DNA from: Propionibacteriaceae bacterium
GTDB taxonomy: Bacteria > Actinomycetota > Actinomycetes > Propionibacteriales > Propionibacteriaceae
Direction of reading: 5' to 3'
Length of the DNA stretch: 39,463 nt
NCBI GenBank assembly: GCA_031262485.1
Contig: JAISHO010000039.1
Span: 1 to 39,463 of the forward strand
Shown: positions 1-39,463 of the stretch, one piece after another
Layout of the letters: every line of letters starts with the position of its first letter
How positions within the stretch are numbered: the first letter of the stretch is position 1
Program-made: the position numbers and the translations under genes
Notes under the pieces: model-generated
Database searches by the model: none
Told to the model about the DNA's origin: nothing
What the model saw: only the letters and a program-made list of their open reading frames with translations

Positions 1-78
1 AAAAGCAGCCCAGATGTCACAGACGGCGACTATGCTCCCCTTCAGGAACCACGCCCCGAAACCTCACCGGCCACCTAA
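1..78 (+). CDS. C-terminal fragment of an unidentified ORF, possibly a transposase
   Basis: Frame 1 is open from the window edge to a TAA at 76-78 and ends in an acidic/proline-rich tail (...PLQEPRPETSPAT). The start lies outside the window. The DUF3800 gene on the opposite strand loses family similarity at about position 125, so this fragment plus 79-125 could be the end of a mobile element that cut that gene. I cannot assign it to an IS family, and an open frame this short may be chance. Confidence 0.25.
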   Translation, partial: KSSPDVTDGDYAPLQEPRPETSPAT

Positions 79-297
79 CCGATGAACCTCAAAATCCACG
101 ACGAACGGGGCAAGCCCGGCGCCGGTGTGAATGGCATGGTCGTGCGGAAGGTCCACGTTTCTCAGCGATTCGGCGAGTTTGGCGACACTTTCGGAGATGC
201 TGTGTTGTTGCTCGTGGAAAACCAGTGAGACGATGTAGTAGTCGGACTGGTCTCCGAAGTCTCCCGACTCGTCAACGAAGACGCTGAGGTCCGCCAC
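64..297 (-). pseudogene. DUF3800 domain protein, N-terminal fragment
   Basis: The 77-residue product begins MADLSVFVDESGDFG, the acidic DESGD motif that opens the DUF3800 family (thought to have an RNase H-like fold). It continues as the family does through DHAIHTG (about residues 53-59). After that a family member normally continues with a PLIRxE-like segment and totals roughly 200-250 residues. Here it switches to unrelated sequence (AGLAPFVVDFEVHRLGGR) and stops. I read this as a gene truncated at about position 125, probably by an element extending to the left edge. The ATG lies 15 nt beyond a terminator-bearing structured RNA on the same strand. The family's function is not established; DUF3800 genes are known to be associated with conserved non-coding RNA motifs. 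Confidence 0.65.
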
Positions 298-305
298 ATT
301 GCCCC

Positions 306-400
306 CTGGGGAAAAAAGAATGGCGGGGGACTTCCCCCGCCATCAGGTGGACCCGGGTCTTTCAACCAGTCCAAGTGGTCCCACTGTAGCACAGGGGCCA
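306..400 (-). ncRNA. Putative structured RNA upstream of DUF3800 (DUF3800-motif-like)
   Basis: Read on the minus strand. A first stem pairs TGGAC (373-369) with GTCCA (352-348). Inside it GGTT (367-364) pairs with GACC (359-356) across a GAAA tetraloop (363-360), a GNRA loop. Just 5', AGTG-GGAC-CACT can form a small hairpin. The element ends with a perfect 11-bp stem ATGGCGGGGGA (343-333)/TCCCCCGCCAT (330-320) followed by T6 (317-312). There is no convincing ORF. Known: Weinberg and co-workers described several 'DUF3800' RNA motifs linked to genes of this family. Assignment of this element to one of them is inference. The exact 5' end is unknown. Confidence 0.5.
312..343 (-). terminator. Intrinsic terminator immediately upstream of DUF3800
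   Basis: Perfect 11-bp GC-rich stem with a 2-nt (AG) spacer, or a 4-nt loop if the last pair opens, followed by TCTTTTTT on the minus strand. It lies between the AlbA_2 gene (stop at 474) and the DUF3800 start at 297. It could end the AlbA_2 transcript, end a discrete small RNA, or act as an attenuator for DUF3800. Confidence 0.8.
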
Positions 401-473
401 TGAGACGAATCATTGGAGTCCGTCGAAGACTAAAACGGTCGTGCCTTCCACCGGTTTCCTGGCTGTATTACGC

Positions 474-1934
474 TCAGCGAGCCATGTACTCACTGGTTCT
501 GCCGTTGATGGCCGTTTCGGATACGAAGCCACCCTCGTGGAGGCGTTCGAGTGAGTAGCGCACCTGATGGATGGATAGTCCGGTTTCCGCGACCAGGGCT
601 TGAACAGTTGCGGGTCCGCGCTCCCGTAGCCAGGAAAGAACAAGCGTCTGGGTCGGGCGCAACCTAGCTTCGTCCTTGGTCTTCGGTGCGGCCGTTCCGT
701 TTGTCGTCAGGGTTGACTGAGGATTGCGCCGGGAGAGTAAACGGACGGTGAAGCGCACGCCGTAGTCGTGGAAGAGCGGTGGTGGCATCTTCGCGTCGGC
801 CAGTGATTCCAGCACGGCGGGGATGCCACTGCCGAGTCGTTCGACGACGCGACGTCCGTCTGCTAGGCGCACAGAGCGCAGAATCTCGCTCAGCCAACCG
901 TTGCGGAGGTGCGATGGCGTCTTTCCGAGGGCTTCCACGGGGAGTCCGAGGAGTCCTCCGGGGTTGGTGATGAGGAGTTGTCGTGAGTCGATTCGTAGGG
1001 TGATCGGCGAGTCTTGGGAATGCGGGCCGAGGTCGCGGTGGATGAGCGCGTTGGCCACCAGCTCGCGTATGGCGTCGGGGGGATAGTCGGGTCGATCTTC
1101 GACCGCGCCCGTTTCGGGATCGGAGACGATGCCTTGGAGTGTCATGCGGCGCACCCATTGAAGCGCGGAGTCCAACATCGCGGGGATAGAGCCGGTCAGA
1201 TAAGCGCTGTCGAGGGCACGTGAGGCGCGACCTTGGCGTTCATCCACGAGGCTCGCTTGGATCGCCAGATTAGGGAAGAACTGTTGTGGGTAGATCCCGA
1301 GGGCGAGGAGGCCTGCGAGCGTCGGCGTCCCCCGCTGGGTGGTGACACCGGTCCTTAACAGCGCGTCATCGTCAGTCATGGTGGCGAGAATCGGCGACAA
1401 GGCCCTGCGATCCTCCAGGTAGCGGTTCAGGGCAGCAGAGTCCAGGTCGTTCAGCGTGGCGTCATTGACGGGGGAGTAGTCGAAGGCGGGCTGCCCACGG
1501 TCTGCGATGAAAGCCTGCTCCTCTTGATACGACAGTGGATAGTCGCCGTCGTATTGACGTAAATATGCTTTGCCGGATCGTCGGACTCGTACCGGTTTGA
1601 CCTGCCTCCTCGCTTCGGGTATTTCGACGACGACGAGGGTAGTGTCCTCGAAATCAGCGGTGGAAACCGACACAGAGAGAGCGGGCTCCAAGCCATTGCG
1701 AGCGACGGCCGCCACCGCCTTCTGGCAGGCCACCGTGTCGTAGACGCCCGTCGCAGCGAAACCGCGACTTTCGTCGAGGCCGAGAATGAGAGTCCCGCCG
1801 CCAGGAGTGTTAGCGAAAGCGCTCAGCGTGGCCGCGACCGTGTCAGGGAAACCGCCCGACGCGCTCTTCGCTTCGAAACGTGCGTCGTTGCTACCCATCG
1901 CCCTCAGCTCGGCGACGATCGAGTCGATGTCCAT
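474..1934 (-). CDS. AlbA_2/Schlafen-like ATP-binding transcriptional regulator
   Basis: 486 residues. The N-terminal third has the AlbA_2 (formerly AAA_4) pattern: FEAKSASGG, SAFANTPGGGTLILG, then a basic strand-rich segment. The middle and C-terminal parts have the HATPase_c_4/GHKL-like features IRELVANALIHRD, ITNPGGL and RLGSGIPAV. The last ~65 residues form a winged helix (TVQALVAETGLSIHQVRYSLERL). Proteins of this architecture are often called 'putative DNA binding domain' or Schlafen-like regulators and frequent accessory regions; the ligand is unknown. I chose the ATG at 1934 over an upstream in-frame ATG because an AlbA_2 domain starts there and a TACAAT -10 box sits 6 nt upstream, implying a leaderless mRNA. 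Three copies of an 18-bp motif in the promoter suggest autoregulation. Confidence 0.85.
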   Translation of the reverse strand: MDIDSIVAELRAMGSNDARFEAKSASGGFPDTVAATLSAFANTPGGGTLILGLDESRGFAATGVYDTVACQKAVAAVARNGLEPALSVSVSTADFEDTTLVVVEIPEARRQVKPVRVRRSGKAYLRQYDGDYPLSYQEEQAFIADRGQPAFDYSPVNDATLNDLDSAALNRYLEDRRALSPILATMTDDDALLRTGVTTQRGTPTLAGLLALGIYPQQFFPNLAIQASLVDERQGRASRALDSAYLTGSIPAMLDSALQWVRRMTLQGIVSDPETGAVEDRPDYPPDAIRELVANALIHRDLGPHSQDSPITLRIDSRQLLITNPGGLLGLPVEALGKTPSHLRNGWLSEILRSVRLADGRRVVERLGSGIPAVLESLADAKMPPPLFHDYGVRFTVRLLSRRNPQSTLTTNGTAAPKTKDEARLRPTQTLVLSWLRERGPATVQALVAETGLSIHQVRYSLERLHEGGFVSETAINGRTSEYMAR

Positions 1935-1969
1935 CGCCCGATTGTAGCAAAATACTAGGAATGTTGGAA
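1935..1969 (-). promoter_or_regulatory. Promoter of the AlbA_2 gene, leaderless geometry
   Basis: Minus strand: -10 TACAAT (1946-1941), 17-bp spacer, weak -35 TTCCAA (1969-1964), and only 6 nt between the -10 and the ATG at 1934. The start of transcription would fall at or next to the A of the start codon, the arrangement of leaderless actinobacterial mRNAs. The -10 is embedded in the first operator repeat (1940-1957). Confidence 0.5.
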
Positions 1970-2050
1970 GAAAATCCGGGGATTGTCGCAAAATAGTGGG
2001 AAAACCCGGCCAGCTGATGCCACAATCGTCCGACTATTTTCCGACAATCC
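1940..2050. repeat. Three-copy 18-bp operator-like motif
   Basis: Copies at 1940-1957 (GATTGTAGCAAAATACTA), 1980-1997 (GGATTGTCGCAAAATAGT) and, inverted, 2033-2050 (ACTATTTTCCGACAATCC). Copies 2 and 3 match at 17 of 18 positions as inverted repeats. Copies 1 and 2 are direct repeats 40 bp apart, about four helical turns. Copy 1 overlaps the -10 of the AlbA_2 gene. This is the layout of a repressor operator with auxiliary sites; the winged-helix protein encoded downstream is the obvious candidate ligand (inference). Confidence 0.65.
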
Positions 2051-2249
2051 GTGCACGGAGCGGGCGACCTGGTTGCCGCTGATGAGTCTGGGGCGTTCCC
2101 CGAACAGCACCGGAAGAAAACCCACGTGATGGAGGGCGGGCCGCTGCTCGGCATCGTCAACCGGTCCAACGTCACCTGATAGGCCATGAGTCAGTACCTC
2201 GAGCGGCTCGCGACGGTTAGCTGGGTCGTTGCTTCTCAACTCAGAGATC

Positions 2250-2387
2250 TGACGGATCGTAGAGTTCAGAACTGGCGGATTGTAGAGTTCAAAGCTGGCG
2301 ACTTGTAGAGTTCAGAAGTGGCGGATTGTAGAGTTCAAAGCTGGCGACTTGTAGACTTCGGCTATGGCGGATTATCGAACACGGGTT
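2250..2387 (+). repeat. 23-bp tandem repeat array running into a start codon
   Basis: Five consecutive 23-bp units (2250-2272, 2273-2295, 2296-2318, 2319-2341, 2342-2364) share the pattern TGGCGRMTTGTAGAGTTCARA plus two variable bases. Units 2 and 4 are identical and units 3 and 5 are close. A degenerate sixth unit (2365-2387) overlaps the first codons of the AAA/DUF4143 gene: its TGGCGGATTAT is the TG of the ATG plus codons 2-4. 23 bp is about two helical turns, so the array could be iteron-like operator sites. A unit length that is not a multiple of 3 means copy changes alter spacing but not the reading frame of the gene. Confidence 0.85.
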
Positions 2388-3617
2388 GTGGACGCTGAGC
2401 TAGCACGTCGCATGCGGGTCATGGGCGCCATGCTGATCGACGGCCCGAAGGCGGTGGGGAAGACTCAGACGGCGACTCAGATCGCGAAAACGGTGCTGCG
2501 ACTCGATGTCGATCCGGTGGCGCGAGCCGCCTTGGAGACCATGCCGGAGCAGCTGTTCAACTATCCGACACCTATCCTTTTCGATGAGTGGCAAGAGACA
2601 GCAGACTTGTGGAATCTGGTGCGGCGTGCCGTCGATGATCACCATGACAAGGGTTTATATCTGCTCACTGGATCGGCGACGCCGCGAGATGACGCCCGAA
2701 TCCATTCAGGGTCTGGTCGTATCGGACGTCTGCGGATGAGGCCGATGTCGTTGTTCGAATCAGGCCATTCGGATGGCTCGGTCAGCCTGTCGGCTTTACT
2801 CGACGGAGGGCCGGTGACTGGCAGCACCAACACGCTCACAGTGCCGCAACTGCTTGAGCGGATCGTCGTCGGTGGTTGGCCGGAGATCACCGACTGGGAC
2901 GTGACAGACGCGCGCGAATGGCTCACGGACTACCTGCGCAACCTCGTTGAGGTCGACGTTCCACGGCTTGGCCCGCGCCGGAACCCGGAGAACATCACAC
3001 GCTTGTTGGCGTCACTGGCACGGGCAGTTGGAACACCGGTGAAGCGATCCGAGTTGGAGGTCGAGGTGGGCGGGTCGGCCGGGCCGATCGCATCGGAGAC
3101 CCTCAACCATTACCTGGACGCGCTCGACCGGCTGATGGTGCTCGAACCTCTTCCGGCGTGGCGTCCCCATATGCGATCGAGGACGAGGCTGCGAACAACG
3201 CCAGTGCATCATTTCGTCGACCCGTCGATCGGAACGGCGGCGCTCGGCGTCGGCCCCGATGACCTCGTGGCGGATCTCAACGCGGCGGGCCTTCACTTCG
3301 AGTCAATGGTTCTCCGTGACTTGCGCGTTTACGCTCAACCACTCGGCGCGAAACTGTCATCTTGGCGAGACACCCGGGTGAATAAGGAGGTAGACGCCGT
3401 CCTCGAACTGCCCAATGGCACATGGGCAGCGTTTGAGTTCAAACTCGGCGAGGGTGCGACAAACGCTGCGGCGGACTCCCTGAATTACTTCGCAAGTAAG
3501 GTTGATACAACCAAGCATGGAGAACCCGCCGCGCTCGTTGTTGTCAATGGCGGTCGTTTCGCGATGCGCCGTGACGATGGTGTCACCGTCGTTCCGATCT
3601 CAAACCTCGGTCCCTGA
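2364..3617 (+). CDS. AAA ATPase with C-terminal DUF4143 domain
   Basis: 417 residues. Walker A GPKAVGKT lies near residues 27-34 and Walker B PILFDEWQ near 70-77, followed by a sensor-like LLTGSATPRDD. The C-terminal half has the DUF4143 features: ITRLLASLARAVGTPVKRSEL, a winged-helix-like segment, and the terminal FEFKLGEG, which resembles the PD-(D/E)xK-like fold often attached to this family. Such AAA_14/DUF4143 proteins are common in bacterial accessory regions and have been linked speculatively to toxin-antitoxin or defence roles; no activity is proven. The ATG at 2364 is set by the conserved MADYRxRVVDAEL start. It lacks a clear Shine-Dalgarno and is preceded directly by the 23-bp repeats, which may control it. 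Confidence 0.85.
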   Translation: MADYRTRVVDAELARRMRVMGAMLIDGPKAVGKTQTATQIAKTVLRLDVDPVARAALETMPEQLFNYPTPILFDEWQETADLWNLVRRAVDDHHDKGLYLLTGSATPRDDARIHSGSGRIGRLRMRPMSLFESGHSDGSVSLSALLDGGPVTGSTNTLTVPQLLERIVVGGWPEITDWDVTDAREWLTDYLRNLVEVDVPRLGPRRNPENITRLLASLARAVGTPVKRSELEVEVGGSAGPIASETLNHYLDALDRLMVLEPLPAWRPHMRSRTRLRTTPVHHFVDPSIGTAALGVGPDDLVADLNAAGLHFESMVLRDLRVYAQPLGAKLSSWRDTRVNKEVDAVLELPNGTWAAFEFKLGEGATNAAADSLNYFASKVDTTKHGEPAALVVVNGGRFAMRRDDGVTVVPISNLGP

Positions 3618-3640
3618 TCCAGAAGTGGGAGAACTGGATC
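3616..3640 (+). terminator. Hairpin at the stop codon of the AAA/DUF4143 gene
   Basis: GATCCAG (3616-3622) and CTGGATC (3634-3640) form a 7-bp stem with an 11-nt loop, overlapping the TGA at 3615-3617. There is no T tract, so termination is uncertain. The converging HEPN gene ends at 3787 and nothing else is seen between. Confidence 0.3.
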
Positions 3641-3786
3641 TCGCTCAGTCATCTGTTGCGGAGATGTGATATCGCCTTCCCGAGTACCGTCTGAGCTATC
3701 ACGACAGCCCACGGCTACTAACAACACTGCCGGCAAAGGCCAAACCGGTTCCCCTCAGTCGAGCCAAGTCTGTAACTGAAGGCTGC

Positions 3787-4653
3787 TCACTCATCGAGCT
3801 TGTCTTCGTCGGCGGTGGCTATCTCGCATTGATCAAGCAGACGTGCAAGATAACTGTAAGCGGCGAGGCGTTCCATCGCCTCCTGCTCGGAGAGCTCAGT
3901 GCGCGTATGCGTCGTCACGTTGCGGACCGTCAGATTCAGACCGGTGGCCAGCTCGTTGAGTGCCTTTGCGAGCGGTTCGAGACCGCCGCGCATGCTTTTC
4001 TCCGTCTTTCCGTCCAACGCTCCTGGCCAGGTGAGTTTCGGTTTGCCTGTTTCTGGTGGGCCGTATGAGAGCGTCTGTTGCCAAAAGACAGTGTTATCGA
4101 CATCATTCCGGTCGAGTTTTTTCTTCCAGTGGGCTGTGAGGCCTTCGGCTGCTTCCCGAACCGCCACTCGGTATTGATGGATCGTCCAATGTTCGGAAGC
4201 GCAGGACCAGACCACATGGTGAAACTGTGCTGGGGAGAAGGTCGGCAAATCAGAGTCGGTGCGGGATTCTGCGTCCACGAGCATCGCGTTCAGTCGACCC
4301 TTGATCCGGGCGGTCGTCAGTAGAATGTCTCGGGGTGCGAACAGAGCCTTGGGGTCAGACATGGACGACCAATTGGAGATTGGGTCTATCGGTCCGATGC
4401 CCGCAAAGACCATGTAGGCGCCAGTTACCGAAACTGCTCCCGCTGCCAGACCGGCAGCCTCTGCGACCGCGAGTTCGAGACGCTGGACCTCGTTCTGATC
4501 CTGGTCTTCCTTCGTTTTGACGGTCGGAAGGAGGCCTAATGCTGACAGGTGGTCTGATTCGACCTGAGTGCTCATCCACGACTTGAACGCCTCCTCGAAC
4601 TTCTCTACGGCAGCGCTCAATCGTCGTAGGTAGTCCACCCCGTACTGGCTCAT
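3787..4653 (-). CDS. HEPN (TIGR02391/Ymh-type) putative ribonuclease
   Basis: 288 residues. The C-terminal half (about 140-275) has the TIGR02391/Ymh HEPN pattern: FHHVVWSCASEHWTIHQYRVAV, EGLTAHWKKKL, GKPKLTWPG, SMRGGLEPLAKAL, and the motif RNVTTH at residues 244-249, which fits the HEPN RNase signature R-x4-H. HEPN proteins with this motif are usually metal-independent RNases in toxin-antitoxin, abortive-infection and related defence systems. The N-terminal ~130 residues are not recognised and may be a sensor or partner-binding part. The ATG at 4653 was preferred over an upstream in-frame start because GGGAGG lies 10 nt before it. No cognate antitoxin (e.g. MNT nucleotidyltransferase) is visible next to it. 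Confidence 0.7.
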   Translation of the reverse strand: MSQYGVDYLRRLSAAVEKFEEAFKSWMSTQVESDHLSALGLLPTVKTKEDQDQNEVQRLELAVAEAAGLAAGAVSVTGAYMVFAGIGPIDPISNWSSMSDPKALFAPRDILLTTARIKGRLNAMLVDAESRTDSDLPTFSPAQFHHVVWSCASEHWTIHQYRVAVREAAEGLTAHWKKKLDRNDVDNTVFWQQTLSYGPPETGKPKLTWPGALDGKTEKSMRGGLEPLAKALNELATGLNLTVRNVTTHTRTELSEQEAMERLAAYSYLARLLDQCEIATADEDKLDE

Positions 4654-4761
4654 GTTTCTTGCACCTCCCGATCTCATGCAGTCAAGTGACATACGGACTA
4701 TTTGAATACTATTTGCTGATGACTCGATGAGCCGACGAGTGCTCCCGAGAAGGTTCGAAGA

Positions 4762-5418
4762 TCATTCATCCCAGCCGAGATCGCCGAAGAGGTATCGGTC
4801 GATCGTGGGGCCGACTGTTCGGGCGGCTTCGGGGATCGTCAGGTGCGCCAGCGGTGGGACTTTGAGGATGTAGCGGGCGAGGATGAGGCCGATGACCTGG
4901 GATCCGGCGAGCGCGACGCGTCTCTCGGGGTGGTCGGTGTCGAGTTGCGGGGCGATACGTCCGAGGAGTTCCTCGCCGGTGAATCGAAGGGCGATGCGTT
5001 GTGATTCCTCATGGGCGCCGAGGCCGCGGAGGATTCCGATGAAGGCGGGGCCGATGCCGGGGTCTTCGAGGGTGGTGAGAACGGCGGAGAGGTATCGGGC
5101 CCCTGGGGTCTCGTCGCTCTCCTCGGTTCGGGCGGTGAGGAGGTCGAGGAAGCCACGTGAGCGGAAGATCTCGACGATCGCGGCGTTGAAGAGGTTTTCC
5201 TTGGTGCCGAAGTAGTAGTGCACTAGCTTCGCGTCGACCCCGGCGGCTTCGCCGATCTTGCGGATGGTGGTGGCTTGGTAGCCGTGTTCGCCGAACTGTG
5301 CTGTCGCGGCCTTGAGGATCTGTTCTTTGCTCGCGCTTCCGTCGGTCCGAGGGCCACGGCGCGGCGAGCCGGGAGCGTTCTCGCTCCTCACCTTGCCCGT
5401 GTCTCTCGCCTTGCCCAT
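4762..5418 (-). CDS. TetR family transcriptional regulator
   Basis: 218 residues. The N-terminal helix-turn-helix (about residues 31-75) has the TetR signature: ILKAATAQFGEHGYQATTIRKIGEAAGVDAKLVHYYFGTKENLFNAAI. The C-terminal ligand-binding part resembles a TetR_C/QacR-type fold (RYLSAVLTTLEDP, EELLGRIAPQL, AGSQVIGLILARYIL). It is divergent from an ABC-2 transporter operon. Two palindromes with half-site TTCACC lie in the 93-bp gap, so it very likely represses the transporter and itself. The ATG at 5418 is chosen over one at 5475, which would overlap the operators. The inducer is probably a drug or lipid-like substrate of the transporter (inference). Confidence 0.9.
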   Translation of the reverse strand: MGKARDTGKVRSENAPGSPRRGPRTDGSASKEQILKAATAQFGEHGYQATTIRKIGEAAGVDAKLVHYYFGTKENLFNAAIVEIFRSRGFLDLLTARTEESDETPGARYLSAVLTTLEDPGIGPAFIGILRGLGAHEESQRIALRFTGEELLGRIAPQLDTDHPERRVALAGSQVIGLILARYILKVPPLAHLTIPEAARTVGPTIDRYLFGDLGWDE

Positions 5419-5446
5419 GGGCCCACGGTAGCAGCGCGACCGGTAT

Positions 5447-5497
5447 TTCACCGATTGGTGAATTAGCGGTACCATCAGGTTTCATCCGTTGGTGAAA
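5447..5497. promoter_or_regulatory. Two TetR-type operators and transporter promoter
   Basis: Operator 1 is TTCACC-GATT-GGTGAA (5447-5462, perfect arms). Operator 2 is TTTCATCCG-TTGGTGAAA (5480-5497, imperfect). A plausible plus-strand promoter overlaps operator 1: -35 TTCACC (5447-5452), 17-bp spacer, -10 TACCAT (5470-5475). Operator 2 would lie at about +5 to +22. A strong Shine-Dalgarno (AAGGAGGTG) follows before the ATG at 5512. Confidence 0.7.
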
Positions 5498-5511
5498 TAA
5501 GGAGGTGGGCG

Positions 5512-6660
5512 ATGCGAGCCCTCATCGTGAAGGAGTTCCGAGAGCTGGCGCGTGATCACAGAACCCTGGCGATGCTCGTCGTGCTGCCCGTGCTCTTGCT
5601 CGTCATCTTCGGATACGCGGCGAACTTCTCCGTCGATCGGGTCTCGGTGATCGTCGTCGGTTCCGAAGCGGAGTCCCTCGTCACCGAGCTCGACGGGTCC
5701 GACATCGCCAAGGACGATCTGGACATCATTCGTGTCGACGCGGCTCTCGACACGGCAGACGCCGAGTCACTGCTGCGGGATCAGGAGGCCGACGCGGTGA
5801 TCGTCGCTGACGGCGGCAGCGACACAGATGCCGCCTTGTCAAGTCGCATGCGCGTCTATCTTGATGGCAGCGATTTGTTCACCGCCCAGTCGGCCCAAGG
5901 GGTGTTTTTACGGTTGGTCGCGGAGGACGCGAGTGCCCGCATGGCCGCCGCGCAGGCGTCAGGCGCGACGGCGAGCGTTCCGGCGGGCACACCGTCGCTC
6001 GACACCGATGAGGTGGTAACGGTGCTGTTCAACCCGGATCTCAAGACGTCGTGGGTGATGGTGCCGGGGCTCATCGGCATGATTCTGTTGTTCATCGGAG
6101 GACTCATCACCAGCATCGGCGTGGTGCGGGAACGCGAGACCGGCACGCTGGAGCAACTGGCTGTGATGCCGCTTCGCCCGTCGGCGATCATCGTCGGCAA
6201 GATCGCCCCCTACTTCCTCCTCGCCCTCGTCGACATGGCGGCGGTCACCGCGCTCGGAGTGTGGTTGTTCGATGTTCCCTTCGTCGGGAGTCTGTGGTTG
6301 TTCAGCCTCGCGGCCGTGGTGTTCCTCTTCGTCGTCCTCGGCATCGGTGTGATGATCTCAACGGTGTCGCAGAACACAGGGCAGGCGATCCAGATGGCGA
6401 TCCTCTTCGTCGTCCCTCAAATATTGCTGTCGGGCTTGATCTTCCCACTGGATTCCATGCCGATGGGCGTGCGCTGGATCGGTTACATCCTCCCTCTCAC
6501 TTGGTTCCGCGAGGTCGTGCAAGGTGTCATGCTCCGTGGAGCGGGCCTCGATAGCCTCTGGTTGCCGCTCACGATTCTCGCCGTCATGGCCGTCGTGGTG
6601 TTCGGCGTCGCGACCGCGCGGATGCGGTTCTCGCTCACACACGGGGGCGCTCGCTCATGA
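5512..6660 (+). CDS. ABC-2 type transporter permease
   Basis: 382 residues. One N-terminal membrane helix (LAMLVVLPVLLLVIFGYAA, about 20-38) is followed by a ~140-residue extracytoplasmic domain. Five more helices lie in the C-terminal half, with the ABC2_membrane_3 pattern (GLIGMILLFIGGLITSIGVVRERETGTLEQL, LPLTWFREVVQGVMLRGAG). This matches the YhhJ/DrrB-like drug or lipid exporter permeases. It is probably co-transcribed with the ATPase gene, whose ATG overlaps its stop codon (ATGA), and controlled by the divergent TetR. It is the only permease in the operon, so it likely functions as a homodimer. Confidence 0.9.
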   Translation: MRALIVKEFRELARDHRTLAMLVVLPVLLLVIFGYAANFSVDRVSVIVVGSEAESLVTELDGSDIAKDDLDIIRVDAALDTADAESLLRDQEADAVIVADGGSDTDAALSSRMRVYLDGSDLFTAQSAQGVFLRLVAEDASARMAAAQASGATASVPAGTPSLDTDEVVTVLFNPDLKTSWVMVPGLIGMILLFIGGLITSIGVVRERETGTLEQLAVMPLRPSAIIVGKIAPYFLLALVDMAAVTALGVWLFDVPFVGSLWLFSLAAVVFLFVVLGIGVMISTVSQNTGQAIQMAILFVVPQILLSGLIFPLDSMPMGVRWIGYILPLTWFREVVQGVMLRGAGLDSLWLPLTILAVMAVVVFGVATARMRFSLTHGGARS

Positions 6661-8426
6661 TCCCCGTCAGCGTCCGCATGAAACAAGCCTCCGTCCGCTT
6701 CGGCGAGAGAATCGCCCTCGACAGCTTCACTGGCACGTTCACTCCCGGCGCCGTCACAGCGCTCATCGGTGGCGACGGGGCTGGGAAGACAACCTTGTTG
6801 AAACTCCTCGCTGGTCGTCTGGCTCTCTCTAGCGTGGAGAGCGAAGGATTACCGGTCGATCGGGGGAATCTCGGGTATCAGCCGGCGGATTCCGGGGTGT
6901 GGCGCGACCTCTCCGTCGCGGAGAACGTCGAGTTCGTCGCTCGCTCCTACGGTCTCGATTCCGAGCAAGCTCGAGTTCGCTCGGCGGAACTGTTGGCCCG
7001 TGCGGGGCTCGATCACGTCACCGACCGTCTCGCAGGGCGCTTGTCGGGCGGGATGCGGCGCAAACTCGGTGTCGTCCTCGCGACCCTGCACCAACCCGGT
7101 CTTGTGCTCCTCGACGAGCCGACGACGGGGGTCGATCCGATCAGCCGCGCCGAACTGTGGAGCCTCATCGCCGGCGCCGCAGCGGACGGGGCAACGGTCG
7201 TGTTCGCCACGACTTATCTTGACGAGGCCGAACGCGCCACCAGCCTGTTCCTGCTCGGCGAGGGGAAACTGCTCGCCGCCGGCTCCCCGGACGAGGTCAT
7301 CGCCCGCACCCCCGGGAAGATCTGGCAAGTTCCCATGGCCGACGATGCCGCGCGACGCGAGCTCGGCTCAACCACGACGTGGCGTCGGGCAGACACCGTT
7401 TATCGCTGGGAGCCATCGCCGAATGCCACCGTTCCGGAAGGTTTCACCGCAGCGCCCGGCGATTTGGAGAACACGAGCATCGCCCTCCTTCTCAGGGAAA
7501 ACACCGACACGCGTGACGCCGCCGTCCTCTCCGGCTCGGGAAACACACCCGCCGCCGTCAGCGATGGGCTCATCGTCGAGGCCAGCGAGGTCACCCGGCG
7601 CTACGGCTCCTTCACCGCCCTCGACGCGGTCTCCCTCAGCGTCGCCCCCGGTGAGATCGTCGGACTCCTCGGCGGCAACGGAGCAGGGAAAACCACCCTC
7701 ATGCGCATTCTCCTCGGCTTGGAGACTCCAACCGCTGGGCGAGCCACCCTGTTCGGATCGGAACCGACGCTCGAGGCCCGCCGTCGCATCGGTTACGTCG
7801 CTCAAGGGCTCGGGCTTTACCCATCTCTCTCCGCGATCGAGAATCTCGAATTCGCGGCCTCCGTCAACGGAGTCGCCGTCAGCGACCAAGCCCGCAGATT
7901 CGCCGAGGGCTTCGGACGGAGCCCGATCGAGTCTTTGCCGCTGGGCGCCAAACGCATCCTCGCCTACCTCGCCGCGTCTGGGCATCGCCCCGAACTGCTG
8001 GTGCTCGACGAGCCCACCTCCGGCATGGACGCGCTCACCCGCGCCCGGCTCTGGAAGAACCTGCGTGACTCGGCCGACAACGGCACTGGAATCCTCGTCA
8101 CCACCCACTACATGCAAGAAGCTCAACAATGCGACCGCCTCGTCATACTGACGAGCGGACGAGTCACCGCCGAGGGCACGGTGGCCGACATCACCGCGCC
8201 CCACACCTCAGTGAGCGTCACGACGGAGCACTGGGAAGATGCCTTCATCCGCCTCCGCGCCGCGGGCGTCGCCGCGCTCTTGAACGGTCGAACACTGCGG
8301 GTCCCGGGCGGCGATCGAGATCAGGTCGCCGCCGTGCTCGCCCCGCTGGAATCGGTGACGGTCACCACGCAGCGAGCGACGCTCGATGAGACGATGATGC
8401 TTGTGGGCCGTCAGTCGTCTGAGTGA
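6657..8426 (+). CDS. ABC transporter ATPase with two fused nucleotide-binding domains
   Basis: 589 residues. NBD1: Walker A GGDGAGKT (38-45), Q-loop YQP (74-76), signature LSGGM (129-133), Walker B LVLLDE (149-154), but Thr186 where the H-loop His is expected (ATTYLDEAE). NBD2: Walker A GGNGAGKT (339-346), Walker B LLVLDE (447-452), H-loop His484 (TTHYMQEA), but a degenerate signature LPLGA (427-431). The predicted pairings therefore give one canonical ATP site and one degenerate site. The double-NBD layout resembles RbbA/YhiH-type exporters. The ATG overlaps the permease stop by 4 nt, implying translational coupling. The substrate is unknown; drug or lipid-like peptide export is likely from the family. 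Confidence 0.9.
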   Translation: MIPVSVRMKQASVRFGERIALDSFTGTFTPGAVTALIGGDGAGKTTLLKLLAGRLALSSVESEGLPVDRGNLGYQPADSGVWRDLSVAENVEFVARSYGLDSEQARVRSAELLARAGLDHVTDRLAGRLSGGMRRKLGVVLATLHQPGLVLLDEPTTGVDPISRAELWSLIAGAAADGATVVFATTYLDEAERATSLFLLGEGKLLAAGSPDEVIARTPGKIWQVPMADDAARRELGSTTTWRRADTVYRWEPSPNATVPEGFTAAPGDLENTSIALLLRENTDTRDAAVLSGSGNTPAAVSDGLIVEASEVTRRYGSFTALDAVSLSVAPGEIVGLLGGNGAGKTTLMRILLGLETPTAGRATLFGSEPTLEARRRIGYVAQGLGLYPSLSAIENLEFAASVNGVAVSDQARRFAEGFGRSPIESLPLGAKRILAYLAASGHRPELLVLDEPTSGMDALTRARLWKNLRDSADNGTGILVTTHYMQEAQQCDRLVILTSGRVTAEGTVADITAPHTSVSVTTEHWEDAFIRLRAAGVAALLNGRTLRVPGGDRDQVAAVLAPLESVTVTTQRATLDETMMLVGRQSSE

Positions 8427-8541
8427 GAGAGGCGCCACAGCCGATCCGATCCCTCTCGCAGGCTCGTAAGTGACGAAGCTGGCGCGGGAGGCTACTCTTG
8501 ATGACTGGTTCCCTCACCGTCATTCCAGAAAGGCGTTGGTC

Positions 8542-8667
8542 ATGAAAAAGTTCTTCGTGATCCTCCTCGGTCTCGTCGGCGCCGCCGCCACGCTCAAGTG
8601 CGTCAGCGCCCAACGCGAGAAGAACGCCCTCTGGGCTGAGATCACCGACGAGATCCCTTCCGCCTGA
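8542..8667 (+). CDS. DLW-39 family small protein
   Basis: 41 residues: MKKFFVILLGLVGAAATLK, then a polar tail QREKNALWAEITDEIPSA. This is the actinobacterial DLW-39 pattern (one N-terminal membrane helix, then a short charged tail with LWAE.TD). Its genes typically lie beside tRNA-Ala near gyrA, and here it is 77 bp upstream of tRNA-Ala. An in-frame upstream ATG would add 24 unconserved residues, so I start at 8542, although the upstream Shine-Dalgarno (AGAAAGG) is somewhat distant. Function unknown. Confidence 0.75.
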   Translation: MKKFFVILLGLVGAAATLKCVSAQREKNALWAEITDEIPSA

Positions 8668-8744
8668 ATCATCGGCTTTGCCGCTCCCTCGGGTCGGCGA
8701 GCCGGAGCGGACGATCTCGTGAAGCGCTTCCCGGCGCAGCACAA

Positions 8745-8817
8745 GGGGCATTAACTCAGTTGGTAGAGTGCGACCTTTGCAAGGTCGAAGTCAGGGGTTC
8801 GAGTCCCCTATGCTCCA
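8745..8817 (+). tRNA. tRNA-Ala (anticodon TGC)
   Basis: A full cloverleaf can be drawn. Acceptor GGGGCAT/ATGCTCC contains one G-U pair and discriminator A8817. D-arm ACTC-AGTTGGTA-GAGT. Anticodon stem CGACC/GGTCG with loop TTTGCAA and anticodon TGC at 8778-8780. T-arm AGGGG-TTCGAGT-CCCCT. CCA is not encoded (the next bases are CGG). The 3' third recurs inverted at 8935-8963. Confidence 0.97.
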
Positions 8818-8838
8818 CGGAAATGAGAGGTGATCTGT

Positions 8839-8899
8839 GTTCGCCGAAGGCGAACCTCGCCTCATCTCCGATGCCTTTCGCGGGGGCGACCCCCGCGAA
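8839..8899. other. Two perfect hairpins downstream of tRNA-Ala
   Basis: GTTCGCC-GAA-GGCGAAC (8839-8855) and TTCGCGGGGG-CGA-CCCCCGCGAA (8877-8899). Both have 3-nt loops and no mismatches. They might be processing or protection elements of the tRNA precursor, or recombination-related cruciforms. No further evidence. Confidence 0.6.
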
Positions 8900-8914
8900 C
8901 CCCACGATGTGCGC

Positions 8915-8937
8915 GGGCCCCGAGAGGGGCCCGTTTT
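8915..8937 (+). terminator. Intrinsic terminator of the tRNA-Ala transcript
   Basis: GGGCCCC-GAGA-GGGGCCC stem (8915-8932) followed by GTTTT (8933-8937), about 100 nt after the tRNA end. Confidence 0.7.
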
Positions 8938-9153
8938 CCGTGGAGCATAGGGGACTCGAACCCGCGAGAGAGCGACTATCGTGCGACGGCCCCGGTGGGC
9001 CGACAAGCGAAGGAGCGGTCCGACGAGGAGCGGAGCGACGAGGAGGACGGCGGATCGCGAAGCGAGACGCGCGAGTCCCCGACTTACCTAACTGCGCCGA
9101 AGATTCTCCGATCACGACGAGAGCCCCTATCGACGATCGAAGAACACGAAAAA

Positions 9154-9212
9154 TCACCGTCCCCGCGGCCCGATAGTGGAGACCAAGACCGCGGAGACGG
9201 TGACCTTTTCTT
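9154..9212. terminator. Large bidirectional terminator-like hairpin
   Basis: Arms 9154-9168 and 9189-9203 pair at 14 of 15 positions (TCACCGTCCCCGCGG with CCGCGGAGACGGTGA), with a 20-nt loop. On the plus strand CCTTTTCTT follows (9204-9212). On the minus strand a TTTTT run follows. It insulates the tRNA side from the converging RidA gene. Confidence 0.75.
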
Positions 9213-9257
9213 ATTAGGAAGGGGACGGACGACCGGAGTCGTCAAGGTTTTCAGGGA

Positions 9258-9279
9258 CGCCCCACGGTGGAGTGGGGCG
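9258..9279 (-). terminator. Stem-loop downstream of RidA
   Basis: CGCCCCAC-GGTGGA-GTGGGGCG, 8-bp perfect stem, 90 nt after the RidA stop. No strong T tract on the minus strand, so it may act as an mRNA 3'-end stabiliser rather than a terminator. Confidence 0.35.
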
Positions 9280-9368
9280 AAGGATGCGGGGCTCGGGGTG
9301 ACGCACGGCGGCCAACCCGGGCCGAGAAGGGGCGACGTGGGACGGCGGTGAGGCCGTGTCGTGGTCGC

Positions 9369-9764
9369 TCAGGCGGTGTGCAGGGCGATGGCGTCGATTT
9401 CGACGCGAGCGCCGGGTTTCGGGAGCGCGGCCACCTGGATGGCGGCCCTCGCGGGTGGAACAAGGCCGTCGAAGCGACGTGCGTACGCCTCGTTGACGGC
9501 GGCGAAATCAGCGATGTCGGTGAGATAGACGGTCGTCTTGACGACGTCTCCGAGCGTCAGCCCATCAGCGGCCAGGACGGCTTCGATGTTGCTGATCACC
9601 CGGTCGGTTTGCTCGGCGGCGGTCTCACCGCTGATCGTCCCGTCAGCGGGATCGATCGGCAGCTGGCCGGAGACGAAGACATACGGACCGGCCACCACCC
9701 CTTGTGAATAGGGGCCGATTGCGGCCGGAGCGTGCGTCGTGGAGATCGCTTGGCTCACAGACAT
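9369..9764 (-). CDS. ridA: RidA family reactive intermediate/imine deaminase
   Basis: 131 residues, normal length for the family. Conserved features: AIGPYSQGV (15-23), FVSGQLPIDP (30-39), NIEAVLAADGLTL (59-71), KTTVYL (76-81), and PPARAAIQVAALPKPGARVEIDAIA with the substrate-binding Arg106 and Glu122. RidA hydrolyses 2-aminoacrylate and other enamines/imines to 2-keto acids and ammonia in the cytosol, protecting PLP enzymes. An excellent Shine-Dalgarno (CAGGAGGAA) precedes the ATG. It lies 243 bp downstream of an amino-acid permease on the same strand, suggesting a link to amino-acid catabolism. The symbol follows the family name; several Rid subfamilies exist and exact orthology is not shown. 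Confidence 0.9.
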   Translation of the reverse strand: MSVSQAISTTHAPAAIGPYSQGVVAGPYVFVSGQLPIDPADGTISGETAAEQTDRVISNIEAVLAADGLTLGDVVKTTVYLTDIADFAAVNEAYARRFDGLVPPARAAIQVAALPKPGARVEIDAIALHTA

Positions 9765-10007
9765 GATGATTTCCTCCTGGGGGCGCGACGATGATCTCTA
9801 GAAAATACAGCGTCACGTGCCCCCGGGCGGAAACGTCGTCCGACCAAAGTTGAGATCATGGCCCGTCAGCGTGATCCTGCGGAGAGCGTGGACGTTGGCG
9901 ACGCCCAAAACCCTTCCACAACCTTTGGTTCAGTCTTTACCGTTTCCCCCCGTGGTGAACCCCAGTGATCCTCATTATTACAGAAGTATTCTTCATTGCG
10001 CAAACTC

Positions 10008-11492
10008 TCAAGCATTCTCTCGGGAATGAGCGGTGCGCTTCTTGATCTCGTAGGCGACGAGGAGCACGGCCAGCCAGATCGGCCCGACGTAGACGGCCGG
10101 TCGGTACTGCGGCGTGAGCACCATGAGGGCGACGACGCCGACGAAGAAGGCGATGACGATCCAGGTCGTGAAGGGCGCCCCGGGCATCTTGAAGGCGAGC
10201 CCGTCGATCGTCTCGGCCGAGGCGTGGCGGCGGAACTTCCACTGGGTGATGAGGATCATGACCCAGTTGATGACCCCGGCGACGAGGGCGATCGACATGA
10301 GGGTCGAGAAGACGTTTTGCGGTGCGACGAAGGCGATGACGACGGCGATGACGGTGATTCCAGCCGACAGCAAGATGCCGAGATAGGGCGCCCCGCTAGG
10401 CGAAAGACGGGCGAGGAAGCGGGGCGCGTTGCCCTGCTTGGCGAGCGCGTAGAGCATGCGCCCGTTGGAGTAGAGCCCCGAGTTGTACACGCTCATGGCC
10501 GCCGTCAAGCAGACGAAGTTGAGGATGCCGGCCGCCGCCTTGATGCCGACTGAGTCGAAGATCTGGACGAAGGGGCTCATCTGGCCGTTGATCGTCGTCC
10601 ACGGCACGACCGCCATGATGACGGCCAAGGCGGCGACGTAGAAGATGAGGATGCGGTAGATGACCTGGTTGATCGCCCGCGGGATCGAGCGGGACGGGTT
10701 GTCGGCCTCCCCGGCGGTGATGCCGACGAGTTCGACGCCGCCGAAGGAGAACATGACGGCGGTGAGGGCTGTCGCGATGCCGACCCAGGCGCCGTCGGCG
10801 TTCTGCGAGAGGAAGCCGAAGGGGAAGAAGCCGCCCTCGCGCACCGACTCCGTCATCGCCGGCGCGTCGCTGTTGAGTCCGCAGACGACGACGATGACAC
10901 CGAGCGCGATCATCCCGACGATGGCGACCACTTTGATGGCGGCGAACCAGAACTCGAACTCGCCGAAGGCCTTGACGGAGACGAGATTGATGGCGGTGAT
11001 GACGACGAGGAAGAAGGCCGCCGACAGCCAGGTCGGGATGGTCGGCCACCAGTAGTTGACGTAGAGGCCGACGATCGACAACTCGGCCATGGCGACAGCG
11101 ATGTAGTTGAACCAGTAGTTCCACCCCGAGACGAACCCGGCCCGCTCGCTCCAATGGGTGTAGGCGAAGTGGCTGAACGCGCCGGCCACCGGGGTGTGGA
11201 CCGACATCTCCCCGAGCGCCCGCATGACGATGTAGATCGCGACGCCGCCGATGAGATAGGCCAGCAGGATCGAGGGGCCCGCCATCTGGATCGCTTCGGC
11301 TGAGCCGTAGAACAATCCGGTGCCGATGGCCCCACCGAGGGCGATCATCTGAATGTGACGGTTCTTCAAATCCCGGTGGAGATCACTGCCTGACCCCGAG
11401 GAGGAGCCGGTGGCTAGGGAAGACGCTCCTTGGGGCGTGGGTGTCGCGGCGGCGTTCGCGGGCCCGGACGGGCGCGGGGATGGCGTGCTCAT
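10008..11492 (-). CDS. APC/AAT-family amino acid permease
   Basis: 494 residues with 12 predicted membrane helices. After a ~35-residue Ser/Pro/Gly-rich leader comes the AAT signature (LKNRHIQMIALGGAIGTGLFYGSA, GPSILLAYLIGG, ALGEMSVHTPVAGAFSHFA). It continues with WNYWFNYIAVAMAEL and SFGGVELVGITAGEADNP, all typical of the AnsP/CycA/YifK group of proton-coupled amino acid importers. Substrate specificity cannot be read. The flanking RidA gene and divergent YheO/DauR-like regulator favour a neutral or D-amino acid. The ATG at 11492 has no clear Shine-Dalgarno but a TATCGT hexamer 6 nt upstream, so a leaderless start is possible. Confidence 0.9.
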   Translation of the reverse strand: MSTPSPRPSGPANAAATPTPQGASSLATGSSSGSGSDLHRDLKNRHIQMIALGGAIGTGLFYGSAEAIQMAGPSILLAYLIGGVAIYIVMRALGEMSVHTPVAGAFSHFAYTHWSERAGFVSGWNYWFNYIAVAMAELSIVGLYVNYWWPTIPTWLSAAFFLVVITAINLVSVKAFGEFEFWFAAIKVVAIVGMIALGVIVVVCGLNSDAPAMTESVREGGFFPFGFLSQNADGAWVGIATALTAVMFSFGGVELVGITAGEADNPSRSIPRAINQVIYRILIFYVAALAVIMAVVPWTTINGQMSPFVQIFDSVGIKAAAGILNFVCLTAAMSVYNSGLYSNGRMLYALAKQGNAPRFLARLSPSGAPYLGILLSAGITVIAVVIAFVAPQNVFSTLMSIALVAGVINWVMILITQWKFRRHASAETIDGLAFKMPGAPFTTWIVIAFFVGVVALMVLTPQYRPAVYVGPIWLAVLLVAYEIKKRTAHSRENA

Positions 11493-12040
11493 GGCGGAAC
11501 GATAGCGCTCTCAACAGACGATCAGATCACTGTGTCTCATTCGTGAACGGTCCCTGTTGATGGCCCGTTTTCACGCTTGGAACGGCACGTGACCTCTTGA
11601 AATTCTCTAAGACGTCCAAACTTCGTCGTGGAAGACATGGGCAGTTGTGGACGCTCTTCGGCCGATATTGTTATGACGAACGATGTTTGCTAGTGTTGCT
11701 TCATACTCGTTCACGTTGTTGATCGAAAGCGGAGAAATTACGGGATCCGTGAGAGAGACGACAAGGGGGCGTGGCGTCTCTCGTGGAGAGAGAGGCGAAG
11801 CGGTTCCGCGGGTATCGGCTCGCCACAAGGGGGAGCGCTTTCATCGGGAGTTTCACGGTCACTGAATGTTGACATGCTCAAAGGTCTATCACTAGGATCA
11901 CATGCGATGTTTTCCTCTTACTCTCGATGTGGCGCAAGGCCGGCGGCCGGGCCGTACAACTTAATTGAGTCAACAATGAGTCAACATTGCGAACGTAATC
12001 GGGGACATATCACCGCGTATGCTCAAGGAAGGGGACAGCA
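11493..12040. other. Intergenic region between divergent permease and regulator
   Basis: 548 bp without a convincing gene; the AT content rises around 11570-11740. It contains the regulator promoter and the GTCAACAT motifs described separately. Short open frames here have no recognisable product. Confidence 0.6.
11865..11988 (+). promoter_or_regulatory. Promoter of the YheO-like regulator with repeated GTCAACAT motifs
   Basis: -35 TTGACA (11869-11874), 18-bp spacer, -10 TAGGAT (11893-11898), giving a ~135-nt 5' leader. AATGTTGAC (11865-11873) overlaps the -35 and is the exact reverse complement of GTCAACATT (11980-11988). Next to that is a direct repeat, GAGTCAACAAT (11967-11977) and GAGTCAACATT (11978-11988). 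The arrangement suggests autoregulation, perhaps by looping across the leader. Confidence 0.5.
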
Positions 12041-12748
12041 ATGGCTATGTCGACGTTAGCGCATTCAAGCGAGGAAACGTCTGTCAAAACGCCTAGCGAC
12101 GCCGAGGTTTCGGCGATCGTCCACACACTCACCACTCTCATGGAGCCGCTTCAGCAGCTCATCCCCGGCGAATCCGAGATCATCGTCCATGATCTGCGGA
12201 AACTGCCGGATTCGATTGTCGGCGTCTCAGGCTCGTTGACGAATCACGCCGTTGGAGACGCGGCGCCGGATTCGCTCGTGCGGGCTGCGGCCGCTGGCAC
12301 GTTGGAGACCAATCTCAACCAGACGTCGCACAGCCGTGACGGTCATGATCTGCACAGCGCGACGATCGTCGTCGAGGATTCGGCCGGCAATCCGGCTGGG
12401 GCGATGGTCATCAGCTCCGACACCCGGATCTGGCGCTCGCTGGCGGAGGTCGCCACCGCGATGCTGCCCGACGCTCAGGCGGAGCCGACTGTGACGGTCA
12501 ACCAAGACAACTACATTCAAGACGTCGACGAGTTGGCCGAGGGCATCATCACCCACGCCATCAACGACGTCGGCGTTCCGGTCGAGCTCATGCACAAGCG
12601 CCACAAGTTGGCCGTCGTGGCCGACCTCAAGGAGCGCGGCTTCTTCATTCTCCGCGAGTCGGTCGAGCGGGCCGCCAGCGCCTTGCAGGTGACGCGCTTC
12701 ACGATCTACAACTACCTCAAGGAGATCGAGCAGAACGAAGCGGAGTGA
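12041..12748 (+). CDS. YheO-like PAS domain / DauR-type HTH transcriptional regulator
   Basis: 235 residues. A YheO-like PAS domain spans about 25-140 (LIPGESEIIVHDLRKLPDSIVGVSGSLTNHAVG, HDLHSATIVVEDSAGNPAGAMVISSDTR). The C-terminal HTH_22 domain (ELMHKRHKLAVVADLKERGFFILRESVERAASALQVTRFTIYNYL) is the DauR/YheO DNA-binding module. DauR controls D-arginine catabolism in Pseudomonas. Here the protein is divergent from a permease and ridA, so it probably controls them in response to an amino acid or derived imine (inference). AAGGAAGGGG lies before the ATG. Confidence 0.85.
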   Translation: MAMSTLAHSSEETSVKTPSDAEVSAIVHTLTTLMEPLQQLIPGESEIIVHDLRKLPDSIVGVSGSLTNHAVGDAAPDSLVRAAAAGTLETNLNQTSHSRDGHDLHSATIVVEDSAGNPAGAMVISSDTRIWRSLAEVATAMLPDAQAEPTVTVNQDNYIQDVDELAEGIITHAINDVGVPVELMHKRHKLAVVADLKERGFFILRESVERAASALQVTRFTIYNYLKEIEQNEAE

Positions 12749-13136
12749 CGTCGTCGATCTGACACGATCGTTTTAGACGCCTATTTCGGAGGGGTTCACC
12801 GCACGGTGGGCCCCTCCGAGACGTTCGTGCGCCGGTCATGCCGATCGACGCACGAGATCGTCGATGACAGGGTCGTCGGTCGCAGGGCGCCAGCGCATGG
12901 GATCGATCTTGGAGAGGCGCCGGGGAGCGCAGTCGATGGGGCCCGTCCATCCCCGCTGTCCACGAACTGAGACCGATTCCACCGCCATGCGAAGCCCGTG
13001 AGACGGGGCTGGTTCAACCCGCTAAAGTGAAGGACAGATGATCGGATTATCCGCTGATATCCCCTCTGACAAGGCATGTCATAGGGTTCGCGGGGTTCCG
13101 GCAGGGGGATCGTTTGACCGAGTAGAGGGGAATCAT
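12749..13136. other. Intergenic region with one strong stem-loop
   Basis: 388 bp. Apart from the hairpin at 12787-12818 and a short AGCCC/GGGCT pairing near 12990-13010, no gene or RNA is recognised. An in-frame ATG at 13038 upstream of the FMN reductase is not used in my call. Confidence 0.5.
12787..12818 (+). terminator. Nested hairpin after the YheO-like gene
   Basis: Outer stem CGGAGGGG (12787-12794)/CCCCTCCG (12811-12818) with an inner CACCG-CA-CGGTG stem. It begins 38 nt after the stop and has no T tract. Confidence 0.5.
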
Positions 13137-13763
13137 ATGCGTATCACCATCATCAACGGATCGATGACGCCGAAGCACTACGGCAACCCGATCGCCGAAT
13201 GGATCGCTGAAGAAGTCTCCGCTGTCAACGCCGACGATGTCGAGACGGACGTCGTCCATCTGTGCGATCTCAACCTCCCCTTCTACGACGAGCCCGAATT
13301 GCCGCGGCTGAAGAATTATGAGCATGAGCACTCGTGGCGCTGGTCGGAACGGGTCGACGCCGCTGACGCCTTCATCTTCGTCAGCCCGGAATATAACCAT
13401 TCGTATTCGGCGGTGCTCAAGAATGCGCTCGACTATCTCTACCTCGAGTGGAATCACAAGCCTGCTGCGATCGTCTCCTACGGTTCCGGCGTCTCCGCCG
13501 GGCGGGAGGGGGCCCAGCATCTGCGCAGCGTCCTCGCCACCCTCAAGATGCTGCCCATTCAAGAGGGCGTCTCGATTCCCTTCGTCGATCAATTCACCTT
13601 CACTGATCGTCATGGCCCGAACGGAGTTTTCATGCCCGACGAACCGATGGTGGAGGCCGCTCAGGCGATGATCCGCGAACTCATCCGGTTGCGCGATTTC
13701 CTCTCGGTTTTCCGGGAAGCCAGTCATTCGCAGCGTCAAATGGCGGAGATGTCTCAACTGTGA
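13137..13763 (+). CDS. NADPH-dependent FMN reductase family oxidoreductase
   Basis: 208 residues in a flavodoxin-like fold: MRITIINGSMTP (phosphate-binding loop near residues 7-11), then ADAFIFVSPEYNHSYSAVLKNALDYL (about 75-100), the diagnostic motif of the NADPH_FMN_red family, and IVSYGSGVSAGREGAQHLR. These cytosolic enzymes reduce FMN, quinones or azo compounds with NAD(P)H. The ATG at 13137 is preceded by AGAGGGG. A longer in-frame start at 13038 would add 33 unconserved residues. It appears monocistronic; two terminator-like stems follow. Confidence 0.9.
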   Translation: MRITIINGSMTPKHYGNPIAEWIAEEVSAVNADDVETDVVHLCDLNLPFYDEPELPRLKNYEHEHSWRWSERVDAADAFIFVSPEYNHSYSAVLKNALDYLYLEWNHKPAAIVSYGSGVSAGREGAQHLRSVLATLKMLPIQEGVSIPFVDQFTFTDRHGPNGVFMPDEPMVEAAQAMIRELIRLRDFLSVFREASHSQRQMAEMSQL

Positions 13764-13767
13764 TGCT

Positions 13768-13785
13768 CTCCCGTCTCGGCGGGAG
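13768..13785 (+). terminator. Short hairpin after FMN reductase
   Basis: CTCCCG-TCTCGG-CGGGAG starting 5 nt after the stop codon; no T tract. The stronger stem follows at 13799. Confidence 0.4.
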
Positions 13786-13798
13786 CACAGTGAACGGT

Positions 13799-13854
13799 CG
13801 GGGGTTGAGCTGAGGCTCGGCCCCCGTTTCGTCTTTGCCCCCGTTTCGTCTTTG
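13799..13854 (+). terminator. Terminator with duplicated 3' arm and T-rich tail
   Basis: CGGGGG (13799-13804) pairs with CCCCCG (13821-13826), then TTTCGTCTTTG. The 17-bp unit CCCCCGTTTCGTCTTTG occurs twice in tandem (13821-13837, 13838-13854), so the single 5' arm could pair with either copy. Confidence 0.6.
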
Positions 13855-13956
13855 ATCCTGCGGAAGCCCGCATCTGATCTTCACCCCGCCCACCAGGTCC
13901 CCTCAAAGTCGGTCAGTACGGTGACGTCATTCCGATGATCGAGGGGGAATTCTGTC

Positions 13957-15000
13957 GTGCTGAGGTTCTTGACGAAACCACGCCGTTGGGCGGTGACGTA
14001 CGGCGTCATGCTCGCCCTCGCGTTCACCGGCGTCGTGCTGCACACCTTCGTCATTCCGCATGCGCTGACGCCGGCTTCAGGGGCGACGACCGGCGGGAGC
14101 ACGGGTCCCACCGCCAGCGAGACGGCCTCGGAGGACGCTTCGACTCAGAACCGGCCGGAACGCCCATCGCGCGAGTCGCGATCGTCCAGCCGGGGATCGT
14201 CGACGGACGGTGACGCCGCCCCCTCCGCACAAACGTCGCCTTCGCCGGATTCTGCGTCCTCCTCGTCGAACGATGACGCCGTGATCACCGATCTGTCCTA
14301 TGAGGACGACGAGATCAGCATCACGATCGAGACGATTCGGGTGGCCGAGACGGACGTCTATGTCGCCGAGATCACCGTGAGCGATCCGCAGTTGCTCAAG
14401 GCCGCCCTGGCGAATGACACCTACGGGCGCAATATCTCCCAGACGACCTCCGAGATCGCCGGCGAGCATGGAGCCATCCTTGCCATCAACGGTGATTACT
14501 ACGGGTTCCGTGACAGCGGTTATGTGGTGCGCGACGGGGTGACGTACCGCGATTCGGCGAACGACACCGGCCTCGTCATCGATGAGAACGGCGACTTCAC
14601 CGTCATCGATGAGACGACGACACCCTTGTCCGAGATCGTCAGCGACGCCTGGCAGGTGTTCAGTTTCGGACCAGCCCTGGTCGAGGACGGCGAGGTCGTC
14701 GTCGACGCGAACGACGAGGTGTCCCAGTCGATGCGCAGCAACCCGCGCACCGCCATCGGACAGATCGGGACGGGGCACTACCTCATGGTCGTCTCCGACG
14801 GACGCACCGACGCCAGCGCCGGGTTGTCCCTTGCCGAGTTGGCCCAGGTCTTCGCCGACCACGGCGCGGTGACGGCTTACAACCTCGACGGCGGCGGCTC
14901 GGCCACCATGGTGTTCAACGGGCAGGTCGTCAACAACCCCACGAGCGGGCGAGGCATCAAAGAACGAGAGGTTAGTGACATTGTCTACATTGGTTACTGA
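13957..15000 (+). CDS. Phosphodiester glycosidase (NAGPA) domain exoprotein
   Basis: 347 residues, GTG start preceded by GAGGGGGAA. A signal anchor lies at about 13-35 (WAVTYGVMLALAFTGVVLHTFVI). A Ser/Thr/Ala-rich spacer follows to about 110. The NAGPA/DUF2233 domain covers about 130-347 with AILAINGDYYGF, SFGPALVEDGEVVV, NPRTAIGQI, YLMVVSDGRT and the hallmark YNLDGGGSATMVF. Family members remove N-acetylglucosamine-type sugars from phosphodiesters, here probably outside the cell on wall or capsule polymers. The next gene overlaps its 3' end, implying translational coupling. Confidence 0.88.
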   Translation: MLRFLTKPRRWAVTYGVMLALAFTGVVLHTFVIPHALTPASGATTGGSTGPTASETASEDASTQNRPERPSRESRSSSRGSSTDGDAAPSAQTSPSPDSASSSSNDDAVITDLSYEDDEISITIETIRVAETDVYVAEITVSDPQLLKAALANDTYGRNISQTTSEIAGEHGAILAINGDYYGFRDSGYVVRDGVTYRDSANDTGLVIDENGDFTVIDETTTPLSEIVSDAWQVFSFGPALVEDGEVVVDANDEVSQSMRSNPRTAIGQIGTGHYLMVVSDGRTDASAGLSLAELAQVFADHGAVTAYNLDGGGSATMVFNGQVVNNPTSGRGIKEREVSDIVYIGY

Positions 15001-15619
15001 GAACATGACGGATTGGTCGCAGAACACTTCGGCCCAACCGGGGAACGTTCAGACGCGACCGGGAGCCGTTCCGGAATGGCTCGAGGGTTCCTGGAACTCT
15101 GATGCGGAAGAACCAGCGGGAATCTATCCGTCGCCGACTCGTCCTCCGCTGGCCTATCCGTCCACCGGGTTCCCGACGGATAACGACCAGGTTCGTTTCC
15201 CAGAATTCACGTCCGTCACCTCCCAGGAGGCCACACCGACCCAGGCCCCGCGCTGGTGGTCGTATCTCATCGCTGCCGTCCTCTGCGGTGTCATCGCCCT
15301 CGGCTACGGTTTTTTCGGTCATGGAGTCCGTTCCTCATCGATGGACCTCATGTTCCTCTACCCGTTGGTCGGCGGGGCGCTCCTGGTGCTCACCGACCGG
15401 ATCGCCCGGCAGGGTTACGAGGGCCCCTACCGGCTCGGTGTCAACCTCGTCGTCAGTGGCCTCGCCACCCTAACGGTGGGCGCGTTCCTGCGCGGCATCG
15501 TTGAGATCGCCGGCAGTAGCTCTCCGTTCATCGAGTGGTTCACCACCGCCGGGTGGGGTCTCACCGTTGTCGGGGTGGTGACGATCGTCTGGGCCATCGT
15601 GAGGATCCGCCGCGCTTGA
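14975..15619 (+). CDS. Four-helix membrane protein coupled to the NAGPA gene
   Basis: 214 residues from the GTG at 14975, or 204 from the ATG at 15005. GTG is preferred because CGAGAGG lies just upstream; it overlaps the NAGPA gene by 26 nt. The first ~90 residues are hydrophilic and Pro-rich (cytoplasmic). Four hydrophobic segments follow: WWSYLIAAVLCGVIALGYGF, LMFLYPLVGGALLVL, LVVSGLATLTVGAFL and GWGLTVVGVVTIVWAIV. No family is recognised. Coupling suggests a role with the exported glycosidase. The converging APH-like gene ends 19 bp away. Confidence 0.7.
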   Translation: MTLSTLVTENMTDWSQNTSAQPGNVQTRPGAVPEWLEGSWNSDAEEPAGIYPSPTRPPLAYPSTGFPTDNDQVRFPEFTSVTSQEATPTQAPRWWSYLIAAVLCGVIALGYGFFGHGVRSSSMDLMFLYPLVGGALLVLTDRIARQGYEGPYRLGVNLVVSGLATLTVGAFLRGIVEIAGSSSPFIEWFTTAGWGLTVVGVVTIVWAIVRIRRA

Positions 15620-15638
15620 GACAAACGAAGACGAGGGG

Positions 15639-16736
15639 TCAGAGCATGGCAGCACCGAGCGTGCGGGAGAGGCTCTCCGCAGTGTCGGCGTACACCGGGT
15701 CGGCGCCAGGCTCGGCGGCCTTGAGCTGACAATGGAGGACGAAGGTGAGCCGGTCGAAGGCTTCCCAGGCATCACGTCTGCGGTGGAGTGACGCGCGCTC
15801 ATCCCCGTCGATCCCGACGGCGTCAGCATAGGCGTTGACGAAGCTCGCGATCGTCTCTCGTTCCATCGGCACGTACCACTGCCCGCCGTGGGCGAACCCG
15901 CCGATGAGCGCGAGATCCTTGGCGACATCGCCGATCTCGGCCCACTCCCAATCGATGTACCAGGGCCGCTCCCCGTCGAAAACGATATTCGACGCAACCG
16001 CGTCGCCGTGGATCAGCGAGAAACAGTGGAGTGCCTCGAAGTCGGCCGACCGTGCGGCGACGAATCGGCGCACCTGCTCCGTCAAGGCACGAAGCCCAAC
16101 CATCCCGGTGATCTCAGGATGATGCGTGTTCCACCAGGCGAGGGCTTGCTCCAGCTCATCGACGAGGGAGAGGGGAGTGAGCGCGGCCGGCATCGTCCCC
16201 GTCGGCGTCGACGAGAGCGCGCCACCTGCAGCCTCGTCCTCTCTTTCGGGGATCAGCGCTCGGATCGGGCCCCGCCCCGGATAACGGCGATCGTGGAGTC
16301 GGGCCAGCCCCCGGGCATGGGCCGTGAGGTCGCCCGTCGTCCACTCGCTAGGCGCTTTGACGGCCCCAGGAGCGAAGGAGACGAGCATCCACGGTCGTTC
16401 TGCACCTTCGCCGTCAGGTGGGTTCGTCCCCTCGCTCATCGCCCAAGCGCGGGGCGCGACCTCCTCAGGCGCCAAGAGAAGCGCGGCGAACTCGTCGCCC
16501 ATCGAACGCGGAACCGTCGCTAGATCCCGCCGTATCACGCGCAACCCCAGCGTCGTCGGGATATCGTCTTCTCCCGGGGAGAGCTCGAGCCGCCACACAT
16601 CGTACGTCTCCCCGTGCCCGGCCAGCGTCGCGCTCTCCACTCGTTCTGTGACCGCTCGGACGACAACCTCGCCCCCGGGTGCTAGCGCGGTGATTGAAGC
16701 GGTCGCTTTTCCTGAACGAAGCCAGTCGGAGATCAC
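15639..16736 (-). CDS. Aminoglycoside phosphotransferase (APH)-family kinase
   Basis: 365 residues. The APH/choline-kinase-like catalytic loop LIHGDAVASN (241-250; His243, Asp245, Asn250) and the metal-binding IDWEWAEIGD (261-270; Asp262) are intact. The N-lobe contains VWRLEL and the weakly conserved LRVIRR. The natural substrate cannot be inferred; family members phosphorylate aminoglycosides, choline, sugars or homoserine. The GTG start overlaps the stop of the upstream GNAT toxin gene (GTGA), so the kinase is translationally coupled to a toxin-antitoxin pair, which is unusual. Confidence 0.8.
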   Translation of the reverse strand: MISDWLRSGKATASITALAPGGEVVVRAVTERVESATLAGHGETYDVWRLELSPGEDDIPTTLGLRVIRRDLATVPRSMGDEFAALLLAPEEVAPRAWAMSEGTNPPDGEGAERPWMLVSFAPGAVKAPSEWTTGDLTAHARGLARLHDRRYPGRGPIRALIPEREDEAAGGALSSTPTGTMPAALTPLSLVDELEQALAWWNTHHPEITGMVGLRALTEQVRRFVAARSADFEALHCFSLIHGDAVASNIVFDGERPWYIDWEWAEIGDVAKDLALIGGFAHGGQWYVPMERETIASFVNAYADAVGIDGDERASLHRRRDAWEAFDRLTFVLHCQLKAAEPGADPVYADTAESLSRTLGAAML

Positions 16737-17227
16737 GACACAATTTTCTTAGCTGTGGTTGCTGTCAGATAGAGCCGATCGGTGTCACCGATCTGATTGA
16801 AGCCGTGATGTTGGTAGAAGCTTTTGGCGTTCTCATCAATCGCGTCAACGAGAATGAGCCGGCCTGCCACAAGTTCCATCGCAGCAACAATGCATTCAAT
16901 AGCATCGAACAGTAACTCTGAACCGTAACCCTGGCCTTGGATGGAGACATCAAGAGCGAATCGTCCGATGAGGTATCCAGGCACGAGGCTATGCCCACCA
17001 CTCGCCGATCGAGGAAGTTGGCCTCGACGAACGAGCGTGGTGGAGAGGGAGTAATAAGCTACGACGTGAGGATCGTCAAGCAATGTCCATACATAAGTGT
17101 TGGAAATACCCTGCTTGTTAAAGCGGTTTGCTTCCCGTTTCAACCATGAGTCCAAGACCTCATTGCCGCACGTAAAACGTTTAGTAATATGTGTTTCTGT
17201 GAGGTGCTGTGAGAACCATCGCGTCAT
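16733..17227 (-). CDS. TacT-like GNAT acetyltransferase toxin
   Basis: 164 residues, GNAT fold. FTCGNEVLDSWLKREANR (18-35) is the N-terminal signature of TacT/AtaT-like toxins. The acetyl-CoA loop QGQGYG is at 97-102, and NAKSFYQHHGF (133-143) carries the catalytic Tyr138 region. Known members acetylate the amino group of charged tRNAs and block translation. The gene overlaps the stop of the upstream DUF1778 antitoxin by 4 nt (ATGA), the classic order antitoxin-toxin. Its own stop overlaps the APH-like gene. Confidence 0.88.
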   Translation of the reverse strand: MTRWFSQHLTETHITKRFTCGNEVLDSWLKREANRFNKQGISNTYVWTLLDDPHVVAYYSLSTTLVRRGQLPRSASGGHSLVPGYLIGRFALDVSIQGQGYGSELLFDAIECIVAAMELVAGRLILVDAIDENAKSFYQHHGFNQIGDTDRLYLTATTAKKIVS

Positions 17228-17520
17228 ACTCGAACGAACTGACGAGGTCGTGCGGCCACTCGCTCAAGCACGGGTACGGACTGGGGTTGGTCAAGCGCGG
17301 CCATCATGGCGTCGAACTGCTCCTCAGGCATGATGGTGACGTCTTGACGGGCGAGGAGCTTGTCGGCCGCCTGCCGGGCAGCTCGAATGATGAAGGCGGA
17401 TTTGGATTCACCGGTGCTAGCGGCCGCACGGCTGATGATCTCATCGGACTCGGGATCGATCCGTGCCTCGAAGCGGCGTGATTTCAGCGGAGTAGTTGGC
17501 GCGAACGCTGCTGTGGTCAT
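17224..17520 (-). CDS. DUF1778 (TacA-like) antitoxin
   Basis: 98 residues. An N-terminal ribbon-helix-helix (RRFEARIDPESDEIISRAAASTGESKSAFIIRAARQAADKLL, about 14-55) matches DUF1778 antitoxins. The C-terminal tail (ALDQPQSVPVLERVAARPRQFV) is the usual toxin-neutralising segment. It probably binds its own promoter, where GTACG half-sites are repeated. The ATG at 17520 has no Shine-Dalgarno but a TACAAT box 6 nt upstream, indicating leaderless transcription. Confidence 0.9.
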   Translation of the reverse strand: MTTAAFAPTTPLKSRRFEARIDPESDEIISRAAASTGESKSAFIIRAARQAADKLLARQDVTIMPEEQFDAMMAALDQPQSVPVLERVAARPRQFVRV

Positions 17521-17603
17521 ACGAAGATTGTACGGGAGTCGTACGTATGATTCAAGGGTGATCCCGATTTTTACTCAGTACGTTTGAAATTTTACTCAGT
17601 ACG
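17521..17603 (-). promoter_or_regulatory. TacA/TacT promoter and GTACG-rich operator
   Basis: Minus strand: -35 TTGAAT (17555-17550), 17-bp spacer, -10 TACAAT (17532-17527), 6 nt to the ATG. Between the boxes is GTACG-GGAGT-CGTAC (17530-17544). Further upstream are two exact 14-bp direct repeats, TTTTACTCAGTACG (17569-17582 and 17590-17603), 21 bp apart, two helical turns, also ending in GTACG. The repeats fit ribbon-helix-helix operator binding. Confidence 0.75.
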
Positions 17604-17666
17604 ATGAGCAAAATCCCTCGATCGCCCTGGTGATCGCCGGGCAGGGAAAGGGCTCACAACCGACCG

Positions 17667-18632
17667 TCACGCCGCCACGTGCTCGCGGGACCGGCGCACG
17701 CGCAGGAGAGCGTCGGTGCTGAGGAACACGAGCGCCACCCAGATGAGGGCGAAGCCGATCCAGCGGGCCAGGGGCATGGGTTCGCCGAAGACCCATACGC
17801 CGATGGCGAACTGGCCGATCGGGCAGACGTATTGGATGAGTCCGACGGTCGTGAGGGGGAGCCGCGAGGCCCCGTACGCGAAGCACAGCAACGGCGCTGC
17901 GGTGATGACGCCGGAGAGGGCGAGGGCAATGGTGTAGTCGGTGCTGAAGCCGAGGAAGTGGCTCGCGCCCGTCGCCTGGAGGAAGACGAGGTAGCAGAAC
18001 GCGATCGGGCTGAGCAGGGCCGTCTCGCTGGCGAGGCTGGCGAGCGGGGGAATGGTGGAGGGGACGCCGTATTTGATGAAGGAGTACATCCCGAAGGTGA
18101 GCGCCAACGCCAGGCCGATCCAGGGGAATTGCCCGTAGCCGATGACCATGACGACGACGGCCACGAGGCAGATGCCGAGGGCGGCGATTTGCAGCGGACG
18201 CAGCCGCTCACCGAGGAAGAGCACGGCGAACAACACGGTGACGAGGGGATTGATGAAGTAGCCGAGGGCGGCGTCGACGGTGTGGCCGGTGATGACGGCG
18301 CCGGCGTAGATGAGCCAGTTGAGGGTGACGAAGACACCGGCGATGACGAGGCGTGTCCTCAGACGGCGGTCGGCGATGATGTCCCGCAACCCGATGCGTG
18401 GGGGTCGCTCACCATCGTCGCTGTCCGCGGTGCGGCGTCGAGACCGCAGGAAGGTGACGACGACGATTCCGGCGAGGCAGAAGAGGAAGGTCCACACGAT
18501 CCGGTGGGCGGCGATCTCGAAGGCGCCGGCCTCGCTGATGAAAGCGAAATACAGCGGGAAGATCGCCCACAGGAGATAGGCGGCGATCATCATGGCCATC
18601 CCGGCCGGCTGGTTCGTCCTCACGTCGGTCAC
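17667..18632 (-). CDS. rarD: RarD-type EamA/DMT transporter
   Basis: 321 residues from the GTG at 18632, about ten membrane helices. RarD features: MIAAYLLWAIFPLYFAFI, HRIVWTF, LNWLIYAGAVITGHTVDAALGYFINPLVTVL, FLGERLRPLQ, GYGQFPWIGLALALTFGMYSFIKY, RLPLTTVGLIQYVCPIGQFAIGVWVFGEP. RarD proteins are inner-membrane DMT permeases of unknown substrate. The frame is open to a TTG at 18734, and an ATG at 18599 is also possible. The GTG is favoured by a TACCCT hexamer 6 nt upstream, a leaderless arrangement seen elsewhere in the window. Confidence 0.85.
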   Translation of the reverse strand: MTDVRTNQPAGMAMMIAAYLLWAIFPLYFAFISEAGAFEIAAHRIVWTFLFCLAGIVVVTFLRSRRRTADSDDGERPPRIGLRDIIADRRLRTRLVIAGVFVTLNWLIYAGAVITGHTVDAALGYFINPLVTVLFAVLFLGERLRPLQIAALGICLVAVVVMVIGYGQFPWIGLALALTFGMYSFIKYGVPSTIPPLASLASETALLSPIAFCYLVFLQATGASHFLGFSTDYTIALALSGVITAAPLLCFAYGASRLPLTTVGLIQYVCPIGQFAIGVWVFGEPMPLARWIGFALIWVALVFLSTDALLRVRRSREHVAA

Positions 18633-18862
18633 CGTCTTAGGGTAATCATCCCCTCGAAGGTCGATGGCGTGTTCCCCCGGTCCCGGTATCGTGCTGGGGT
18701 CACCCTCTCGTCGCTGGTCCCCCGGTTTCGTCAAGAGGTGTTCGGGTCGGATTCATGGCTCGTTCACCGCCTCTTCACACCCGGGCGGCATCATGGAGTC
18801 AGTCGATGGGGCGGGCCCTCATCAGCGAGTGAGACGACGAACGAGTCAAGGAGTCTGCGAGG

Positions 18863-20113
18863 ATGTCGAACACCTACGGGTCGAACCCGGGCGGATGGGA
18901 TGCCAGGAGCGGAAACGCGTCGGGCTCTCCGTGGGGGAGCGATCCCGCCGCGCCATCGGCCGGGTCGGGTTCGTCGTCGAACGGAGCCTGGGGCGCTCAG
19001 CCTCAGCAGTCCCCTCAGACGGCCACGCCACTCGTTCCAGCCGACGGGCCGTCGTTCCGCCCGTACTCTGGGCAACCGTCGTCGTACGATCCTCCGGCCT
19101 ATCGAGGCTCGGCGTCCTACGCGGCGCCGTCATCGTCGGCTAACTCCTGGCCTCCCCCGGTGAGCGCTTCACCCTACACCGCCGCAGTCAACCAAACAAC
19201 GCAACCGACAGCTTCGTCATCGTCGTATGGAAATTATGGCTATGGGACATCGGAGTATTCGTCGGCTCAACCAGCGGCGCCAGCCCACGCCATCGCCCCA
19301 GCCCACGCCGAACCGGCTGGCAAACGCCGCGGGTTAGGCGTCGGGCTCGTCCTCGTCTGCCTCATCGTCTCCCTGGCCAGTGGGTTCGGCGGCGCCAAGC
19401 TGGCAGCCTACCTCGAGCCGGTCGAGGAGACGACGCCGCCGACCGTCATCTATCAGGAGGTCGAGAACACCGGGGTCGACGCGACGACGACTGTCTCCGA
19501 CATCGTCGCCACCGTCGAGGACTCCGTCGTCGCCATCACGACAGAGACGGTGGTGTTCAGCGGGTGGATGGGTTCGGCCGTCCAGGAGGGCGCCGGCAGC
19601 GGTGTCATCGTCAGCCAAGACGGTTATGTTGTGACGAATTACCATGTCATCAACGGGGCGCGGGCGATCGCCGTCCATTTGGCCGATGGCACGGACGCCC
19701 AGGCCCGCCTCGTCGGCGGCGACCAGGCCAACGACCTCGCCGTCTTGAAGATCGAGAGCGCTGGCCTCCAAGCGGCCGTCATGGGCAGTTCGTCCACCCT
19801 TGTCGTCGGGCAGACCGCGATCGCCATCGGCAACCCGCTCGGCGAGTTGGGCGGCACCGTCACCTCCGGCATCATCTCCGCCCTCGACCGTGAGATCACC
19901 ATCGAGGGCCAGGCGATGACGCTCATCCAAACCGACACGGCCATCAACCCGGGCAACTCCGGCGGTGGGCTCTTCGACCTCAACGGCTCGCTCATCGGCG
20001 TCGTCAACGCGAAATCCTCCGGCAGCGACATCGAGGGGCTCGGCTTCGCCATCCCGATCGACGACGCCCGCCCCATCGTCGAGCAGATCATCGCCACCGA
20101 TCCGGGCCGCTGA
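18863..20113 (+). CDS. Membrane-anchored HtrA-like serine protease lacking PDZ
   Basis: 416 residues. A ~150-residue cytoplasmic Gly/Ser/Pro/Ala-rich tail is followed by one membrane helix (about 158-180) and an extracytoplasmic trypsin-like domain. The catalytic triad is His261 (TNYHV), Asp291 (ANDLAVLKI) and Ser366 (NPGNSGGGL). The protein ends ~50 residues after the serine (IPIDDARPIVEQIIATDPGR), exactly where HtrA/DegP relatives continue into a PDZ domain. Function is probably periplasmic or cell-surface protein quality control. Shine-Dalgarno AAGGAG precedes the ATG. A 16-bp perfect hairpin follows. Confidence 0.9.
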   Translation: MSNTYGSNPGGWDARSGNASGSPWGSDPAAPSAGSGSSSNGAWGAQPQQSPQTATPLVPADGPSFRPYSGQPSSYDPPAYRGSASYAAPSSSANSWPPPVSASPYTAAVNQTTQPTASSSSYGNYGYGTSEYSSAQPAAPAHAIAPAHAEPAGKRRGLGVGLVLVCLIVSLASGFGGAKLAAYLEPVEETTPPTVIYQEVENTGVDATTTVSDIVATVEDSVVAITTETVVFSGWMGSAVQEGAGSGVIVSQDGYVVTNYHVINGARAIAVHLADGTDAQARLVGGDQANDLAVLKIESAGLQAAVMGSSSTLVVGQTAIAIGNPLGELGGTVTSGIISALDREITIEGQAMTLIQTDTAINPGNSGGGLFDLNGSLIGVVNAKSSGSDIEGLGFAIPIDDARPIVEQIIATDPGR

Positions 20114-20145
20114 TCTCTCCCAGCTGTTCCATTCGAGGGGATCAC

Positions 20146-20189
20146 CGATGGTCGCCCCGCCGATCGAGGGATGGGCGGGGCGACCATCG
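20146..20189 (+). terminator. 16-bp perfect stem-loop after the HtrA-like gene
   Basis: Arms CGATGGTCGCCCCGCC (20146-20161) and GGCGGGGCGACCATCG (20174-20189) with a 12-nt loop. No T tract, but the stem is very strong; it lies between two co-directional genes and probably separates them. Confidence 0.6.
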
Positions 20190-20296
20190 CCACTGATCCG
20201 CGAGCGGGCCCGGCCGCGGGCTTGAGGTGTCCCGCGTATTCACTCCGCAGTCGCAGGCGGAGGGGGAAGCAGCGCCCGATGCCCTAGATTTCTTCC

Positions 20297-21019
20297 ATGC
20301 ATCTCCTCATTCTCACCGGGCATGGCCGCTACGAAGATCAATGGCATGACGTCGCCGCGACCTCCCACCGCACCGCCCTTGTCGCCGCCGAGATGGGCCA
20401 CACCGCCGAGGACCGCTCGACGATGCCGCGTTACATCGACGATTTCGGCGCCGCCGACCTCATCGTCGTCAATGCCGGCAAGGGCCGGATCGATCCCACT
20501 TTCGATGGCGACGACGCCTTCTGGGAGCCGATGTGGTCCCTTTTCGACGCCCACCTCGACGCCGGCAAGCCGATCCTCGCGCTGCACGCCTCCGGCAATA
20601 CGTTCCACGGTTATCCGCGTTGGGCCTCCGTCGTCGGCGGCTGCTGGGTCGATGGCACGTCCGGGCATCCCGAGATCGGCGAGGAGACCTTGACGGTCGA
20701 CGAGAAGGCCCACCCGATCGCCGCCGGGCTAGGTGATATCACCGTCTTTGACGAGAAGTATTCCTTCCTTGTCATGCAGCCGGGCAGCGACGCGGCGCCT
20801 GAGGACGGTGGGGTCGTCCCCTATCTCTCCTGGACGGGCACATGGTCGCCGAAGGGCGAGATCGAACCGACGACGCACCAGCTGGCCTGGGCCCGCACGC
20901 TTGACACTGGTTCCCGCGTCGTCTTCGACGCCCTCGGCCATTGCCCGCGCTCCTTCGACTCACCGTCGCGTGTCGAGTTGCTCAAGCGCGAGATCGCGTG
21001 GTGCCTCGGGGCGCTCTGA
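20297..21019 (+). CDS. ThuA domain protein
   Basis: 240 residues. The ThuA (trehalose utilisation) fold is a class I glutamine amidotransferase-like domain: LLILTGHGRYEDQWHDV, ADLIVVNAGKG, GKPILALHASGNTFHGYPRWASVVGG and VFDALGHCPRSF near the C-terminus. Members take part in disaccharide metabolism, but the reaction is unresolved for most. No sugar-utilisation genes are adjacent, so the role is open. Confidence 0.85.
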   Translation: MHLLILTGHGRYEDQWHDVAATSHRTALVAAEMGHTAEDRSTMPRYIDDFGAADLIVVNAGKGRIDPTFDGDDAFWEPMWSLFDAHLDAGKPILALHASGNTFHGYPRWASVVGGCWVDGTSGHPEIGEETLTVDEKAHPIAAGLGDITVFDEKYSFLVMQPGSDAAPEDGGVVPYLSWTGTWSPKGEIEPTTHQLAWARTLDTGSRVVFDALGHCPRSFDSPSRVELLKREIAWCLGAL

Positions 21020-21239
21020 GTCGCTGAGTCCTCGCTTTCGCCTAGCCGCGAGAGTCGAGGGTCAGGTTGTGATGGTCGTCGATGCGGGGACGGATCCCGC
21101 GAAGTCGGTCAGAGGAAGGGACGACGACGGCGGTGACCGGCGTCCGTCGGGCACGGTAAGGTGTCTCCTTGGAAGTTTGTGGAGTATTCCGTGCGCCGGA
21201 TCCGTTGTGGGTCCCCAGGCCCGGGCTGAACGTCACCTG

Positions 21240-23627
21240 ATGAACATCACTCCATCCCTGACTGAGAGCCCGATGATGCCGAAGACTGTTGATGCTGCCC
21301 TGCCCGATGACGCCGTGACGACGGAGGTGACGGAGCGCGCCGGAGATGTCGTTGCGAACGAGCCTGCGCTTGAGGCTGAGGAGACACCCGAGAACGGGGA
21401 ATCCTCGACGGACGACCGGCTACGCGGAGTCAGTTTCGACGACGTCGTCGCGCTCGAGTCCAGCTTCGACGAGGATTCGGACCAGAACGCCGCGAAGAAC
21501 GACGAAATCGCGCCCACGGAGAAATACGACAGCACAGGCTTCGGTGTTCTCGGTGTGCCCGCCAACCTCCTCCCGCCCCTCGAACGCATGGGGTTCACCG
21601 AGCCGACCCCGGTGCAGGCCGCGACGATCCCGCCGCTGCTCGAGGGCCGCGACGTCATCGGGGTGGCGCGCACCGGAACCGGCAAGACGGCCGCGTTCGC
21701 CCTGCCCTTGCTCAACACGATCGACGACGCGCCAGGGGTGCAGGCCCTCGTCTTGACGCCGACGCGTGAGTTGGCGATCCAGGTGGCCGGCGCGATCGCC
21801 TCGTTCGCGGCCGACCGACCGGCCATCGAGGTCGTCGCCGTCTACGGCGGCTCCGCCTACGGCCCGCAGTTGAAGGCGTTACGTTCGGGGGCGCAGGTCG
21901 TCGTCGGCACGCCCGGGCGCGTCATCGACCATCTCGACCGTGAGCGGCTCGACCTCTCCGGGGTGCGATTCATCGTCCTCGACGAGGCGGACGAGATGCT
22001 GCGCATGGGTTTCGCCGAAGACGTCGACCGGATCTGCTCCGAGGCGCCCCACCCTCGCCAAACGGCCCTATTCTCCGCCACGATGCCGCCGCCGATCCGG
22101 CGCATCGGGCGCACCCACCTCGTCGATCCAGTCGAGGTCGCCGTCTCGGCCGATGAGGCCGCCACCGTCGACACCGTTCACCAGCTCCACGCCGTCGTCC
22201 CGCGCCGGTTCAAGCGCACCGCGCTCATCCGCTTCCTCACCTTGTCGCAGGCGGAGGCGGCGGTCGTCTTCACCCGCACCCGGGCCGGGGCCGACGAGGT
22301 CGGAACCGCCTTGGCGACGGCGGGTTTCCGCACCGCCACCCTCTCCGGCGACGTGCCGCAGAAGGAGCGTGAGGCGATCATCGAGCGCACACGACAGGGT
22401 CTCCTCCAGGTGCTCGTCGCCACCGATGTGGCGGCCCGCGGCCTCGACATCCCCCGTCTCGGCCTCGTCGTCAACTACGACCTGCCGAGCGACGCCGAAT
22501 CCTACGTCCATCGGGTCGGGCGCACGGGGCGGGCCGGGCGTTCCGGGGTCGCCCTCTCGCTCATCGCCCCGCCGGAGCGCTCCCAGATCCGTGCCATCGC
22601 CAAGAAGATTGGCGCCGAGATCACCGAGACGCCGGTGCCAACCTCTGAGGAGGTGCGTGAGGCCCAGGTCGAACGTCTCCTCGAACGCGTCACCGCCCAC
22701 CTCGATCATCCGCTCGACGGCCCGCTCAAGGGCGGGGTGCGCCGCTACCTCGCCCATCACGACCCGGTCGAGGTCATGGGCGCGATGGCCTCCTTGCTCC
22801 TCGACGGCGCCAACAAGCAGCGCGATCGCCGCGACGACGAGGAGCTCGACCGCGAGTTGGCCCGTCACGCCGCCCGGATGGAACGGACGCCCGCCGCCCG
22901 CAGCGGAGGCGGCTCCTCCCGCCCCGAGAACCGAGGCAAGAAACAGGGCAAAGCCCCCTACGGCAAGCAAGGGCGCTTCTACCGTGACGGCTCGGATCGC
23001 GACTATGACCGTTCTCGTTCCCGCCGCCCTCACCAGGACGATGACCGGCGCTGGTCACGCGATGACCGCCGCCCCCGCCGTGACGACCGGCGTCCCCATG
23101 ACGACGCGAACGCCCATGACGACGACCGCCCGCGTCACGAGGATCGTCGCACTTTCCGCGACGATGACCGCCGCTCTTCCCGCAGCGACCGTCGTTTCCA
23201 GCAGGGGTCGTCGCGCTTGGGTGAGGGTCGTCGTCGTCCCTTCGACGAGGACGCCCGCGGTTTCCGAGATGATCGTTCGTCGCGTCCCGGTGGCCGGTTC
23301 TCCCGCGACGCCCATGGCGCCCATGATGCCCGTGACGAAGGGCCGCGTTGGTCGCGTGAGGATCGTCGTCCTCGTCGCCTTGGCTGGCAGGACGAACGAG
23401 ACGATCGCGGGGGTCGAACCGGGCGCGCCGGTGATGATGTCCGAGACGATCGTGGCGCTCGTAACGAGCGGGGTGACGCCCACGAGAAGTCGGGCCGGGG
23501 CGACGCATGGTCGCAACGCCCGGTGTGGGCCGACGACTCCGAGCCGCGTCAGCGCCATCCCAAGTCAGGCAAGAAAGACGGAACGAAGAAGCCCCGTCAC
23601 AAGAAAAACAAGAAGAACAAGGGTTAA
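21240..23627 (+). CDS. DEAD-box RNA helicase with long R/D-rich tail
   Basis: 795 residues. An acidic N-terminal ~90 residues are followed by the helicase core: Q motif GFTEPTPVQAATIP, motif I ARTGTGKT (near 143-150), PTRELAIQ, TPGRVIDHL, DEAD in VLDEADEML (near 248), SAT, and in domain 2 ARGLDIP and HRVGRTGR. The last ~250 residues are almost only Arg, Asp, Gly, Ser and His in RRDDRRP-like repeats and end in Lys-rich sequence. Domain order matches DeaD/CsdA/RhlE cold-shock and ribosome-assembly helicases without the DbpA RNA-binding domain; the tail may bind RNA or drive condensation. The frame is open far upstream. The ATG at 21240 is my choice; 21273 is an alternative. Confidence 0.88.
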   Translation: MNITPSLTESPMMPKTVDAALPDDAVTTEVTERAGDVVANEPALEAEETPENGESSTDDRLRGVSFDDVVALESSFDEDSDQNAAKNDEIAPTEKYDSTGFGVLGVPANLLPPLERMGFTEPTPVQAATIPPLLEGRDVIGVARTGTGKTAAFALPLLNTIDDAPGVQALVLTPTRELAIQVAGAIASFAADRPAIEVVAVYGGSAYGPQLKALRSGAQVVVGTPGRVIDHLDRERLDLSGVRFIVLDEADEMLRMGFAEDVDRICSEAPHPRQTALFSATMPPPIRRIGRTHLVDPVEVAVSADEAATVDTVHQLHAVVPRRFKRTALIRFLTLSQAEAAVVFTRTRAGADEVGTALATAGFRTATLSGDVPQKEREAIIERTRQGLLQVLVATDVAARGLDIPRLGLVVNYDLPSDAESYVHRVGRTGRAGRSGVALSLIAPPERSQIRAIAKKIGAEITETPVPTSEEVREAQVERLLERVTAHLDHPLDGPLKGGVRRYLAHHDPVEVMGAMASLLLDGANKQRDRRDDEELDRELARHAARMERTPAARSGGGSSRPENRGKKQGKAPYGKQGRFYRDGSDRDYDRSRSRRPHQDDDRRWSRDDRRPRRDDRRPHDDANAHDDDRPRHEDRRTFRDDDRRSSRSDRRFQQGSSRLGEGRRRPFDEDARGFRDDRSSRPGGRFSRDAHGAHDARDEGPRWSREDRRPRRLGWQDERDDRGGRTGRAGDDVRDDRGARNERGDAHEKSGRGDAWSQRPVWADDSEPRQRHPKSGKKDGTKKPRHKKNKKNKG

Positions 23628-23735
23628 GGGCCCGATCTTTCACCTAGGCCGGGCCATACGGTGGGGACATGGGGTGCTCGAAGTCCTATTCGGATCAGTG
23701 CCGGTGGCTGACACTCGTTCCGTGAGCCGGAGCGT

Positions 23736-24938
23736 TCACGGTGTCTCGGTGAGCGGCTGCGTCTGGGCGCTGAATACGGCGTCGTCATCATCGATCCCGT
23801 GCGTGTCCCCGCTCTCGTCGATGGAGCGGCGCGGTGGGGGATCGCCGGTTCCGCGCGCCACAGCTCGGGCTGAGAGGACGAGTCCGCATTCGCCGGCGAG
23901 GAGTATGGCGATGAAGAGGGTTCCCCTGGTGACGGCGACCACGGGGCCACCAGTGTGACTGAAGAGCCAGAACAATCCAGCGTTGAGGGCGACGGTGACG
24001 GCGGCGGCGATGCCGAGCAGACGCCCGGGTCGGTGCGGTTGAGCCAATCCACCGGCGAGCCCGGCCGCGCCGATGAGGGCGCCGGCGGCGACGAGGGTGA
24101 GGCTGACGACCGACCATGGGGCCGCCGCTGTGTCGGAAGGATCCTGGCTTGTCGCAGATGTGTCGGCGACGCCGGGGAGTGCGAGTGGGATGGCGCTCAT
24201 CGTGGCCGGTGCGGGGGTCGCCTGGCTGATCCAGCGCACCGGGGTGGGTTGTGCCACCGGCGCGATCGTGCGACGGGGCGATGTCGCGGTCGTCGTCCGA
24301 GCGGGATGAGTGGTTTGAGCGCTCGACGCGGTGGCCGCAGCGGTTGTCGGGTCGTCGACGATTTGGCCAGAGATGATCATCCCCCCGCCGTCGGCTGCGG
24401 CGGGAACCGAGGGTGAGGGAGAGGCCTGCGGAGTCGTCGGGATGGGGGAGGGTGACGCGGGGCTGGTGCTGGCCGATGCCGCTGGGTTCTCGACAACGAG
24501 AGAGAAATGCGAGACCTCCTCCTGCCCGGCCTCGTCGGTCGTCGTCACCTCGATGGCGAACTCCCCGGCGTCCACGGGAACACCGGTGATCGCTCCCGTT
24601 ATGGGGTCGAGCGTGAGCCCCTCGGGCAGTCCGCTGGCCGACCAGGTCACCGGGCCGTCTTCGCTCTCCAAGTCGACCTGGTAGGACTGCCCGACGGTCG
24701 CCTCGGGGAAATGGTTGGTGAAGATGAGCACGGTGTGGTGGTCGGTCGGTCCATCCTCGGCTGGGAGGGCGGCGTGAAGGGTGGAGCCCAAGCGATTCGT
24801 CGCTGCCACGGGTGTGGTCGCTTCGGTGAGAGGAGTGTCATCGGCGCCGGCGTCAGGCGCGGCGAACACCACAACCATGACCGCTGCCAGTGGCGCCAGC
24901 AAAAGACACCACGCGCACAACCGCACCGTCAATGACAT
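23736..24938 (-). CDS. Cell-surface protein with putative Ig (He_PIG-like) domain
   Basis: 400 residues. The signal peptide (LCAWCLLLAPLAAVMVVVFAAPDAGA) is cleaved near residue 33. An Ig-like domain of the He_PIG type follows, about 75-160 (FPEATVGQSYQVDLESEDGPVTWSASGLPEGLTLDPITGAITGVPVDAGEF). Then come ~130 Ser/Thr/Pro/Ala-rich residues and three C-terminal hydrophobic segments (VVSLTLVAAGALIGAAGLAGG, LLGIAAAVTVALNAGLFWLF, GTLFIAILLAGECGLVL). Possibly an adhesin or surface-exposed stalk. The ATG at 24938 follows GGGGGAATT, preferred over an in-frame start 30 nt upstream. Confidence 0.78.
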   Translation of the reverse strand: MSLTVRLCAWCLLLAPLAAVMVVVFAAPDAGADDTPLTEATTPVAATNRLGSTLHAALPAEDGPTDHHTVLIFTNHFPEATVGQSYQVDLESEDGPVTWSASGLPEGLTLDPITGAITGVPVDAGEFAIEVTTTDEAGQEEVSHFSLVVENPAASASTSPASPSPIPTTPQASPSPSVPAAADGGGMIISGQIVDDPTTAAATASSAQTTHPARTTTATSPRRTIAPVAQPTPVRWISQATPAPATMSAIPLALPGVADTSATSQDPSDTAAAPWSVVSLTLVAAGALIGAAGLAGGLAQPHRPGRLLGIAAAVTVALNAGLFWLFSHTGGPVVAVTRGTLFIAILLAGECGLVLSARAVARGTGDPPPRRSIDESGDTHGIDDDDAVFSAQTQPLTETP

Positions 24939-25349
24939 AATTCCCCCACAACTCGCACCGGGCCCCACCCCTGTGCTTCGTCCCCATTCCTAAGTGAGAA
25001 CAGTAGTGCGGAATCGTCTCCTCGACAACGACATTCCAAGTTGACGATGTCCGCGTGTCGTCAGCCATCACAGTCTGTTGTGATCATGCTGTGGCTCTCA
25101 TGCGTCCCTGGCAAAGCGCTGAATCACCTGAGCCGTTCGCCGCGGCGAGCGGGGACCGTCCCACCCCCAAAGATCAACAAGACACAATAAAGATCTGCTA
25201 TTGAATCGGTGATTTCCCTTGCCAAGACGTCGAAGCGGGGATTGAATGAGGTGAGGCGACGAGGCCGCGACCCCGAGGAGCACGATGACGAACACGGCGC
25301 CCTGGAGGGCTTTCACCGTTCACCGCTGGGGGCAGGGGGGTGGGGCCGC
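24939..25349. other. Divergent intergenic region upstream of pfkB-like gene
   Basis: 411 bp. AT-richer than the flanks at about 25180-25215. Contains the palindrome at 25067-25084. A short minus-strand frame at 25098-25316 begins with a hydrophobic stretch but lacks a Shine-Dalgarno and family support, so I do not call it. Confidence 0.5.
25067..25084. promoter_or_regulatory. Perfect palindrome ATCACA-N6-TGTGAT
   Basis: ATCACA-GTCTGT-TGTGAT, an 18-bp operator-like inverted repeat. Its half-sites are arranged outside-in relative to a CRP site (TGTGA-N6-TCACA), so it is not a standard CRP/GlxR box. It lies 265 bp upstream of the sugar kinase and 129 bp from the divergent gene start. Confidence 0.35.
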
Positions 25350-26285
25350 ATGATCGTCACCGTCACCCTCAATCCAGCGATCGACGTCACCGCTGGGGTC
25401 GGCATTCTCCGGGTCGGATCGCTCAATCGTCTCAGCGACGTCGTCGCCGATATCGGAGGCAAGGGCGTCAATGTGTCGCGGACGATCGCGGCTCTGGGAG
25501 GGCGCTCGATCGCCACGGGTTTCGCCGGCGGCGGCGCGGGGGCGGAGATCATCCGTCAGTTGGCCGCCAGCGAAGGGATCATGCCTCATTTCGTGCCGAT
25601 CGCCGGATCGACGCGCACCAATCTCAAGGTCATCGACCACGGCGGCCAACTGACGGAGTTGAACCAGCCGGGTCCTGAAATCGCTTCGGGCGAGATCTCC
25701 CTGTTGGAGGGGATCCTCACCGAGGCGTCCGCTCAGGGCGCCGTCGTCGTCATCGCCGGCAGCGCGGCGCCGGGGCTGGGCGAGGGCTATCAGGCCCACC
25801 TCGTCCGTCTCGTCCGCCAGAGCGGGGGGATCGCCGTCGTCGACGCCGACGGACCCGCGTTGCGCGCCGCGATCGAGGAGCGGCCCGCCCTCGTCAAACC
25901 GAACCGCCATGAGATCACCCAGTTGTTCGGCGCCCGGGAGGACGCCTCGCGTGACGAGGTGACTGGTCTCGTCGCTGAATTGCTCGCCAGCGGAGTCGAG
26001 CGGGTGGTCTGTTCGCTCGGCCCGACCGGCGCTCTGTTCGGCTCGAGCGAGGGGATCATCGATTTCGACGGGCTCGTCGTGCCGGTCGCCTCGACGGTGG
26101 GCGCCGGCGACGCGATGACGGCGGTGCTCGCCATGGGGCTCGAATCGGGCGCCGAGTGGGGTGAGACGGCCCGCCTGGCGATGGCCGCCGCCACCGCCGC
26201 CGTCATGACGGCGGGGACCCGCCCGCCCCAGCGATCCGACGTCGACGCTTTGGTGAACCGGTTCGCCCCGCGCGACGATGTCTGA
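25350..26285 (+). CDS. 1-phosphofructokinase-type PfkB sugar kinase
   Basis: 311 residues, right length for FruK/LacC kinases. MIVTVTLNPAIDVT (1-14), GGKGVNVSRTIAALGG (near 37-52) with the sugar-binding glycines, NLKVIDHGGQLTELNQPGP, LVKPNRHEITQLFG, and the ATP/catalytic motif VASTVGAGDAMTAVLA near 246-261 with the base Asp. Such kinases phosphorylate fructose-1-phosphate, tagatose-6-phosphate or related ketoses in the cytosol. The downstream SorE gene suggests ketose-phosphate metabolism, possibly sorbose. No PTS or transporter genes are nearby. The start is the ATG at 25350, where the family begins. Confidence 0.85.
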   Translation: MIVTVTLNPAIDVTAGVGILRVGSLNRLSDVVADIGGKGVNVSRTIAALGGRSIATGFAGGGAGAEIIRQLAASEGIMPHFVPIAGSTRTNLKVIDHGGQLTELNQPGPEIASGEISLLEGILTEASAQGAVVVIAGSAAPGLGEGYQAHLVRLVRQSGGIAVVDADGPALRAAIEERPALVKPNRHEITQLFGAREDASRDEVTGLVAELLASGVERVVCSLGPTGALFGSSEGIIDFDGLVVPVASTVGAGDAMTAVLAMGLESGAEWGETARLAMAAATAAVMTAGTRPPQRSDVDALVNRFAPRDDV

Positions 26286-26376
26286 ACGCGGGTCTGGCGG
26301 GGGTTTGACGGTCGTGGGGCAGGGGTGGCCTGAGGGGCGCCCTGGTTCGGTTCGCCCCGCGCGACGATGTCTGAAC
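26259..26376 (+). repeat. 29-bp exact direct repeat around the pfkB-like stop codon
   Basis: Copies at 26259-26287 and 26348-26376, each containing TTCGCCCCGCGCGACGATG and TCTGAAC. The first carries the last codons and stop of the kinase gene and the second lies between the kinase and sorE. It looks like a short duplication of the 3' end of the gene. Confidence 0.9.
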
Positions 26377-26462
26377 CCGGCCGGGCCGTGGGCGTGTCAG
26401 ACCTTGCCTCTACAGTGGTGCCTGACGGCCCGCTGACGAGCCGCCGGAAAGGACGATCAACG

Positions 26463-27728
26463 ATGATGACGCGCGCGGTCCGCCTCCATGGGGCCGATGA
26501 TCTTCGCCTCGACGATTTCGAGTTGCCCGCGATCGGCGACGACGAGGTCCTCGTCAAGGTGATCTCCGACAGCATCTGCATGTCGACATACAAACTCATG
26601 CGCCAAGGCCCCGCCCACAAGCGCTGCCCCTCGGATATCGCGGAGCACCCCATCGTCGTCGGCCACGAGTTCGCCGGCGTCATCGTCGAGGTGGGGAAGA
26701 ACTGGACGCACGAGTTCACTCCGGGGGAGAAGTTCGCCCAGCAGCCGGCTCTCAACTACCCCGGATCGCTCGCCTCGATGGGGTATTCCTTCCGCTACTG
26801 CGGCGGATCGTCGACCTACACGATCATTCCCCATGAGGCTCTCGAGATGGGCTGTCTGCTCCACTACGACGGCGACGCCTTCTTCAACGCCTCCCTGGCC
26901 GAGCCGATGAGTTGCATCGTCTGTAGTTACCACTCGACGTATCACACGAGCGAGCACGACCACGAGCACCGCATGGGAATCAAACCGGGCGGCAACCTCC
27001 TCATCCTCGGCGGAGCCGGGCCGATGGGACTCGGCGCGATCGAATATCCGCTGGGAACCGAACCGCGCCCGCAGCGCATCGTCGTTCTCGACACTGACGC
27101 TGAACGCCTCGCCCGGGCCGCCGCCGTCACGTCGGCCGAGTACGCCGCCGAGCGGGGCGTCGAACTCCTCTATGTCAACGCCTGCGAGCATGCCGACGTC
27201 GAAGGGTTCTTGCGTCAGATCACCCAGGGCGCCGGTTACGACGACATTTTCATCTACGCGCCGGTGCGCGAATTGGCCGAGATGGGCGATCGTCTGCTCG
27301 GCCAAGATGGCTGCCTCAACGTCTTCTCCGGCCCCTCTGACAAGGCCTTCAGCGCGGAGATCAACCTGTATGACGCCCACTATTCGGCCACCCACATCAT
27401 GGGGACGACGGGCGGGACGACCAACGATCTCAAGGAGGCCCTCAGCTTGGCGGCAGCCGGCGCGACCCGTCCGGCTGTCATGGTGACGCACATCGGCGGA
27501 ATCGACGCCGTCATCGGAACCGTCGAGCATCTGCCGCAGTTGCCCGGGGGGAAGAAGCTGACCTACCCCTGTGTGGAGATGCCGTTGACGGCGATCGCCG
27601 ACTTCGCCGAGTTGGGGAAGACGGATCCGCTGTTCGCCGATCTCGACGCCGCTTGCCGCAGCCACCAGGGTCTGTGGAACGCCGAGGCCGAGGCGATTCT
27701 CTTGCGCGCCAAGGGGGTCGAGGTGTGA
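26463..27728 (+). CDS. sorE: L-sorbose 1-phosphate reductase, zinc alcohol dehydrogenase family
   Basis: 421 residues. The whole length resembles enteric SorE: DLRLDDFELPAIGDDEVLVKVISDSICMSTYK, HPIVVGHEFAGVIVEVGKNW, YGGSSTY-like RYCGGSSTYTIIP, SLAEPMSCIVCSYHSTYHT, MGIKPGGNLLILGGAGPMGLGAI (nucleotide-binding), GFDDIF-like GYDDIFIYAPV, HIMGTTGGTTNDLKEAL, LPGGKKLTYPCVEMPLTAIADF. SorE reduces L-sorbose-1-phosphate to D-glucitol-6-phosphate with NAD(P)H. GGAAAGGA precedes the ATG. The other sor genes (PTS, SorC, SorD) are absent here; the upstream PfkB kinase could supply or use the phosphorylated ketose (inference). Confidence 0.85.
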   Translation: MMTRAVRLHGADDLRLDDFELPAIGDDEVLVKVISDSICMSTYKLMRQGPAHKRCPSDIAEHPIVVGHEFAGVIVEVGKNWTHEFTPGEKFAQQPALNYPGSLASMGYSFRYCGGSSTYTIIPHEALEMGCLLHYDGDAFFNASLAEPMSCIVCSYHSTYHTSEHDHEHRMGIKPGGNLLILGGAGPMGLGAIEYPLGTEPRPQRIVVLDTDAERLARAAAVTSAEYAAERGVELLYVNACEHADVEGFLRQITQGAGYDDIFIYAPVRELAEMGDRLLGQDGCLNVFSGPSDKAFSAEINLYDAHYSATHIMGTTGGTTNDLKEALSLAAAGATRPAVMVTHIGGIDAVIGTVEHLPQLPGGKKLTYPCVEMPLTAIADFAELGKTDPLFADLDAACRSHQGLWNAEAEAILLRAKGVEV

Positions 27729-27805
27729 TCTCCCCGCTCACCGGAGGTCTTGTCTATCTCAGCCCCGTAAGCCACTAACCCTGGCTTCGGCCCGCAGAAG
27801 ACGGA

Positions 27806-27854
27806 GAACCGGGGCGGTGGATTCCCGTGCGAGAGGAATGCACCGCCCCGGTTC
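27806..27854. terminator. Strong bidirectional hairpin between sorE and the PepSY gene
   Basis: GAACCGGGGCGGTG (27806-27819) and CACCGCCCCGGTTC (27841-27854) pair perfectly over 14 bp. The stem continues, after one G-G mismatch, with ATTCC/GGAAT around a 9-nt loop. It lies between two converging genes, so it likely terminates both. Confidence 0.75.
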
Positions 27855-27940
27855 ATCAGGGAAGGATGGGCGAGCCGTCAGGGTGTCAGGGGTTTTGGGA
27901 GTTCATCGAACACCACCGGCGGCCCGCCACACGAGAGAGA

Positions 27941-28753
27941 TCAGCGCCACCAGCCCAGGATGGAGGAGAAGATGCGCTGGAGCAGGTTGAGGATCTCGTT
28001 GAAGATCCTGCTCAGCTCGCTGGCGTCGCTGTTGTCCGGAACCGGGTTGTAGGTCGGCTGGGTGACGGGGGCCGTCGACGTCGGAGCGGCGGTCGGCAAA
28101 GGCTTGTTCGTCGTCGGCTGAACGACCGAGGGCTGCGTCGGCTGAGTCGAGGGGCGCGCCGTCGGAGCTTGGGTCGGGACCTGCGTCGTCGGAGCGGCGG
28201 TGGGTTGGGCCGTCGCCGTGCCCGGGATCGAACGCATCTGGTCGACATCCCACTCGCGGACGGCGCCGGTGGAGGCGTTGACCTCGAACTCGTACTTGAC
28301 GAAGTCCTTGATGATCGTGCCCTCATAGGTGTTGACGCGATCGTCGCGGTCGAGGTAGATGCGCAGGTTGCCTGTCGTGGCGCCGGCGACGCGGGCCAGG
28401 ACGATGTCGGCGGCTTGGGCTTGGCTCAGCAGGCCGGCCGGGTTGGGATCGGTGGTGTAGTTCTCCACCGTCCACCAGCGGACTTCGCCGGTCGAAGCGA
28501 GGATCTCGAAATCATATTCGACGTTGTCTTTGACCAGTTCGCCATCGAACTCTTGGCGACCGTCGTCGTATTCCTGGTAGATGTAAAGGTTGTCAAGTGT
28601 GGCGCCGGGGACGCGTGCGATGACGGTTTGGGCGGCTTGGTCGAGGGTGACGGCGGCGGAGGCGGTGGGGGCGGAGACGAGGGCGACGGCGCCAGCGGTC
28701 GCGAGCGTCACAAGACCGATCCCAGCTCGACGGGCCAGGGAGATGCGAGTCAT
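27941..28753 (-). CDS. Secreted protein with two PepSY-like repeats
   Basis: 270 residues. The signal peptide (MTRISLARRAGIGLVTLATAGAVALVSAPTASA) is cut before AVT. Two ~65-residue PepSY-like repeats follow (TLDQAAQTVIARVPGATLDNLYIYQEYDDGRQEFDGELVKDNVEYDFEILASTGEVRWW and the matching LSQAQAADIVLARVAGATTGNLRIYLDRDDRVNTYEGTIIKDFVKYEFEVNASTGAVREW). Then comes a Thr/Pro/Gln-rich linker and a C-terminal hydrophobic helix (LSRIFNEILNLLQRIFSSILGWW). PepSY domains are often inhibitory or regulate peptidase and lipid enzymes. GCAAGGAGTAG lies before the ATG, chosen over an upstream ATG at 28792. Confidence 0.85.
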   Translation of the reverse strand: MTRISLARRAGIGLVTLATAGAVALVSAPTASAAVTLDQAAQTVIARVPGATLDNLYIYQEYDDGRQEFDGELVKDNVEYDFEILASTGEVRWWTVENYTTDPNPAGLLSQAQAADIVLARVAGATTGNLRIYLDRDDRVNTYEGTIIKDFVKYEFEVNASTGAVREWDVDQMRSIPGTATAQPTAAPTTQVPTQAPTARPSTQPTQPSVVQPTTNKPLPTAAPTSTAPVTQPTYNPVPDNSDASELSRIFNEILNLLQRIFSSILGWWR

Positions 28754-29197
28754 TGAACTACTCCTTGCAAATGAGGGGGCGGTGAGAATCACGTGACTTC
28801 ATCCTCGTCGCCGGTTCTAAGAATCGACGCAGGTTCGCATGAGAAAAGTCTTAGTCAGAGGTTGTTTATCCTCAGCAGATCGGTCATGCATGAGAACAGG
28901 CGGAAGGCACGATGAGAGCGCTGTCGGAGCGATCCAACGGCATCGGTCTGACGCCGGTCGTATGGGGAATGGACGACGTCCCTCAAACGTTGCACATAAG
29001 GAAACCAGGGTTAGTTCAGGGACGGCGGGTTCCAGCTATTTGTGGTCTTCTCTATACTTTTGTGAGAAGGGGACTCCCGTCTGCCCGGCGGGATCCGAAG
29101 TGGGGTGTTCAGCATCGGGTGGGGCTCGCAGTCTGTTCACCGTCGCTTCACGGGAGCCTGGCACGATCGTCGTGCCTGGCTAAACAGGAGGTGGGGC
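28754..29197. other. Divergent intergenic region, PepSY gene / GT2-GtrA gene
   Basis: 444 bp without a convincing gene. A TATACT -10-like box is at 29053-29058 with a weak TTCCAG -35 17 bp upstream, suitable for the glycosyltransferase. A GGCACGA-TCG-TCGTGCC hairpin at 29160-29176 lies just before its Shine-Dalgarno (AGGAGG). Some short frames overlap here but none has family features. Confidence 0.45.
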
Positions 29198-30304
29198 ATG
29201 ACCGAGGCCGCGGTGATCATTCCGTCGCTGGAGCCGGACGAGCATCTCATCGAGGTGCTCGGCGAATTGAGACGCGAAGGGATGACTCGGATCGTCGTCG
29301 TCAACGACGGCAGTTCTGAGGACTACGACCCCATTTTCGCTGCCGCCGAGGCGGCCGGCGCGTCTGTCGCACGCCATCCCGTCAACCGGGGCAAGGGGGC
29401 CGCGTTGCGCACCGGGATCGAGTTCGCCACCGAGTTGTGGCCGGACACCCCCGGCTATGTCACCGCCGACTCCGACGGCCAGCACACTGCCGCCGACATC
29501 CATCGCGTCTGCGAGGCGCTGGCCGAACACCCGGACTCGCTCATCCTCGGGGTGCGCGACTTCTCCGGGGACGACGTGCCACTGCGCAGCAGCTTCGGCA
29601 ACCGGCTCACGTCGCTCGTCTTCCTCCTCGAATCGGGGATCCGCTGCCAAGACACTCAGACGGGTTTGCGCGGCCTTCCCTTGGCGCAGAAAGATCGCTT
29701 CCTCGCGGTGCCGGGCGACCGCTTCGAGTACGAGATGAACGTGCTCATGGACGCCGCCAAGGCCGACATCCCCTTCGTCGAGGTGCCGATCGCCACGATT
29801 TATCGCGACGAGAACTCGCACTCGCATTTCTCCCCGGTGCGCGACGGTGTCCGCATCTACTTCAACATCGTCAAATTCGCCGGCTCGGCCCTGACGAGTT
29901 CAGCGACCGATTTGCTGTTGTTCCTCCTGTTGGCCCACCTTGTGCTCAACGGCCTGCCGCACTCGGTGGCGATCGCGACGATCATCGCCCGCCTCGTCTC
30001 CGGCGTCGTCAACTATCTCCTCAACCGTAAGGTGGTCTTCGACGACGACCAATCCACCCGGCAGACGGCGCCGAAGTATCTCGTGCTCTTCCTCTGCGTC
30101 ATGCTGACGAGCGCACTAGTAACTCAAGCATTGTCGGTGCTGCCTATCCCGCTCGTCGTCATCAAGATCGTCGTCGACCTCACCCTCTTCGTCGCCAACT
30201 ACTACATCCAGCGTCACTTCATCTTCAAGAAGAACAGCGCCGCGACGAGCGAGGAATGCACGGCTTCGGAGAAGCCGAGGGTCGCCAGCCTTCGGAAGCG
30301 TTGA
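29198..30304 (+). CDS. GT2 glycosyltransferase fused to GtrA-like membrane domain
   Basis: 368 residues. GT2 domain (about 1-215): AAVIIPSLEPD, IVVVNDGSSEDY, NRGKGAALRTGI, TADSDGQHT with a DxD-like nucleotide-sugar site, RCQDTQTGLRGLP, FEYEMNVLMDA. A GtrA domain with four helices follows (about 225-345): FAGSALTSSATDLLLFLLLAHLVL, VVNYLLNRKVVF, YLVLFLCVMLTSALVTQAL, FVANYYIQRHFIF. Such fusions transfer sugars to or through undecaprenyl phosphate for wall polysaccharide or glycolipid decoration. CAGGAGGTGG precedes the ATG. It is divergent from the PepSY gene and has no obvious operon partner. Confidence 0.88.
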   Translation: MTEAAVIIPSLEPDEHLIEVLGELRREGMTRIVVVNDGSSEDYDPIFAAAEAAGASVARHPVNRGKGAALRTGIEFATELWPDTPGYVTADSDGQHTAADIHRVCEALAEHPDSLILGVRDFSGDDVPLRSSFGNRLTSLVFLLESGIRCQDTQTGLRGLPLAQKDRFLAVPGDRFEYEMNVLMDAAKADIPFVEVPIATIYRDENSHSHFSPVRDGVRIYFNIVKFAGSALTSSATDLLLFLLLAHLVLNGLPHSVAIATIIARLVSGVVNYLLNRKVVFDDDQSTRQTAPKYLVLFLCVMLTSALVTQALSVLPIPLVVIKIVVDLTLFVANYYIQRHFIFKKNSAATSEECTASEKPRVASLRKR

Positions 30305-30587
30305 CAGTAGACGCGGCATACGGAGGTTGTGGAAGCGCGGTGTGACGCCGCGCACAGAGGCGTCGGCCTCAAGTGTCAGGCGTCGGTTTCCTGCGTCGAA
30401 AGATCTGAGGCGCTGAACCGGGAGCGCCTCACGGCGCGTGGCCGCTCGTAGCGGCTTAAGTTGGAGCCCGGGGCTGCCCGGTCCAGCGCAATCTGAGGAT
30501 AGCCCCGCATCGTCGAGGAGCCAAGGCGCTTTCATCGAACCGCTGGTCTGCCCTCAAAGAGGCGTCGGGCGACGACCGCTCTGACGA

Positions 30588-31190
30588 TCAGTCGAGCTTC
30601 CCGGCACGCCAGAGCGCCGCGCAGGCCACCAAGTCGGAGATGAACGTGAGCAACTGATCGCCCGCCAACGGAGCCGGGGCGGCGCCTGCTCGATCATGCC
30701 GCCCAGCGGAGACGACGTGGCAGAAGGCCGCCGCTCGTTCCAACGCCACGGCGAAATCCCCGGTGAAAGCGCCGCGGAGGATCTCATCGGCGACCTGGCG
30801 TATCTCGTGCGGTTGGGGCCAATCCACCCCGGCGACGACATGATGCGGCTCCGCCAGCCGGCTGCCTTCCGCATAATCCCGGGCGATCCCCTCCGGATCG
30901 GAGACCACCCATTCACGCAACAGATACAGCTTCCACAAAGCTCCGGGCAAGGAGCGAGCCGGGCGGGTGGCCCACAGATCGGCCAACACGACGAAACCCA
31001 TCTCATCGACCAGTTCGATGAGGCGCCGCGTCACCTCAGGATCGGCCTCGGCGTGCCCGATATGAAGCAGCGCCGCCGCCGTCTCATGGGCCGCTTCGAC
31101 CTGAGCGATCGGATCGAGGCGATCAGCCAGGGCTTCCAACACGGTCGACTCCCGATAACTCGGTCGTCGAGGCTTGCGCGGTTCAGTCAC
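30588..31190 (-). CDS. Hypothetical protein, mostly helical
   Basis: 200 residues, ATG start. No recognised domain. Predicted largely alpha-helical and acidic, with Trp/Arg-rich stretches (LADLWATRPARSLPGALWKLYLLREWVV) and a C-terminal LLTFISDLVACAALWRAGKLD. No signal peptide or membrane segment; probably cytosolic. The composition and codon use match neighbouring high-GC genes, so it is likely real. Its stop faces a 283-bp gene-poor gap after the GT2-GtrA gene. Confidence 0.65.
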   Translation of the reverse strand: MTEPRKPRRPSYRESTVLEALADRLDPIAQVEAAHETAAALLHIGHAEADPEVTRRLIELVDEMGFVVLADLWATRPARSLPGALWKLYLLREWVVSDPEGIARDYAEGSRLAEPHHVVAGVDWPQPHEIRQVADEILRGAFTGDFAVALERAAAFCHVVSAGRHDRAGAAPAPLAGDQLLTFISDLVACAALWRAGKLD

Positions 31191-31281
31191 CGATCCAGGC
31201 TACCGGCCTCAATGGATACGCGGAGAATGACCTGTACCATCGTCTTCTGAGTTCGATTGGCTCCTAGTGAAGGGGTGCACG

Positions 31282-31563
31282 ATGGCGACGATGCGGATCA
31301 GCGAAGAGAAGATTCTTTGTTCTGATGCACAACAGATGGCGGAGAGAGGTCAGAGGACTACTCTCATCGGCGGCGCAGCTAGGGAGGGCATCGCTGTCGT
31401 GGTCCCGATCGACGAGTGGCGAAGTCTCCAAGATCGTCGGCTGGGGTCTCTGAAAGGGAGGGGCAAGGTCACCTTTGCTGAGGACTGGTCGATGACCATC
31501 GAGGAACTCATCGGAACCGCCTCCTCTACTGGCAGGCGATCACCGATGGCTTCACCATCCTGA
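31282..31563 (+). CDS. Phd/YefM-type antitoxin
   Basis: 93 residues. RISEEKILCSDAQQMAERGQRTTLIGGAAREGIAVVVPIDEWRSLQD resembles Phd/YefM antitoxins (N-terminal dimerising and DNA-binding region). FAEDWSMTIEELIG is the tail that normally ends the protein and contacts a PIN toxin. The last ~15 residues (TASSTGRRSPMASPS) are read from out-of-frame toxin sequence, because a deletion has joined the two genes. The ATG at 31282 follows AAGGGG. Confidence 0.65.
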   Translation: MATMRISEEKILCSDAQQMAERGQRTTLIGGAAREGIAVVVPIDEWRSLQDRRLGSLKGRGKVTFAEDWSMTIEELIGTASSTGRRSPMASPS

Positions 31564-31619
31564 CGATGGATCGCAGCGCGAAGCTCTATGCGCCCGATGG
31601 GCTCATTTCATTGTCGTGA
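31515..31619 (+). pseudogene. C-terminal remnant of a PIN-domain toxin
   Basis: In the frame ending at the TGA 31617-31619 the sequence reads NRLLYWQAITDGFTILTMDRSAKLYAPDGLISLS. It resembles the end of VapC/PIN toxins (D-x-L-x-A-x-A...G..ILT.DR...L). The N-terminal ~90 residues, including the first catalytic Asp, are missing. It overlaps the antitoxin in another frame. The module is therefore most likely dead as a toxin. Confidence 0.55.
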
Positions 31620-31781
31620 CTGTCTATGGAGAAGGAGAAAAGGGGAGAGAGAACTCACTATAACGAAATAAATATTGAGGTAATGAACGATTCATGACAA
31701 TCTTGACTTGTGAATTTTCTCCACTTCACGCCTGATCTCCCCTTGCCATCTGAAGATCTTTCCTCGTGCCGTGCTCAGACG

Positions 31782-34547
31782 ATGGTGACGCCTCCGCTCC
31801 TTCGCGTCGCGGTCGTCGTCGATGTCGGCCAGGAGGTGTACCACGTCGGTGACGAGGCGATCGGCTCGGCCACCGCCCAAGCCCTCCAAGCTCGGGGTTG
31901 CCAGCCAGTGCTGTTCGCCCGTCAGCCGTCGCTCGTGCGGATTCCCGGATGCCAGGTGGAGCCCGCCCCTCAGATCACCTGGGATCCCGCCGCTCGGATC
32001 GCCTTGTGCGAAGAGGCGGAGGCCATTGTCGCGGCGCTCACCGCTCCGGATCGCTCCAGTGATCCGGCGGAGACGCTTCTGGTGGCGGGGGTCGATCTGC
32101 CCGACGATCCTTTCCACGCCCCGGCCTCGGATCTCGCTGTGACGCTCGATCGGGTCGTCGCGGTCGTCGCCTCGTGCGACGCCGTCCTCGTCGCTGGTGG
32201 CGGCAGCCTCAATTCGACCTACGGGTGGCTGTTGGCGCAACGGTGTCTCATCGCCCGGATCGCTCGACGGCTCGGCAAACCGGTGGCCTTGACCGGGCAG
32301 ACGATCGGCCCGGCGCTCTCGTTCGCCGACGCCCCGCTGGTCGCCGATCTCGTCTCCTCTGCGGTGCTCGCCGGGGTACGTGACGCCGCCTCCCGTGAGC
32401 TGGTGGAGGGTCTGGGCGTGATTGGGGTCGAGACCAACCATGACGATGCCACGGTGCTCGCCCTGGCTTCCTCGAGCGTGCGGGACCGCCGCCCGGAAAC
32501 CGATGGAGACAGCATTGTCGCGACGTTCTCGGCGGAGACGTTCGAGCGTGGCGGCGACGAGTCCTACGCTCAGGTCGCCCGTATGTTGTCGCGGTTGTCG
32601 CGCAGTCTGGATCGTCCGGTCGTCTTCCAACCTCACATGCAGACGACGAGTCGCCAGGGTGATGGCGATGGTTTCCACCAGGATGGCGACGCCGCCGTGC
32701 ACCGGAGGATCGCCGATCTCATGCCGCCGTGCGGCCATGAGCCTCGTCTCGAACAGATTCGCGATGCGACGAGCACGGTGTCGTCGTACCAGCGGGCCGC
32801 GTTGGTGGTCACCTCGCGGTTCCATCCTGTTGTCTTCGGGTTGGCCTCGGCCGTGCCGGTGCTCGCCATCGCGGCGAACGGGTACACCGCCGCCCGGATC
32901 GACGGTGCCTTCACCAACTGGGGATTGCCAGATATGGTGGCGCCCCTGACCGCCCTCGCCGACCCGGCTTTCGACGAGCGATGCGACGCGTTCCTCGCCG
33001 CCGCCCCCAGCCTTTCGCGGTATCTGACCCGGCGCCAGCCGATGGTCCGAGCTGATCTCGCGGCCTGGTGGGATCACCTCGTCGCGGCCTTGGCGCCAGA
33101 GCTGAGCTCCCCCCTCGTTGGCTCCGGGGCGCCGGCGGTCAACGACCATGTCCGGGTTCCGGAGACCTTGTCGTCAGAAAAGGAGCTCATCCCCGACGCA
33201 TTGAGCCCCTGGTGTGATTTCATTCGCCGGTACGCTGCTTCTCTTCAGCGTTCGGTCGAGGAGGATCGCGTCGTCGTTGACACCTATGCTCTGCGGAGCC
33301 TGCGTCGGGTCGCCGATCCCGCCGTTGTCACCCTCTCACCTGCGACACCGGATGATCCCGAGGTCCCGGCGGTGAACGAAATCGGCGTCGTCGAGGCCGG
33401 GTTGGATCACGAGCCGCTCCCCATCGCTCGGCCCGAGGAGGTGGAAGCCCAACACATTGACCCCGGCCCCGCGCCGCTACCGCCGGCCACGGCGTCGCTC
33501 CCCTCTGCTCTGTCGACCTCCGCGGTGTCGCTGGAGGATCGACCGCCCCGGGTCGCGATTCTCATGCGAACGAAGGATCGCCCGGATCTGCTGGCGCGGG
33601 CGCTCGCCGACGTCTGGCATCAAACGTTCACAGACTGGCGTCTCATCCTCGTCAACGATGGTGGTGATCCGGATCCGATCCGTCGCCTCGTCGGGCTCGT
33701 CCCCGCGCCGGCGCGCTCCGCCATCACCGTCATCCACAACGATCATTCGCGCGGGATGGAGGCGGCGGCGAACCAGGCCCTCCACGCAAGCGACAGTGAC
33801 TATGTCGTCATCCATGACGATGACGACACCTGGGCCTGCGACTTCCTCGAACGCACCGTCGCCCGGCTCGACGCGCACCCGGAGGAAGCCGGGGTCTCCG
33901 CCACAACGGTGATCGTCTACGAGGAGCGTCGAGGCGAGCATTATCACGAGATCGGCCGGGCCCCGTTCTATGACGATCTGACGGATCTTTCCTTGTCAGA
34001 CGCTATGACGAGCAACCGTTGGGTGCCGATCTCTTTCCTCTACCGCCGCCTTGTCCACAGCGAGATCGGTGGGTTCGACGAGGATCTCGAAGCCGTCGGC
34101 GACTGGTCGTTCCACCTGCGTCTGCTCGAACGTTTCCGGCTCTCTCGGCTCGTTCCTCCGGACGGCGAGGCTTTGGCCCAGTGGCGCCAGCGTCCGTCCG
34201 TGAGCGGGGTCGAAGGCAACAGTGTCATCGCCCATCAGCGCGAGCACGAACGTTGCGATGGGATCGTCCGCGACCGGGCGCTGCGCGACTACGTCGAGCG
34301 TGAGGGAATGGGGTTGCCGCTCTATCTGGCTGGCCTCGCCGCTGAACAACGTGGTTTCATCCACGCGGAATCCTTGCGGTTGGAGCGTCGGATCGACGAG
34401 CTTGAGAATCGCACGGCCCACCTCGGCGAGGTGTTGGATGAGATCCTGCGCACCGTCCGACGCACCGAGGAGCGTGTGCTCGCCAGCGGGCTGCGCGAAC
34501 GGGCCCACCGGGCGGCCGACGTCATGCGTGGATTGGGGAAAGGCTGA
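31782..34547 (+). CDS. Polysaccharide pyruvyltransferase-like domain fused to GT2 glycosyltransferase
   Basis: 921 residues from the ATG at 31782; the frame is open to a GTG at 31710, but the extra 24 codons look non-coding. About residues 1-370 resemble PS_pyruv_trans proteins: VYHVGDEAIGSATAQAL, DAVLVAGGGSLNSTYGWLLAQR, LGKPVALTGQTIGPALS, VLAGVRDAASRELVEGLGV, RFHPVVFGLASAVPVLAIA. A ~200-residue linker of low similarity follows. The GT2 domain (about 590-820) has PRVAILMRTKDRPDLLARALADV, LILVNDGGDPD, DSDYVVIHDDDDTW and GGFDEDLEAVGDWSFHLRLLERF. The end is a short coiled coil. Both halves act on cell-surface polysaccharides; fusion suggests coupled sugar and pyruvyl modification. Confidence 0.8.
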   Translation: MVTPPLLRVAVVVDVGQEVYHVGDEAIGSATAQALQARGCQPVLFARQPSLVRIPGCQVEPAPQITWDPAARIALCEEAEAIVAALTAPDRSSDPAETLLVAGVDLPDDPFHAPASDLAVTLDRVVAVVASCDAVLVAGGGSLNSTYGWLLAQRCLIARIARRLGKPVALTGQTIGPALSFADAPLVADLVSSAVLAGVRDAASRELVEGLGVIGVETNHDDATVLALASSSVRDRRPETDGDSIVATFSAETFERGGDESYAQVARMLSRLSRSLDRPVVFQPHMQTTSRQGDGDGFHQDGDAAVHRRIADLMPPCGHEPRLEQIRDATSTVSSYQRAALVVTSRFHPVVFGLASAVPVLAIAANGYTAARIDGAFTNWGLPDMVAPLTALADPAFDERCDAFLAAAPSLSRYLTRRQPMVRADLAAWWDHLVAALAPELSSPLVGSGAPAVNDHVRVPETLSSEKELIPDALSPWCDFIRRYAASLQRSVEEDRVVVDTYALRSLRRVADPAVVTLSPATPDDPEVPAVNEIGVVEAGLDHEPLPIARPEEVEAQHIDPGPAPLPPATASLPSALSTSAVSLEDRPPRVAILMRTKDRPDLLARALADVWHQTFTDWRLILVNDGGDPDPIRRLVGLVPAPARSAITVIHNDHSRGMEAAANQALHASDSDYVVIHDDDDTWACDFLERTVARLDAHPEEAGVSATTVIVYEERRGEHYHEIGRAPFYDDLTDLSLSDAMTSNRWVPISFLYRRLVHSEIGGFDEDLEAVGDWSFHLRLLERFRLSRLVPPDGEALAQWRQRPSVSGVEGNSVIAHQREHERCDGIVRDRALRDYVEREGMGLPLYLAGLAAEQRGFIHAESLRLERRIDELENRTAHLGEVLDEILRTVRRTEERVLASGLRERAHRAADVMRGLGKG

Positions 34548-34550
34548 AGC

Positions 34551-35846
34551 TCATCCGCCGCCGCGCGCCGCGCTCGCTTGCCGCTGCATTGCCAAGAATT
34601 GTTCGTCTCGTTCGTTTTGCTTCGTCAAGTTCATGATCTGCGAGCGCACTTCGCGCCACCGATGGTAGATGAATAGGTGCAGGCCGAGCCGGTTCCACAG
34701 CGCGCCGGTGGCCAGCGGGATCGCGACGGTGAACACAGCGAGGACGAGGTCGGGCCACCAGGCGAGCGTGACGCCGCTGGTGACGACGGTGACGATGGCG
34801 ACCGTGGCGATGACGACGACGGTGATGATTTCGACGGCGACGATCCCGATCCGTTCCCAAGCGGTGGCGACGTCATAGTTGACGACGCGCAACTGGGAGA
34901 AGTAGATCGCCAGCAGGGAGGCGACGGTGACGCTGCCGATGCTGAGGACGACGGTGAACCGCCGGTCCGGCGCGATGAGTGAGGCGAACGCGGTGTAGAC
35001 GAGGATGAGGAGGCAGAACCCGAGGATGAGGAAGGCCCAGATCGCGGCCAAGCGCCACCAGCCGGTGCGCGTCAGGCGAAGCCGCCCGGAACTATCGTCG
35101 GTCAACCAGTCGGCCAGCGAGGTGTGCTCGCGGAGCCGCTGTTCGGCGGTGTCGAGGGTGATGATGCGTTGGAGGCGCTGCTCGTAGAGGGTTTCGACTT
35201 TCTGACGGGAGCGCGAGAAACAGGCCAGGGCGGCGCACCCGGCGACCGACCCGGCGACGAGGACGAGGCCTAGGAGGTAGAAGCCGTCGGACATGAGCCG
35301 CGGTAGGCACAACCAAGCCAACCCGGCGACGACAAGGGACGACGCCCACAACAAGGTGAGGGCGAGGTCGCGCGCCTTCTCCGCCCAGAGCGTCGCTCCG
35401 GAGTCGGAGAGGACGACGGAGAGGAAGAGGGTGACAGGCACCATGAACAACGCCAGGAGGATCCCGGTGATCTCCCAGGGGTTGTCCGACCCGATCCGCA
35501 TCGTCGCCCAGACGTGGGCGAGGTAGCCGCCGTCGGGGTCCACCGGCGAGGCGAGGAGCCCTTCCATGAGGACGATGGCGGCCGCGCCGACGAACGAGAT
35601 GAACAGATACGAGAGCCATTCGCCGACGACGGTGTAGGCGCCGTCGAGCGCCTCTTCGATCTCGTCGTCGAGAGCGGTCTCAGGGTCTTCGAGATTATCA
35701 GGATCGAGGGCCGGCGCATCGTCGGCGATCTCATCGGCGGGGAGAGGCGCGCTGGTCGCGTCGTCAGCCTGCGGGGTCGGGGGTGGGCCGGTCTCGCCGT
35801 AGTGTTCGACGCTCTCAAGGGGGGTCGGCGTGGTCTCCTCGGCCAT
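34551..35846 (-). CDS. Multi-pass membrane protein, unknown function
   Basis: 431 residues. The first ~70 are acidic (DEIADDAPALDPDNLEDPETALDDEIEEAL). About 8 hydrophobic segments follow, interrupted near 205-260 by a charged cytoplasmic part (FSRSRQKVETLYEQRLQRIITLDTAEQRLREH). The C-terminus is a charged helix (VRSQIMNLTKQNERDEQFLAMQRQ). No family is recognised. The ATG at 35846 follows GGGGAGTG. It converges with the pyruvyltransferase/GT2 gene with 3 bp between stops and may share an envelope role with it, though only proximity supports this. Confidence 0.75.
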   Translation of the reverse strand: MAEETTPTPLESVEHYGETGPPPTPQADDATSAPLPADEIADDAPALDPDNLEDPETALDDEIEEALDGAYTVVGEWLSYLFISFVGAAAIVLMEGLLASPVDPDGGYLAHVWATMRIGSDNPWEITGILLALFMVPVTLFLSVVLSDSGATLWAEKARDLALTLLWASSLVVAGLAWLCLPRLMSDGFYLLGLVLVAGSVAGCAALACFSRSRQKVETLYEQRLQRIITLDTAEQRLREHTSLADWLTDDSSGRLRLTRTGWWRLAAIWAFLILGFCLLILVYTAFASLIAPDRRFTVVLSIGSVTVASLLAIYFSQLRVVNYDVATAWERIGIVAVEIITVVVIATVAIVTVVTSGVTLAWWPDLVLAVFTVAIPLATGALWNRLGLHLFIYHRWREVRSQIMNLTKQNERDEQFLAMQRQASAARGGG

Positions 35847-35967
35847 CGGCACACTCCCCTTCCCGATCGCGCCCCACGCGCGGCTATCGTCGAGACTTCA
35901 TGGTTGTCACAACCAGTTCATAGCATCAACAATAACCAAGAAACGCAAGTGTCGCCTCGGGGCCGGC

Positions 35968-37578
35968 TCACGTCGTCGAGACGAGGCCGCTGGAAGCCTC
36001 GGCGGGGAGATCGCGGGCTCGGGGCGCCGCGCGGACGGGCAACAGGACGCAGAACCCGGCGGCGAGCACGGCGGCGATGCCGAGCATGCCCCAGTGTTGC
36101 GTCGACGCCTCGCCGGTGACGGCGGCGCCGAGCGAGACGAGCAGGCCGAAGAGGCCGGGGGTGAGGAAGGAGATGGCGCGTCCCGTCATCGTGTAGAGGC
36201 CGAAGACTTCCCCGGCGTGCCCTTCGGGGGTGACGCGGGTGAGGAAGGAGCGCGAGGCCGATTGGGCGGGCCCGACGACGCCGGAGAGCATGAGCCCGAA
36301 GATCCAGAAGATCACTTGCCCGCGCCGCGAGGCCTCGGCGTCGTAGCCGTCCATCCCCTCGGTCAGCGTGTACACCGGTTCGTGGAGGCTGAAGATGATG
36401 AGCGCCCCGGCGACGAGGATGCCGAGGCAGATGAGGATGACGCGCTTCGGCCCGATGCGGTCGTCGATCAACCCGACGAGAATGGTGACGACGCCGGCGA
36501 TGAGGCTGGCCGCCGCGCCGAAGATGATGATCGTCGTCGTGCCGAACCCGAAACTACGCGCCCCGATGACGGCGCCGAAAGTGAACACCCCGGCCAGTCC
36601 GTCGCGGAATAAGGCCGACGCGAGGAGGAAATAGCTCGTCTGACGCTGGGTGCGCCACAATTCGGCGATATTGCGGAAAAGCGATTTGTAGGAGCCGATG
36701 ACGCCGAGACGGGCCGGTTTCGCGCCGTCCTGCGGCTTGTCTTTCACGATGAGGAAAAGCGGAGCGGTGAACAGGAGCGTCCATATCCCGCAGAGAATCA
36801 TCGCGGCGCGAATCTTCCGGGCGGTGTAATCGCCGTCGCAGACCCATTCCTGGGCCCCGTCAACGACTTGCAGCGATCCGGGGCAGTCGGTGATGCCGAA
36901 CAACCCGACGGGAGGATTGATGAACAAGACGAGGATGAGCAGCAGCACGAGAATGCCGCCGATATAACCCATGCCCCAGCCGAACCCAGAGACCCGCCCG
37001 ATCGTCCGCGGCGTCGCCACCCGCTGAAGCAGCGTGTTGTAGTGGACGGAGGCGAATTCCCCGAGCACCGTGCCGACGACCATGAGCCCCAACCCGAGCC
37101 ACAGATACCCCGGCGACGGCGCGACGAAATACAGCGCCATCGAGATGAGCGCCAACCCCCACGTCAACCAGCGCAAACTGCGCACCGTGTGCCCCGTGCG
37201 ATCGGCCGTCTCCCCAATGACCGGCGAGACGAGCGCGATGACGACCCCGCCGAGGAACGTCGCGACCGACAGCGCCTGCGTCGGCCCGTTGAGATTCCCC
37301 TCCGTCGCGAAGGCCGAACTCGTGATGTACACGGTGAAAACGAACGTCGTAATGACGGTGTAATAGGGCTGCGTGCCCCAATCCCACAGCGCCCACGAGG
37401 CGACCGCCCGCTTCCGACCGGGGGAGAGCTGCTTGGCCAGCGCCACAACCCCAGCCGGACCGCCCGGCTCGTGGTGATCGCCGGAACTGGATACGGCGCC
37501 GAGGTCCGCCGTGTTGCCAGATCCAGTCGCATCACCCGACCCAGCCGCAGACGACCGTGCGCTCAGACTCTCACTCAT
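35968..37578 (-). CDS. UMF1/Atg22-like MFS transporter
   Basis: 536 residues, about 11-12 membrane helices. The ~50-residue N-terminal tail is Ser/Gly/Ala-rich. VASWALWDWGTQPYYTVITTFVFTVYI and VSPVIGETADRTGH are typical of the UMF1 family, named after yeast Atg22. Other features: FASVHYNTLLQRVATPRTIGRVSGFGWGMGYIGG, LLASALFRDGLAGVFTFGAVIGA and GPAQSASRSFLTRVTPEGHAGEVFGLY. A ~45-residue Cys-containing extracytoplasmic loop (ITDCPGSLQVVDGAQEWVCDG) separates the halves. Substrate unknown; amino acids are transported by Atg22. GGAGG precedes the ATG. Confidence 0.88.
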   Translation of the reverse strand: MSESLSARSSAAGSGDATGSGNTADLGAVSSSGDHHEPGGPAGVVALAKQLSPGRKRAVASWALWDWGTQPYYTVITTFVFTVYITSSAFATEGNLNGPTQALSVATFLGGVVIALVSPVIGETADRTGHTVRSLRWLTWGLALISMALYFVAPSPGYLWLGLGLMVVGTVLGEFASVHYNTLLQRVATPRTIGRVSGFGWGMGYIGGILVLLLILVLFINPPVGLFGITDCPGSLQVVDGAQEWVCDGDYTARKIRAAMILCGIWTLLFTAPLFLIVKDKPQDGAKPARLGVIGSYKSLFRNIAELWRTQRQTSYFLLASALFRDGLAGVFTFGAVIGARSFGFGTTTIIIFGAAASLIAGVVTILVGLIDDRIGPKRVILICLGILVAGALIIFSLHEPVYTLTEGMDGYDAEASRRGQVIFWIFGLMLSGVVGPAQSASRSFLTRVTPEGHAGEVFGLYTMTGRAISFLTPGLFGLLVSLGAAVTGEASTQHWGMLGIAAVLAAGFCVLLPVRAAPRARDLPAEASSGLVSTT

Positions 37579-37893
37579 CGCACTCTCACCCTCCAGAGAT
37601 GAACGCCGCTTCCGGCCTCACAGATCACGCCGAGCCATCGTCGGCTCGAGCCGGCAGGAGCGTCGTCCCACCAGAACAAGGATAGAGCGCTTGATCACGC
37701 GTGAGAAGAGTGTTCAAAACCCCTTGTCGCGAGCTGAGTCCGGGCTGGAGACCAAAGAAACGCGAGATATTTCTTCGGATCTCTTGCCTATGACGTTACG
37801 TCACGAAGTTGTGTGGACATTGTTCTTCTCAAAGGAGATGAGCAAAGGCGAAATTCAACTCCCCATAAGTATAATGAAAGTTTGGTATAAATT
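37579..37893. other. GC-to-AT transition region
   Basis: 315 bp. From about 37735 the base composition falls sharply and stays low to the right edge. An AT-rich -10 TATAAT (37870-37875) lies 18 bp before the SapA-like start; the -35 is unclear. No gene is recognised. It marks the left boundary of a putative acquired segment. Confidence 0.6.
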
Positions 37894-38364
37894 ATGACTC
37901 GCCTCAAAAGACTTTTAGCTGTATTCGTGGCTGTATCAGCAATCGTGGTTGGAAGCTCCGTATTTATGGCGCAAAATGCAAATGCGGGTACATTTTCCCG
38001 TATTGGGAATGGTGGCGCTGTTGCAAGTTTAGTTAATAATCAATGCAGGGGTTATTCGAAAATTGATTCTGGGACTTTTGCTAAAGGAAAAGCAAGATGG
38101 GAATTATATTATTCGAATGCAAATGGCGGGACGAACTGCTTCCTTGTTAGAAATTTATCCGGAGGCGAGCATAATATGACTGCAGCAATTAGCACATTGC
38201 CGCAAAGGGGTACATGGGCCTTCGGGCAAGATTCTGGAAAATATAAATCGTACGCTGGCGGAGTTACAGTTACAAGAGCTGCTGGAAAATGCGTTTGGAT
38301 TAAGGGTTCGTATGATGGGTCTCCTTTTAATATAGGGGGCGGTGGCGGATTTCACTGTGGGTAA
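37894..38364 (+). CDS. Secreted SapA-like small protein
   Basis: 156 residues. Signal peptide MTRLKRLLAVFVAVSAIVVGSSVFMAQNANA. The mature part (about 125 residues) has NQCRGYSKIDSGTFAKGKARWELYYSNANGGTNCFLVRN, YKSYAGGVTVTRAAGKCVWIKGSY and GGGGFHCG, four Cys in the pattern of Streptomyces spore-associated protein A, also ending in HCG. Function of the family is unclear; it is a small extracellular disulphide-bonded protein. Codon use is AT-rich unlike the rest of the window. The M23 gene follows 9 nt downstream, so the two are an operon. Confidence 0.65.
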   Translation: MTRLKRLLAVFVAVSAIVVGSSVFMAQNANAGTFSRIGNGGAVASLVNNQCRGYSKIDSGTFAKGKARWELYYSNANGGTNCFLVRNLSGGEHNMTAAISTLPQRGTWAFGQDSGKYKSYAGGVTVTRAAGKCVWIKGSYDGSPFNIGGGGGFHCG

Positions 38365-38373
38365 TTAATAATC

Positions 38374-39348
38374 ATGTTTACAACGGAAAAGCGATACATC
38401 TACCGCGGAGTATTATATTCTTTAGCTTTGTTTCTTGCCATGGGGTTGGTGCCCCAGGGGAAGGCGTTTGCTCAGTCAGTCAATTATCCATCGTTTTCTA
38501 TGACTCGACCGGTTATCGCTTACACTCTTTCAAAGCTAAATGATACTCCTGTGTATCTGGGAAAATCAAGAAATACAAGAATTGGAACTATTTATGCCTC
38601 GGACGAAATTCGCATAAATGATATATCGAATGGCTGGGCGCATGTCACTTATCCCATCAGCGGCGGAAGGAAGAGTGGGTTCACCCAACTGTGGCGTTTG
38701 ACGCGGTATGCGGATCCTACTGCAGTAATCCAAGCTAAAGCAGATATTTCAACATTCAAACGTTCGGATGGAATAGAACTGCTCGGCTCTATCTCTCGAG
38801 ATGATTCCGTATGGATTATGGATTCTTCTCAAGATTTCACTCAGGTTATCTATCCAATCTCAGCTGGTTACAAAATGGGATGGATCAGTCGGTTGGATCT
38901 ATCTCGTATCCGATATGGGAATTCCGATGATGAATCTACTAATAATCTGTTTACTCCTATAACTGGAATTGATGCTGGATACGTAGGAGATTCTGGTCTC
39001 GATATCTCTGCCCCAAAGGGAACTCCAGTTTACGCAGTTGGTGACGGGACTCTTGAGTACGCGGAGTACGGGCATACGCAGTGGGTTCCTACGGCAGAAA
39101 ATCCATTCGATACACCGTACAGCATCAATATTAAGCTCGACTCGCCCGTCATGGTGAATGGAAAAACGTATCCCTATATATTCATGACTCATTTGAGTTC
39201 AACGGCTGTACATAAACAAGATAAATCTAGTGGTGCCATAAGAATTCGGAAGGGTCAATTAATTGGATACTCTGGGATAGGGAATGGGGCCCCACATTTG
39301 CACATTTCATTCTATGACAGTCGTGATGATGAGCAAAGATCTCTATGA
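38374..39348 (+). CDS. Exported M23 family peptidase with SH3-like repeats, probably 3' truncated
   Basis: 324 residues. Signal peptide (GVLYSLALFLAMGLVPQGKAFAQ). Two SH3-like repeats (about 50-110 and 115-175; each has a GWAHVTYPISGG- or FTQVIYPISAGYKMGW-type strand). The M23 (lysostaphin-type) domain spans 195-315: DSGLDISAPKGTPVYAVGDG, FMTHLSS (His273), KGQLIGYSGIGNG, HLHISF (His308, His310). The first zinc ligand of the family is H in HxxxD, but Asp206 occupies that place before Asp210. The reading frame stops ~14 residues after HLH, right where a putative insertion element begins. It likely cleaves peptidoglycan cross-links or binds wall. Confidence 0.75.
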   Translation: MFTTEKRYIYRGVLYSLALFLAMGLVPQGKAFAQSVNYPSFSMTRPVIAYTLSKLNDTPVYLGKSRNTRIGTIYASDEIRINDISNGWAHVTYPISGGRKSGFTQLWRLTRYADPTAVIQAKADISTFKRSDGIELLGSISRDDSVWIMDSSQDFTQVIYPISAGYKMGWISRLDLSRIRYGNSDDESTNNLFTPITGIDAGYVGDSGLDISAPKGTPVYAVGDGTLEYAEYGHTQWVPTAENPFDTPYSINIKLDSPVMVNGKTYPYIFMTHLSSTAVHKQDKSSGAIRIRKGQLIGYSGIGNGAPHLHISFYDSRDDEQRSL

Positions 39349-39463
39349 GGCTTATTCATAATGGGTGGCGCGTGTCGCTGACGTGAAAGCGGTCGATCCC
39401 CTGAAAGAATATGAAGTGTTCAACCTAACATATTCTTCAAAGAATCGACCGCCACGATGTACG
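39349..39463. mobile_element. Putative left end of an insertion element (partial)
   Basis: From GGCTTATTCATAATG (starting at 39349) the sequence regains GC-rich patches and contains a large inverted repeat. GCGGTCGAT (39389-39397) pairs with ATCGACCGC (39444-39452), and within it GAATATG (39407-39413) pairs with CATATTC (39429-39435). An ATG at 39457 may start a transposase leaving the window. ISL3-family elements start with GGCTC-like termini, a weak resemblance only; family assignment is not possible. Confidence 0.3.

Follow-up and report, generated by a model that had tools for sequence, protein, structure and literature searches.

DUF3800-XI RNA and the interrupted gene behind it

The window, i.e., the whole stretch of DNA analysed here, is an entire contig of 39463 bases in a 2.84-Mb draft genome of 49 contigs. 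On its minus strand we observe a structured RNA that ends in a terminator and stands before the remnant of a DUF3800 gene. Such a terminator-ended RNA had been reported in a preliminary description of this DNA, which we confirm overall, with corrections to the start codon, the loop and the state of the gene. The core of the RNA (348-373) is formed by stem P1, UGGAC/GUCCA (369-373 with 348-352), which encloses stem P2, GGUU/GACC (364-367 with 356-359), and a GAAA loop, in line with the two-stem GNRA element described before. P3, a perfect 11-bp hairpin (344-319), and a T6 tract (317-312) follow, again as described. P3 is itself conserved within the RNA and likely serves as the terminator stem; the T6 tract marks the predicted 3' end. 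The 66-nt RNA folds with -33.8 kcal/mol (z = -4.18), and none of 200 shuffled sequences was as stable.

In the Rfam covariance-model search, positions 326-373 of the minus strand match the DUF3800-XI RNA (RF02975) with 59.5 bits and E = 7.4e-11, above the gathering cut-off of 37.8 bits. The Rfam motif models had been proposed as a check, and the earlier statement that orphan RNA motifs accompany DUF3800 is borne out, the window RNA being one such family. Rfam classifies it as 'Gene; sRNA'. By sequence, structure and its place upstream of a DUF3800 gene, the RNA is a member of RF02975; it differs in that its partner gene is broken, and the 48-position match lacks the full P3, the hairpin P0 (outside Actinomycetota) and the fixed promoter-like box of the relatives described below.

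The gene remnant (118-297, minus strand; approximately 60 codons) begins 21 nt past P3. The ATG at 299-297, formerly taken as the start, is out of frame; the in-frame start is the overlapping GTG at 297-295, and a GTG start is located at the same place in the intact relative L004 and in others. A possible ribosome-binding site, CAGGGGG (302-308, minus strand), is proposed from its position before this codon. The remnant matches profile A1, made of eight intact proteins, with E = 4.2e-24. Its short sequence gives no Pfam match; the intact relatives match PF12686. Identity to L004 is 75% over residues 1-63, after which the homology ends, and the frame continues to a stop at 64, within the end of a transposon. 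This 3' end of a Mutator-family element (1-117, plus strand) has 13 matches in the genome, eight of which, the window included, show 94-100% identity over 117-118 bases. One copy (L221) is a full element with a 441-aa Mutator-family transposase (PF00872, E = 1.5e-34), and the end of its coding sequence corresponds to bases 1-78 of the window. Since the homology ends here and bases 1-117 are a repeated transposon end, we conclude that the gene is interrupted by the transposon and that the assembly breaks at the same point. Thus the partner gene is incomplete, as had been noted, but interrupted rather than merely shortened. Further pieces of it were not found elsewhere in the genome at E = 1e-5. 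The window copy is therefore able to make the RNA but no complete protein; intact DUF3800 copies, which had been expected in relatives, do exist there.

The same genome holds a second DUF3800-XI RNA on another contig (C29, L002 1501-1554), with 36.7 bits just below the RF02975 cut-off and with 47.3 bits by our model R1 (see below). It also has no DUF3800 gene; transposase-like sequence, presumably of the IS3 type, starts right after its terminator, and the 118-aa piece encoded there gives no Pfam match. A second DUF3800 gene lies on contig C34, where the flanking DNA shows no Rfam match up to E = 0.5 and no R1 match up to E = 1.

The predicted promoter of the window RNA is an extended -10-like box, TGCTACAGT, at 391-383 of the minus strand. 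A sigma-70 consensus scan yields no standard -35/-10 pair, and the box is recognised only by its conserved position: a TANNNT box with its TA 15 or 14 nt before P1 occurs in 22 of 23 actinobacterial loci, and in 19 of the 23 a TG precedes such a box. (L035 was excluded from this count; its box is likewise found at -15.) If the box is the -10 element, the RNA would start about 3-4 nt before P1 and measure 60-65 nt (approximately 312-377 in the window, about 65 nt), which leaves no space for a guide. Similarly, little space remains for a second promoter, as the distance from the end of P3 to the start codon is at most 40 nt in 64 of the 80 best of 396 relatives, with a median of 25 nt.

Linkage and covariation in relatives

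Profile A1 yielded 396 relatives in named genome contigs, of which the best 80 were kept. As this profile was built from proteins beside RNAs, and as 80 of 396 relatives were used, we claim the linkage for this subfamily only. From 26 sequences we built the covariance model R1, which has 52 positions and 17 base pairs. R1 finds the RNA upstream of the gene in all 80 genome loci (E ≤ 7.2e-5) and in 13 of 14 loci from viral contigs (E < 0.001), where 21 of the former and 4 of the latter are among its own 26 sequences. The fourteenth viral locus (L112) carries a diverged RNA recognised by eye only. Apart from the R1 search, the RNA can readily be seen by inspection of the DNA before the gene, with one element per locus in all 94 loci. 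These loci are not all independent, since L104/L107, L108/L110 and L077/L083 have identical or near-identical upstream DNA. The last two stem from bins titled Acidaminococcaceae and Anaerolineaceae, which may reflect transfer or a binning error.

By their record titles, carriers among the best 80 of 396 include Propionibacteriaceae, Microbacteriaceae, Nocardioides, Coriobacteriia, many Lachnospiraceae and Treponema, with draft metagenome bins in many cases. Searches of plasmid and of phage records gave one record each. Four RNA matches of 27-28 bits (L016, L019, L020, L021) were taken as spurious. One genome (G338) has a normal RNA-gene pair and, 2.5 kb off on the other strand, a weak RNA without a gene (L018, L022; 32.6 bits with RF02975, 33.9 bits with R1).

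A lack of covariation had been named as a possible refutation of the RNA. In the 26-sequence alignment, however, both-sided changes occur in 9 of 17 pairs. With 67 distinct rows this rises to 14 of 17 pairs, i.e., 67 cells compared to 10.4 in shuffles, a number reached by none of 500; this alignment (A5) was fitted to R1 and hence leans towards the model. The letters of P1 are nearly fixed, and P1 together with the internal loop is near-invariant. Rare re-paired versions of P1 are found in L124 (UGGGU/ACCCA), in L174 (UGGUC/GACCA) and, by eye, in L185. A subgroup with P1 = UGGUC/GACCA (L174, L206-L210) reaches only 33-36 bits with R1 and may deserve a model of its own. The GAAA loop of the window is not constant in relatives.

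A run of at least five T after P3 is present in 3 of 24 actinobacterial loci versus 42 of 56 others, and at several loci another terminator-like hairpin lies downstream of P3. As P3 is conserved even without the T run, it appears to be a part of the RNA itself. In carriers other than Actinomycetota the core is preceded by a further hairpin, P0, of variable sequence. Among 78 distinct 26-nt stretches from 83 of the 94 loci, 43 of 59 non-actinobacterial ones fold with -3 kcal/mol or lower, compared to 13.1 expected from shuffles; in the next stretch upstream 3 of 59 do so. In Actinomycetota, 10 of 19 stretches reach this value with 8.9 expected, and hence there is no P0.

Could the window element be a chance hairpin or an ordinary terminator? 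About 0.3 terminator-like sites are expected by chance in a stretch of 321 bases, but the Rfam match, the covariation and the gene linkage all contradict this explanation, whose probability we regard as negligible.

With respect to the gene neighbourhood, 46 loci were surveyed (52 qualified, six near-duplicates were dropped). Of their 179 neighbouring reading frames, 90 were scanned; these were picked by hand, about one per side and sometimes a longer frame instead of the nearest. The commonest Pfam family accounts for 3 and the commonest PADLOC family for 2 of the 90, and no recurrent neighbour emerged; a third gene partner or a defence island is not supported by these 90. In 20 of 46 loci the next downstream frame has the same orientation. 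The RNA-gene pair thus looks free-standing. In the window, the RNA is preceded on its own strand by a gene (474-1991, minus strand) that encodes Schlafen AlbA_2 and HATPase_c_4 domains. Further on, a tandem array of a 23-base unit in 5.6 copies (2245-2373) is located directly before an AAA_14/DUF4143 gene (2364-3617).

Taken from sequence comparison, the linkage and the covariation suggest that the RNA and the DUF3800 protein form one two-part unit. To this extent the two-component system envisaged earlier is retained; its RNA-guided version is not, as discussed with the protein.

Gene loss and the lone RNA

In 197 genomes of the home family, probably Propionibacteriaceae, RF02975 is found in 14 genomes, one of which (G146) was taken as spurious, and the protein profile in 13. 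Twelve of the 13 protein places include the front part of the gene (out of frame in G127), and all 12 have the RNA beside them, ten by RF02975 and two more by R1. Of 16 RNA places in this family, 7 carry a full-length open gene, and such a gene is lacking at 9. A broader picture comes from 299 genomes of the family of one Lachnospiraceae genome, where R1 finds 51 RNA places in 41 genomes. The gene is intact at 22 of these and broken or missing at 25, and the other 4 are truncated by a contig end. An R1 match at E < 0.001 accompanies 28 of the 30 protein loci examined in this set; of the remaining two, L172 is cut by a contig end with P3 still visible, and L185 carries a diverged RNA. The RNA thus stands before each of the 27 full-length open genes among them, with L172 and L185 judged by eye. 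(Of the first 29 rows in the protein list, 14 contain a single stop; only in L184 does it fall within the aligned stretch, and the others were taken as natural ends. Two short protein matches, one of 37 residues in G592 and one confined to residues 133-205 in G075, were set aside in judging the RNA.) In L140, L143, L151 and L158 the RNA is fully structured and the DUF3800 gene is absent from the flank examined.

These numbers bear on whether the RNA might be an independent trans-acting sRNA, with DUF3800 as a passenger or accessory. In agreement with this, 25 of 51 RNAs lack an intact gene, and 11 of the 41 RNA-bearing genomes have no protein match at E = 1e-10. Against it, the RNA occurs only patchily, in 14 of 197 and in 41 of 299 genomes, and the gene always follows the RNA in the protein-led search (best 80 of 396); we regard an independent sRNA as improbable.

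The asymmetry of loss is what one would expect if losing the RNA before the gene were harmful. As a target, however, the gene is about eleven times the size of the RNA, and the probability of the asymmetry arising by chance is 0.12 (n = 25) to 0.054 (n = 35, ten loci being added). Broken pairs are somewhat more common in RNAs that lack an intact gene, with 6 of 25 versus 1 of 22 that have the gene (two-sided p = 0.10), or 8 of 35 versus 2 of 31 with other loci added (p = 0.089), a hint of decay that is not significant. The count omits two edge pairs (columns 1-30 and 47-56) and the four RNA places at contig ends; L146, with a gene listed as 'broken', was grouped as gene-less, and the home groups include L017, L018 and L022 from the phylum search.

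A different role is conceivable here, in which the RNA is a positive cofactor and the nuclease works only as a guide-less ribonucleoprotein, e.g., recognising foreign or damaged nucleic acid. The strict linkage and the near-invariant P1 and internal loop would agree with this, and so would the broken pairs, as if the RNA needs the protein. That difference is not significant, however, and the frequent lone RNA is not explained by a cofactor role alone. We hold this role to be rather unlikely.

Nor does the lone RNA sit well with a cis-acting leader that the protein or another factor would bind, so that the protein's own mRNA is read through or translated to a greater or lesser extent. The RNA is necessarily the 5' leader of any read-through mRNA, and the start codon follows P3 at a median distance of 25 nt. 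Yet the structured RNA persists after gene loss, the fold of the window RNA contains no mutually exclusive attenuator or antiterminator folds, and conservation of the sequence across phyla exceeds, in our judgement, that of most autoregulatory leaders. A leader function is thus unlikely.

The protein and a proposed mode of action

DUF3800 proteins of this subfamily have approximately 226 aa in one domain. No credible match to a solved chain was found among sequence relatives of known structure, and PADLOC and NCBIfam scans of the protein returned nothing credible. A confident predicted model has RNase HII and RNase H2 as its top structural matches, at about 10% identity, and the matches listed for it include no chain of the ToxN-type fold. 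D9, E10, D141 and D179 are invariant in 54 sequences. This pattern, an Asp-Glu pair on the first strand and two further invariant Asp, may correspond to the active-site residues of RNase HII. On the basis of the model, the protein is likely an RNase-HII-like, metal-dependent nuclease with a likely RNase-HII-type active site. It differs from RNase HII and H2 in the missing sequence match to a solved chain, the low identity and the tie to a small RNA.

An RNase H fold might also point to an RNA-guided nuclease, with the guide carried by the RNA. DUF3800 proteins have been described in CRISPR type V-A2 and VI-F loci, with a reported RNase H fold (PMC10910872, PMC12669027). Such proteins have TPR parts or a CRISPR setting, unlike the present one-domain subfamily without a recurrent neighbour among 90. 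The stretch from the -10-like box to the terminator contains no variable segment: conservation of the predicted transcript sets in almost at its first base and continues as far as the terminator, which disfavours a guide. The P0 hairpin of carriers other than Actinomycetota does vary, but it pairs with itself. A guide function, raised in the preliminary description, is therefore very improbable.

Type III toxin-antitoxin systems, with the families ToxIN, CptIN and TenpIN, offer a closer comparison. To our knowledge, ToxN is not of the RNase-H fold. The layout of these systems is a short structured RNA, a terminator and a nuclease gene under one promoter, and tandem repeats are a key feature of the RNA (PMC5086642). 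The window and its relatives share the promoter-proximal RNA, the terminator and then the gene, a layout read from sequence with predicted transcripts. They differ by a single RNA element, no tandem repeats (no array was found at the RNA site of the window), no predicted pseudoknot and a protein that is probably RNase-H-like. As tandem repeats are absent, we do not file the system as type III toxin-antitoxin, despite the similar working proposed here. The toxin-RNA reading of the preliminary description seems plausible.

Beyond a structured RNA before a gene, we infer the following. Transcription would begin at one promoter, about 3-4 nt before P1, and most transcripts would stop at P3, giving a 60-65-nt RNA. 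A minority would read through the leaky P3 terminator into the DUF3800 mRNA, as the median of only 25 nt between P3 and the start codon suggests. The nuclease would bind the P1/internal-loop/P2 element, and the abundant RNA would keep it inactive in the manner of RNA antitoxins in type III systems; a failing RNA supply, e.g., during phage infection, would free it. Restraint seems likelier than activation, because the layout makes the RNA in excess and the RNA remains after gene loss. As our best explanation we tentatively propose, with less than even confidence, a DUF3800-XI RNA before its own nuclease gene that holds the nuclease inactive like an RNA antitoxin, with the gene broken by a transposon here. 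Somewhat less probable is a general role of the pair in toxin-antitoxin function or phage defence. A single RNA without repeats would then restrain an RNase-HII-like nuclease of a fold unlike ToxN in several phyla and viral contigs, with the RNA often outliving the gene.

The RNA family is already known, while the window copy is new. Beyond the 48-position Rfam match we describe P3 in full, the hairpin P0, the box at its fixed place and the pattern of loss, although some of this may be in print; a search of Rfam and the literature returned no assigned function for DUF3800-linked RNAs. Our comparison narrows the question to a near-obligate RNA-gene pair that has no guide and whose transcript ends are predicted to a few bases. 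The active site is likely of the RNase HII type, and the gene has repeatedly been lost while the RNA stayed. If the RNA indeed restrains the nuclease, the pair would represent a class of RNA antitoxins whose nuclease partner differs in fold from ToxN, and the remaining DUF3800-linked RNA families would become candidates for the same principle.
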